From assembly GCA_013390375.1 (NCBI GenBank), contig JACATA010000001.1, positions 74,211 through 115,526 on the forward strand: a stretch of 41,316 nucleotides of DNA, in the 5' to 3' direction. This document shows positions 1 to 41,316 of this stretch, in pieces (position 1 is the stretch's first letter; every line of letters starts with the position of its first letter). Position numbers and translations under genes: made by a program. Source of the stretch: Marine Group I thaumarchaeote. Its GTDB lineage: Archaea; Thermoproteota; Nitrososphaeria; Nitrososphaerales; Nitrosopumilaceae. A model generated the notes under the pieces. It made no database searches and was not told the DNA's origin. It was given only the letters and a program-made list of their open reading frames with translations.

Positions 1-825
1 TTACTATCATACATTCCACAAAACAATACTGAAGAGCCTTCAACTGTACAAAATGATGACGATCCAAACAGGCTGGATCATAATCTAATTAACATTCTTC
101 CTGATGACTCGTTAAAACCCTACGATATGAAAGAAATTATTCATTCAATAGTTGATAATCACAACTTTTTTGAGGTTCATGAATTATTTGCACAAAACAT
201 TATTGTTGGATTTGCTAGAATGCATGGAAAAACAGTTGGAATAGTTGCAAGTCAACCATTATTTCTTGCTGGCGCACTTGATATTGATTCCTCAAACAAA
301 GCTGCGCGCTTTATTAGATTTTGTGATTGTTATAATATTCCAATTGTTACCTTAGTTGATACTCCTGGCTACATGCCTGGAACAGACCAGGAACATAACG
401 GAATTATTCGCCATGGCAGCAAACTTTTGTACGCTTATTCCGAGGCAACAATTCCAAAGATTACTATTGTAATTGGAAAAGCATATGGTGGCGCTTACAT
501 TGCAATGGGTAGCAAGAATCTAAGAACAGACATTAACTATGCTTGGCCAACCGCACGAATTGCAGTTCTGGGTTCTGAAGGAGCTATAAATATTATGAAC
601 AGGAAAGAACTTGCCAGTTCAAAGGATCCTGAATCATTGAAAAAACAATTGATAGATGAGTTTACTGAAAAATTTGCCAACCCATATGTTGCCGCATCTA
701 ATGGAACAATTGATACAGTTATTGATCCTGCTGAAACAAGACCTATGATTATTAAAGCTCTTGAAATGCTTTCCAACAAGCGAGACAGTCAACTGCCTCG
801 AAAGCATGGCAATATGAATCTGTGA
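1..825 (+). CDS. pccB: Acyl-CoA (acetyl/propionyl-CoA) carboxylase carboxyltransferase subunit, 5' truncated by window edge
   Basis: This subunit transfers the carboxyl group from carboxy-biotin to acetyl- or propionyl-CoA. The frame is open from base 1, so only the C-terminal 274 residues are present. Recognisable crotonase-fold motifs are VTLVDTPGYMPGTDQE, with the typical oxyanion region, and IGKAYGGAYIAMGSKN, followed by AWPTARIAVLGSEGA. These are hallmarks of PccB/MmdA-type carboxyltransferases. The next two genes encode biotin carboxylase (4-nt gap) and the biotin carrier, so the complete three-subunit enzyme is an operon here. In Thaumarchaeota the enzyme is the CO2/bicarbonate-fixing carboxylase of the 3-hydroxypropionate/4-hydroxybutyrate cycle and acts on both acetyl- and propionyl-CoA; that role is inferred from lineage. 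The true start lies upstream of the window. Confidence 0.93.
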   Translation, partial: LLSYIPQNNTEEPSTVQNDDDPNRLDHNLINILPDDSLKPYDMKEIIHSIVDNHNFFEVHELFAQNIIVGFARMHGKTVGIVASQPLFLAGALDIDSSNKAARFIRFCDCYNIPIVTLVDTPGYMPGTDQEHNGIIRHGSKLLYAYSEATIPKITIVIGKAYGGAYIAMGSKNLRTDINYAWPTARIAVLGSEGAINIMNRKELASSKDPESLKKQLIDEFTEKFANPYVAASNGTIDTVIDPAETRPMIIKALEMLSNKRDSQLPRKHGNMNL

Positions 826-829
826 TGAT

Positions 830-2320
830 ATGATAAGTAAGGTACTAATTGCTAACCGTGGCGAAATCGCATTACGTGTAATTAAGACATGTAAAGCACT
901 TGGAATAAAGACTGTAGCTGTATATTCTGACGAAGACAGAAATTCTCTTCATGTAAAAAACGCTACAGAATCATATCATATAGGTGAGGCTGCTCCTGCT
1001 AAAAGCTACCTTAACCAAGAAAAAATTCTTGACGTGATTTTATCCTCTGGTGCTGATGCAGTTCATCCTGGTTATGGATTTTTATCAGAAAACTCAGAAT
1101 TTGCAGGTTTGTGCGAAAAAAACAAAGTTACATTCATTGGACCATCTGCTGCATCAATGGATCTTTGTGGTGATAAGCAGCAATGTAAGGCTGCAATGCT
1201 TAAGGCGAAAGTACCAACCGTGCCTGGAAGCCCAGATTTAGTAAAAGATGCTGATGAGGCAGAAAAAATTGCAAATGAAATTGGCTATCCTGTAATGCTA
1301 AAATCTGTTTATGGTGGTGGTGGTCGTGGCATTAGAATTGTAAACACTGATCAAGAATTACAAGGTGCATATGAAACAGTTACAGGAGAGTCAATTGCAG
1401 CAGTAGGAAAATCTGCAATTCTTGTAGAAAAATTCCTTGCACAAACTAGACATATTGAATACCAACTTGCCAGAGACAAGCATGGTAATACTGTTCATAT
1501 ATTTGAGAGAGAGTGTTCAATTCAAAGACGTAACCAGAAATTAATTGAACAAACTCCTTCACCAATAGTTGATCAAGAAACAAGAGATAGAATTGGAAAA
1601 CTAGTTGTAAATGCGGCAGAGGCAGTTGATTATACTAATCTTGGTACGGTAGAATTTCTCAGAGCAGACAATGGAGAATTTTACTTTCTAGAGATTAACG
1701 CTAGATTACAAGTTGAACATCCAATCACCGAATTTGTATCCGGATTAGACCTTGTGAAACTACAATTAGATATTGCAAACGGTGAGCCAATTCCATTCAA
1801 ACAATCTGATCTTAAAATGAATGGTTATGCAATTGAATGCAGAATTAATGCAGAAGATACATTCTTGGACTTTGCTCCATCAACAGGTCCAATACCAAAT
1901 GTTACTATCCCATCAGGTCCTGGCGTTAGATGTGATACCTATCTTTACCCGGGTTGTACCGTATCAGCATTTTATGATTCTCTTATGGCAAAGCTTGTCA
2001 CATGGGGGCAGACATTTGAAGAGTCAAGACTGAGAATGCTTAATGCATTAAATGATTTTTACATCCAGGGCGTTGAAACTTCAATTCCTCTTTACAAAAC
2101 AATTTTAGAAACGGAAGAATACAAAAATGGAGAACTCTCAACAAACTTTTTGAAAAGATTTGATATAATTGAGAGACTAAAAGAAGACATCAAAAAACAA
2201 AGAAAGGATAAACATCTTGCTGCAATTGCTGCAGCAGTGATGCATTCAACATTTTTTCAAAGCAGGGTGCAATCATCAACTACGAAGAATCCACGATGGA
2301 AGAGTCGAATGGATAGATAG
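830..2320 (+). CDS. accC: Biotin carboxylase subunit of acyl-CoA carboxylase
   Basis: ATP-dependent carboxylation of biotin on the carrier protein. The 496-residue protein starts with the family N-terminus MISKVLIANRGEIALRVIKT and contains the ATP-grasp glycine loop YGGGGRGIRIV, the RDKHGNTVHIFERECSIQRR segment and the active-site region FLEINARLQVEHPITE. It ends with a C-terminal biotin carboxylase domain (VRCDTYLYPGC). Its length is normal for a stand-alone AccC/PccA and shows no fused biotinyl domain; that domain is the next gene, 3 nt downstream. The ATG lies 4 nt after the carboxyltransferase stop with a GTGAT-like site just before it, suggesting translational coupling. The last ~45 residues are lysine/serine rich and not recognisable. 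Confidence 0.96.
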   Translation: MISKVLIANRGEIALRVIKTCKALGIKTVAVYSDEDRNSLHVKNATESYHIGEAAPAKSYLNQEKILDVILSSGADAVHPGYGFLSENSEFAGLCEKNKVTFIGPSAASMDLCGDKQQCKAAMLKAKVPTVPGSPDLVKDADEAEKIANEIGYPVMLKSVYGGGGRGIRIVNTDQELQGAYETVTGESIAAVGKSAILVEKFLAQTRHIEYQLARDKHGNTVHIFERECSIQRRNQKLIEQTPSPIVDQETRDRIGKLVVNAAEAVDYTNLGTVEFLRADNGEFYFLEINARLQVEHPITEFVSGLDLVKLQLDIANGEPIPFKQSDLKMNGYAIECRINAEDTFLDFAPSTGPIPNVTIPSGPGVRCDTYLYPGCTVSAFYDSLMAKLVTWGQTFEESRLRMLNALNDFYIQGVETSIPLYKTILETEEYKNGELSTNFLKRFDIIERLKEDIKKQRKDKHLAAIAAAVMHSTFFQSRVQSSTTKNPRWKSRMDR

Positions 2321-2323
2321 AAA

Positions 2324-2836
2324 ATGGAATTTAAACTTGAGGATATAGAGGAAACTTTCAATGGAGAAATTATTAATAAAATTTCAAATAATGAATATCT
2401 AATTAAGATTCAAGATAAAGAACACCACCTTCAAATTCTGAACATCAATTCTCGTGGAATGGAATTTTTACTGGATAATCATTTTCACAGTGTAAACTAT
2501 ATAGAAAATCAAACCGCAGAAATGAAAATTGTTGTTGACGGTGTGCCACTTACAGTCAACATGCATACGAAATTAGACGAGATTGTTTACAGGAATACAG
2601 GTGGTGCTGATACTGGTTCAACACAGATTAATCTGAGAAGTCAAATTCCTGGAAAAGTAGTTTCTATAGAAGTTAAAGTTGGTGATAAAGTCAAAAATGG
2701 TGATGTTGTGTGTGTTTTAGAGTCAATGAAGATGCAAGTCTCCGTCAAATCACACAAAGACGGTGAAGTAAAAAATCTAAAAATTAAGGAAGGAGACTCT
2801 GTTAACAAAAATGACATCTTGGCTGAAATTGAATAA
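2324..2836 (+). CDS. accB: Biotin carboxyl carrier protein (biotinyl domain protein)
   Basis: A 170-residue protein whose last ~70 residues form a biotinyl/lipoyl hammerhead domain. It contains LRSQIPGKVVSIEVKVGDKV and the biotinylation motif ESMKM, in which Lys136 is the expected attachment site. Residues 1-95 are a less conserved N-terminal domain, comparable to the BT-type region that tethers carrier domains to partner subunits in archaeal acyl-CoA carboxylases. It carries carboxybiotin between the biotin carboxylase and carboxyltransferase encoded just upstream. It starts 3 nt after the accC stop and is the last gene of the operon, which converges on the peroxiredoxin gene with a 2-nt gap. 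Confidence 0.94.
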   Translation: MEFKLEDIEETFNGEIINKISNNEYLIKIQDKEHHLQILNINSRGMEFLLDNHFHSVNYIENQTAEMKIVVDGVPLTVNMHTKLDEIVYRNTGGADTGSTQINLRSQIPGKVVSIEVKVGDKVKNGDVVCVLESMKMQVSVKSHKDGEVKNLKIKEGDSVNKNDILAEIE

Positions 2837-2838
2837 AA

Positions 2839-3312
2839 TTAATTTCCTTTCTTGAGAAAATCTATAATCTCTTGATAGTTTGGCTCTTTTAATGGATCTT
2901 CTGAAACCCACTTGTATACTATGGTACCATTTTCATCAATTATGAATACAGAGCGTTTTGCAAAATTATAGTCCTTTAGATGCAAAAGATCAGGCGCTAA
3001 AATATCATAACCTCTTATTGTTTTGCTGTTGTAATCACTAAGTATTGGAAAGTTAAAGTTATTTTTCTCAGCAAATGCTTTGTTTGCAAATGGACCATCA
3101 TTGCTAATTGCAACAATCTGTGCACCTAGATTTGAAATTTCATTCCACGAATCTCTAAAGGTGCATAGTTCGGTCTCACAAACCGGAGAACTAGCGGCAA
3201 CAATAAACGACAAAACCAATTTTTTATCCAAAAACTCACTCAATGTCCTCATTTTCAAATCAGGATCTGCAAGCTCAAAGTCAGGAGCAGAATCTCCAAC
3301 ATTCAAGACCAT
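2839..3312 (-). CDS. Peroxiredoxin (AhpC/TSA family, AhpE/Bcp-like)
   Basis: Thiol peroxidase of 157 residues that reduces hydrogen or organic peroxides. The thioredoxin-fold N-terminus (GDSAPDFELAD) is followed by SSPVCETELCTFRD. By comparison with the AhpE-type pattern, Cys45 is the likely peroxidatic cysteine, with Cys50 five residues on. A late SVFIIDENGTIVYKW strand is typical of the family. The position usually held by Thr before the peroxidatic cysteine is Ser/Pro here. The gene is monocistronic, faces away from the complex I operon and has its own TATA-like box 24 nt upstream of the ATG, so it is probably leaderless. The reducing partner cannot be told from the sequence. Confidence 0.9.
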   Translation of the reverse strand: MVLNVGDSAPDFELADPDLKMRTLSEFLDKKLVLSFIVAASSPVCETELCTFRDSWNEISNLGAQIVAISNDGPFANKAFAEKNNFNFPILSDYNSKTIRGYDILAPDLLHLKDYNFAKRSVFIIDENGTIVYKWVSEDPLKEPNYQEIIDFLKKGN

Positions 3313-3331
3313 ATATTAAATATTAAAATGC

Positions 3332-3339
3332 ATTATATC
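3332..3339 (-). promoter_or_regulatory. TATA box of the peroxiredoxin gene
   Basis: Read on the minus strand the element is TGATATAA. It is centred about 24 nt upstream of the ATG at 3312 and there is no Shine-Dalgarno in between, as expected for a leaderless archaeal transcript. Confidence 0.6.
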
Positions 3340-3396
3340 AATCATAAGGAACAAAGATTGAATTGACATTTTTCGATCGTTAATAATCTAAATAGA

Positions 3397-3404
3397 TTTT
3401 TATA
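3397..3404 (+). promoter_or_regulatory. TATA box of the complex I operon
   Basis: TTTTTATA is centred 28 nt before the TTG start of nuoA. This predicts initiation at or next to the start codon (leaderless mRNA) and supports the TTG as the true start. Confidence 0.65.
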
Positions 3405-3428
3405 TTCTCCAACGAGACTCAAGCTACT

Positions 3429-3803
3429 TTGGTAGGCGAAACCGTTGCAGGTTATAGCAATGTATTGTTTATGTTTGGCTTTGCGGTACTTGCTTTGGCT
3501 CCAGCCCTTGTCATATCTAGGATGATTTCACCACGTACAAAAAGTAACCCAGTCAAATTCTTGCCTATGGAATGTGGTCAGGTACCTTCAGGGGCAGGAC
3601 GTACTCATTTCATGATGCAATACTACGCCTATATCCTAATGTTTGTTATATTCGATGTAATGGCTATCTTCTTGTACGCATGGGGTAGCACATTATTAGA
3701 TCTACCAAAGACGGCTACGCTCCCAATACTTGCATTCTTGGCTATAATGTTTGCCGCAATGGCATTTGCACTTTATCAAACAAAGAGGAAGAACATATGG
3801 TAG
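3429..3803 (+). CDS. nuoA: Complex I subunit A
   Basis: Small membrane subunit of the NADH-quinone oxidoreductase family (124 residues, three predicted membrane helices). It has the family loop PVKFLPMECGQVPSGAGRTHFMM-type region, in which Cys-Gly follows the conserved Glu, and the second helix YYAYILMFVIFDVMAIFLYAW. No ATG is available between the upstream in-frame stop at 3393 and the conserved region. The TTG at 3429 is therefore the start, and a TATA box at the right distance supports it. It is the first gene of an eleven-gene operon and overlaps nuoB by 7 nt. It helps form the quinone-site loop at the junction of the peripheral and membrane arms. Confidence 0.92.
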   Translation: MVGETVAGYSNVLFMFGFAVLALAPALVISRMISPRTKSNPVKFLPMECGQVPSGAGRTHFMMQYYAYILMFVIFDVMAIFLYAWGSTLLDLPKTATLPILAFLAIMFAAMAFALYQTKRKNIW

Positions 3804-4354
3804 ACGACCTTGTAATCCCAAAAAAGTCTGGTGGATTGACCATGATAGATAAAATCAATACTCATAATGTTAATGTCTTTGTTGGAAAATTAGGCGATAT
3901 ACTTTACAAAGTGGTTGATAAGCCGTTGGGAATGGCTATCAACTGGGGACGTTTATGGTCATTATGGCCTGTTCATATCGAGACTGCATGCTGTAGTGTG
4001 GAGTTTGGTGCTGCATCAGGTCCAAGATATGATGTGGAACGGTTTGGTATTATAGAGGCTTTTGGAAGTTTAAGACAATGTGATCTTGTGGTTGTGCAGG
4101 GTACAATTACTAGAAAGATGGCGCCAAGACTTCGTTTGGTATATGATCAGATGCCTGAACCAAAATATGTTATTGCAATGGGCGCATGTGCTATCACTGG
4201 AGGATTATATTTTGATTCATACAATGTACTACCTGGAATAGACGGCATACTGCCTGTAGATGTTTATGTACCTGGGTGTCCTCCAAGACCTGAAACTCTA
4301 ATTCAGGGCTGTATATTACTTCAAGAGAAAATTAAACGAATGAAACCAAGGTAA
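3797..4354 (+). CDS. nuoB: Complex I subunit B, N2 iron-sulfur cluster subunit
   Basis: Carries the terminal 4Fe-4S cluster N2 that passes electrons to quinone. The 185-residue protein has all four ligands: adjacent Cys65-Cys66 in ETACCSVEFG, Cys131 in MGACAITGG and Cys161 in VPGCPPRPE. The ATG at 3797 overlaps the end of nuoA by 7 nt. A second in-frame ATG at 3842, nearer to the conserved core, is an alternative start that would remove 15 residues. The gene abuts nuoC. Confidence 0.95.
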   Translation: MVDDLVIPKKSGGLTMIDKINTHNVNVFVGKLGDILYKVVDKPLGMAINWGRLWSLWPVHIETACCSVEFGAASGPRYDVERFGIIEAFGSLRQCDLVVVQGTITRKMAPRLRLVYDQMPEPKYVIAMGACAITGGLYFDSYNVLPGIDGILPVDVYVPGCPPRPETLIQGCILLQEKIKRMKPR

Positions 4355-4363
4355 GTGACCAAT

Positions 4364-4906
4364 ATGAGTTCTGCCGATAGTACAGAGATTGTGAAGACCG
4401 ATGACTCATCACTTACTTCTGATCTTGATAAATCATTATCTGATTCAATCTCAAAAAAGTTTTCAAACGTAGAAATTGCCTATGTAAAACCGGACAGAAT
4501 TCGCGTAAATGTAAAAAAAGAAGAAATTATTGCTGTTGCATCTTTTATTCGTGACGAACTTCATTTTGATCACGCCGAGTCAGTAGGTGGAGTTGATTAT
4601 CCAGAAGACAAACAAATTGAGGTGGTGTACCATTTGGGTTCCTATACTGATCCATCACTTAGTAAACACATTCTTGCTTTAGCTACACGAGCACCACGTG
4701 AAGACGTTCCACGTCCTGGTAACGATAGTACAATACTACCAAGTTTGCGAGATATTTTTCCAAGCGTTTCATTTCATGAAAGAGAATGTTTTGAGATGCT
4801 GGGAGTTTATTTTGATGGTCATCCAGATAATAGACGACTGTTATTACCAGAAGACTGGGCAGACATACCACCACTCAGAAAAGACTTTAGAATTAAGGGC
4901 AGATAA
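4364..4906 (+). CDS. nuoC: Complex I subunit C (30 kDa-type)
   Basis: Peripheral-arm subunit that packs against NuoD. About 60 poorly conserved N-terminal residues precede a domain with the family pattern DHAESVGGVDYPE, EVVYHLGSY and the signature region FHERECFEMLGVYFDGHPDNRR, ending LPEDW...PLRKDF. I prefer the ATG at 4364 because GTGA lies 5 nt before it. The alternative is GTG at 4355, directly abutting the nuoB stop, which adds three residues. NuoC and NuoD are separate here, not fused as in some bacteria. The gap to nuoD is 3 nt. Confidence 0.92.
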   Translation: MSSADSTEIVKTDDSSLTSDLDKSLSDSISKKFSNVEIAYVKPDRIRVNVKKEEIIAVASFIRDELHFDHAESVGGVDYPEDKQIEVVYHLGSYTDPSLSKHILALATRAPREDVPRPGNDSTILPSLRDIFPSVSFHERECFEMLGVYFDGHPDNRRLLLPEDWADIPPLRKDFRIKGR

Positions 4907-4909
4907 AAA

Positions 4910-6064
4910 ATGAGCAGTCATGTATATCCAAAGGAAAAAGAAATTTTTCCTGGTCTTCAGCTAGAAAAAGTTGATGATCGAATAATGACTCTTAATGTTG
5001 GTCCTCAACATCCGGGTTCCGGTCATATGCGAATCATCCTCAAAGTTGACGGAGATTATATTGTTCACTGTGATCCAGATCCCGGTTATGTACATAGAGG
5101 AGAAGAAAAGATGGCTGAATATAGAAATTATATAACAAACATTCCTCACCTAGAAAGACCAGTTATTCACGATTCATGCAACATTCTCTATCCATACTGT
5201 CTTGGGGTTGAAGAATTACTTGGATTAGAGGTTCCAGAACGAGCCAAGTACCTCAGGGTAATCGCAGCTGAGCTCAACCGATGTGTATATACACAATATT
5301 GGCTTGCTATCTATGGTATTTTCCTTGGTCATTCTACAATGTTCATGTGGCCTATGGGAGACCGCGAACTTGTGATTGATCTATTAGATAAGATGACAGG
5401 AGCACGTGTTACCCATGCGTACTTTGTTCCTGGTGGAGTCAGAAATGATCTTCCTCCCAACTTTGAGGATGTATGTTTGAGACAAGTAAACTATTTTGAG
5501 AAAAGGCTTAAAGAATATGCTGATATTTTTTACGACAATCCAATTCTAATTTCAAGAACTAAAGATACGGGTATTTTGTCAAGAGAAGATGCCATTAAAC
5601 TTGGCACAACCGGTTCTGTTTTGCGTGCAAGCGGTGTGGACTTTGACATTAGGAAGAAGGAACCATATGATGTTTACGAAGAATTGGATTTTCAAACTAA
5701 CGTGCTTAAAGAAGGAGACTCTTACGCCCGTTCTAAGATTCCTTGGCTTGACATGTTCGAAAGTTGTAGAATAATTAGAGATGCACTGAAAAAGATGCCA
5801 AAGTCTGGCTCTGTCAGAGTAAAACTAAAACCAAATCCAAAAGGCGGAGATACTGAGGTTTATCGTAGAGTTGAATCAGGTAGGGGCTCACTTGGAATGC
5901 ACATTATTTCACGTGGCAAGCCACAGCCATACAGATTGAAGATTAGTGTTGGTTCATTTAGAAATTTGATTGCTATGCCACATCTACTTACGGGCGAAAT
6001 GCTTGGAAATATGCCAGCTGTTTACTGGAGTTTAAACTATTGGCCAGTGGAGGCAGATAGGTAA
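4910..6064 (+). CDS. nuoD: Complex I subunit D (49 kDa-type)
   Basis: Forms the quinone-binding pocket together with NuoB and is related to the large subunit of NiFe hydrogenases. Family motifs in the 384-residue protein include NVGPQHPGSGHMRIILKVDG, DPDPGYVHRGEEK, the HDSCNILYPYCLGVEELLG segment and TGSVLRASGVDFDIRK. The C-terminus has ISVGSFRNL...LLTGEMLGNMPAVYWSLNYW. The hydrogenase-type nickel cysteines are absent, as expected for complex I. It starts 3 nt after nuoC and its stop codon directly adjoins the nuoH ATG. Confidence 0.96.
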   Translation: MSSHVYPKEKEIFPGLQLEKVDDRIMTLNVGPQHPGSGHMRIILKVDGDYIVHCDPDPGYVHRGEEKMAEYRNYITNIPHLERPVIHDSCNILYPYCLGVEELLGLEVPERAKYLRVIAAELNRCVYTQYWLAIYGIFLGHSTMFMWPMGDRELVIDLLDKMTGARVTHAYFVPGGVRNDLPPNFEDVCLRQVNYFEKRLKEYADIFYDNPILISRTKDTGILSREDAIKLGTTGSVLRASGVDFDIRKKEPYDVYEELDFQTNVLKEGDSYARSKIPWLDMFESCRIIRDALKKMPKSGSVRVKLKPNPKGGDTEVYRRVESGRGSLGMHIISRGKPQPYRLKISVGSFRNLIAMPHLLTGEMLGNMPAVYWSLNYWPVEADR

Positions 6065-7375
6065 ATGTCAGTAATTGCACCCAAGTTTAGACTTGGTTAC
6101 CTGATCAAAGGAATTACCGACAACATCTTTTGGATTATTGTTTTAATGACTCTGATTGGCATTCCAGTCGTTCAGATAGTTCTGATCTACATAGATTTTC
6201 CCGTAATTGATGGAGAAATTTGGAATCCATTTAGGGTATTTGATGCCATGACGCACCCAGAAAGAGCATTGCCACTTGTAAAAAATTTCATGCAAACTGA
6301 TCTTTTCAAAATTGTGGCATTTCCCGGATTTGGATTTGCAGCCTTGATTGCAGCCGCAGTTATATTTGTAGAAAGAAAGATGTTGGCAAAACTACAGCTA
6401 AGAGTAGGACCATTTTACTGTGGAAAAGTTGAGGGCATCCTACAACTAATGGGCGATGGTTTAAAATTAATTTCCAAGGAAATAATAATTCCAGCAAAAG
6501 CTGACAAGCCAATTTTCTGGGCAGTCCCTGTTCTGTTTGCCGCAACCGCAGGTGCATTTGTTGCCCTGATACCTGTTGCACCTGGATGGGTTGTAGCTGA
6601 CATTGATTTGGGCTTGTTAGCTGTGTTTGCCGTAATAGGGTTTTTCCCAATAATTACCGTTTTAGCAGGATGGTCTTCTAATAGCAAATTCCCGTTTATT
6701 GGCGGCATTAGAGCCCTTTACCAAATGGTTTCATTTGAAATTCCGTTAATTCTCTCACTTTTGGGTATTGTAATGCTAACGGGAACTCTTAATTTATCTG
6801 AGATTGTCGAGAGTCAGGTCAACTTTCCATGGATCATTTTCATGCCGATTGGGGCAATTGTATTTTTCATTTGTATACTTGCTGAACTTGAAAGGATTCC
6901 ATTTGATCTGCCTGAAGCAGAAAGTGAAATTGTGGCAGGCTGGTTGACTGAATTATCTGGAATGATGTACGGTCTTGTTCAGCTAGGTTCTTATCTCAAG
7001 CTTTACGCCTTTGCAGGACTTTTTGTTGTATTGTTTCTAGGTGGATGGAATGGTCCTTGGGTTTTTCCAATCGAACCAATTGCAGAGGTCATCACCGATG
7101 GTATTGTTATAATGCCAGACGCTCTTGTTATAAAAGATATTCCAGGTCTGCCATTGTTCGCAGGGGAGATGATAAACGGAACAATTTGGTTTGTTCTCAA
7201 AACAGCTGCAGTAATCTTTTTCATACTTCTTCCAAGGGGAGTTTTTCCACGTGTTAGAATTGATTTGCTGTTAAAAATTGGCTGGTACAAGTTAATTGTG
7301 CTAGCTTTTGTTAACATCTTCATTGCCTTAGCTTTGGTGTACAGTGGCATTATAGGACCAGGAGGTATAATGTAA
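6065..7375 (+). CDS. nuoH: Complex I subunit H
   Basis: Membrane subunit that lines the quinone channel and links the peripheral arm to the proton-pumping arm. The 436-residue protein has the NuoH landmarks ERKMLAKLQLRVGPFYCGK, GLKLISKEIIIPAKAD and LAELERIPFDLPEAESEIVAG. It is longer than a typical bacterial NuoH (about 325 residues). The extra length is an N-terminal extension of roughly 80 residues and an insertion around residues 325-375 between the last helices. The C-terminal helix follows RGVFPRVRIDLLLKIGW. The stop overlaps the nuoI start by 1 nt (TAATG). Confidence 0.95.
   Translation: MSVIAPKFRLGYLIKGITDNIFWIIVLMTLIGIPVVQIVLIYIDFPVIDGEIWNPFRVFDAMTHPERALPLVKNFMQTDLFKIVAFPGFGFAALIAAAVIFVERKMLAKLQLRVGPFYCGKVEGILQLMGDGLKLISKEIIIPAKADKPIFWAVPVLFAATAGAFVALIPVAPGWVVADIDLGLLAVFAVIGFFPIITVLAGWSSNSKFPFIGGIRALYQMVSFEIPLILSLLGIVMLTGTLNLSEIVESQVNFPWIIFMPIGAIVFFICILAELERIPFDLPEAESEIVAGWLTELSGMMYGLVQLGSYLKLYAFAGLFVVLFLGGWNGPWVFPIEPIAEVITDGIVIMPDALVIKDIPGLPLFAGEMINGTIWFVLKTAAVIFFILLPRGVFPRVRIDLLLKIGWYKLIVLAFVNIFIALALVYSGIIGPGGIM
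7361..7366 (+). promoter_or_regulatory. Ribosome binding site for nuoI
   Basis: GGAGGT, a strong Shine-Dalgarno match, lies 8 nt before the nuoI ATG and inside the end of nuoH. This internal operon gene uses leadered initiation, unlike the operon's first gene. Confidence 0.7.
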
Positions 7376-7872
7376 TGGGAACTGCATCTGGAATAATTAA
7401 AGCACTTAACTCTGGCATTAAACATATTGCAACTAAGCGATTTACATTTAGATATCCAGAGCAGAAACTAAAGTTTGTAGGAGATGGTTATCAGTATGAT
7501 CCTGATAGCGGTGTAGGTATAGCTGGCTACAAAGGACGCCATATACTTTTTCATGACAAATGTACAGGGTGCCAGCTTTGTGCTATTGCTTGCGAAGATA
7601 TTGCAGAAGCTATTGCAATGGTCAAAGTTCCTGAACAATGGAAACATAACAAAAAGGCAATAATGCCTCAGATCGATTATGGTAAGTGTGTGTTTTGCGG
7701 ACTGTGTGTTGACGCATGTCCTTTCTATGCCCTGTACATGACAAATGACTATGAGCTGTCTTCATTTACCAAAGAAGCCCTAATCTATACTCCTGCACAG
7801 CTACAAGTAAAGCCAAAAGTTGACCAAGACGTAGAAATTCAGATTGATGAAAAGGGCGCTAATCATGGTTGA
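7375..7872 (+). CDS. nuoI: Complex I subunit I, 2x[4Fe-4S] protein
   Basis: Ferredoxin-like subunit of 165 residues that carries clusters N6a and N6b and feeds electrons to NuoB. The first Cys set is Cys63, 66, 69 and 73 (CTGCQLCAIACED) and the second is Cys105, 108, 111 and 115 (CVFCGLCVDACPF). In the first set the usual Pro after the fourth Cys is Glu, a common feature of NuoI. A strong Shine-Dalgarno precedes the ATG. The stop lies 8 nt inside nuoJ. Because no NuoE, F or G is present in this operon, NuoI is probably the most distal redox subunit and the likely docking site for the electron donor (inference). Confidence 0.95.
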   Translation: MGTASGIIKALNSGIKHIATKRFTFRYPEQKLKFVGDGYQYDPDSGVGIAGYKGRHILFHDKCTGCQLCAIACEDIAEAIAMVKVPEQWKHNKKAIMPQIDYGKCVFCGLCVDACPFYALYMTNDYELSSFTKEALIYTPAQLQVKPKVDQDVEIQIDEKGANHG

Positions 7873-8380
7873 CGCACTTTTCCTTGGAATTGCAGTTTTA
7901 ACTATAGTTTCTGCAATAGCAGCACTTGAGATGCGCTCACTAATTTATGGTGGCTTAGCTTTAATGGGAACATTAGGCGGCATTGCAGGCTTTTTCATTC
8001 TGTTAGATTCACCGTTTGTAGCATTGTTCCAGATTGCTGTGTATGTAGGTTCCATTGCTGTACTGATTTTGTTTGTTATTATGCTGGTAAAGAGCGAATT
8101 AATCTTTCAGAAGAAAGAGGATCCAAAACGAAGGTATGCGGGAATAGCTCTTATGCTGATACTAATGATCTGCTTAGGAGCTGTAATATTCAATTCAGGC
8201 CTATCCTCCATAACCACTGAAGAGCCACCAGTGGACTACAAAGAGATTGGTGAGGACTTTTTGATATATTATTGGCCGGCGCTTATTGCTATGGCGCTTG
8301 TATTGGCTGGTTCAATTACTGGTGCCTTGATCTTGGCACGAAGACAGGATGCGGTAGAAGATGAGCAACGAACTGATTGA
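7865..8380 (+). CDS. nuoJ: Complex I subunit J
   Basis: Membrane subunit with five predicted helices. The family signature region is FVALFQIAVYVGSIAVLILFV, including the pi-bulge helix, followed by IMLVKSEL. I choose the ATG at 7865 (MVDALFLG), which overlaps nuoI by 8 nt and gives 171 residues. An in-frame ATG at 7844 would add seven polar residues before the first helix. The 3' end overlaps nuoK by 20 nt. Confidence 0.9.
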   Translation: MVDALFLGIAVLTIVSAIAALEMRSLIYGGLALMGTLGGIAGFFILLDSPFVALFQIAVYVGSIAVLILFVIMLVKSELIFQKKEDPKRRYAGIALMLILMICLGAVIFNSGLSSITTEEPPVDYKEIGEDFLIYYWPALIAMALVLAGSITGALILARRQDAVEDEQRTD

Positions 8381-8666
8381 TTTTGTAATTGTTTCCGTTG
8401 CCCTTTTGGCAATCGGTATTTATGGTTTATCAGTAAAACGAAATTTCATTCGAATGTTGTTTGCGGTTGAAATTGTCATAAATGCAGCTAACCTAAATCT
8501 AGTTGCATTTGCAAGATTTTTACCGCACAGTGGTGGGCAAACATTTGCATTATTTTCTATTGCAATAGCGGCTGCAGAAGTTGCAGTTGGACTTGCACTT
8601 ATCATTGTAGCATACAGAATGTACAAGAACATCGATGTAGCTGACTTCAGGAGCTTGAAAGGCTAA
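8361..8666 (+). CDS. nuoK: Complex I subunit K
   Basis: Small 101-residue MrpC-like membrane subunit with three helices. It carries the conserved buried glutamates that form part of the central proton path, in MLFAVEIVINAANLNLVAF (first) and AIAAAEVAVGLALIIV (second). Its length is that of the family. It overlaps nuoJ by 20 nt and nuoM by 1 nt (TAATG). Confidence 0.93.
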   Translation: MSNELIDFVIVSVALLAIGIYGLSVKRNFIRMLFAVEIVINAANLNLVAFARFLPHSGGQTFALFSIAIAAAEVAVGLALIIVAYRMYKNIDVADFRSLKG

Positions 8667-10216
8667 TGGAATATGCATTACTTCAGGCAGTCTTCCTGCC
8701 CCTCCTACTCTCGCCTCTAGCCTATATTATTGGAAGAAAGGTTGGTCATACTGCCGCAACCTGGTTTACATTTGGATTATTGCTTTACTGCACCATTCTT
8801 ATCATCACTGCATCTATTGGTGGAACCTACGAAGAACATTATCCCTGGACTGAGCTCTTTGGCGAATTTGGATTTATGCTTGACGGCTTAGCAGCCCCAT
8901 TTGCAATAATGATCTATGTTTTGTGTACGATACTTGCGTTATACTCTAAACCTTACATGCTTCACAAGTTTCATGAATTTTTCAAAGAGCAAGCACCAAA
9001 ACCTGTCTATCAAAGTGACGGAACAGTCTTAGAGTCAGTATCTCTAGAAAAATTTGTAAACAGGCAGTCCGGTGTGTATTATGCACTTTTCCTAGTTTTT
9101 TCAATGGGAATGCTTGGAACAGTGCTTGCAACCAACCTGATTGAATTTTACATATTCTTCGAAGTTATGCTAATTCCTGCATTCCTTTTGATAGGCTTCT
9201 GGGGTGATCATCCAAGACGCAGAGTTGCGCTCATGTTCTTCTTCTGGACACATGTTGGCGCAGTAATTCTTCTCTTGGGATTATTAGCTATAGGTCTTAA
9301 CGTTGGCAGCTTTGACTTTGCTGATATTAACGAGACTGATATCCCACCTGGTATTCTACTTGCTGCTGCTGTTGCAATAATAATTGGTTTAGGCGTAAAA
9401 CTTGCAGCGTTTGGATTCCATATCTGGTTACCGTATGCTCATGGGTCTGCGCCAACTCCTATCAGCGCTTTACTTTCCCCCGCCATGATCGGAATTGGAG
9501 CATATGCACTCTTTAGGTTGATAGTGGAATTTTTACCGCAAACATACGCCGACTTGTCCATTTGGATCAGCATATGGGGTGTGGCAACGATGTTTTACGG
9601 TGGTGCCATGGCGTTAATGCAAGATGACATCAAGCGAGTTTTTGCATACTCTAGTATCAGCCAAATGGGCTATCTTCTGTTTGGAATTGGTTCTATGTCT
9701 ACCCTTGGTCTAGCCGGAGCAGAAATGATGTATATTTCTCACGCATTGGGTAAGGGATTGCTTTTCATGACAGCTGGAGTATTAATCGTGCATGTAGGTG
9801 CACGGCATTTATCAAAACTTGGCGGTCTTGCAGGAAAGATGCCGATAACTGCAGTTTGTGCTTTTATTGGAGCATTGACAATAATGGGAGTTCCACCGAC
9901 TAGTGGCTTTATGGGAGAATGGATGTTGTTCTATGGCGTTTTGGAAACTGCACTAGAAGAAGGAGACGACTTGCGAACATTGCTGTTTGCACTTGGCTTG
10001 GTTGCAACTGTTCTTACTATGTCATACATTCTATGGATGTTCAAGCGAGTATTCTTGGGAAAGATTCCGGAAAATCTTTCGAAGGTCAAGGATGGTAGCT
10101 GGTACATGTTGGCACCAATGATGGTCCTTGCCGGATTTACAATAGTAGTAGGTATCTATCCTGACATTTTCTTACAAAAAATCATGCCATACATGCAGGG
10201 GGTTTTGGGAGGATAG
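8666..10216 (+). CDS. nuoM: Complex I antiporter-like subunit M
   Basis: One of three Mrp-like proton-translocating subunits, 516 residues with about 14 helices. Motifs include FFEVMLIPAFLLIGFWG with the key Glu of helix 5, GVKLAAFGFHIWLPYAHGSAPTPISALLS with the Lys and His of helices 7-8, and DDIKRVFAYSSISQMGYLLFG. It was assigned as M rather than L because it lacks the long C-terminal lateral helix. An insertion of ~40 hydrophilic residues lies between helices 3 and 4 (around residues 94-133). It precedes nuoL, an M-L order, whereas many bacteria have L-M. Confidence 0.92.
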   Translation: MEYALLQAVFLPLLLSPLAYIIGRKVGHTAATWFTFGLLLYCTILIITASIGGTYEEHYPWTELFGEFGFMLDGLAAPFAIMIYVLCTILALYSKPYMLHKFHEFFKEQAPKPVYQSDGTVLESVSLEKFVNRQSGVYYALFLVFSMGMLGTVLATNLIEFYIFFEVMLIPAFLLIGFWGDHPRRRVALMFFFWTHVGAVILLLGLLAIGLNVGSFDFADINETDIPPGILLAAAVAIIIGLGVKLAAFGFHIWLPYAHGSAPTPISALLSPAMIGIGAYALFRLIVEFLPQTYADLSIWISIWGVATMFYGGAMALMQDDIKRVFAYSSISQMGYLLFGIGSMSTLGLAGAEMMYISHALGKGLLFMTAGVLIVHVGARHLSKLGGLAGKMPITAVCAFIGALTIMGVPPTSGFMGEWMLFYGVLETALEEGDDLRTLLFALGLVATVLTMSYILWMFKRVFLGKIPENLSKVKDGSWYMLAPMMVLAGFTIVVGIYPDIFLQKIMPYMQGVLGG

Positions 10217-10219
10217 TAA

Positions 10220-12292
10220 ATGGCAACAGAGATTATTGCGACTGAGGGAGATGCAATGTTTGCTTGGTTGATTTGGATTCTTCCATTCGTTGCAGCTCTA
10301 ATTATTCCAGCAGTTGCAAAGGTATCAAAACTTTCAACCGGAAGAGTTGCTATTGGATTTGCTGCAATGAGTGCCATCTCGGCAGCAATGTTATTCCCAA
10401 TGGCGCTAGAGGGACATGAGATTCATAGTCAAGTTGATTGGATTTCTGCTATTGGCTTGAAGGCTGGAGTTTTAGCTGATCCACTTTCAATAATTATGGC
10501 AAACGTAGTTGGATGGATTTCCTTCCTGATCATATGTTACAGTACAGGATACATGAAGGGCGACAAGGATATAGTTCGATTCTGGTTCTGGATGATGTTC
10601 TTCATCGGTTCTATGCAATTGATAGTGTTATCTGACAATCTGCTTCAGCTCTTCTTTGGATGGGAAGGAGTTGGACTTGCATCTTATGCTCTCATTGCGT
10701 TCTGGTATCGTGACAAAGCTAAGCATCACGTAGGCAAGGAAGGTAGAACGGTTCTAGGAATAATGGAATACTATTCGCCAACACACTCTGGAATGAAGGC
10801 GTTCATCATGACAAAGGTTGGAGATGTCATGATGCTTGCGGGCATGTTTTTGATCTTTGCCTTTGCTGGAACATTTGGATTTAAGGAATTGCTTGCTGAT
10901 ACAGCATGGGCAGTCAACATGTCTGCAGAAGGCCTGCTTGTGCCGGCAGTAGTATTGCTTTTTGGTGGTGCAATAGGCAAGTCAGCACAATTCCCACTTA
11001 ACGAATGGCTCTTAGAAGCAATGACCGGTCCAACTGCTGTTTCAGCCCTTATTCACGCGGCTACAATGGTAAAAGCAGGAGTTTTTCTGGTTGCAAGGCT
11101 TGGGCCACTAGTCTTTGCACTTGGCGCTGCCGGAATTTTAGTGGACCAATTCTTTGAGATTATCGCTTGGGTTGGTGCATTTACTGCTCTTTTGCTGGCA
11201 ACTCAAGCTATGGTAAACCCAGAGATTAAGAAAGTTCTCGCATATTCTACCGGCTCACAAATTGGTTATATGATGATGGCACTTGGAATTGCAGGACTTT
11301 CAGAACAATTTGTTGATGGGTATACCGCTGGATTCTACCATATGATCTCCCATGCAATGTTCAAGGCTTCGCTATTCATGGCTGCTGGCTCCTTGCTGCA
11401 CGTTGTTGGTTCACGGTTTATGACAGATATGGGTGGTTTGCGAAAAAAAATGCGGAAGACATATGCGTTCATGTGGGCTGCAGGTCTTGGACTGATGGGA
11501 GCTCCATTTATCACCACAGGATTCTGGAGTAAGGACGCAATTTTTGCTGCTGTCTACGAATCAGGAAATGAGTGGGCGTTACCAATTTTCATCATAGCCG
11601 TTTTGACCGCTGCCATCACAGCATTTTATACCACAAGAATGATGGGGTTGGTCTTCTTTGGCAAAGAAAGTAAGCATATTGAAAAGATGGAAAGTGAAGG
11701 TCACCACATACATGATGCACCGAGGTCTATGTGGATTCCATACGGAATTCTTGCAGTGTTAACTATTGGAATAGGAGTAATTGGATTTTCGGCTGAAGGC
11801 GGAATTCATGAACTATTCACTGAATATCTTGATGAGTCATTTGGCATCCAAACACCACATATTGATGTGGAAATTTCTGGATCGTTAGGCTTCTTGTCCG
11901 GACTTAACCCAATTGCTGTCGGCGCATCACTGGTGGCTTTTGCAGTTGGCTTTGGTCTTGGATACATATTCTATATTGGTCGCTGGGTAGATCCTGTCAA
12001 GTTTATCAATTCAAATATTTTCTTTTATGCTTTACACAAAGTAATTCTAAATCGATGGTACCTTAACGCAATGATCTACTGGGGCTTCGTTATTGCACCT
12101 TTATGGGCTGCCAGAGCTATATGGAGATACTTTGAGAAAACTGCAATTGACACTGGCATGAACACTGGATTAGAACGTTCAGTCAGGTTTGGAGCTAAAG
12201 TTGTTCAAGGAACTCAGACTGGTGTAGCACAATCCTATCTTTTCGTATTTGGAGCAGGACTTCTGTTTGTAGTTCTGATATTGTTGATATAG
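10220..12292 (+). CDS. nuoL: Complex I antiporter-like subunit L
   Basis: The largest proton-pumping subunit, 690 residues. Landmarks are FFGWEGVGLASYALIAFWYRD with the helix-5 Glu, GKSAQFPLNEWLLEAMTGPTAVSALIHAATMVKAGVFLV and ALLLATQAMVNPEIKKVLAYSTGSQIGYMM. After residue ~480 comes a charged cytoplasmic stretch and a long C-terminal part, matching the horizontal helix and anchor that span the other antiporter subunits. The segment GYMKGDKDIVRFWFWMMFF is typical of NuoL. The stop (TAG) is part of the nuoN Shine-Dalgarno region. Confidence 0.94.
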   Translation: MATEIIATEGDAMFAWLIWILPFVAALIIPAVAKVSKLSTGRVAIGFAAMSAISAAMLFPMALEGHEIHSQVDWISAIGLKAGVLADPLSIIMANVVGWISFLIICYSTGYMKGDKDIVRFWFWMMFFIGSMQLIVLSDNLLQLFFGWEGVGLASYALIAFWYRDKAKHHVGKEGRTVLGIMEYYSPTHSGMKAFIMTKVGDVMMLAGMFLIFAFAGTFGFKELLADTAWAVNMSAEGLLVPAVVLLFGGAIGKSAQFPLNEWLLEAMTGPTAVSALIHAATMVKAGVFLVARLGPLVFALGAAGILVDQFFEIIAWVGAFTALLLATQAMVNPEIKKVLAYSTGSQIGYMMMALGIAGLSEQFVDGYTAGFYHMISHAMFKASLFMAAGSLLHVVGSRFMTDMGGLRKKMRKTYAFMWAAGLGLMGAPFITTGFWSKDAIFAAVYESGNEWALPIFIIAVLTAAITAFYTTRMMGLVFFGKESKHIEKMESEGHHIHDAPRSMWIPYGILAVLTIGIGVIGFSAEGGIHELFTEYLDESFGIQTPHIDVEISGSLGFLSGLNPIAVGASLVAFAVGFGLGYIFYIGRWVDPVKFINSNIFFYALHKVILNRWYLNAMIYWGFVIAPLWAARAIWRYFEKTAIDTGMNTGLERSVRFGAKVVQGTQTGVAQSYLFVFGAGLLFVVLILLI

Positions 12293-12297
12293 GTGAT
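12291..12297 (+). promoter_or_regulatory. Ribosome binding site for nuoN
   Basis: AGGTGAT lies 5 nt before the ATG at 12303 and overlaps the nuoL stop codon, so ribosomes ending nuoL are placed to restart on nuoN. It also excludes the out-of-frame ATG at 12298. Confidence 0.65.
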
Positions 12298-12302
12298 ATG
12301 AA

Positions 12303-13787
12303 ATGATTGAACTAACATCAACTCCGATAATCATTCTTGCAATTCTAGGCGGTGTGGGCGTTGCCCTACCAGTGATCAGTATTGCGATGAAAGAAAGAGG
12401 CACGGTAGCATCTTATGGCATAGTAACTCTCATCGCTCTATTTGCTTCAATTGGATATGTTCTTTATCAGCTTGCGCTTGATCATGTGGCACCTGCTGCA
12501 ATTTTTTCACAAGACGTACTAGCTGACGATGCATTTGGTTCGTTGTTTGCAATTGCCATGCTAATTGTGGCAATATTCACAACTGTTGGCTCATTCAGTT
12601 ACATGAAAAACAAGGCTAATCCATCTGTCTATTTTTCACTGATTCTACTTTCTACTATAGGGATGGTTCTTGTAGCATATGCTACAGATCTGGTAATGCT
12701 TTTTGTTGCTTGGGAACTCATGAGCATTCCAACATACATACTAGTAGGATTTTTGAAAAAGGATCCAATCTCTAACGAAGCTGCCATAAAGTATTTTTTG
12801 TTTGGCGCACTTGCATCTGCAATCATAATTTATGGCATATCTCTTGCTTACGGCATTACTGGTTCGACAAACATAGGCGAAGTAATTCAAGGCTTTATGG
12901 TTCTTGACGCGAATTTGATTCCAATTGGACTTTTAGCTGTTGGTATGTTTATCGCTGGGTTCGGCTTCAAGATGGGCTTAGTTCCATTCCATATGTGGCT
13001 GCCAGATGCGTACGAGGGAGCACCACCTACAATTGCAGCTCTACTTGCTGCTGGTACTAAAAAGGCAGGCTTTGCTGCTGCCTTGAGAGTTATAGTAATG
13101 GGTGCAGTTGCATTAAGTCTTGACTGGACACTTGCTTTGGGTATCATTGCTGTAATGACAATGACAGTGGGTAACATTGCAGCCATAATGCAAAAAAACT
13201 TGGCTCGAATGCTAGCTTATTCCAGTATTGGACATGCAGGATACATCTTGATTGGTTTATCCATTGCACCATTTTCTACCATTGGTATCCAAGGATCTCT
13301 ATTTCACATACTAAACCATGCTGTAATGAAAGGAGCAGCATTCATTGCAGTTGCTGGGATTGTAACAGCATTAGCGGTTACACATATTGAAAAAATAAAA
13401 GGTCTTGGAAGACGTATGCCCATAACAGCTTTAGGATTAGTAATATCTCTGCTTGCCCTAGCAGGAGTTCCACCACTCAATGGATTTTGGAGTAAATTGA
13501 TGTTATTTGCTTCTGCAATTGATGCTGGTACTGTAGTGTGGTGGGGTCCATGGCTTGCAGTAGCTGGTGTTCTAAACAGTGCACTGTCTTTAGCTTATTA
13601 TGGCTGGATAATACGAAAGATGTACTTTGAAGGCGAAACAGAAAAGAGAATCAAAGAGCCACGAGCGATTATAGCTGTAATGATATTTTCAATAATATTT
13701 ATGGTAACTATAGGTGTGTATCCAGAACCCATCATACAATTTACAGAATTTGCTACTCCGGCAATTAATGTAGCATTTACACCGTAG
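12303..13787 (+). CDS. nuoN: Complex I antiporter-like subunit N
   Basis: Third antiporter-like subunit, 494 residues with about 14 helices. Motifs are LFVAWELMSIPTYILVGFLK with the helix-5 Glu, KMGLVPFHMWLPDAYEGAPP, IAALLAAGTKKAGFAAALR and QKNLARMLAYSSIGHAGYIL. These match NuoN rather than NuoL or NuoM (DAYEGAP is a NuoN marker). It is the last gene of the operon. Its final 11 nt overlap the convergent prenyl synthase gene. Confidence 0.94.
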   Translation: MIELTSTPIIILAILGGVGVALPVISIAMKERGTVASYGIVTLIALFASIGYVLYQLALDHVAPAAIFSQDVLADDAFGSLFAIAMLIVAIFTTVGSFSYMKNKANPSVYFSLILLSTIGMVLVAYATDLVMLFVAWELMSIPTYILVGFLKKDPISNEAAIKYFLFGALASAIIIYGISLAYGITGSTNIGEVIQGFMVLDANLIPIGLLAVGMFIAGFGFKMGLVPFHMWLPDAYEGAPPTIAALLAAGTKKAGFAAALRVIVMGAVALSLDWTLALGIIAVMTMTVGNIAAIMQKNLARMLAYSSIGHAGYILIGLSIAPFSTIGIQGSLFHILNHAVMKGAAFIAVAGIVTALAVTHIEKIKGLGRRMPITALGLVISLLALAGVPPLNGFWSKLMLFASAIDAGTVVWWGPWLAVAGVLNSALSLAYYGWIIRKMYFEGETEKRIKEPRAIIAVMIFSIIFMVTIGVYPEPIIQFTEFATPAINVAFTP

Positions 13788-14643
13788 TTCTAGTAAATCT
13801 AACCAAGTTTTCTAGATTGTTTTTTGCCTGAGAATCTTTTATTTTTCTAATACTAAAGACCGCTCTATCCGTGTATTTTTTAAGCAGCTCCTCCATATCA
13901 TTAAAAACATCTCTAGGATCCAAGCTCTTCTTAATTAGAAGATTAAACAACTTATCTTCATTTTGCCAGTCAAGTAAATCATCTCTAATCTGATAGGCAA
14001 TTCCAATATTTTTGCCATAATCAGCTAAAGACTCAATCTCCTCCTCAGTCCCTCCTGAAATTATCGCACCCAATCTTGATGCAGTTTCAAAAGCTGTTGC
14101 AGTTTTGTATTCAATTACTTTAAGATAGTCATCAAAAGTGACATCCTCGCTTGCCTCAAGCCTACTTTCAATTACTTCTCCCTCACTCATCATCATAGCA
14201 GTAGTAGCAAGATTTTTTGTTACTCTTGGATTATTGATTCTTGATGCTATGTTCAGAATTAATCCCAAAACAAAATCACCCGTTAGAACGCTAGTGTTAT
14301 ACCCATATTTTATATGAAATGGATCTTTTTGTCTACGTAAAGTTTCATTATCTATTATGTCATCATGAATAACTGATTCTGTATGCAGAAATTCAATTGC
14401 ACAAGCAGCAGCAAAAGTGTTATCATCAATCTCGCCCACACATTCTGATGCCAAGAGAAGGATAATTGGTCTAATCCGTTTGCCTCCACCTAATGCATAT
14501 TTTAGAGGCTCTTTGAATTCAGATTCCGTATATAATTCTAATTCTGAATCTAGTACATTATTGATTTTTTTAATATATGCACTGTATTTTTCAAGCAATG
14601 GATTGATCTCTATATTCTTTCTTTCCAAAGCTTTCAATTTCAA
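13777..14643 (-). CDS. idsA: Short-chain trans-polyprenyl diphosphate synthase (geranylgeranyl-type)
   Basis: Condenses isopentenyl diphosphate with allylic diphosphates to make C15-C20+ precursors of archaeal ether lipids. The 288-residue protein has GGGKRIRP, the first aspartate-rich motif DDIID (residues 94-98), and the second in YQIRDDLLDW; both bind the Mg-diphosphate. It is shorter than many family members (~300-350). The annotated start is TTG at 14643. TATA-like AATATATT at 14656-14663 would place initiation near 14634, so TTG at 14637 or 14628, both in frame, are possible starts. It is transcribed in the same direction as the tRNA-Glu 30 nt upstream. Product chain length cannot be assigned from the sequence alone. 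Confidence 0.9.
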   Translation of the reverse strand: MKLKALERKNIEINPLLEKYSAYIKKINNVLDSELELYTESEFKEPLKYALGGGKRIRPIILLLASECVGEIDDNTFAAACAIEFLHTESVIHDDIIDNETLRRQKDPFHIKYGYNTSVLTGDFVLGLILNIASRINNPRVTKNLATTAMMMSEGEVIESRLEASEDVTFDDYLKVIEYKTATAFETASRLGAIISGGTEEEIESLADYGKNIGIAYQIRDDLLDWQNEDKLFNLLIKKSLDPRDVFNDMEELLKKYTDRAVFSIRKIKDSQAKNNLENLVRFTRTTV

Positions 14644-14672
14644 ATGTTCATGAGAAATATATTAAACTTAAG

Positions 14673-14747
14673 TGCTCCCGTCGGGATTCGAACCCGAGTC
14701 TCAGGCGTGAAAGGCCTAAATGCTTGACCGGACTACACTACAGGAGC
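14673..14747 (-). tRNA. trnE: tRNA-Glu (anticodon UUC)
   Basis: The reverse strand folds as a 75-nt cloverleaf. The acceptor is GCTCCTG pairing with CGGGAGC, with discriminator A. The anticodon loop is CTTTCAC on an AGGC/GCCT stem, and the T arm has loop TTCGAAT on a CGGG/CCCG stem. There is no intron, and CCA is not encoded. An A/T-rich box around 14773-14780 is at the right distance to be its promoter. Confidence 0.95.
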
Positions 14748-14799
14748 ATAAAACCGATCGTCACATCAATCCATAAAATTCTTTGGTAGCTACAAAGAT

Positions 14800-14808
14800 T
14801 TTTTTATC
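14800..14808 (+). promoter_or_regulatory. TATA box of the heme-oxygenase-fold enzyme gene
   Basis: TTTTTTATC is centred 25 nt before the ATG at 14829, with no Shine-Dalgarno, predicting a leaderless transcript. Confidence 0.5.
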
Positions 14809-14828
14809 ACAAAAATTGGATTAAAATT

Positions 14829-15464
14829 ATGAATTATTTGATTCAAAAAATAGATCAGATGATCGAAGAAAAAAGTTTGCTCAAGCATCCATTTTATCAA
14901 ACTTGGTCCGATGGAAAGTTAACACCTGAGGCTTTGGCGGGATATTCTAAGGAATACTATCAATTGGTAAAGGCAGTTCCAAAATTTATGGAGCCTTTAA
15001 TTAAAGAAACTCCAGAAATGATGAAAGGAGAACTTTATTCTAATCAGCAGGAAGAAACATCACATATAGAATTATGGGAAAGATTTGCTAGCGCAATGGG
15101 AATTTCTCATGATGAGTTAATCAATTATGAGGGATTAAAGAAAACAAATCAAGCTATATCTGATTTGTTTTCTACTATAACATCGTTTGAAAGCGGTTCC
15201 GCTGCAATGTATGCATTTGAAAAAGAAATACCAAAAATCAGTCAAATCAAATTAGACGGTCTGGCGGAATTTTATGGTCTAACAAGTGAAAACGCAACTG
15301 AATATTTCAAGCAACATACAGAAGCTGATATTAGACATGCCGCATCATGGCAGAAAATCATTGAACAATCATCTGGTTATGATAACGACATAATCCACGC
15401 TGCCAAAAAATCCATATCTTCTCAAAACTTGCTATTGGACAGCTGTTTCGAAGAATATTGTTAA
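14829..15464 (+). CDS. TenA/PqqC/CADD-like heme-oxygenase-fold protein (candidate di-metal oxidase)
   Basis: A 211-residue all-helical protein of the TenA/PqqC superfamily, often loosely annotated as TenA regulator or PqqC. The C-terminal helix has His163-x3-Asp167-x2-His170, and Glu131 lies 32 residues before His163. This is the spacing of the diiron ligands Glu142/His174/Asp178/His181 of chlamydial CADD. The first-half ligands would be Glu75 or Glu76 and His79 in QQEETSHIELW, where the segment is ~3 residues shorter than in CADD. CADD makes p-aminobenzoate from an internal Tyr. Whether this protein does so, or is another member of the HDO family, is inference. It lacks PQQ-cluster neighbours, so PqqC function is unlikely. 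Confidence 0.7.
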   Translation: MNYLIQKIDQMIEEKSLLKHPFYQTWSDGKLTPEALAGYSKEYYQLVKAVPKFMEPLIKETPEMMKGELYSNQQEETSHIELWERFASAMGISHDELINYEGLKKTNQAISDLFSTITSFESGSAAMYAFEKEIPKISQIKLDGLAEFYGLTSENATEYFKQHTEADIRHAASWQKIIEQSSGYDNDIIHAAKKSISSQNLLLDSCFEEYC

Positions 15465-15503
15465 AGTCTAACATTTTTTACTAAGAAAAATTGATTTTGG
15501 GTA

Positions 15504-15577
15504 GGGCCTGTAACTCAGCTTGGTAGAGTATCCGACTCATAATCGGGGAGCCACGGGATCGAAGCCCATCAGGCCCA
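15504..15577 (+). tRNA. trnM: tRNA-Met (anticodon CAU), probably elongator
   Basis: A 74-nt cloverleaf. The acceptor is GGGCCTG with CAGGCCC and discriminator A. The D arm is ACTC/GAGT, and the anticodon arm is TCCGA-CTCATAA-TCGGG. The anticodon stem lacks the three G-C pairs of initiators, so it is elongator Met, or Ile2 if C34 is modified. The T arm is unusual: the stem ACGGG/CCCAT has a C-A mismatch, and the loop reads ATCGAAG instead of the near-invariant TTCRANY. There is no intron. A T-rich run follows at 15578-15601. Confidence 0.88.
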
Positions 15578-15755
15578 TTATTTTATTCCAAAAATTTTTC
15601 TTTAACTTTCAATTAGTTTTAAATCAGACATAATGTTAATTTTATTGGCTGCAATGAAGAATCAGAGTTATATCTGAAAAATGATGTAAAGGCATTTGTC
15701 TGAGCTGCCAAATTTCAAATTCGTATCACTTGTATCGGTTAAAATTTTAGCGTAG

Positions 15756-15762
15756 TATATAA
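15756..15762 (+). promoter_or_regulatory. TATA box of tbp
   Basis: TATATAA is centred 26 nt before the ATG at 15785. There is no leader or Shine-Dalgarno. A second A/T palindrome follows at 15766-15777. Confidence 0.7.
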
Positions 15763-15765
15763 GAC

Positions 15766-15777
15766 CTATATATATAG
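15766..15777. promoter_or_regulatory. TATA-like palindrome in the tbp promoter
   Basis: CTATATATATAG is a perfect 12-bp palindrome. It lies between the TATA box and the presumed transcription start of the TBP gene, in the region melted at initiation. It could be a secondary TBP site or operator (inference). Confidence 0.45.
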
Positions 15778-15784
15778 ACGAGTC

Positions 15785-16345
15785 ATGACTCAGACAAAAC
15801 CAATAGTAAGCATTGAAAATGTTGTGGCTTCTGCATCAGTTGATCAAGCAATTGATCTTAAAGATGTTACTAAAAAATTTCCAGAGACAGAATGGCATCC
15901 TGACCAATTTCCAGGTTTAGTGTTTAGATTAAAATCACCAAAAACTGCCACTTTGATTTTTCGTTCAGGAAAAATGGTTTGTACTGGTGGCAAGTCTGAA
16001 GCTATGGCGATAAAGGCTGTTCGTACAGTTGTAAAACAACTACGTAAGGGTAAGATCAAAATAAAAAAAGATGCAGTAATTACGGTCCAAAACATAGTTG
16101 CCTCTGGTAGTTTGGGTGGAAAAATTCACCTAGAGGATGCAGCAAGAAGGTTACCACGCAGTATGTATGAACCTGAACAGTTCCCAGGGCTCATACATAG
16201 AATGGTAGATCCAAAAACTGTACTACTATTGTTTGCTTCCGGCAAACTGGTTTGTACGGGAGCAAAAAAGGAAAGTGATGTTTATAAATCTGTACATAAC
16301 ATACATGCGCTTCTTGAAGAAAAAAATCTTATGTTGTATACTTAA
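15785..16345 (+). CDS. tbp: TATA-box-binding protein
   Basis: General transcription factor that binds TATA boxes and recruits TFB and RNA polymerase. The 186 residues form the two-fold repeat of the TBP saddle: repeat 1 (IENVVASASVDQAIDLKDV, FPGLVFRLKSPKTATLIF, SGKMVCTGGKSE) and repeat 2 (VQNIVASGSLGGKIHLEDA, FPGLIHRMVDPKTVLLLF, SGKLVCTGAKKE). Both stirrup regions retain their Phe residues in the FPG motifs. There is almost no N- or C-terminal extension and no acidic tail. The gene ends 4 nt inside the convergent pyrE. Confidence 0.98.
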   Translation: MTQTKPIVSIENVVASASVDQAIDLKDVTKKFPETEWHPDQFPGLVFRLKSPKTATLIFRSGKMVCTGGKSEAMAIKAVRTVVKQLRKGKIKIKKDAVITVQNIVASGSLGGKIHLEDAARRLPRSMYEPEQFPGLIHRMVDPKTVLLLFASGKLVCTGAKKESDVYKSVHNIHALLEEKNLMLYT

Positions 16346-16950
16346 TTCTGGTTAACCTGATTTTTTATTTTTTCAAAAATTTCTTCACTAACTAATTTTT
16401 CTTGAAAAAGAACATTTGTAATTTCTAGTATGTCAGTTAGTTGATGGATTTGTACTCCTATATCACCCAACACTTTGTCCGCACCTTCCAATCTGTTTAT
16501 GATAACATACAGATCTGAAATCGATAATCCAGCCTCTTTGAGTTGCTTTATTCCATTTAAGACAGAAGTACCGGTAGTCACGACATCATCTATCATCACT
16601 ACTTTCATTCCTGAAGATATTTTACCCTCAATGGATTTTGTGGTGCCGTGTTCTTTGGGTTTGTTTCGAACATAAATTAATGGTTTAACAGTTTCAATTG
16701 CAAGTGCAGACGTGACTACAAGACCTCCTGTTGGAACAGAAGCCAAGCTGTCAAAATTATCCAAACCTGTTTTTTCAATGATCAGATTTTGAAGATTTTT
16801 TATCATTTTTCTAAATTGATGAGGATAACTAGGGACTAACCTAAGATCAATATAGTATGAACTATTTTTTCCGCTAGTAAGCGTAAAATTCCCAAATTTA
16901 ATTATGTCATTTTTGTACAAAAATGTTGTAAACTCTTTTACAAATTCCAT
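16342..16950 (-). CDS. pyrE: Orotate phosphoribosyltransferase
   Basis: Converts orotate and PRPP to OMP in pyrimidine synthesis. The 202-residue protein has FTLTSGKNSSYYIDLR near the N-terminus, typical of OPRTase, the flexible catalytic loop region RNKPKEHGTTKSIEG, and the PRPP-binding loop VVMIDDVVTTGTS at residues 117-129. No fused OMP decarboxylase domain is present. The ATG at 16950 is divergent from the gene at 17001, with only 50 nt between the starts. A TATA element at the centre of that gap serves this start at about 25 nt. Confidence 0.95.
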   Translation of the reverse strand: MEFVKEFTTFLYKNDIIKFGNFTLTSGKNSSYYIDLRLVPSYPHQFRKMIKNLQNLIIEKTGLDNFDSLASVPTGGLVVTSALAIETVKPLIYVRNKPKEHGTTKSIEGKISSGMKVVMIDDVVTTGTSVLNGIKQLKEAGLSISDLYVIINRLEGADKVLGDIGVQIHQLTDILEITNVLFQEKLVSEEIFEKIKNQVNQN

Positions 16951-16969
16951 ACCAAATTTAACTAAACTG

Positions 16970-16979
16970 GTTTTATTTT
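16970..16979. promoter_or_regulatory. Shared TATA element between pyrE and the LarA-like gene
   Basis: GTTTTATTTT is the only A/T-box in the 50-nt gap 16951-17000 at a suitable distance for either gene. It is centred ~25 nt from the pyrE ATG on the minus strand (AAATAAAA) and ~26 nt from the ATG at 17001 on the plus strand (TTTTATTT). It may drive both directions. Confidence 0.5.
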
Positions 16980-17000
16980 GGTTTGTGTTTTCACTAAATT

Positions 17001-18092
17001 ATGCCCGAAATATGGTTAAATTATGGCTCAACTGATGTTGTCTTAGATATAAAAGCAGAAAATCTTGAGGAAAAAATAGACGCAGAGGGAAAAACTCTCT
17101 CAGATTCTGAAATCAAGTCAAAATTAGAATCATTAGATATTTCAAAACCAACAGAATTTGTAGTTCTCAACACATCAGAATCAGTAAGAAAAACATTATC
17201 AATTCTATTTGAAAGATATGAGCAAAAATCAATTCCTAAACCACAAATCTTGGCTGACAGGAAAATAATGAATTACATAAAAGACTATCTTCCGGAACAA
17301 AGTTCTATATCTGAATTTTCTAACGTAGAAGATTCCAACTCAAAATTAGTTTTTATTGGTGAAATGGAATTTGATGGATTGTTTGGTTATGAAACCATAT
17401 CCACAAGATTATTAAAAAAATTTGGTGCTGAATTAATGCTTTCAGCATATGAAAAAAGAAAAGGCGATTTGCCCTCACCAGGTCAAGATGTAGAAAATTT
17501 TCAAATTGCGAGAAAATTTTCTGAAAAATTTGATATATTGGCAATTGAGATCATTGCAAATTCAAATGGCATGTATGATTTAGCAGTAGGACACCCATCA
17601 TCTACAGCTTCCATATCAAAATCATTTGGAACTAATGCAACAAAAGATATTGGAAAACATAAAACTATGATAATAAGCACTGGAAAAGAGTCCAGTAATA
17701 ACACACTGAGTAAGTCTTTGTCGTCATTGTGGAACTGCTCAGACGCAATAAAGAATGACGGCTTTGCCATATTGATAGCCGAATGCAAACTTGGTATTGG
17801 TTCAGATGGAATTCAAAGTTTCATAGACGGCAGAATGAATATGGATCGTTTGAAAAAACCTTCTCAATATATAGACGGTATGGAAAATCTTCTATACATT
17901 GCTGAAACACAAAAGAAATTTCAGCTTGGCTTACTATCTATACTACCAACACATTATACAAAAAAACTAAGCATGAAACCATTTAATGGAATTAAACAAG
18001 TAATGGATTATGTATTAAAAAACCAGGGTCAGAAACAAAAAGTAGAAGTCATCTCTGATGGGGCTCGTACTCTTTTAAGGCAAAATTCCTGA
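17001..18092 (+). CDS. LarA-like (DUF2088) domain protein of unknown function
   Basis: A 363-residue soluble protein. The start (IWLNYGSTDVVLDIKAENL) resembles the N-terminus of the nickel-pincer lactate racemase LarA. So does the end, with AECKLGIGSDGIQSF, then LPTHYTKKLSMKPFNGIKQV and VEVISDGARTL, a pattern also found at LarA C-termini. I do not see the LarA active-site histidines and lysine in a convincing arrangement, and no larB/larC maturation gene lies nearby, so racemase activity should not be assumed. It is divergent from pyrE (50-nt gap) and overlaps the convergent protease gene by 18 nt. Another reading is a lineage-specific protein with a distantly similar fold. Confidence 0.5.
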   Translation: MPEIWLNYGSTDVVLDIKAENLEEKIDAEGKTLSDSEIKSKLESLDISKPTEFVVLNTSESVRKTLSILFERYEQKSIPKPQILADRKIMNYIKDYLPEQSSISEFSNVEDSNSKLVFIGEMEFDGLFGYETISTRLLKKFGAELMLSAYEKRKGDLPSPGQDVENFQIARKFSEKFDILAIEIIANSNGMYDLAVGHPSSTASISKSFGTNATKDIGKHKTMIISTGKESSNNTLSKSLSSLWNCSDAIKNDGFAILIAECKLGIGSDGIQSFIDGRMNMDRLKKPSQYIDGMENLLYIAETQKKFQLGLLSILPTHYTKKLSMKPFNGIKQVMDYVLKNQGQKQKVEVISDGARTLLRQNS

Positions 18093-19160
18093 TGGTAACG
18101 GTGCACACAAAACTCCAAGAATTGCAACAACGATAAACATTTTTTTCCTGTTTTTAGTTAGAGGAGAAATATCATCAAGCGGTCTTGCATCTCTACTTCT
18201 TGCACTCAGTAGTAGTATAAACAATGCCATAAACCAGTAGCCTAAAACAGCAAGAACTCCCATGCTGGCATAAGTAGCAATCTGATGCCATTTTTTTCCA
18301 AAAAGAGATCTTGCCATATGCCCTCCATCTAGCTGCCATGCTGGCAGTAAATTCAAAAAGGTAATAAGAAAACCTAACCAAGCAGCAAATAATATAGGAG
18401 ACATGATCACTTCTGTATCTTTTCCACCCTTGTCAAAAATATCAAGGGAAATTGACATTAGTATTGGCATATTCATTTTCGTGAGCTGTGAATCCCTAAA
18501 CAATTCATCAGCTAACTCATTGCTAATTTCTGGTGATGTATATGCGCCGAAAATGCAAACTATAATTGCTATAACTAAACCCGCAATGGGTCCAGCAATT
18601 GCCACATCAAACAAGATATCCCGATTAATTGTAAGGCCTTTTGACTGAATTAGTGCCCCAAAGGTAGGAATGCTAAACACTGGTACTCCAGGAATAAAAT
18701 ATGGCCATGTTGTTTTGATTTTATGTTTTCTGGCTGCAAGGAGATGACCTGATTCATGAACACCCAAAATGCCAATAAGTGAAAATGCATACAAAATTGA
18801 CATCTCAAAAGGATCTCCTATAAAGGCAAGAGAATTTACAAAATCGGTTCTAAAATAACCGTCAATTAATACCATGGTAACAGTTACAGCAAAAAGAATT
18901 CTGGGCACCCATGATTTAGATAACCATTTTCTTTTAGTTTCAGGTAATCTAGTTACAAAAATATCTATTCCATCAAAAGATTTTTCAAGATGCGGTACAA
19001 AATTTCTAACTTCTAGTTGTCGGGCTAGGTTAACAAATTTGCTTTTGAAATCTTTGTCTTCTATTTTAAACTGTATGTCGTCGGTATTGATTACTATGTC
19101 TTTGACATCAAAAATTGAAGAGACTTTTGAGATTACTTCATCCTGTGTTAGATCAGTCAT
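18075..19160 (-). CDS. Site-2-type intramembrane metalloprotease (M50 family)
   Basis: A 361-residue multi-pass membrane protein with the zinc motif HESGH (His135, Glu136, His139) in a helix. The second M50 motif region is NLLPAWQLDGGHMARSLFG, whose Asp is the third zinc ligand. An N-terminal soluble domain of ~80 residues precedes the first helix. The overall layout (soluble N-domain, HExxH, a conserved FIPGVPVFSIPTFGA segment and LDGG) is like archaeal and plant EGY-type S2P homologues. It would cleave membrane-bound substrates such as anchored regulators; no substrate is evident here. The convergent 3' end overlaps the LarA-like gene by 18 nt. Confidence 0.88.
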   Translation of the reverse strand: MTDLTQDEVISKVSSIFDVKDIVINTDDIQFKIEDKDFKSKFVNLARQLEVRNFVPHLEKSFDGIDIFVTRLPETKRKWLSKSWVPRILFAVTVTMVLIDGYFRTDFVNSLAFIGDPFEMSILYAFSLIGILGVHESGHLLAARKHKIKTTWPYFIPGVPVFSIPTFGALIQSKGLTINRDILFDVAIAGPIAGLVIAIIVCIFGAYTSPEISNELADELFRDSQLTKMNMPILMSISLDIFDKGGKDTEVIMSPILFAAWLGFLITFLNLLPAWQLDGGHMARSLFGKKWHQIATYASMGVLAVLGYWFMALFILLLSARSRDARPLDDISPLTKNRKKMFIVVAILGVLCAPLPSGILP

Positions 19161-19206
19161 GATTTATCACCAAACACATTCAATTAATTGCTTTTCTACT
19201 CTAAAA

Positions 19207-19214
19207 TTAAATAT
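19207..19214 (+). promoter_or_regulatory. TATA box of the N-acetyltransferase gene
   Basis: TTAAATAT is centred 26 nt before the ATG at 19236. It decides between that start and longer in-frame ones upstream. Confidence 0.6.
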
Positions 19215-19235
19215 TTGCAAGTTTTCATTACAAAT

Positions 19236-19736
19236 ATGCAAGTAATACTGAAACAGATGGGAGATTGTATTCTTAGGAGATGTGAACTTAGTGATATCAT
19301 ACCTGTAATGGAAATTAATCTTAGAACACTTCCTGAGCACTATTCTGATTATTTTTATGAAAGTTTACTTGAAGAATTGCCAGAGGCATTTATTGTTGCT
19401 GAAATCTCTGGTAAAATAGTAGGATACATAATGTGCAAGATAGAACACGGCTTTTCAAATTTTAAAAAATTAGGTTTCGTGAAAAAAGGTCATGTTGTAT
19501 CTATTGCAGTGATAGATGAACATAGGCGTAAAGGGTTTGGTAGTATATTAGTAGACGAGGCTGTTAAGGGCGTGAAAACCATACAAGGTTCCGAACTATA
19601 CTTGGAAGTTAGATGTAGTAATAATGATGCTGTGAAATTATATGAGAAATTGGGATTTTCTATAATACAGAGATTAAAAACATATTATCGTGATGGCGAA
19701 GATGCATATGTTATGGCTATTGATTTTACTAGCTAG
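19236..19736 (+). CDS. rimI: GNAT N-acetyltransferase, Ard1/RimI (archaeal NatA) type
   Basis: Likely acetylates N-terminal amines of proteins. The GNAT fold is complete: the N-terminal RRCELSDIIPVMEINLRTLPEHY, which is archaeal Ard1-like, the AFIVAEISGKIVGYIMCKIE strands, and the acetyl-CoA site VVSIAVIDEHRRKGFGS (Q/RxxGxG/A form RRKGFG). It ends with LEVRCSNNDAVKLYEKLGF and YYRDGEDAYVM. I set the start at ATG 19236 (166 residues) because the TATA box is 26 nt upstream. An ATG at 19188 would add 16 residues but lies upstream of the box, and the ATG at 19257 is a shorter alternative. Confidence 0.9.
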   Translation: MQVILKQMGDCILRRCELSDIIPVMEINLRTLPEHYSDYFYESLLEELPEAFIVAEISGKIVGYIMCKIEHGFSNFKKLGFVKKGHVVSIAVIDEHRRKGFGSILVDEAVKGVKTIQGSELYLEVRCSNNDAVKLYEKLGFSIIQRLKTYYRDGEDAYVMAIDFTS

Positions 19737-19741
19737 ATTCA

Positions 19742-19750
19742 AATAAATAA
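19742..19750 (+). promoter_or_regulatory. TATA box of the 74-aa membrane protein gene
   Basis: AAATAAATA is centred 26 nt before the TTG at 19772 and supports that TTG as a leaderless start. Confidence 0.5.
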
Positions 19751-19771
19751 CTAGAGACTAATTTTTACACA

Positions 19772-19996
19772 TTGTCAAGACGCAAAGCTCAAGGTATTAT
19801 GATATTTGTCCTAGCCATATCTGCATTTTTTGTATACTCATACCTTCTTATGTTGTCAGAATGGAGCCCAATTGTTTTACAATTATCCATTTTAATGATT
19901 GTTGGAGGAATTCTGGGAGTAATTTCTTGGATAGGATACATGATGGCTACAACAAAATCTTCTCCATCATCAATAATACAAGATGATGATAACTAA
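19772..19996 (+). CDS. Small two-helix membrane protein, unknown function
   Basis: A 74-residue protein, not recognised. Positive residues (SRRKAQ) precede a first hydrophobic helix at about residues 8-28. A short polar turn and a second helix at about 34-58 (VLQLSILMIVGGILGVISWIG) follow, then a soluble Ser- and Asp-rich tail. The positive-inside rule suggests a cytoplasmic N-terminus. The TTG start fits a TATA box 26 nt upstream. ATG at codon 10 would cut into the first helix. It lies between the acetyltransferase and the convergent trm5 gene with a 2-nt gap; nothing in the context assigns a role. Confidence 0.65.
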   Translation: MSRRKAQGIMIFVLAISAFFVYSYLLMLSEWSPIVLQLSILMIVGGILGVISWIGYMMATTKSSPSSIIQDDDN

Positions 19997-19998
19997 CC

Positions 19999-20835
19999 TC
20001 ATTTTTCTATTTTTATATCAATTACAGTTTGGTAGAATCTAGGACCAACTGGCCTAACTATTTTGGAACCAAGTATTGTAGATTTTACAGGAGTAACTTC
20101 CAAATAATGTTGTTCTGATAATTTTGCTGCATCTGATTTTTTGTCCGCATGAATATGCGAATAGTAGTGAATAACACCATTATTTTTGGCAGCTAAAATG
20201 GCCGAGTTTAGAAATTCATCTGATTTTTCAGGGAGCAGCATGAGTGTTCTATCCGATTTGTTTTCTAGTTGATTCCTTATTACATCCACAGCATCACCAT
20301 GAATTGATATTATGTTTCCTGCGAGTTTGTTTATTGCAATATTTTTCTGGCAAAATTTTGCAGCATCTGGATTGATATCAATGTTATATATGGTACATTT
20401 TTTCTTTTTTGCAGCAATAATTGAGAACATTCCAATTCCTCCAAACATATTCACTATCACTTCTCCATCCTTTACTAACTCTGCAATTCGTATTCGCTCT
20501 GATGATAATCTTGGAGAAAAGAACGTCTTTCGAACATCTACTATAAATCTACATCCAAATTCTTTGTATTCGGTTTCTGTTTTATCATCTCCAGCTAGAA
20601 CTTCTAAATTTCTAGTTCGAAATTCTCCCTCAACGGAAGACGATTGATAAAAAACAGACTTTGCACTCTTTACTTGTTCTAAAAGTGTTTCACCAATCAG
20701 TTTTTTCTTTGGTAATAATAAATCAGGTATTCTTACTATTATGATATTGCCAACTTGGTCAAAGGCTGAAATCAGTTCATCAGATTCTTTTGCAGTAAGC
20801 AACGAACCCAATGTTTTTTTTAACATTCGCGACAT
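19999..20835 (-). CDS. trm5: tRNA (guanine37-N1)-methyltransferase, Trm5/Met-10+ family
   Basis: Methylates G37 next to the anticodon with S-adenosylmethionine, preventing +1 frameshifts. The 278-residue protein has the Met-10+ signature CRFIVDVRKTFFSPRLSSER, the SAM-binding loop EVIVNMFGGIGMFSI, and an acidic strand end in IYNIDINPDAAKF. The canonical NPPY-like motif IV of Trm5 reads LLPEKSDEF here, which is divergent. Wyosine-pathway relatives (Taw2, Trm5a) cannot be fully excluded. The ATG overlaps the stop of the ABCE1 gene by 1 nt, so the two are translationally coupled. Confidence 0.85.
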   Translation of the reverse strand: MSRMLKKTLGSLLTAKESDELISAFDQVGNIIIVRIPDLLLPKKKLIGETLLEQVKSAKSVFYQSSSVEGEFRTRNLEVLAGDDKTETEYKEFGCRFIVDVRKTFFSPRLSSERIRIAELVKDGEVIVNMFGGIGMFSIIAAKKKKCTIYNIDINPDAAKFCQKNIAINKLAGNIISIHGDAVDVIRNQLENKSDRTLMLLPEKSDEFLNSAILAAKNNGVIHYYSHIHADKKSDAAKLSEQHYLEVTPVKSTILGSKIVRPVGPRFYQTVIDIKIEK

Positions 20836-22613
20836 TAATAGTAAAAATTTGATTCTGCTTTTTGTATCTTATCCAACCTACTGTTTTCCTTGTTTACTCG
20901 TGGTCTTTGACTCTTTTCATCTCTTCTAAAAGTGATATCCAAAGATTTTAGGAATTTATTCATAGATTCCACTTTTGGTAAGGGAGATGATGCATGACCG
21001 TTAATACCAGGCGTTCCTTCAAAAATAACCATCGAGTCAGAAACCAGATCTAATAATTGTACATCATGATCAATAATCATAGCTGATTTTTCATAAGACC
21101 TAGTAAACCGCTGAATAAATTTAGCAACAGCTATTCTGTCTTCAACATCTAAAAAGGCAGATGGTTCATCGAGTGCATACAGATCAGCTTTTTGTAGAAG
21201 GCATGTGACAATTGAGACCTTTTGAAGCTCTCCCCCAGACAAATTTTTTATTGACTTGTTATAGAGTTTTTTAATTTTCAGTGGCTCAACTATCTGTTCT
21301 TCTTCTTGACTTCCTTCAACCAACCCTTCATTTGCCTTGTTTAGTACTGATATAACATCGATATCAATATCATTTGAAAGATATTGTGGCTTGTAAGCAA
21401 TTTTGATTTTTGTATCTACGCTACCAAAATCGGGTTTTTCTACATTTGCAATCATTTTCATCATAGTGGTTTTGCCAAGTGAGTTTGCACCTAAAATTCC
21501 TAATACTTCTCCCTTGTGTACTTGTCCTGCTTCTACAGTTACTGAAAAAGTAGAATATTTTTTTTCAAGAATTGGATATTTTATTACCGTCTCTGCTTCT
21601 AAAAACTGCCCAGTGGTTGTTGAAACGTCAAATGAGAACTTTTTATCACGAAATCGAATGTTCTCACTTGGAAGATACCCATCAAGAAATACGTTGATTC
21701 CTACCTTAGTAGACAATACGCCAGATACAATCCCATATGCAGAAGAAACTCCATAGAGGACCTCAATTAAATCACTTACATAATCTAACAACGTTAAATC
21801 ATGTTCAACCACCATTACGCTCTTTCCGGTCTTTGCTAGGTTTTGAATAACTCTTGCAACACCCATACGTTGGTATATATCATTATACGATGATGGTTCA
21901 TCAAAAAAGTAGAAATCTGCATCCTTTACTGACGTAACAGCTACTGCCAATCTCTGTAATTCGCCCCCACTAAGTTCTTTTACATTTTGACCTACTGAAT
22001 TTTTCAAGTCTAGCGCTTTGATTAATTGATTCGCGATTCCTCTCTCATCATATTTTTCAAGCAGTTCTTTGCCCGTACCGTCAAAAACTTGGGCTATGTT
22101 GTAAACTTGTTGTGGTTTTATCGAAGCGCTGATTTGACCGTCTTTGATCTTTTCAAAGTGCGATTTTAATTCTGTCCCACTGTAAAATTTTAAAATTTCA
22201 TCCCATTCTGGCGGCTCATCAAATTTTCCTAGATTTGGTTTCAAATTTCCTGATAAAATATTGATAACAGTACTTTTTCCCATGCCGTTTCTTCCCAACA
22301 ATCCAATAACTTGTCCCTTCTTTGGGGTAGGCAACTTGTACAAACGAAATGAGTTCTGCCCGTACTGATGAATTTTATCAGTAGCTAATTCTGTAGCCAA
22401 ATTTACAATAGTTATTGCTTCAAAAGGACAAACTTTAACACAAATACCACATCCATTGCAAATGTCTTCATCAATTAGTGCTTTGTTTGTTTCTTCATTC
22501 AGTACAATACAATCTGCACCTGATTTGTTTACTGGGCAATACTTGATGCATTCTAAACCACATTTTTTTGGTTGACATAATTCCTTATCTAATACTGCAA
22601 CACGTTGAGTCAT
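20835..22613 (-). CDS. abcE1: ABCE1/Rli1 ribosome recycling ATPase
   Basis: Splits ribosomes after termination in Archaea and eukaryotes. The 592-residue protein has an N-terminal iron-sulfur domain with Cys18, 22, 26 and 35 and Cys52, 55, 58 and 62 (CNGCGICVKVCPFEA), then twin ABC domains. NBD1 has Walker A GRNGMGKST at ~107-115, signature LSGGELQ and FFDEPSSYND. NBD2 has Walker A GANSLGKTT, a second LSGGELQ and YALDEPSAFLDVEDR. All catalytic motifs are intact. A TATA box lies 27 nt upstream of the ATG. trm5 follows with a 1-nt overlap. Confidence 0.97.
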   Translation of the reverse strand: MTQRVAVLDKELCQPKKCGLECIKYCPVNKSGADCIVLNEETNKALIDEDICNGCGICVKVCPFEAITIVNLATELATDKIHQYGQNSFRLYKLPTPKKGQVIGLLGRNGMGKSTVINILSGNLKPNLGKFDEPPEWDEILKFYSGTELKSHFEKIKDGQISASIKPQQVYNIAQVFDGTGKELLEKYDERGIANQLIKALDLKNSVGQNVKELSGGELQRLAVAVTSVKDADFYFFDEPSSYNDIYQRMGVARVIQNLAKTGKSVMVVEHDLTLLDYVSDLIEVLYGVSSAYGIVSGVLSTKVGINVFLDGYLPSENIRFRDKKFSFDVSTTTGQFLEAETVIKYPILEKKYSTFSVTVEAGQVHKGEVLGILGANSLGKTTMMKMIANVEKPDFGSVDTKIKIAYKPQYLSNDIDIDVISVLNKANEGLVEGSQEEEQIVEPLKIKKLYNKSIKNLSGGELQKVSIVTCLLQKADLYALDEPSAFLDVEDRIAVAKFIQRFTRSYEKSAMIIDHDVQLLDLVSDSMVIFEGTPGINGHASSPLPKVESMNKFLKSLDITFRRDEKSQRPRVNKENSRLDKIQKAESNFYY

Positions 22614-22634
22614 AAGGACATCCAGTGTATCTTT

Positions 22635-22644
22635 AATTTATATC
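22635..22644 (-). promoter_or_regulatory. TATA box of the ABCE1-trm5 operon
   Basis: The minus strand reads GATATAAATT, a good archaeal box, centred 27 nt before the ATG at 22613. It predicts a leaderless transcript. Confidence 0.65.
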
Positions 22645-22710
22645 TCATTAGAAGATAGAAAGAACAATCAAGTTTATTTTAATCAGGCATAGTTACCTTA
22701 ATAGAGACGA

Positions 22711-22729
22711 TTATTTCTTAACGAAATAA
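22711..22729 (+). other. Hairpin abutting the 5' end of 5S rRNA
   Basis: TTATTTC (22711-22717) and GAAATAA (22723-22729) form a perfect 7-bp inverted repeat with a 5-nt loop, ending one base before the 5S acceptor helix. It could be a processing stem in the precursor or part of the promoter region. Confidence 0.5.
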
Positions 22730-22843
22730 GCCGGTCATAGCGTTGGGGTGCGACCTAGACCCATTCCGAACCTGGAAGTCAAACCCAATGTCGCTATCGT
22801 GTTACTTAGGTGCGAGAGCTCTTGGGAAGTGGTAGTGCTGGCA
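22730..22843 (+). rRNA. rrf: 5S ribosomal RNA, unlinked from 16S/23S
   Basis: The gene shows the universal 5S core CCCATTCCGAACCTGGAAGT (loop B/C region) and later GGTGCGAGAGCTCTTGGGAAG (helices IV-V). The ends GCCGGT and GCTGGC pair as helix I with two wobbles. Its length of ~114 nt is near the usual 115-125, so the ends may be off by a few bases. No 16S, 23S or tRNA adjoins it, as is common for Thaumarchaeota, where 5S is a separate unit. A T-rich run at 22844-22853 is the likely terminator. Confidence 0.93.
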
Positions 22844-22861
22844 TTTTATTTTACAAAAATT

Positions 22862-23464
22862 TTAGTTCATCTCTCTTAAAATTGTCCATTGTTGAGTGAC
22901 AACATCATCCGGTTCTAATGTCATAGTTGGAACGAGGGCCTGAAAAACAGGTATGCACGTATACCCATGTCCCTCGAAAGCCGCACAATAATGTATTTTC
23001 CATATTGAATAATTCTTAATTTTTTTATTCATTTTTGCAACAGCACCTTCTTCATATTTGAATTCCAGAGGTATTTCAGAAAAAATTGGGTAGAATCCCG
23101 TCCATCTTTGTTCTAAAGTTGGACTAAATATGTACTGAACTTTTTCATACTTTATGTTATCAATAGTGATAATTTCCTTTTTGCCCATTAACGTATCGAA
23201 TACATGATCAGTTATTTTATGAGGTATATACATACCAATTTCTGTAGTTTCTGTAACATTGATCAGTTGATCATCTCCATTTCTAAAAACCGTTTGTAGA
23301 TATATTTGATAATTTGAACCATGAGTTGTAACAAGTTCAACATCGCTCTCTTCCTTAAAAATTCCTTGGCCAGGTTCCAAATGATCTGCAGATATTGATT
23401 GGATAGAACCAGCTATTAGTGTTACAAAGATAACGCCTAACAACGCTATTGTAAATTTTTTCAT
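22862..23464 (-). CDS. Secreted protein of a tandem paralogous family, copy 2
   Basis: A 200-residue protein of unknown function. A Sec-type signal peptide (MKKFTIALLGVIFVTLIAGS, cleavage probably near SISA-DH) precedes a soluble, probably beta-rich extracytoplasmic domain. It is paralogous to the gene immediately upstream. The two share the signal peptide, an IITIDNIKYEKVQ block and a C-terminal block QAL..T..LEPDDVVTQQWTILREM. Copy 2 has two cysteines in HYCAAFEGHGYTC that could form a disulfide. The ATG overlaps the upstream stop by 4 nt, so both are cotranscribed. No enzyme motif was seen. Confidence 0.75.
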   Translation of the reverse strand: MKKFTIALLGVIFVTLIAGSIQSISADHLEPGQGIFKEESDVELVTTHGSNYQIYLQTVFRNGDDQLINVTETTEIGMYIPHKITDHVFDTLMGKKEIITIDNIKYEKVQYIFSPTLEQRWTGFYPIFSEIPLEFKYEEGAVAKMNKKIKNYSIWKIHYCAAFEGHGYTCIPVFQALVPTMTLEPDDVVTQQWTILREMN

Positions 23465-24027
23465 TCATCCATCGCCCTCAAAACAGTCCATTGGTTTGTG
23501 ACATTATCATCCTCCTCCATAATTACAGTTGATGTAAGGGCTTGGAAAAGAGGTATATTTAGAAACCCAAATTCATTAAAATCTCCGAAAAAATTGGTAT
23601 TCCATTTTCCAACGTTTTGATGTATATCTTTACAAGATTCATCTTCACAACTACTTTTCGTATCTACCCACTGGACTTTTTCATATTTTATGTCATCAAC
23701 GGTAATGATTTCTTTTTCAACTTCTTTATTGAATACATTATCCGTTAGGTTGGTCATCACTTGCTTATTATCTACAATTACTATACCAGTAATCATTTTC
23801 CCTGGCAGTGCAACCGTAGTCCAACCATTTGTAGATTCTGTCACACTAACTAATTGTCCGTGCGAGTCTCGAACTACCACTTGTAGATGTACTTGGAATT
23901 CTGAATCTTTTGTTGGAATAATATCTACTCCAAGCAGTGCACTATCATCAGCAGTAACAGATTGAATAGAACTAGCGATTAATGTTATAAAGATAACGCC
24001 TAACAATCCTATCGTAAATTTCTTCAC
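23461..24027 (-). CDS. Secreted protein of a tandem paralogous family, copy 1
   Basis: A 188-residue paralogue of the downstream gene. A GTG start at 24027 gives a proper signal peptide (KKFTIGLLGVIFITLIASS). A longer frame opening at 24120 would place ~31 implausible residues in front of it, and a TATA element at 24051-24058 lies 27 nt upstream of the GTG. The mature part contains the shared EIITVDDIKYEKVQW block and the C-terminal IPLFQAL...MEEDDNVTNQWTVLRAM block. A CEDESC motif sits between them, so the cysteines are placed differently from copy 2. Function unknown; it is probably an extracellular or surface protein. Confidence 0.72.
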   Translation of the reverse strand: MKKFTIGLLGVIFITLIASSIQSVTADDSALLGVDIIPTKDSEFQVHLQVVVRDSHGQLVSVTESTNGWTTVALPGKMITGIVIVDNKQVMTNLTDNVFNKEVEKEIITVDDIKYEKVQWVDTKSSCEDESCKDIHQNVGKWNTNFFGDFNEFGFLNIPLFQALTSTVIMEEDDNVTNQWTVLRAMDE

Positions 24028-24050
24028 AGAAAATATCAAATTTACACGTA

Positions 24051-24058
24051 GATAAATG
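24051..24058. promoter_or_regulatory. Shared TATA element between secreted copy 1 and the inverted 39-aa ORF
   Basis: GATAAATG on the plus strand is centred ~25 nt before the ATG at 24079. Its complement CATTTATC is ~27 nt before the GTG at 24027. The two starts are separated by 51 nt with this box near the centre. Confidence 0.45.
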
Positions 24059-24078
24059 AATTTACTAATTATTTTCAG

Positions 24079-24198
24079 ATGCCAGAGGAAACAGTAACAG
24101 TTGAAGCATTTATTTTTCAAGCTTTCGTTCCACTTGTATATCTAGAAGAGGATGATGTGGTTGATACTCAATGGACTATATTTAGAAAACTTAACTAA
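24079..24198 (+). pseudogene. Inverted 39-aa fragment matching the C-terminus of the secreted family
   Basis: Translation from ATG 24079 ends FQAFVPLVYLEEDD, then VVDTQWTIFRKLN. This aligns with the C-terminal block of both adjacent secreted proteins (FQAL...E.DD.VT.QWT.LR.M). In frame upstream, the codons for NEFTNYFQ before the ATG also resemble copy 1 (FNEFGF). No signal peptide or N-terminal domain is present, so it looks like the end of a third copy left in the opposite orientation. A TATA box sits 25 nt upstream of the ATG, so it might instead be an expressed small protein. Confidence 0.6.
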
Positions 24199-24220
24199 GC
24201 TCGGATAAATAATTACACGA

Positions 24221-25450
24221 ATGAGTGATTTGGAAAATTCCCAAAAAGCTTCTTATGCGGTTTTTTTCTGTACTCTTGTAGTTGTATTACTTACTCTTAC
24301 TCCAGTAATTTTTCCTGCGTTATATTCGTCATCTTTTGGCATGTTTACAGAAAATCTAAACCCATTTGAGCTTGGCTACCAGTCAACTTTTCTTATTGTA
24401 AGTAATGTTGTAATTCTTGGCTTTGGTATTGCGTATTATAAGAAAAAAATTCCTTCGCTGGTACATGATGTAGTTGACAAAATTCGTACATTTGAAATAT
24501 CAAAAAGAGTAACCATTATAGCTTTAGCTGTTATTCTGGGAGTGTATATTGGGTTATCAGCACCAGAACTTTCTCTTGATGAGGGTGCAGACTGGGCTGA
24601 TTATGATGCAGTACTATTACCGGCATTAGAAATCTGGCCGTTTGGTCAAACTGATGATATTTACGTCCAAGAACAAAACGACAGATATGTTAGGATGTTT
24701 TTGCTTGATGTATCGCTTGATATATTCCAAAACATCAAACTTCTACCGTTTATAGCTAGCATTTTGGTAGTAGTTTTTACTTATTTAGTCACTGTCCAAT
24801 TTTGCCAAAAGCGGTTTGCAGGAATTATTGCCGTAATTGTATTGTTGCAAAGTTACACATTCCTGAAATTTGATACTGTTGCGGTCTATGAAAATTTCTG
24901 GGTTTTGTTCTTCCTGATTTCATTATATGTGATAGAAAAAAAATGGTTTTTGTCCCCTGTTTTTTACATACTTGCATTTTACACTAAAGCATATGTAGCG
25001 CCATTTTTCCTGATGACTCTGTTTACTACGTATAGATCACAAATATCTAGAAGAACAAAAATTGGGATATTAATTTCATATGTTATACTAGTATCAGCTG
25101 CCATTGCTCTAATTTTCTTAGGTGATACGGTATATCCGGATGTAATAGATGTCAATTATAGCAAATTTATTTTAGGATTTCAGGTAATTATCGCTCAATT
25201 AAGATTTGATCTTTTTTTTATAATGTTACTGTTGCCTGTGACGGTTGGTTTGATGTTTCTTTCAAAAAATAAATTAAAACATGCTGATTCCATTCTAATT
25301 CTAATTTTTGGAACCATAATAGCAAGTCCAATATTGGTAACGTTCACTTATCATTATGAAATTTTACCCTATAGGTTTATTCCACTACTAATCTTCTTTT
25401 CAATTGGTGTGGGAATGTTCTTTGCAAAAAACTCAAAAATACATGTATAG
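24221..25450 (+). CDS. Polytopic membrane protein, probable GT-C-type glycosyltransferase
   Basis: A 409-residue protein with about 10 predicted membrane helices. After the third helix (residues ~98-113) comes an outside loop with acidic residues (SLDEGADWADYDA), then RYVRMFLLDVSLDIFQNIKLLPF running into a helix. This is the layout of the first extracytoplasmic loop of ArnT/PMT-like lipid-sugar-dependent transferases, which hold catalytic acidic residues there. Further helices and FTYHYEILPYRFIPLLIFF near the end also fit. Sequence similarity is generic, so donor and acceptor are unknown. It would act at the membrane's outer face on lipids or S-layer proteins. Confidence 0.55.
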   Translation: MSDLENSQKASYAVFFCTLVVVLLTLTPVIFPALYSSSFGMFTENLNPFELGYQSTFLIVSNVVILGFGIAYYKKKIPSLVHDVVDKIRTFEISKRVTIIALAVILGVYIGLSAPELSLDEGADWADYDAVLLPALEIWPFGQTDDIYVQEQNDRYVRMFLLDVSLDIFQNIKLLPFIASILVVVFTYLVTVQFCQKRFAGIIAVIVLLQSYTFLKFDTVAVYENFWVLFFLISLYVIEKKWFLSPVFYILAFYTKAYVAPFFLMTLFTTYRSQISRRTKIGILISYVILVSAAIALIFLGDTVYPDVIDVNYSKFILGFQVIIAQLRFDLFFIMLLLPVTVGLMFLSKNKLKHADSILILIFGTIIASPILVTFTYHYEILPYRFIPLLIFFSIGVGMFFAKNSKIHV

Positions 25451-25462
25451 AATAGAATTATT

Positions 25463-25591
25463 ATGCCAACCTGTTCAGTATGTGGTGAGCACCTTTCAGA
25501 CGACATACGATTTCTAAATCATATGATGGAAAAGCATGGATTTAGAAACCCAAATATCGACAAGCCAGATAGAAATTCTAGGGGATATTAG
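25463..25591 (+). CDS. 42-aa single C2H2 zinc-finger protein
   Basis: A small open reading frame starting 12 nt after the upstream gene. It encodes MPTCSVCGEHLSDDIRFLNH, then MMEKHGF and a basic, Asn-rich tail. Cys4-x2-Cys7-x12-His20-x4-His25 is a textbook C2H2 zinc finger with hydrophobic core positions Phe17 and Leu18. Single-finger proteins of this size are common in Archaea and mostly uncharacterised; nucleic-acid or protein binding is plausible. It is probably cotranscribed with the membrane protein gene. The 3' end meets the convergent PCD gene with a 5-nt gap. Confidence 0.7.
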   Translation: MPTCSVCGEHLSDDIRFLNHMMEKHGFRNPNIDKPDRNSRGY

Positions 25592-25596
25592 TTTCT

Positions 25597-25914
25597 CTAA
25601 ATCTTGTCTATCTTAGACGCAACTATAAAGTCATTTTCACTGAGTCCATTCATAGAATGTGTCCATAGATCCAATCTTACTTTATTCCAATGTATCGTAA
25701 TGTCAGGATGGTGACCCTCACTCTCAGCTAGATCTGCAACTTTGTTTACAAAAACCATTGCATCCTTAAAATCTTGAAATTCAAATTCCCTATGAATCAT
25801 CTTTCCATCAAGTTCCCAGTTTGGAATGCTTGCAAGATTATTCTGTACCTCACTATCAGGAAGTGGGTCTCCACCTGTCTCACACGAAACACATTTTTTT
25901 TGTGTAAAGTCCAT
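25597..25914 (-). CDS. phhB: Pterin-4a-carbinolamine dehydratase family protein
   Basis: A 105-residue PCD/DCoH fold. The active-site signature is present: EGHHPDI (His68, His69) followed by RLDLWTHSMNGLSENDF (His86), with IPNWELDGKMIHREFEF typical of the N-terminal strands. PCD dehydrates 4a-hydroxy-tetrahydropterins, and in organisms without aromatic hydroxylases related proteins assist molybdopterin or other pterin chemistry. The N-terminus has an extra Cys8-x2-Cys11 pair. A TATA box at 25938-25945 lies 27 nt before the ATG and overlaps the end of the upstream gene, so it can be transcribed alone. Confidence 0.9.
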   Translation of the reverse strand: MDFTQKKCVSCETGGDPLPDSEVQNNLASIPNWELDGKMIHREFEFQDFKDAMVFVNKVADLAESEGHHPDITIHWNKVRLDLWTHSMNGLSENDFIVASKIDKI

Positions 25915-25938
25915 ATGAAACAGACTAAAATTACAGTA

Positions 25939-26325
25939 TTATAGATTTCTAAGGTTTATTCTTTTACTGTGTGTTAGTAGGCTTGCTGAACGGAAAAATA
26001 CTGCCTTTGGACTTTTACAGCTAAGTTCACAAGAATCTTGAACTATCTTTTTTTGAATGTTTTTTCCACTAACATTTAAGATTGTAGAAAATAATGGACC
26101 TAGAGCAGCCCGACCACCATATGCAGTATTGCTGTCAATAAACCAAAACATCTCTAATGCATTTGAATCAAGAACACTCTCTCTGATTTGCTTGCCAAAA
26201 TCTGTATAGTGACCCACAAAATGCAGTCTTCCTTTTGCCAAAAAGTTTACAAATTTAGCAAACTGTACGCAGAGATAACACTCATTATCATAAATTACAA
26301 GTGGTGTTACTTCCTTAAGATCCAT
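25939..26325 (-). CDS. DUF393 (DCC family) thiol-disulfide oxidoreductase-like protein
   Basis: A 128-residue protein with the DCC-family start VIYDNECYLCVQFAKFVN, in which Cys16 and Cys19 form the CxxC redox pair. The family mid-region follows (ALEMFWFIDSNTAYGGRAALGPLF), where a conserved S/T...G..A pattern is expected. DUF393 proteins have a thioredoxin-like fold but no well-established substrate. I choose ATG 26325 over GTG 26334 because the A/T box at 26343-26350 is at a leaderless distance only from the former. It runs in the same direction as the PCD gene downstream (24-nt gap). Confidence 0.82.
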   Translation of the reverse strand: MDLKEVTPLVIYDNECYLCVQFAKFVNFLAKGRLHFVGHYTDFGKQIRESVLDSNALEMFWFIDSNTAYGGRAALGPLFSTILNVSGKNIQKKIVQDSCELSCKSPKAVFFRSASLLTHSKRINLRNL

Positions 26326-26429
26326 AGATAGCACCTATTCAGATTAAATTTTTGTGATTATAATAATTTTAACTCGGTCTATCAAAATACAATGCAATTA
26401 TACCTGTGTTTTGTTAATTTTATCTGGTA

Positions 26430-28097
26430 ATGGGATTAAATTACTATCAGATTAAAAGGAAGATTCTCAAGGCTAGAAAGCTTGTGATTCAAGCTACAGC
26501 AGCTGCCGGATCTGGTCATCCCGGAGGATCTTTTTCTATGGCTGAAATTATGGGCTGTTTATTTTACAAATACTTGAGGTATGATCCAGAAAATCCGGGT
26601 TGGGAAGATCGTGATAAGCTTATACTTTCAAAGGGTCATGCATCACCTGGTCTTTTTTCAAATTTGGCGGTAGCTGGTTACTTTGATCCTGAGTATGTTA
26701 AAACATTGAGAAAGTTTGGAAGCAAACTTCAGGGTCACCCAGACCTAAAGTGTCCTGGCGTTGAGTTTTGTGGAGGCTCTTTGGGAATCGGACTGTCATA
26801 TTCTATTGGGAATGCTTTAGCTGCAAGAATTGATGGTAAGGATCATAGAATTTACACAATTATTGGTGATGGGGAGTCTGATGAGGGTCAAGTTTGGGAG
26901 GCAGCAATGACAGCTGCCAAGTACAAGATTGATAACATGACTGTATTCCTTGACAGAAACTTCATACAACAAGATTCCTATACAGAAAAAATCATGCCAC
27001 TTGATGAGGAGTTGCTTGGTGATGACTTGTCAGAGATGTGGAAAGACGCAAGCAGATGGAAGACTGGTGACAAGTGGCGCTCTTTTGGTTGGAATGTTAT
27101 CGAAATTGATGGACATAGAATTGAGCAAATTTCAGATGCCATAAGAAGAGCCAACCAAACCAAAGGACTTCCATCAATTATCATTGCTAGAACTATCAAG
27201 GGCAAAGGAGTAGAACATATGGAAGATAATCCACAATGGCATGGCAAAGCTCCCAAACCGGAGATGGTTCCAATTATTGAAGATGAGCTTGAGGCACAGT
27301 TTATGATTGCACCTTCAATTATTGCCGGTGATATGTCAAATCTTGAAAAGGAAGTTAAACGATGCGTTGATGGGAGAGCTGATTATATCCATCTGGATGT
27401 TATGGATGGTCAGTTTGTTCCTAACAAAACATTTGATCATACAAAGATCAAAGAGTTACGCCCGTTAACGCTGATTCCTTTCGATGCCCATCTTATGATT
27501 GATGAGCCGGTAAAACATGTACATGATTACGTAGATGCCGGGAGTGATATTATCACTGTTCATGCCGAGGTGTGTGATGAATCTAGCTTTGGTGAAATAT
27601 GTGATGTGTTACATTCAAACGAAGTTGGAATTGGGCTTGCGATCAATCCAGATACAGAACTGCCACAATGGTGTTACAAATTTGTAGAATTACTAGACCA
27701 AGTAATTATCATGTCTGTGGTTCCAGGCAAATCTGGTCAGAAATTCATAGAGTCAACCCATGAAAAAACTAGGCGAGTTACTAAAGATCTTAGAGAGCAT
27801 AAATTTGAGGGATACGTCGAGTCGGATGGGGGAGTTAATTTGGAAAATATAGGAGCATGTTTTGAGGATGGCGCAAGAGCATTTGTGGGAGGAAGTGCAA
27901 TCATTGGGCAAAATGATGTCAGAATGATCATTAAAGAGTTTAGAAACCAGGTTCTCGAGTCCAGAAGAAGATTGCTGATTAAAAAGGCGCACGATCTTGG
28001 TGGAACAGAACTCGTTAACAGTTGGATTGATCTCCATGTTGTTGGAGAAAAAAAGGACAAGCTAGTTCAGATTGCAAAGGAGCTTGGGTTTCAATGA
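26430..28097 (+). CDS. Fusion: transketolase N-terminal (TPP) domain + ribulose-phosphate 3-epimerase
   Basis: A 555-residue two-enzyme fusion. Residues 1-~288 are the transketolase pyrophosphate-binding half, with GSGHPGGSFS, SKGHASPGL, the TPP motif GDGESDEGQ (146-154) ending at Asn177 in DRNFIQ, and KGKGVEHMEDNPQWHG. Residues 292-~505 are a complete (beta/alpha)8 epimerase with MIAPSIIAGD, YIHLDVMDGQFVPN, FDAHLMI, IIMSVVPGKSGQKF and ESDGGV; the four metal-ligand positions (His, Asp, His, Asp) are present. A ~50-residue charged helical tail follows. The TPP half must pair with the separate C-terminal transketolase subunit encoded downstream (4-nt ATGA overlap). Together they interconvert Xu5P, Ru5P and R5P and other sugar phosphates. 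Confidence 0.92.
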   Translation: MGLNYYQIKRKILKARKLVIQATAAAGSGHPGGSFSMAEIMGCLFYKYLRYDPENPGWEDRDKLILSKGHASPGLFSNLAVAGYFDPEYVKTLRKFGSKLQGHPDLKCPGVEFCGGSLGIGLSYSIGNALAARIDGKDHRIYTIIGDGESDEGQVWEAAMTAAKYKIDNMTVFLDRNFIQQDSYTEKIMPLDEELLGDDLSEMWKDASRWKTGDKWRSFGWNVIEIDGHRIEQISDAIRRANQTKGLPSIIIARTIKGKGVEHMEDNPQWHGKAPKPEMVPIIEDELEAQFMIAPSIIAGDMSNLEKEVKRCVDGRADYIHLDVMDGQFVPNKTFDHTKIKELRPLTLIPFDAHLMIDEPVKHVHDYVDAGSDIITVHAEVCDESSFGEICDVLHSNEVGIGLAINPDTELPQWCYKFVELLDQVIIMSVVPGKSGQKFIESTHEKTRRVTKDLREHKFEGYVESDGGVNLENIGACFEDGARAFVGGSAIIGQNDVRMIIKEFRNQVLESRRRLLIKKAHDLGGTELVNSWIDLHVVGEKKDKLVQIAKELGFQ

Positions 28098-29068
28098 GTA
28101 CAGAACAGCTAGGCGATATGAGAACTGAATATAGCAAAGCGCTTGTTGCGGTTGGCGAGGAAGATCCAAATATTGTTGTTTTAGGGGCTGATACCACTGA
28201 CTCGTTAAAGACTGCCAACTTTGGGAAAAAATTTCCTAAAAGATTTTTCAACGTAGGAATTGCAGAAGCCAATCTAGTTTCAGTGGCTGCAGGACTTGCA
28301 TATTCTGGAAAGACAGCCTTTGCAAGTACGTATGCAATCTTTCTGCCAGGACGATGCGTTGATCAAATTAGAAATGCAATTGCATATCCATCTCCGGGAG
28401 ATAAAAATGGCCTAAATGTTAAACTAGTTGTATCTCATGCCGGTCTCAGTGTTGGAGCTGATGGTGGTTCCCACCAACAAATTGAGGATATTGCAATCAT
28501 GCGAGCAATTCCCAACATGAAAGTTCTTGTACCAGCTGATTCAGTCACTGTTTCAAAACTTACTTGGACAATTGCTCAACAATATGGACCATTCTATATG
28601 AGAATGGCCAGATCAAAAACTCCTATTATTCACAGTGACTCGCAAGAATTTCAGATTGGAAAAGGAATAACATTGCGAGATGGTTCTGATTGCACCATAG
28701 CCGCATGTGGAATTACTGTTAAGATTGCATTGGATGCAGCTGAACTGCTTCAACAAGAGGGAATATCTTGCAGGGTTATTGATTGCTTTTCTGTTAAGCC
28801 AATTGACAAGGAACTTTTAGAAAAAGCTGCTAGGGAAACAGGATCAATTGTAACTTGTGAAGAACATAATGTTATGGCTGGATTTGGTTCTAGAGTGTCG
28901 GAAGTTGTTTCAGAATCTTATCCTGTCCCAATAAGAAGAATTGGCGTACAGGACAAGTTTGGAGAATCAGCGCGTGACAATGAAATTCCACAATTATTTG
29001 AAAAACATGGGATAACATCTATTAATATAGCAAAAACAGTAAAGGAAGTAAGAGGTCAAAAACAATGA
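28094..29068 (+). CDS. tktB: Transketolase C-terminal subunit
   Basis: A 324-residue pyrimidine-binding and C-terminal half of a split transketolase. Conserved features are VLGADTTDS at the start, the Glu that activates TPP in FNVGIAEANLVSVAAGLA, FASTYAIFLPGR, the HAGLSVGADGGSHQQIEDI segment and the C-terminal domain (IDCFSVKPIDKELLE, VTCEEHNVMAGFGS). The start overlaps the fusion gene by 4 nt and the end overlaps transaldolase by 4 nt, so stoichiometric synthesis is likely. Its partner, the N-terminal half, is fused to the epimerase. Confidence 0.95.
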   Translation: MSTEQLGDMRTEYSKALVAVGEEDPNIVVLGADTTDSLKTANFGKKFPKRFFNVGIAEANLVSVAAGLAYSGKTAFASTYAIFLPGRCVDQIRNAIAYPSPGDKNGLNVKLVVSHAGLSVGADGGSHQQIEDIAIMRAIPNMKVLVPADSVTVSKLTWTIAQQYGPFYMRMARSKTPIIHSDSQEFQIGKGITLRDGSDCTIAACGITVKIALDAAELLQQEGISCRVIDCFSVKPIDKELLEKAARETGSIVTCEEHNVMAGFGSRVSEVVSESYPVPIRRIGVQDKFGESARDNEIPQLFEKHGITSINIAKTVKEVRGQKQ

Positions 29069-29730
29069 AAATTTTTCTAGACACAGCTAATCTTGATACT
29101 ATACGAATGTACAATGACATGGGACTTGTAGATGGGATTACAACAAATCCTTCATTACTAGCAAAAGAAGGCGGTGACCCACAAAAAACAATGGAAGAAA
29201 TTTCAAGAATAATCAAGGGAGATGTAAGTCTTGAAGTTGTCAGTACTGATTATGACGGAATGATGGAAGAAGGGAGACAACTTCGCAAGTATGGCGACAA
29301 TGTTATAGTTAAATGTCCAATGACTGGCGAAGGACTCAAAGCGTGTAAGAGTTTAACTGCAGAAGGAATTCCAGTTAATATCACTCTTGTATTTTCTCCA
29401 AACCAAGCTCTTTTGGCTGCAAAAGCTGGCGCCAAATATGTCAGTCCGTTTATTGGACGGCTAGATGATATTGGTCACACTGGCATGGATCTGATTAAAG
29501 AAATTAAACAGATTTTTGGAAACTATGATTTTAAAACACAAATTCTAGTTGCAAGCATTAGACACCCACAGCACGTAGTTGATGCTGGAAAAATTGGTGC
29601 TGATGTTGTAACAGTCCCAGCAGTAGTTCTTGGCAAGATGCTTAATCATACATTGACTGACAAAGGTTTGAAAGCATTTCTAGATGACTGGGAAAAGCTA
29701 AAATCAGAAAGTCCAAGTGTCGAAGTTTAA
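29065..29730 (+). CDS. tal: Transaldolase, small TalC/FSA-like type
   Basis: A 221-residue (beta/alpha)8 enzyme of the short transaldolase/fructose-6-phosphate aldolase group. Landmarks are MKIFLDTANLDTI, GITTNPSLLAKEG, the Schiff-base lysine in NVIVKCPMT, then GIPVNITLVFSPNQALLAAKAGA, SPFIGRLDDIG and VASIRHPQHVV. It is the third gene of the pentose phosphate operon. Whether it transfers dihydroxyacetone units (transaldolase) or acts as an aldolase cannot be settled by eye; the setting favours transaldolase. The TATTTTTT-rich end is followed by an AT palindrome. Confidence 0.93.
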   Translation: MKIFLDTANLDTIRMYNDMGLVDGITTNPSLLAKEGGDPQKTMEEISRIIKGDVSLEVVSTDYDGMMEEGRQLRKYGDNVIVKCPMTGEGLKACKSLTAEGIPVNITLVFSPNQALLAAKAGAKYVSPFIGRLDDIGHTGMDLIKEIKQIFGNYDFKTQILVASIRHPQHVVDAGKIGADVVTVPAVVLGKMLNHTLTDKGLKAFLDDWEKLKSESPSVEV

Positions 29731-29731
29731 A

Positions 29732-29743
29732 TTTTTTAAAAAA
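29732..29743. terminator. Bidirectional A/T terminator between tal and uL10
   Basis: TTTTTTAAAAAA is a perfect palindrome in the 21-nt gap between two convergent genes. It gives a T-run at the end of both transcripts, as archaeal RNA polymerase terminators require. Confidence 0.55.
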
Positions 29744-29751
29744 CTATAATT

Positions 29752-30675
29752 CTATTCCGCATCTGGTTTGTCAGCAGGAGCATCAGCCTTTGGTTTGTCA
29801 GCAGGAGCATCAGCCTTTGGTTCAGCAGGTAATTTAGCAGCGATATTTTGCGCTTGTGCATGAGCCTTTTGAAGTATCTGCTCATTTGTCTCATCAGTAA
29901 GAAATCCAGACTCGATTGAAAGAGAGCGTGCAGATTGCGCTGCTTTTGAAATTAATTGTTGGGCGTTGTCAGGAGTGATATATGCAATTTCAATTGATAA
30001 TGACTTTGCTTCTTGAGCAGCTTGCATTAGTTGTTCCTTGAATTTATCAACATCTACAACAAGTTCCTCTTCAGTAAATAGAATCCCTTCAGATAATGCT
30101 GAGTTTAAAACAATTTGAGCTTCAATAGGTTTAATGTCTAATTTTCCCAATAGTGCCGCTAATTTAGTTGATATTGGCTCACCCTTTTTTACAGGAGTTG
30201 TTTCTTTAAGAATCCAAATTGTCCCTTGGTCAATTTTAGTAGGTATCTTATTTTCCTTGAATTCAGTAAGCATCGGACCAGGAGCTATTCCTGTATTTTT
30301 AGGCGGCACTACTACATCTATACTTGCAATATCTCCTCCTCTTGCTTTTAGCAGTACCTTGTTTTTACCAAGTAAAACATTTAGCTTGAACGGAGACATG
30401 TTTGTAAACATAAAAAGACACTGACCGGTGAGTTTTTCCTTCATTTTTTCAATGCCAGGTATATCTAATTTTTCAAGAGATTTTTGTACAACTTTATCCT
30501 TAATGCCAATAATTTCCACTTCGCCCAGAAGTTTTTTTCTTAAAGGTAACAACTGGGATGCACGTACTTTTTCCATTCGTACTAGTGCAGTAACATTATA
30601 CTTTTTTGGTAAATCCTGCAGAAGTTGATACATTTGTGCCTTCTTTTTTGGATATTCTGTTCTTTTCTCATGCAT
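29752..30675 (-). CDS. rpl10: Ribosomal protein uL10 (P0)
   Basis: Stalk base protein that holds the L12 (P1) dimers. The 307-residue protein has the RNA-binding N-terminal domain (KYNVTALVRMEKVRASQLLPLR), the archaeal/eukaryal insertion domain (residues ~110-180, KNTGIAPGPMLTEFKE), and helical L12-binding spine segments in the second half (LSIEIAYITPDNAQQLISKA, LSIESGFLTDETNEQILQKA; two similar repeats). The C-terminus is a PKADAPADK repeat and lacks the GLxxLFG-like factor-binding tip seen in many archaeal P0 proteins. It lies 1 nt after uL1 in one operon. Confidence 0.95.
   Translation of the reverse strand: MHEKRTEYPKKKAQMYQLLQDLPKKYNVTALVRMEKVRASQLLPLRKKLLGEVEIIGIKDKVVQKSLEKLDIPGIEKMKEKLTGQCLFMFTNMSPFKLNVLLGKNKVLLKARGGDIASIDVVVPPKNTGIAPGPMLTEFKENKIPTKIDQGTIWILKETTPVKKGEPISTKLAALLGKLDIKPIEAQIVLNSALSEGILFTEEELVVDVDKFKEQLMQAAQEAKSLSIEIAYITPDNAQQLISKAAQSARSLSIESGFLTDETNEQILQKAHAQAQNIAAKLPAEPKADAPADKPKADAPADKPDAE
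29767..29820 (-). repeat. Two identical 27-bp tandem repeats in the uL10 tail
   Basis: Positions 29767-29793 and 29794-29820 are identical. They encode two copies of a nine-residue Ala/Pro/Asp/Lys unit. The unit length is a multiple of three, so copy number can change without a frameshift. Confidence 0.85.
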
Positions 30676-30676
30676 T

Positions 30677-31330
30677 CTATTTCTTCACCTGTTCTACCTT
30701 AACCGCCTTTCCCATGGTTGTTTTGAACATGATTTTTTCAATGTTCTTACTTCCATTAGGCAGTGTTTTCTCTATTGCTGTTGCAACGGCACTTGCATTT
30801 GCAGCAAGGTCGGCGTCATCCATATCTTCTTCTCCAATCCTACATGACATAGATAAAGAGCCCTTTGCTCTAATCTTTACAGATGATCTAAATCGTTCCA
30901 AAAATGATTCAATGGGAGCATTAAATGGAACTGGAGTTGGCATTTTACCTCTAGGTCCTAAAAGCTGTCCTAACTTCTTGCCTACAGTGGGCATAAGTTT
31001 TGTATCTGCTAAAAAGAAATCATATTTGTTAATCAGCTTTTTTGATTTCTTTTTATCTGCGCTCAATTTCGTTAGTTCATTTTCATCCATTACCATGTCA
31101 GCTTTTGCATTTTTTGCTTTGATTCCCATATCTCCAGATGCCATTATACATACTGAAGCAGGTTTAGTTGTTTTTTTGGGCAGTTGAACAGTCTCATTAA
31201 TCGCAAATCCCTTTTTTACATCAACATCCTTGAATACCATTATCATCTCTACAGATTGTTTAAATTTACGATCCTTGTCACTCTCTTTTGCCTGTTTTAT
31301 TACTTCAACAAGCTGTGATTCGTTAACCAT
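30677..31330 (-). CDS. rpl1: Ribosomal protein uL1
   Basis: The 217-residue L1 stalk protein binds 23S rRNA helices 76-78 and controls E-site tRNA release; archaeal L1 also often binds its own mRNA. Typical segments are RKFKQSVEMIMVFKDVDVKK at the N-terminus, the LGPRGKMPTPVP signature and the C-terminal SVKIRAKGSLSMSCRIGEED. The ATG at 31330 has a TATA box 26 nt upstream and so heads a uL1-uL10 unit separate from the secE-nusG-uL11 unit. No long leader able to hold an L1-binding hairpin is present. Confidence 0.95.
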   Translation of the reverse strand: MVNESQLVEVIKQAKESDKDRKFKQSVEMIMVFKDVDVKKGFAINETVQLPKKTTKPASVCIMASGDMGIKAKNAKADMVMDENELTKLSADKKKSKKLINKYDFFLADTKLMPTVGKKLGQLLGPRGKMPTPVPFNAPIESFLERFRSSVKIRAKGSLSMSCRIGEEDMDDADLAANASAVATAIEKTLPNGSKNIEKIMFKTTMGKAVKVEQVKK

Positions 31331-31352
31331 GGAGATTTTTTTAAGAGTCCTA

Positions 31353-31360
31353 CTTAAAAT
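31353..31360 (-). promoter_or_regulatory. TATA box of the uL1-uL10 operon
   Basis: ATTTTAAG on the minus strand is centred 26 nt before the ATG at 31330. It predicts a leaderless transcript. Confidence 0.55.
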
Positions 31361-31460
31361 CGTTTAGAGATAGAAAGATCATATTTCAATAACTTTTGAA
31401 AATTTTCCACTTTATATTAGATTAATTGAAATTAACATGTACAATGTTGATAAAATCTAC

Positions 31461-31468
31461 ATTTATTA
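31461..31468 (+). promoter_or_regulatory. TATA box of the Lrp-type regulator gene
   Basis: ATTTATTA is centred ~27 nt before the TTG at 31492 and favours that start. Confidence 0.5.
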
Positions 31469-31491
31469 CTATATAGTTCTTTTTTCGATCA

Positions 31492-31953
31492 TTGCAACGA
31501 TTTGACGAGCTTGATATGAAACTACTTTTTGAATTATCTAAAGACGGAAACATTTCTGTTCCCACGCTTTCAAAAAAACTAGGAATTAATGCATCTGTAT
31601 TGTATAGCAGGATTAAACGACTTGTGAGAAAGAAAGTGATTAAGAAATTCACCATCGAAATTGATGATTCTTTATTGGGAATAGGTGTTAAAGCATCTGT
31701 TGGTATAAACAGAGACCCTAAATTTAAAATACAAACTCACAAAGAACTTTTAGAAATTGCTGAGGTAGTTTCTATCATCGAAGTTACTGGAAGATTTGAT
31801 ATTATGATACGAGTTTATGCTAAGGATCTTGAAGACTTGCATACTGTTGTTATTGAAAAAATTGGAAAAATTGATGGTATTCAAAACACTGAAACTTTTG
31901 TGGAATTACAAAAAACCGATAAGGAACCTACATATCTTAACAAAAATACATAG
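31492..31953 (+). CDS. Lrp/AsnC family transcription regulator
   Basis: A 153-residue feast/famine regulator. The N-terminal winged helix-turn-helix starts FDELDMKLLFELSKDGNISVP, with recognition helix NASVLYSRIKRLVRKKVI. The C-terminal RAM effector domain runs ASVGINRDPK through VVSIIEVTGRFDIMIRVYAKD. The TTG start matches the usual Lrp N-terminus and the TATA distance. An ATG at 31516 would remove the first helix. It stands alone between two ribosomal protein units on the opposite strand. Its targets cannot be inferred; binding in its own upstream region or in the rpl1 promoter is possible because the two starts are only 161 nt apart. Confidence 0.92.
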   Translation: MQRFDELDMKLLFELSKDGNISVPTLSKKLGINASVLYSRIKRLVRKKVIKKFTIEIDDSLLGIGVKASVGINRDPKFKIQTHKELLEIAEVVSIIEVTGRFDIMIRVYAKDLEDLHTVVIEKIGKIDGIQNTETFVELQKTDKEPTYLNKNT

Positions 31954-32001
31954 AAAACAGTAAAATCTCTATTTAATTTTCAATATTTAGTTAGCACGAA
32001 A

Positions 32002-32484
32002 TTACGTGAATTTACTGTCCCATTTGCCTTCATTTACTTCGGCAGTAAACTCTTTAGGAGTTTTTCCTTCAATTTTAATTCCTAATGATGCACAGGTACC
32101 AACTATTTGTTTTGCTACAGATTTTAAAGAAGTAGCATATGATGATTCCAATTTAACGTTAGCCACTTTAGCGATAGAATCAACAGTGATTTCTCCAACC
32201 CAATCAGTTCCAGATGTTCCAGAGCCTTTTTGAATGCCAGCTTCCTTTAGCAAAAGTGCAGAAGCTGACGGTATCCCTACCTCAATTTCCCATTTTTTAG
32301 TATCTGAATCTACTGAAACAGTTACTGGAATTTTCATTCCTTTAAACTCTTTAGTTTTTTCATTAATAGCATCAATTACTTGCATGATATTTACTCCCAT
32401 TGGACCTAATGTTGGTCCTAGAGGTGGTCCAGCTGAGGCTTCTCCACCGGTTATAAGCGATGAAACGGTTTGTTTATTTCCCAC
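32002..32484 (-). CDS. rpl11: Ribosomal protein uL11
   Basis: The 160-residue protein binds the GTPase-associated centre of 23S rRNA. Motifs are SSLITGGEASAGPPLGPTLG and MGVNIMQVIDAINEKT in the N-terminal domain, and KEAGIQKGSGTSGTDWVGEI and VGTCASLGIKIEGK in the RNA-binding domain. The start is GTG, 34 nt after the end of the Spt5/NusG gene. It is the third gene of a secE-nusG-rpl11 unit. The expected downstream neighbour uL1 is separated here by the oppositely oriented Lrp gene. Confidence 0.95.
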   Translation of the reverse strand: MGNKQTVSSLITGGEASAGPPLGPTLGPMGVNIMQVIDAINEKTKEFKGMKIPVTVSVDSDTKKWEIEVGIPSASALLLKEAGIQKGSGTSGTDWVGEITVDSIAKVANVKLESSYATSLKSVAKQIVGTCASLGIKIEGKTPKEFTAEVNEGKWDSKFT

Positions 32485-32518
32485 AACCTTGCACCATATT
32501 TTGAAAATTTAATCCTTG

Positions 32519-33163
32519 CTATGCTGGAACTAATTTTAGATAGTTCGCATCAACAGTTACGGGTAGTTGGTAAGTTGCATCTAATAAAATAACTGTAGCT
32601 TCTTCTTTTTCTTTTTCCAATCTTGTAATGGTAGCTTTCATACCTTTGAATGGACCAGCAATTATTTCAACAGTATTCTCAACAGCAAGTTCAGATACAG
32701 TTGATTTTTTGATTAAATATTTATCAATCTCATTGTATGTTAGCTCTCCCCTTAATTGACCACGTATATGTCTAATTCCTTGAATCGCATCAAACATAGC
32801 AGATACGTCCTGTGCTTCAACTACAACATATCCTTTCAAATCAGATAACAAAAGTACTGACTGAATGTTTATTTTTTCCATTTTTATTCTCGCTTCTAAC
32901 AATCTCATAACAATTTTTTCCTGACCCCCAGTTGTTCTTACCGCAAACAGATGTGAGTTTCCTTCATCTTCTGGTTCAGGTTCAGCTACTGGTTCAGACA
33001 CTGATTCTGGTTCATCTACTGATTCAGACACTGATTCAGGTTCAGACACTGATTCTGGTTCATCTACTGATTCAGGTTCAGACACTGATTCAGGTTCAGA
33101 CACTGATTCTGGTTCATCGGCAGATTCTGGTTTCTGTTCATCTAATGGTTCTGGCTCGGACAA
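32519..33163 (-). CDS. spt5: Transcription elongation factor Spt5/NusG with acidic repeat N-terminus
   Basis: Binds the RNA polymerase clamp and increases processivity. In this 214-residue protein, residues ~70-155 form the NGN domain (SHLFAVRTTGGQEKIVMRLL, GYVVVEAQDVSAMFDAIQGI). Residues ~165-214 form a KOW domain (GPFKGMKATITRLEKEKEE). Residues 1-68 are a low-complexity acidic stretch of Ser-Glu-Pro and Asp-Glu-Pro repeats not found in typical archaeal NusG. The start is TTG: no ATG or GTG exists between it and an upstream stop at 33179-33181. It lies 1 nt after secE. Confidence 0.93.
   Translation of the reverse strand: MSEPEPLDEQKPESADEPESVSEPESVSEPESVDEPESVSEPESVSESVDEPESVSEPVAEPEPEDEGNSHLFAVRTTGGQEKIVMRLLEARIKMEKINIQSVLLLSDLKGYVVVEAQDVSAMFDAIQGIRHIRGQLRGELTYNEIDKYLIKKSTVSELAVENTVEIIAGPFKGMKATITRLEKEKEEATVILLDATYQLPVTVDANYLKLVPA
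32979..33120 (-). repeat. Imperfect tandem repeat coding the acidic tail of Spt5
   Basis: Variants of GATTCAGGTTCAGACACT and GATTCTGGTTCATCTACT recur many times, coding Ser-Glu-Pro-Glu-Ser-Val-type units. Local units are multiples of three, so the frame survives expansion. Confidence 0.8.
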
Positions 33164-33164
33164 T

Positions 33165-33317
33165 TTACCTTCCGAATGTCAAAACTGAAAAAATGAACTG
33201 AATTCCGAAACCAATTGTACCTACAGCGGCAATTCCAAATAAGACAAGCCTTAGATGTTGCACATAGACATCTTTATCAGATTTTTTGGTAAGCTTTATG
33301 GTATTTTTCATATTCAT
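33165..33317 (-). CDS. secE: Protein translocase subunit SecE/Sec61-gamma
   Basis: A 50-residue single-helix subunit that clamps the SecY channel. The translation begins MNMKNTIKLTKKSDKDVYVQ. The amphipathic part and the helix follow, with LRLVLFGIAAVGTIGFGIQF and then IFSVLTFGR. A basic amphipathic segment followed by one C-terminal helix is the SecE/Sec61-gamma architecture, and position directly before nusG/spt5 and rpl11 is the classic location. The ATG at 33317 has a TATA box ~28 nt upstream; an in-frame ATG at 33311 is an alternative. Nusg/Spt5 starts 1 nt after its stop. Confidence 0.87.
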   Translation of the reverse strand: MNMKNTIKLTKKSDKDVYVQHLRLVLFGIAAVGTIGFGIQFIFSVLTFGR

Positions 33318-33341
33318 GAATGTACGTTGAAGATTAAACTG

Positions 33342-33349
33342 CATTTATT
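33342..33349 (-). promoter_or_regulatory. TATA box of the secE-spt5-rpl11 operon
   Basis: AATAAATG on the minus strand is centred ~28 nt before the secE ATG at 33317. Confidence 0.5.
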
Positions 33350-33354
33350 GGAAA

Positions 33355-33362
33355 TTAATAAA
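33355..33362 (+). promoter_or_regulatory. TATA box of the dtdA-ogt operon
   Basis: TTAATAAA is centred 26 nt before the ATG at 33385 and lies back-to-back with the secE promoter. Confidence 0.55.
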
Positions 33363-33384
33363 GTATCAATATATCTTTTATCTA

Positions 33385-34161
33385 ATGGAATTGCTCGTTG
33401 CATATCAAAAAGATCCAGCGGGTCATAATATTGCCAAATTTATTTCACAAGAATTGGAGAAAAATGGTGATGTTTACAAGGGAAAAGATTTTGATTTGTT
33501 AATAATTTCAAGCCCGGTAATTTCTGCAGATTTGTTAGAAGAAAAATTTGATTATGACGGATATATTTTTTTATCAAAACATGCAGCAGAATCAGGCGTC
33601 TTAGCGCTTACTTGTCATAATACGGGAAATTTTTCTGATGCCAATTTTGGTGGTTATAGCCGTCAAGTATCTATCCCACATCCATATATTCAAAAATCAT
33701 ATATTCAGAATCTTTGGAATGCTAGAAGTGAGTTTCCAGGATTTCAAATAACAATTGAGGCAACTCACCACGGACCAACTGCATTAAATAAACCTGCTCT
33801 GTTCATTGAAATTGGAACAACAGAAAAAGAATGGAATGATGTGAATCTGTGTAATTCAGTTGGACAAATTATAGTTGATGTAATGAAAGAAGAACAGAAA
33901 TCATATCCAATTGCAATATGTTTTGGTGGAACACATTATCCTGAAAAATTTACCAATGAATTAATTCATGGTAAGTATTCACTGGGTACAGTAATTCCAA
34001 AACATGCATTGGGACAAATAGATCAATCTTTATTTTCTCATATAATTAAAAGAAATAGAGGTGCTACTGCAGCATTGTTGGATTGGAATGGCATGGGAAA
34101 AAATAAACAAAAAATTCTTGAAATGCTTGAAAGAACGGATTTAGAGGTAATCAAGCTTTGA
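33385..34161 (+). CDS. dtdA: D-aminoacyl-tRNA deacylase, archaeal/plant DtdA (GEK1) type
   Basis: Removes D-amino acids from mischarged tRNA. The 258-residue protein matches the zinc-dependent DTD2 family: ISSPVISADLLEEKFDYDGY, SKHAAESGVLALTCHNTGNF, the EATHHGPTALNKP segment, FGGTHYPEKFT and VIPKHALGQID, which carry the conserved His and Thr residues. Its length is usual for the family. It starts 26 nt after a TATA box and its TGA overlaps the TTG of ogt (TTGA), so the two are cotranscribed and coupled. Confidence 0.94.
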   Translation: MELLVAYQKDPAGHNIAKFISQELEKNGDVYKGKDFDLLIISSPVISADLLEEKFDYDGYIFLSKHAAESGVLALTCHNTGNFSDANFGGYSRQVSIPHPYIQKSYIQNLWNARSEFPGFQITIEATHHGPTALNKPALFIEIGTTEKEWNDVNLCNSVGQIIVDVMKEEQKSYPIAICFGGTHYPEKFTNELIHGKYSLGTVIPKHALGQIDQSLFSHIIKRNRGATAALLDWNGMGKNKQKILEMLERTDLEVIKL

Positions 34162-34457
34162 CTTTAAGTACTAAAGTTTACAAGAAACTTTTGCAGGTTC
34201 CAGAAGGAAAAGTTACAACTTATGGTGATTTAGCAAAAGCAGTGGGACTAAAAAGTGGACAAAGGGTTATTGGGACCATCATGAAAAAAAATCCATTTCC
34301 TGTAATAGTACCATGTCACAGAGTAGTAAAATCTGACGGTAAAATTGGTGGATATGTTTATGGTGAAAGAGTCAAGTCCCAGATGCTTGCGAAAGAAGGA
34401 ATTAAAATTAAAGATGGAAAAATTATAGATTTTGATAAAGAAAAATTCTATTTCTAA
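34158..34457 (+). CDS. ogt: Methylated-DNA-protein cysteine methyltransferase (Ogt/MGMT), catalytic domain only
   Basis: Suicidal repair of O6-alkylguanine. The 99-residue protein is the C-terminal catalytic domain alone, with GKVTTYGDLAKAVG, the active-site PCHRV containing Cys53, the helix-turn-helix SGQRVIGTIMKKNPF with its arginine finger region, and GGYVYGERVKSQML. The N-terminal domain of full-length Ogt is missing, as in many short archaeal versions. The start is TTG overlapping the dtdA stop. Having Cys in PCHR argues against an alkyltransferase-like (ATL) protein. The end overlaps the convergent eL19 by 4 nt. Confidence 0.92.
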   Translation: MTLSTKVYKKLLQVPEGKVTTYGDLAKAVGLKSGQRVIGTIMKKNPFPVIVPCHRVVKSDGKIGGYVYGERVKSQMLAKEGIKIKDGKIIDFDKEKFYF

Positions 34458-34909
34458 CCTTTTCTTTTAGATATTGTTTCATCAATCAATGTTCTTAGAT
34501 GCGCAATATTTCTAACAGTATTTCCACCAATCTTTTTGTAAAGTGCCCAAAATTCCTTATTTGTGATTTCCTTTCGATCTTTAGCAATTTTTAATCTATA
34601 ACGAAGTGATCTTACCTTTATTACATAAACTTCTTTTTTGCCTATTCTAGCACCTTTACGTCCCTTTTTAGAACCTTGTCCTACACCACGTTTCTTTTTT
34701 TGAATTTTTTTTACTTTTGCTCTTCCTCTTGACGTTCCAACAATCGGTTTAATTCTAATCGTATTTGCCGTAAACAAACTTCTAATGTTTTCTCTTGTGA
34801 TTGCATCAGCTACATCATCAAGATGGTCAGAGTCAAACACCACCCTGTTTACTCCAACTTTAAACACTCTTGATGCTAGTTGTTTTTTTGTTTTAAGATT
34901 TACTGGCAC
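34454..34909 (-). CDS. rpl19e: Ribosomal protein eL19
   Basis: A 151-residue archaeal/eukaryal large-subunit protein. It matches L19e through NLKTKKQLASRVFKVGVNRV, ITRENIRSLFTANTIRIKP, the basic linker (KKKRGVGQGSKKGRKGAR) and the C-terminal KIGGNTVRNIAHLRTLID. I prefer the GTG at 34909 because L19e proteins normally begin within a few residues of this NLKTKK block. An ATG at 34927 would add six unusual residues and enlarge the overlap with eL32 from 17 to 35 nt. Confidence 0.9.
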   Translation of the reverse strand: MPVNLKTKKQLASRVFKVGVNRVVFDSDHLDDVADAITRENIRSLFTANTIRIKPIVGTSRGRAKVKKIQKKKRGVGQGSKKGRKGARIGKKEVYVIKVRSLRYRLKIAKDRKEITNKEFWALYKKIGGNTVRNIAHLRTLIDETISKRKG

Positions 34910-35297
34910 GTTCGGACACCCTCGCATTAAATATTTTGAATTTCTTTTCTATCGATTTGATAACTATTGCTTTTCTTTTCTTTGTTCCAACACTATGACC
35001 TATTCTTACCCCATCAGTTTTTGGGTTTAATTTTTCTAAATCAGTGATATTATGAACTAAATTATCTGTATAACCAGATGGATGTAATCCGCGTGCAATT
35101 TTTGGACCACCATAACCGACTTTAACAAGACCGGGTCGGCCCCTACTTTTTTGTTTACGTTGATGATTATCAATGCCTTTTGGCTTTCGCCAAGTTGTTT
35201 CTAGTCTCTTATATCGCCAGCTTTCAGGTCTTTTAAAATCGGGTCTGCTTTCAGCAACTTTAGCACGAAGATCTAATTTTTCCTTGTTTATTGGCAT
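34893..35297 (-). CDS. rpl32e: Ribosomal protein eL32
   Basis: A 134-residue archaeal/eukaryal large-subunit protein with SWRYKRLETTWRKPKGIDNH, KVGYGGPKIARGLHPSGY and the C-terminal VRIGHSVGTKKRKAIVIKS, all typical of L32e. The start at ATG 35297 lies 26 nt after a TATA box. The ATG two codons earlier (35303) would be only 20 nt from it. It overlaps eL19 by 17 nt. These two genes are normally within the S10/spc cluster (L32e-L19e-L18-S5), so only a piece of that block is present here, with no L18 or S5 following. Confidence 0.93.
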   Translation of the reverse strand: MPINKEKLDLRAKVAESRPDFKRPESWRYKRLETTWRKPKGIDNHQRKQKSRGRPGLVKVGYGGPKIARGLHPSGYTDNLVHNITDLEKLNPKTDGVRIGHSVGTKKRKAIVIKSIEKKFKIFNARVSERASKS

Positions 35298-35318
35298 GAC
35301 CATAAACCTTGAATTTTT

Positions 35319-35327
35319 ACATAAATA
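35319..35327 (-). promoter_or_regulatory. TATA box of the eL32-eL19 operon
   Basis: TATTTATGT on the minus strand is centred 26 nt before the ATG at 35297. Confidence 0.55.
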
Positions 35328-35436
35328 GGTTGCTAAAATTTAATGAAAAATCTGTGATCTTAGAAAGAGATAATAGTGTTTTTTATTGCGAGAAAATCCT
35401 ATTGAATAAAACTTGTTTTGAATTTCTAGCGGGTAG

Positions 35437-35443
35437 AAGGTGG
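35437..35443 (+). promoter_or_regulatory. Ribosome binding site for pckA
   Basis: AAGGTGG lies 7 nt before the ATG at 35451. An A/T box near 35402-35412 would start a transcript with a ~20-nt leader, so this first gene is leadered, unlike most others in the window. Confidence 0.6.
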
Positions 35444-35450
35444 AATAGAG

Positions 35451-37046
35451 ATGAGTGAAACTAAGTCAACAGCCAAGTTCAATTCTCAAATTATTGCATT
35501 TGGAATAAACCCATCAAAGATTTACAGGAATTTGCCAGTTGAAAGACTAGTAGAAATTGCTGTCGAAAAAAATGAGGGGTTGGTAACCTCAACCGGTTCG
35601 TTGTCAGTCAAAACAGGAAAGTATACGGGCAGATCACCAGATGACAGATTCATTGTTTTTGATGATCTCACACATGATAAGGTTCATTGGGGCAAGGTGA
35701 ACAAACAATTCCCAACAGAAACATTTGATAAGTTATCTCAAAAAATGAAAAAATTTGTTGACGGAAAAGAGTTATTCATATTTGATGGTTTTGTAGGTGC
35801 GGATCCTGGAAATAGATTACCTATTAGAATTATCAGTGATCATGCTTGGCAAAGTTTATTCGCGCACCAACTTTTCATAAGACCATCAGCTGCTGAATTG
35901 GAAGATCATGAGCCAGAACTTACTGTAATGTGTATTAATGATTTTGAAGCGATACCTGAAGTTGACAGCACAATGTCAAATGCATTCATTCTTATCAATT
36001 TATCAAAAAAACTCGTTTTGATTGGGGCAACAAGTTATGCCGGTGAAATAAAAAAATCAATTTTTTCGGTAATGAATTTTATCTTGCCGTCAAAAGGGGT
36101 TTTTCCTATGCACTGTTCTGCTAATATTGGAAAGGACGGTGATACAGTGTTATTCTTTGGTTTATCAGGTACGGGAAAGACTAGTTTGTCCGCTGATCCT
36201 GAACGGATGCTAATTGGTGATGATGAGCATGGTTGGTCAGATAAAGGAATTTTTAACTTTGAAGGTGGTTGCTATGCAAAATGCATCAATCTCAAGGAAA
36301 AATCTGAACCGCAAATTTGGAATGCCATAAAGACTGGTGCTGTATTAGAAAATGTAGTCATAGACAAAGAATCACTAAAACCGGACTTTGATGATGGCAG
36401 TCTAACTGAAAATACAAGGGCAGCTTATCCACTCAGTTACATTCCAAAAGCAATTGTACCCAGTGTTGGCGGTAACCCCAAAGTCATTATATTTTTAACA
36501 GCAGATGCAATGGGAGTTCTTCCTCCACTATCCAAGCTTTCCAAAGATGGAGCCATGTTTCACTTTATGTCAGGTTATACTAGCAAGCTAGCGGGAACTG
36601 AAAGAGGAATTAAAGAACCGAAAGCTGCATTCTCTAAATGTTTTGGCGCACCATTCATGCCGCGTTTGGCATCAGTTTATGCAAAAATGCTAGGTGAAAA
36701 GATTTCCAAACATAACACATCTGTATACCTAATCAATACTGGTTGGTCTGGAGGACCGTATAGTGTAGGTGAAAGAATCAAGATAGAATATAGCCGCGCA
36801 ATGGTAACTGCAGCCATAACCGGATCATTGGATATCGTGAAATTTTCCCATAATGATATTTTTAATCTGGACATACCAACTGAATGTCCCGGAGTTCCTT
36901 CAGAAATTTTAGACCCAAGAAACACATGGATTGACAAAGACACCTATGATCTTTCGGCAAAAAAACTATCTCAAATGTTTGTTGATAACTTTAAGAAATT
37001 TGAGAATATTTCTGATGAAATACGTTCGGCAGGACCAAAAATCTAA
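35451..37046 (+). CDS. pckA: Phosphoenolpyruvate carboxykinase (ATP)
   Basis: Converts oxaloacetate and ATP to PEP, the entry to gluconeogenesis. The 531-residue protein has the substrate loop TGKYTGRSPDDRFIV, SAAELEDHEPELTVMCINDF, the kinase-1 P-loop GLSGTGKTSL at 237-246, the metal-binding IGDDEHGWSDKGIFNFEGGCYAK and the adenine-binding region NTGWSGGPYSVGERI. These are hallmarks of the ATP-dependent family, not the GTP type. The mRNA has a clear Shine-Dalgarno. In an autotroph using the 3HP/4HB cycle it would draw C4 acids into sugar synthesis. The convergent protease gene ends 3 nt away. Confidence 0.97.
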   Translation: MSETKSTAKFNSQIIAFGINPSKIYRNLPVERLVEIAVEKNEGLVTSTGSLSVKTGKYTGRSPDDRFIVFDDLTHDKVHWGKVNKQFPTETFDKLSQKMKKFVDGKELFIFDGFVGADPGNRLPIRIISDHAWQSLFAHQLFIRPSAAELEDHEPELTVMCINDFEAIPEVDSTMSNAFILINLSKKLVLIGATSYAGEIKKSIFSVMNFILPSKGVFPMHCSANIGKDGDTVLFFGLSGTGKTSLSADPERMLIGDDEHGWSDKGIFNFEGGCYAKCINLKEKSEPQIWNAIKTGAVLENVVIDKESLKPDFDDGSLTENTRAAYPLSYIPKAIVPSVGGNPKVIIFLTADAMGVLPPLSKLSKDGAMFHFMSGYTSKLAGTERGIKEPKAAFSKCFGAPFMPRLASVYAKMLGEKISKHNTSVYLINTGWSGGPYSVGERIKIEYSRAMVTAAITGSLDIVKFSHNDIFNLDIPTECPGVPSEILDPRNTWIDKDTYDLSAKKLSQMFVDNFKKFENISDEIRSAGPKI

Positions 37047-37049
37047 GAT

Positions 37050-39059
37050 TTAGTACCGTCTTCTTACTAATAGGCCCACAATAGCCGTAACAATCATTAT
37101 AGCAGATATTATCAGAATGGGTTTCTCAGGCAAATTCAACATATTCGCAAGATTTTTTTCGCTGTGTTCTATTTTTTCCACCTGAATAGTTGCGTATGCA
37201 CTTAGTGTCCTATCTATTTCTGCTTCAATCCAGTATTCACCCGGTTGATAAACAGTTAGTTCTGAATTTTTACCAGGCACAATAGAGTCTGTAAACGTTT
37301 TCCCAGTTTCCTTATTTATAATCGAGATCTTTGCATACGACCATGAAGAAGGGCTAGAAACATCAATACTTAATTTTCCACCATCTTCATTAATTGTAAT
37401 AGCTCCTTCAGAAACTCTTACTATGATAGGCATATGATAATCAATTTCATTATGATTGACAAAAATCCTGCTTTCAAATTCTCCCAAACTTTGTTCAGTT
37501 AATTTTGCATTTATTACAAGATTTTCATTATCTAAATTATAATCAAAATCTGCAACATGACTTTCTTCAAATCTAATCGACAGAGATTCATCACCAATCC
37601 CCTTAATTTTCAAATTTTTGGTTTGAATTTGATTAGCAGGCGATAAATCAAATATTAGATTTGGTGGCATTATGATTAGTTCAGCATTGATAGCTTTCGA
37701 TGCATCTATTCTTCCATTTCCAGATACTTCTATAGGAAATCTGTCATCAAACTGATCATATACGATTTCAGAAGTTGTCATTAGAATAGATTTAAGTTCC
37801 TGCGGTGATAGTTGAGGATTTTTTTGCAATATTAACGCGGCAGTACCAGCAACATGAGGTGCTGCAAAACTTGTACCACTTGAAATTTTATAATTTCCAT
37901 TGATATCAGTTGTGTTTATGAATGCGCCAGGCGCTACAAGGTCAGGTTTGATGTAAAAAGGAGAAACTGGTCCTCTGGAACTAAAGTAAGCAACAAAATC
38001 AGGATGATAGAATACATCCAAAATTCCCTTTGTATCACTCTGCAAGATTTCTTTGATCAACAACCCATCCTCCCGAGATAAGGATAGTGCTGGAATAGTG
38101 GGATTATAGCCCTCATCCACATATTCATGAATTAATTCTCCAAAAAATATACCAGGCTTATTATTATAAACAACAATTGCTTTTGCTCCTACATCAGCTG
38201 CATTTTTTTCCTTATCAGAAAAGTAAACTATTTCATTTTCTATGTCACTTCCTCGTTCAATAAGTAAAATTGAACCTTCAAAATTATTTTCCAAAAGATC
38301 ATGAACTCTGCCATATTTCCCAAAAATAATCTGTGAGGTAATAGGTTCTGCAAGTGACTGGGTTCCAACCATTGGAAAAACATTAAACGTTTTGCCTTCT
38401 ATCTCAAAAGTTGAGACTAGACTGTTTGTTACGTTGTTAAATGTTGCACCCACTGTAATTGCATTTGGATTTATTCCAGGACTTCCAATTGTATTTAATT
38501 CAGGACCAAAATTACCAGCCGCTGTTACTACAAAAATATTATTCTTGACTGCTTTGTTTACTGCCTGATCAATTTTTGTATTTGTTTGGTTAATTCCCAA
38601 ACTTATATTAATAATATCAGCACCGTCTTCTATTGATTTTTCAATTGCCTTGATTATTAAATGAGAAGGTACAGATTCTCCATCTTCTGAAACTTTGTAC
38701 ATTAAAATTTTTGAATTTGGTGCTATTCCTTTGAGATTTCCATTCGCCGCTATGATTCCTGCAACTTGTGTACCATGACCATTGGTATCTTCAGGCATCT
38801 CATCATTATCAACAAAATCATACCCACCAATTATTTTTCCTTCAAGATCTGGGTGATTCAAGTCAATTCCAGTATCAATAATTGATACTACTATTCCGCT
38901 TCCATCAAACCCACTCTGGTAGGGTATACTGGTTCCTATGAACGGCCCACTGTTATTTACTAAAATAGAAATATTCTCTGTGTTCTCTAATTGATTTGAA
39001 ATTAAAAATGCACTCATAAATATCAAAATCACCAGAAAAAATATTTTTTGATAGTGCAT
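37050..39059 (-). CDS. Membrane-anchored subtilisin-like serine protease (S8)
   Basis: A 669-residue extracytoplasmic protease. A signal peptide (HYQKIFFLVILIFMSAFL) leads to a subtilase domain with catalytic Asp62 (IIDTGIDLNHPD), His95 (NGHGTQVAGI) and Ser397 (SGTSFAAPHVAG). A PA-type insertion (~residues 220-340, IVVYNNKPGIFFGEL) lies between His and Ser. A beta-rich C-terminal region and a terminal helix (PILIISAIMIVTAIVGLLV, then RRRY) anchor it to the cell surface facing outward. No inhibitory propeptide of the usual length is seen. The start ATG 39059 is chosen because it opens the signal peptide; a longer frame to 39176 lacks one. Confidence 0.92.
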   Translation of the reverse strand: MHYQKIFFLVILIFMSAFLISNQLENTENISILVNNSGPFIGTSIPYQSGFDGSGIVVSIIDTGIDLNHPDLEGKIIGGYDFVDNDEMPEDTNGHGTQVAGIIAANGNLKGIAPNSKILMYKVSEDGESVPSHLIIKAIEKSIEDGADIINISLGINQTNTKIDQAVNKAVKNNIFVVTAAGNFGPELNTIGSPGINPNAITVGATFNNVTNSLVSTFEIEGKTFNVFPMVGTQSLAEPITSQIIFGKYGRVHDLLENNFEGSILLIERGSDIENEIVYFSDKEKNAADVGAKAIVVYNNKPGIFFGELIHEYVDEGYNPTIPALSLSREDGLLIKEILQSDTKGILDVFYHPDFVAYFSSRGPVSPFYIKPDLVAPGAFINTTDINGNYKISSGTSFAAPHVAGTAALILQKNPQLSPQELKSILMTTSEIVYDQFDDRFPIEVSGNGRIDASKAINAELIIMPPNLIFDLSPANQIQTKNLKIKGIGDESLSIRFEESHVADFDYNLDNENLVINAKLTEQSLGEFESRIFVNHNEIDYHMPIIVRVSEGAITINEDGGKLSIDVSSPSSWSYAKISIINKETGKTFTDSIVPGKNSELTVYQPGEYWIEAEIDRTLSAYATIQVEKIEHSEKNLANMLNLPEKPILIISAIMIVTAIVGLLVRRRY

Positions 39060-39101
39060 GTAAGAACATTTTTTTAGTGAAATTTCATTCTTTGCTAAAG
39101 C

Positions 39102-39109
39102 ATTAAATT
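39102..39109 (+). promoter_or_regulatory. TATA box of sod
   Basis: ATTAAATT is centred ~26 nt before the ATG at 39131. A second A/T run at 39115-39124 is too close to serve. Confidence 0.45.
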
Positions 39110-39130
39110 GTATGTTTTTATAAACAACGC

Positions 39131-39751
39131 ATGGGAAAATATACACTTCCTGAGATGCCTTATGCATATGATGCATTGGAACCTCACATAGATGCTCGTA
39201 CTATGGAAATCCATCATACGAAGCACCATCAAAAATATACTGATGGAATGAATGGTGCATTGGAAAAACTAAGTCCGGAACTACAGAGCAAGGATATTGT
39301 TGATATATTGGCAAACATCAATGATGTTCCTGACGATATTAGGGGTGCAATCAACTTCAATGGCGGTGGATACGATAATCACAAACTGTTTTGGAATAAT
39401 ATGAAACCAAATGGCGGTGGAGAACCTGGCGGAGCACTAGCAGACGCGATTAATGCTTCCTTTGGATCTTTTGCCGAGTTTAAAGAACAGTTTTCTAGTA
39501 AAACAGCTCCTATACAAGGCAGTGGTTGGGGTTGGCTTGTTTACAATCCAGCTTCTAGTAAAGTTGAATACAAAGCAATGTCGAATCAGACAAGCCCTAG
39601 AACTGAAGGATTAGTTCCATTGCTGGGTCTTGATGTGTGGGAACATGCTTACTATCTAAAGTATCAAAACAAACGTCCTGACTATATTGCTGCTTGGTGG
39701 AATGTAGTTAACTGGGAAGAAGTAGATAATAGACTTTCTAAGGCAAAATAA
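39131..39751 (+). CDS. sod: Superoxide dismutase (Fe/Mn)
   Basis: A 206-residue cytoplasmic superoxide dismutase. The metal ligands are His28, His84, Asp168 and His172 (DVWEHAYYLKY). Other family segments are LPEMPYAYDALEPHID, IHHTKHHQKYTDGMN, GGGYDNHKLFWNNM and GSGWGWLVY. The His84-region Gly-Gly-Tyr-Asn-like variant (GGYDNH) does not decide between Fe and Mn. There is no signal peptide, and it is a single-gene unit ended by a strong T-run. It fits defence against oxygen radicals in an aerobic ammonia oxidiser. Confidence 0.96.
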   Translation: MGKYTLPEMPYAYDALEPHIDARTMEIHHTKHHQKYTDGMNGALEKLSPELQSKDIVDILANINDVPDDIRGAINFNGGGYDNHKLFWNNMKPNGGGEPGGALADAINASFGSFAEFKEQFSSKTAPIQGSGWGWLVYNPASSKVEYKAMSNQTSPRTEGLVPLLGLDVWEHAYYLKYQNKRPDYIAAWWNVVNWEEVDNRLSKAK

Positions 39752-39756
39752 TATTC

Positions 39757-39786
39757 TATTTTTTATTTTTTTAATTTTGTATTTTT
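39757..39786 (+). terminator. T-tract terminator after sod
   Basis: Four T-runs of 4-7 bases follow the sod stop within 35 nt, with no hairpin. This is the usual form of an archaeal intrinsic terminator. Confidence 0.6.
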
Positions 39787-39791
39787 AAATG

Positions 39792-39800
39792 CATTTATAG
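39792..39800 (+). promoter_or_regulatory. TATA box of the pfdA-ftsY operon
   Basis: CATTTATAG is centred 28 nt before the ATG at 39824. Confidence 0.5.
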
Positions 39801-39823
39801 GAAACTGGCTCATTTTTTTTATA

Positions 39824-40243
39824 ATGAGCGAAGAGCAAACACAACAGTTATTGTATCAAATGCAAATGTTAGAAGGTTATTTCTCTGAATTATCACAAAA
39901 GGAGGCATCCATCGTATCCATTATTAGAGAAGCATCTTCTGCCATTCATTCACTTAAAACAATTGATAATAAAGCTGATACTGAAACATTAGTACCCTTA
40001 GGATTAGGTACTTTTGTAAAAACAAAAACAATACCTAACGAAAAACTAATTCTACATATTGGCGCTGGAATTGCTGTCGAAAAAGACAAGGACTCTGCTA
40101 TCAATTTTCTTGAATTACGATTGAAAGAAATGCAAGTAGCCCTACAGGAAACATCAAATCAAAAACAACAGATTGCGGCAAGTTTAGAACAGGGAAAACA
40201 GCAAATGGAACAACTACTAGCTGCTTCTCGTAGTAAAAAATAA
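39824..40243 (+). CDS. pfdA: Prefoldin subunit alpha
   Basis: A 139-residue chaperone subunit that holds unfolded proteins and passes them to the thermosome. N-terminal coiled-coil helix (residues ~3-50), the beta hairpins with [20 protein letters not shown] and [14 protein letters not shown], and a C-terminal helix rich in Gln and Lys (~90-139) match the prefoldin alpha class (two hairpins), not beta. It is followed 11 nt later by ftsY, an arrangement common in Archaea. Confidence 0.94.
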
Positions 40244-40254
40244 AGAAAAAAATT

Positions 40255-41289
40255 ATGTTTGAAAAACTAGGCAATGCATTTTCAAAAGCTGCCAAAAGTT
40301 TTAGTGAAAAAGATCTAAATGAAAAAGATATTGATGATGTATTATCCGAGCTTGAAATCTCTCTCTTAGAATCTGATGTTGCAACGGAAGTTATTGATAG
40401 TATAAAATCAGATCTAAGTACAAAGCTAGTTGGTAGTAGAGTCAATAAGAAGGAAATTGAAGATTTTGTTAAAAAAAGCCTAACCGAGAATATTTCCAGC
40501 ATGTTTGATGATGCGGGATCAGTTGACATACTATCAAACATAAAGTCAAAAACAGATCCACAAGATCCGTATCTTATTCTGTTTGTTGGAATCAATGGGA
40601 CTGGAAAAACTACAACTGTTGCCAAAATAGCCAATCTTTTACAAAAAAATAAAATCTCAGTAGTGGTTGCAGCAGCAGATACCTTTAGGGCTGGTGCTAT
40701 TGAGCAATTGCGTGAGCACATAAATAAACTGAATTTAAAACTGATTGCACAAAACTACGGCTCAGATCCCGCTGCCGTAGCACATGATGCGTTACTTTAT
40801 GCTAAATCACACAAGGTAGACTGTGTTCTTATTGATTCTGCTGGACGGATGCAGACAAATAAGAATTTGATGGAACAGATTGCAAAAATTTCAAAAGTCG
40901 TAAGTCCAGACTTGAAAATATTTGTGGGCGACTCGTTAGCAGGAAATGATGCAGTTAGTCAAGCAAGGGAATTTCATAAGCATACAACTTTTGATGGAGC
41001 AATTTTGACTAAAAGTGATGCTGATACACGTGGTGGTGCTGCATTATCAATTGTAGCAGTAACCAAAAAACCTGTTATCTATGTGGGTACTGGACAGGGC
41101 TATGATGACTTAGAATTATTTAGCAAGGAAATATTCCTTGAAACAGTTTTTGGTAAACCAGAACCAATAGCTGAACCAGAACCTGTACCAGAACCAATAG
41201 CTGAACCAGAACCTGTACCAGAACCAATAGCTGAACCAGAACCTGTACCAGAACCAACAGCTGAACCAGAACCTTACCTGAACCAGTGA
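40255..41289 (+). CDS. ftsY: Signal recognition particle receptor FtsY, with a repeat tail and probable frame break
   Basis: A 344-residue SRP-receptor GTPase. The N domain (residues ~1-95) is followed by the G domain with GINGTGKTT (112-120), DTFRAGA (142-148), DSAGR (194-198) and TKSD (252-255), ending [14 protein letters not shown]. After residue 300 the protein carries a non-family tail of 10-residue units [10 protein letters not shown]. The TGA at 41287 follows what looks like a one-base loss relative to the repeat. The neighbouring frame continues with [13 protein letters not shown] to the window edge, so the true C-terminus may extend further. Confidence 0.93.
41161..41280 (+). repeat. 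30-bp tandem repeat in the ftsY tail
   Basis: Three identical 30-bp units (41161-41190, 41191-41220, 41221-41250) are followed by a fourth with base changes and one missing base near 41274. Each unit codes for [10 protein letters not shown]. Confidence 0.9.
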
Positions 41290-41316
41290 CAGCTAAAACA
41301 TATGATACAGAAACAA

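Follow-up and report, generated by a model that had tools for sequence, protein, structure and literature searches.

A transketolase N half fused to ribulose-phosphate 3-epimerase in Nitrosopumilaceae: operon, relatives and a likely route to the fusion

The window, a 41,316-nucleotide stretch of DNA from a Marine Group I thaumarchaeote, encodes the TPP-binding N half of a split transketolase and a ribulose-phosphate 3-epimerase on a single 555-aa chain, followed by the C half of the transketolase and a transaldolase. From the observed sequence, conservation, gene order, phylogeny and residues, we consider it highly probable that a split transketolase absorbed the neighbouring epimerase in a single ancestral fusion and serves a biosynthetic non-oxidative pentose phosphate pathway. 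The existence of the fusion is already known. In the accessible portion of a recent report, a Tkt-N/Rpe fusion of Thaumarchaeota appears as cluster 341.1, computed and counted in 73/98 assemblies (PMC11237513, mSystems 2024), and the window is an instance of it as described there; a sequence-only reading of the same DNA had been unsure whether the fusion had been studied. What is added here is a likely gene-order route, a single fusion event, a tail and a 3-aa insertion found only in the fused clade, and a second fusion in reverse order. Neither the reverse fusion nor the tail nor the gene-order route was described in the literature searched, which also contained nothing related to a 'transketolase-epimerase' fusion under other wordings; no biochemical study of the fusion was found in the open literature, outside which most subscription journals lie.

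The features of the fusion gene and its operon partners, in window coordinates, are the following.

26430 to 28097, plus strand: TK-N/RPE fusion gene, 555 aa (single open reading frame; Pfam; conserved in the family)
26463 to 27269, plus strand: transketolase N half (TPP-binding), aa 12-280 (Pfam PF00456; alignment with the 6yak N chain)
27006 to 27059, plus strand: 18-aa insertion in the TPP/cofactor loop, about aa 193-210 (N-half alignment)
27270 to 27305, plus strand: junction, aa 281-292, 12 residues (model; substitutions mostly at the third codon position)
27306 to 27905, plus strand: ribulose-phosphate 3-epimerase domain, aa 293-492 (Pfam PF00834; alignment with 1rpx)
27951 to 28094, plus strand: C-terminal tail, about aa 508-555 (comparison of fused and unfused tails; model)
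28094 to 29068, plus strand: transketolase C half, 324 aa (Pfam Transket_pyr and Transketolase_C; 6yaj match, E 2e-94)
29065 to 29730, plus strand: transaldolase, TalC/MipB (FSA-like) family, 221 aa (TIGR00875, 302.8 bits, cut-off 246)

The fusion frame starts with ATG and contains no internal stops. Pfam searches placed Transketolase_N at residues 12-280 (E 1e-46) and Ribul_P_3_epim at residues 293-492 (E 2e-52) of the same chain, which bears out the coordinates and the two-domain architecture of the sequence-only reading. The epimerase domain scored 178 bits against PF00834 (cut-off 21.1), passed NF004076 (200 bits, cut-off 165) and fell below the stricter TIGR01163 (186.6 bits, cut-off 212.6). 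Alignment with the 6yak N chain and a position check showed that H30, H70, H103, D147, E152, N177 and H271 were kept in the N half, and the same procedure with 1rpx recovered the metal/catalytic residues H321, D323, H354 and D466 of the epimerase; R10, D33, S37, E58, H115, D123, H127 and R173 were kept in the C half. The catalytic motifs were thus retained, as previously claimed, and from general knowledge of these enzymes we take the conserved residues of all three parts to have catalytic or metal-binding roles. In a model of the fusion monomer (50 sequences; pLDDT 80.6, pTM 0.84), a predicted helix at 277-288 runs directly into the first epimerase strand. The low-confidence stretches of the model (99-105, 177-210 and 256-271) include active-site residues, and these loops may become ordered upon binding of the C half.

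Both halves of the transketolase are present on separate chains, each of which has its best PDB match in the corresponding chain of a split transketolase, that of Carboxydothermus hydrogenoformans (6yaj, 6yak). The fusion and the C half, and likewise the C half and the transaldolase, are joined by an ATGA overlap of 4 nt, in agreement with the operon first described for this DNA; the TIGR00875 match identifies the product of 29065-29730 as transaldolase/fructose-6-phosphate aldolase. The sequence-only reading had also proposed that the N half has to pair with a separate subunit. That subunit is the C half at 28094-29068, and the N half would be expected to need it because the Carboxydothermus hydrogenoformans split transketolase proved active once its alpha2beta2 assembly had been reconstituted (PMC7661550). 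By analogy, we infer that two copies each of the fusion chain and the C half would form an alpha2beta2 assembly with two TPP sites, in which each N subunit would carry one epimerase domain. Some PDB epimerases are deposited as oligomers, which we count against our main explanation. Elsewhere in the window, subunits of Complex I (49 kDa, NADHdh, antiporter-like) lie in a gene run at 4910-12289 and biotin carboxylase at 830-2320, while a hydrophobic 409-aa product (24221-25450) and a 363-aa product (17001-18092) had no Pfam match at cut-offs of E 1e-8 and 1e-3.

The genome that contains the window is 94.7% complete, and this gene accounts for its single Transketolase_N match and its single Ribul_P_3_epim match; no second copy of the epimerase or the N half was found in that genome. 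Since the sole N half and the sole epimerase found are parts of this chain, both functions presumably rest on it. RpiA is present outside the operon, PEP carboxykinase is encoded in the window, and the one model searched for glucose-6-phosphate dehydrogenase (G6PD_C) had no match in the draft genome. Because of these three observations, the net flux, inferred for steps that are both reversible, is more likely to run from fructose-6-phosphate to ribose-5-phosphate. The direction assumed in the sequence-only reading, with the epimerase making xylulose-5-phosphate for transketolase, is on the same grounds probably reversed. Fructose-6-phosphate and a triose would be converted to xylulose-5-phosphate and ribose-5-phosphate through the fusion, transaldolase and RpiA; the transketolase would make xylulose-5-phosphate, and the attached epimerase would convert it to ribulose-5-phosphate for RpiA. 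Only one match of the OMPdecase family was found in the genome, presumably orotidylate decarboxylase, so hexulose-phosphate synthase is probably absent.

A search of thaumarchaeal genomes for the same domain order, as had been suggested for this DNA, matched the fusion in 188/200 sampled genomes of the window's family (f1, which is Nitrosopumilaceae, via a named member), in 22/22 genera and in 117 of the 119 good-quality genomes. Almost every family match listed covers residues 1 to about 554 and is free of stops; the remainder are partial, where a contig ends, or represent second copies. The fusion, at 73-94% identity to the window, is present at all 80 named loci, which belong to Nitrosopelagicus, Nitrosopumilus, Nitrosarchaeum and marine group I and derive from MAGs, isolates and single-cell genomes. 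The 4-nt overlap between fusion and C half is conserved in 75 of them, and the second overlap, between the C half and the transaldolase, is kept in 73/75 with the transaldolase in view. A second family, f3 (probably Nitrososphaeraceae), is fused as well: by our own tally from the class-level search table, 34/35 genomes give one match whose strength exceeds what a lone domain would yield (E <= ~1e-146), and the loci inspected were fused in 4/4 cases. Three f1 genomes (G123, G020 and G024; 88-95% complete) lacked both the fusion and an epimerase match, through either an assembly gap or a real loss. Two genomes of the window's genus carry an additional divergent, unfused transketolase N half (G078:C1:73785-74585, 39% identity; G052:C157:11-727, 52%), which is a paralogue or binning contamination.

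Outside these two families, the N half and the epimerase are separate genes in f2 (probably Nitrosocaldaceae), f4, f5 and f12, arranged in the order N half, epimerase, C half and, where it is in view, transaldolase. At three loci of f2 (L085-L087), the N-half stop and the epimerase start share 4 nt. The two transketolase halves adjoin each other in f7 (L066, L067), with the epimerase elsewhere. Families f1 and f3 group together in each of three trees, with supports of 100/98 for the N half, 89/98 for the epimerase and 97/91 for the C half, and in the last of these f2 together with f5 is their closest unfused neighbour. The simplest account of these sequences would be that the fusion happened once, in an ancestor shared by f1 and f3, both of them ammonia-oxidiser families. 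The likely route is that the epimerase gene already sat between the transketolase halves in unfused relatives; the stop between N-half and epimerase genes that already touched or overlapped would probably have been lost, and the fusion fixed later. One tblastn match had made f12 a candidate for a fused family, which was rejected on finding stops between the domains. The amoA gene is present in f1, f2, f3 and f5 and absent from f4 and f12, and the archaeal amoA was found in the window's own genome. Because f2 and f5 have amoA and yet keep the two genes unfused, the fusion is dispensable for ammonia oxidation, and we rejected it as a hallmark of that process.

The fused clade has further features of its own. 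About 45 residues follow the epimerase domain in all fused proteins examined, in the model of the window protein forming the last part of a long helix (497-534) and a second one at 540-551, whereas unfused epimerases lack this tail or have a few to ~25 dissimilar residues instead. The tail had gone unmentioned in the sequence-only reading. The C half of the fused clade carries a 3-aa insertion (FGES-ARD-NE) that is absent from the aligned unfused sequences. The 18-aa insertion in the cofactor loop was seen only in f1 and falls in the low-confidence model stretch 177-210. These clade-specific features could reflect co-adaptation or plain shared ancestry, which are indistinguishable because only one branch carries them.

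An epimerase-family search across the phylum (398 genomes) found, beyond f1 and f3, two genomes of one f20 genus in which a frame of ~538 aa matches the epimerase strongly.

L081:1687-3297, minus strand: reverse fusion, epimerase followed by N half (epimerase Pfam match 8-196, N half 267-517)
L082:1599-3212, minus strand: reverse fusion, epimerase followed by N half

The C half and the transaldolase adjoin this reverse fusion. The two proteins are 83% identical, with a less conserved linker of 47 residues (55%), and the frame is very probably real because their differences fall mostly at third positions in both domains. The reverse fusion occurred in 2/163 genomes searched in the order of f20. 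Its N halves group apart from the f1/f3 fusions in the tree and its domain order is opposite, so that on the sequence evidence it is an event independent of the f1/f3 fusion. Its TPP motif is SDG, not GDG, which makes its activity less certain. The phylum-wide RPE matches of ~20-36 bits in frames of 400-900 aa were taken as other TIM barrels and set aside. We offer only tentatively, as a somewhat doubtful reading, that the two enzymes were fused twice independently, in opposite orders, and in the first case with a tail and an insertion in the partner subunit. If true, the double fusion would suggest that an epimerase-transketolase assembly was selected for and did not arise by chance.

Fixed 1:1 stoichiometry, co-assembly and proximity are candidate benefits of the fusion, all of them compatible with our main explanation. 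We lean slightly towards the view that a frameshift or stop loss between touching operon genes gave a 1:1 ratio or was simply harmless. In unfused relatives the genes already stand side by side in this order, some with a 4-nt overlap, so the step is small, and two other ammonia-oxidiser lineages manage without the fusion; however, essentially every sampled genome of two families has kept it, along with a conserved added tail, which suggests constraint. It seems unlikely that the fusion was kept for handover of xylulose-5-phosphate between active sites in the complex, by channelling or local enrichment. Such handover would fit two consecutive enzymes, a short and in the model apparently rigid junction (helix 277-288 directly into the epimerase), a tail and a C-half insertion confined to the fused clade, and an apparently independent second fusion of both enzymes. 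But epimerases are fast and near equilibrium, so that channelling would bring little gain, the clade-only features are perhaps plain shared ancestry, and the opposite order of the second fusion argues against one required geometry. An assembly or sequencing artefact that joined two genes, conceivable for a draft genome of 37 contigs, is rejected with near certainty, because the identical frame occurs in all 80 named loci across MAGs, single-cell genomes and isolates, none with the stop or frameshift at 27290-27310 that the sequence-only reading had named as the sign of two separate proteins, and because the third-position substitution pattern runs across the junction (2/0/8 at codon positions 1/2/3 between the window and L101, codons 276-300).

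The fusion matters because ammonia-oxidising archaea are among the commonest marine microbes, and in the studied genome the fusion chain looks like the sole source of two steps that supply ribose-5-phosphate. It is also a natural test case of what the joining of consecutive enzymes achieves, be it channelling, co-assembly or nothing at all, with built-in controls in the unfused close relatives of the same gene order and in the reverse-order fusion.

Compared with known systems, cluster 341.1 joins the same Tkt N terminus and Rpe in the same archaeal group as the window, and the accessible portion of that report is silent on the tail, on an origin through gene order, on the insertion in the C half and on the reverse-order fusion (PMC11237513). 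In Carboxydothermus hydrogenoformans the split transketolase (6yaj, 6yak) has its N and C halves on separate chains, as in the window; unlike the window protein, its N chain (309 aa as deposited) has no epimerase domain, and its cofactor loop is 18 aa shorter than that of the window N half. The epimerases 1rpx, 2fli and others resemble the window domain (~36% identity, TM 0.86-0.91, metal/catalytic residues kept) but are free-standing, without a transketolase half or a helical tail. The archaeal Hps-Phi fusion likewise joins two consecutive enzymes of pentose metabolism and, according to the accessible text of the same report, has been validated by experiment as bifunctional, although its enzymes, those of the RuMP route, differ from the window's (PMC11237513).
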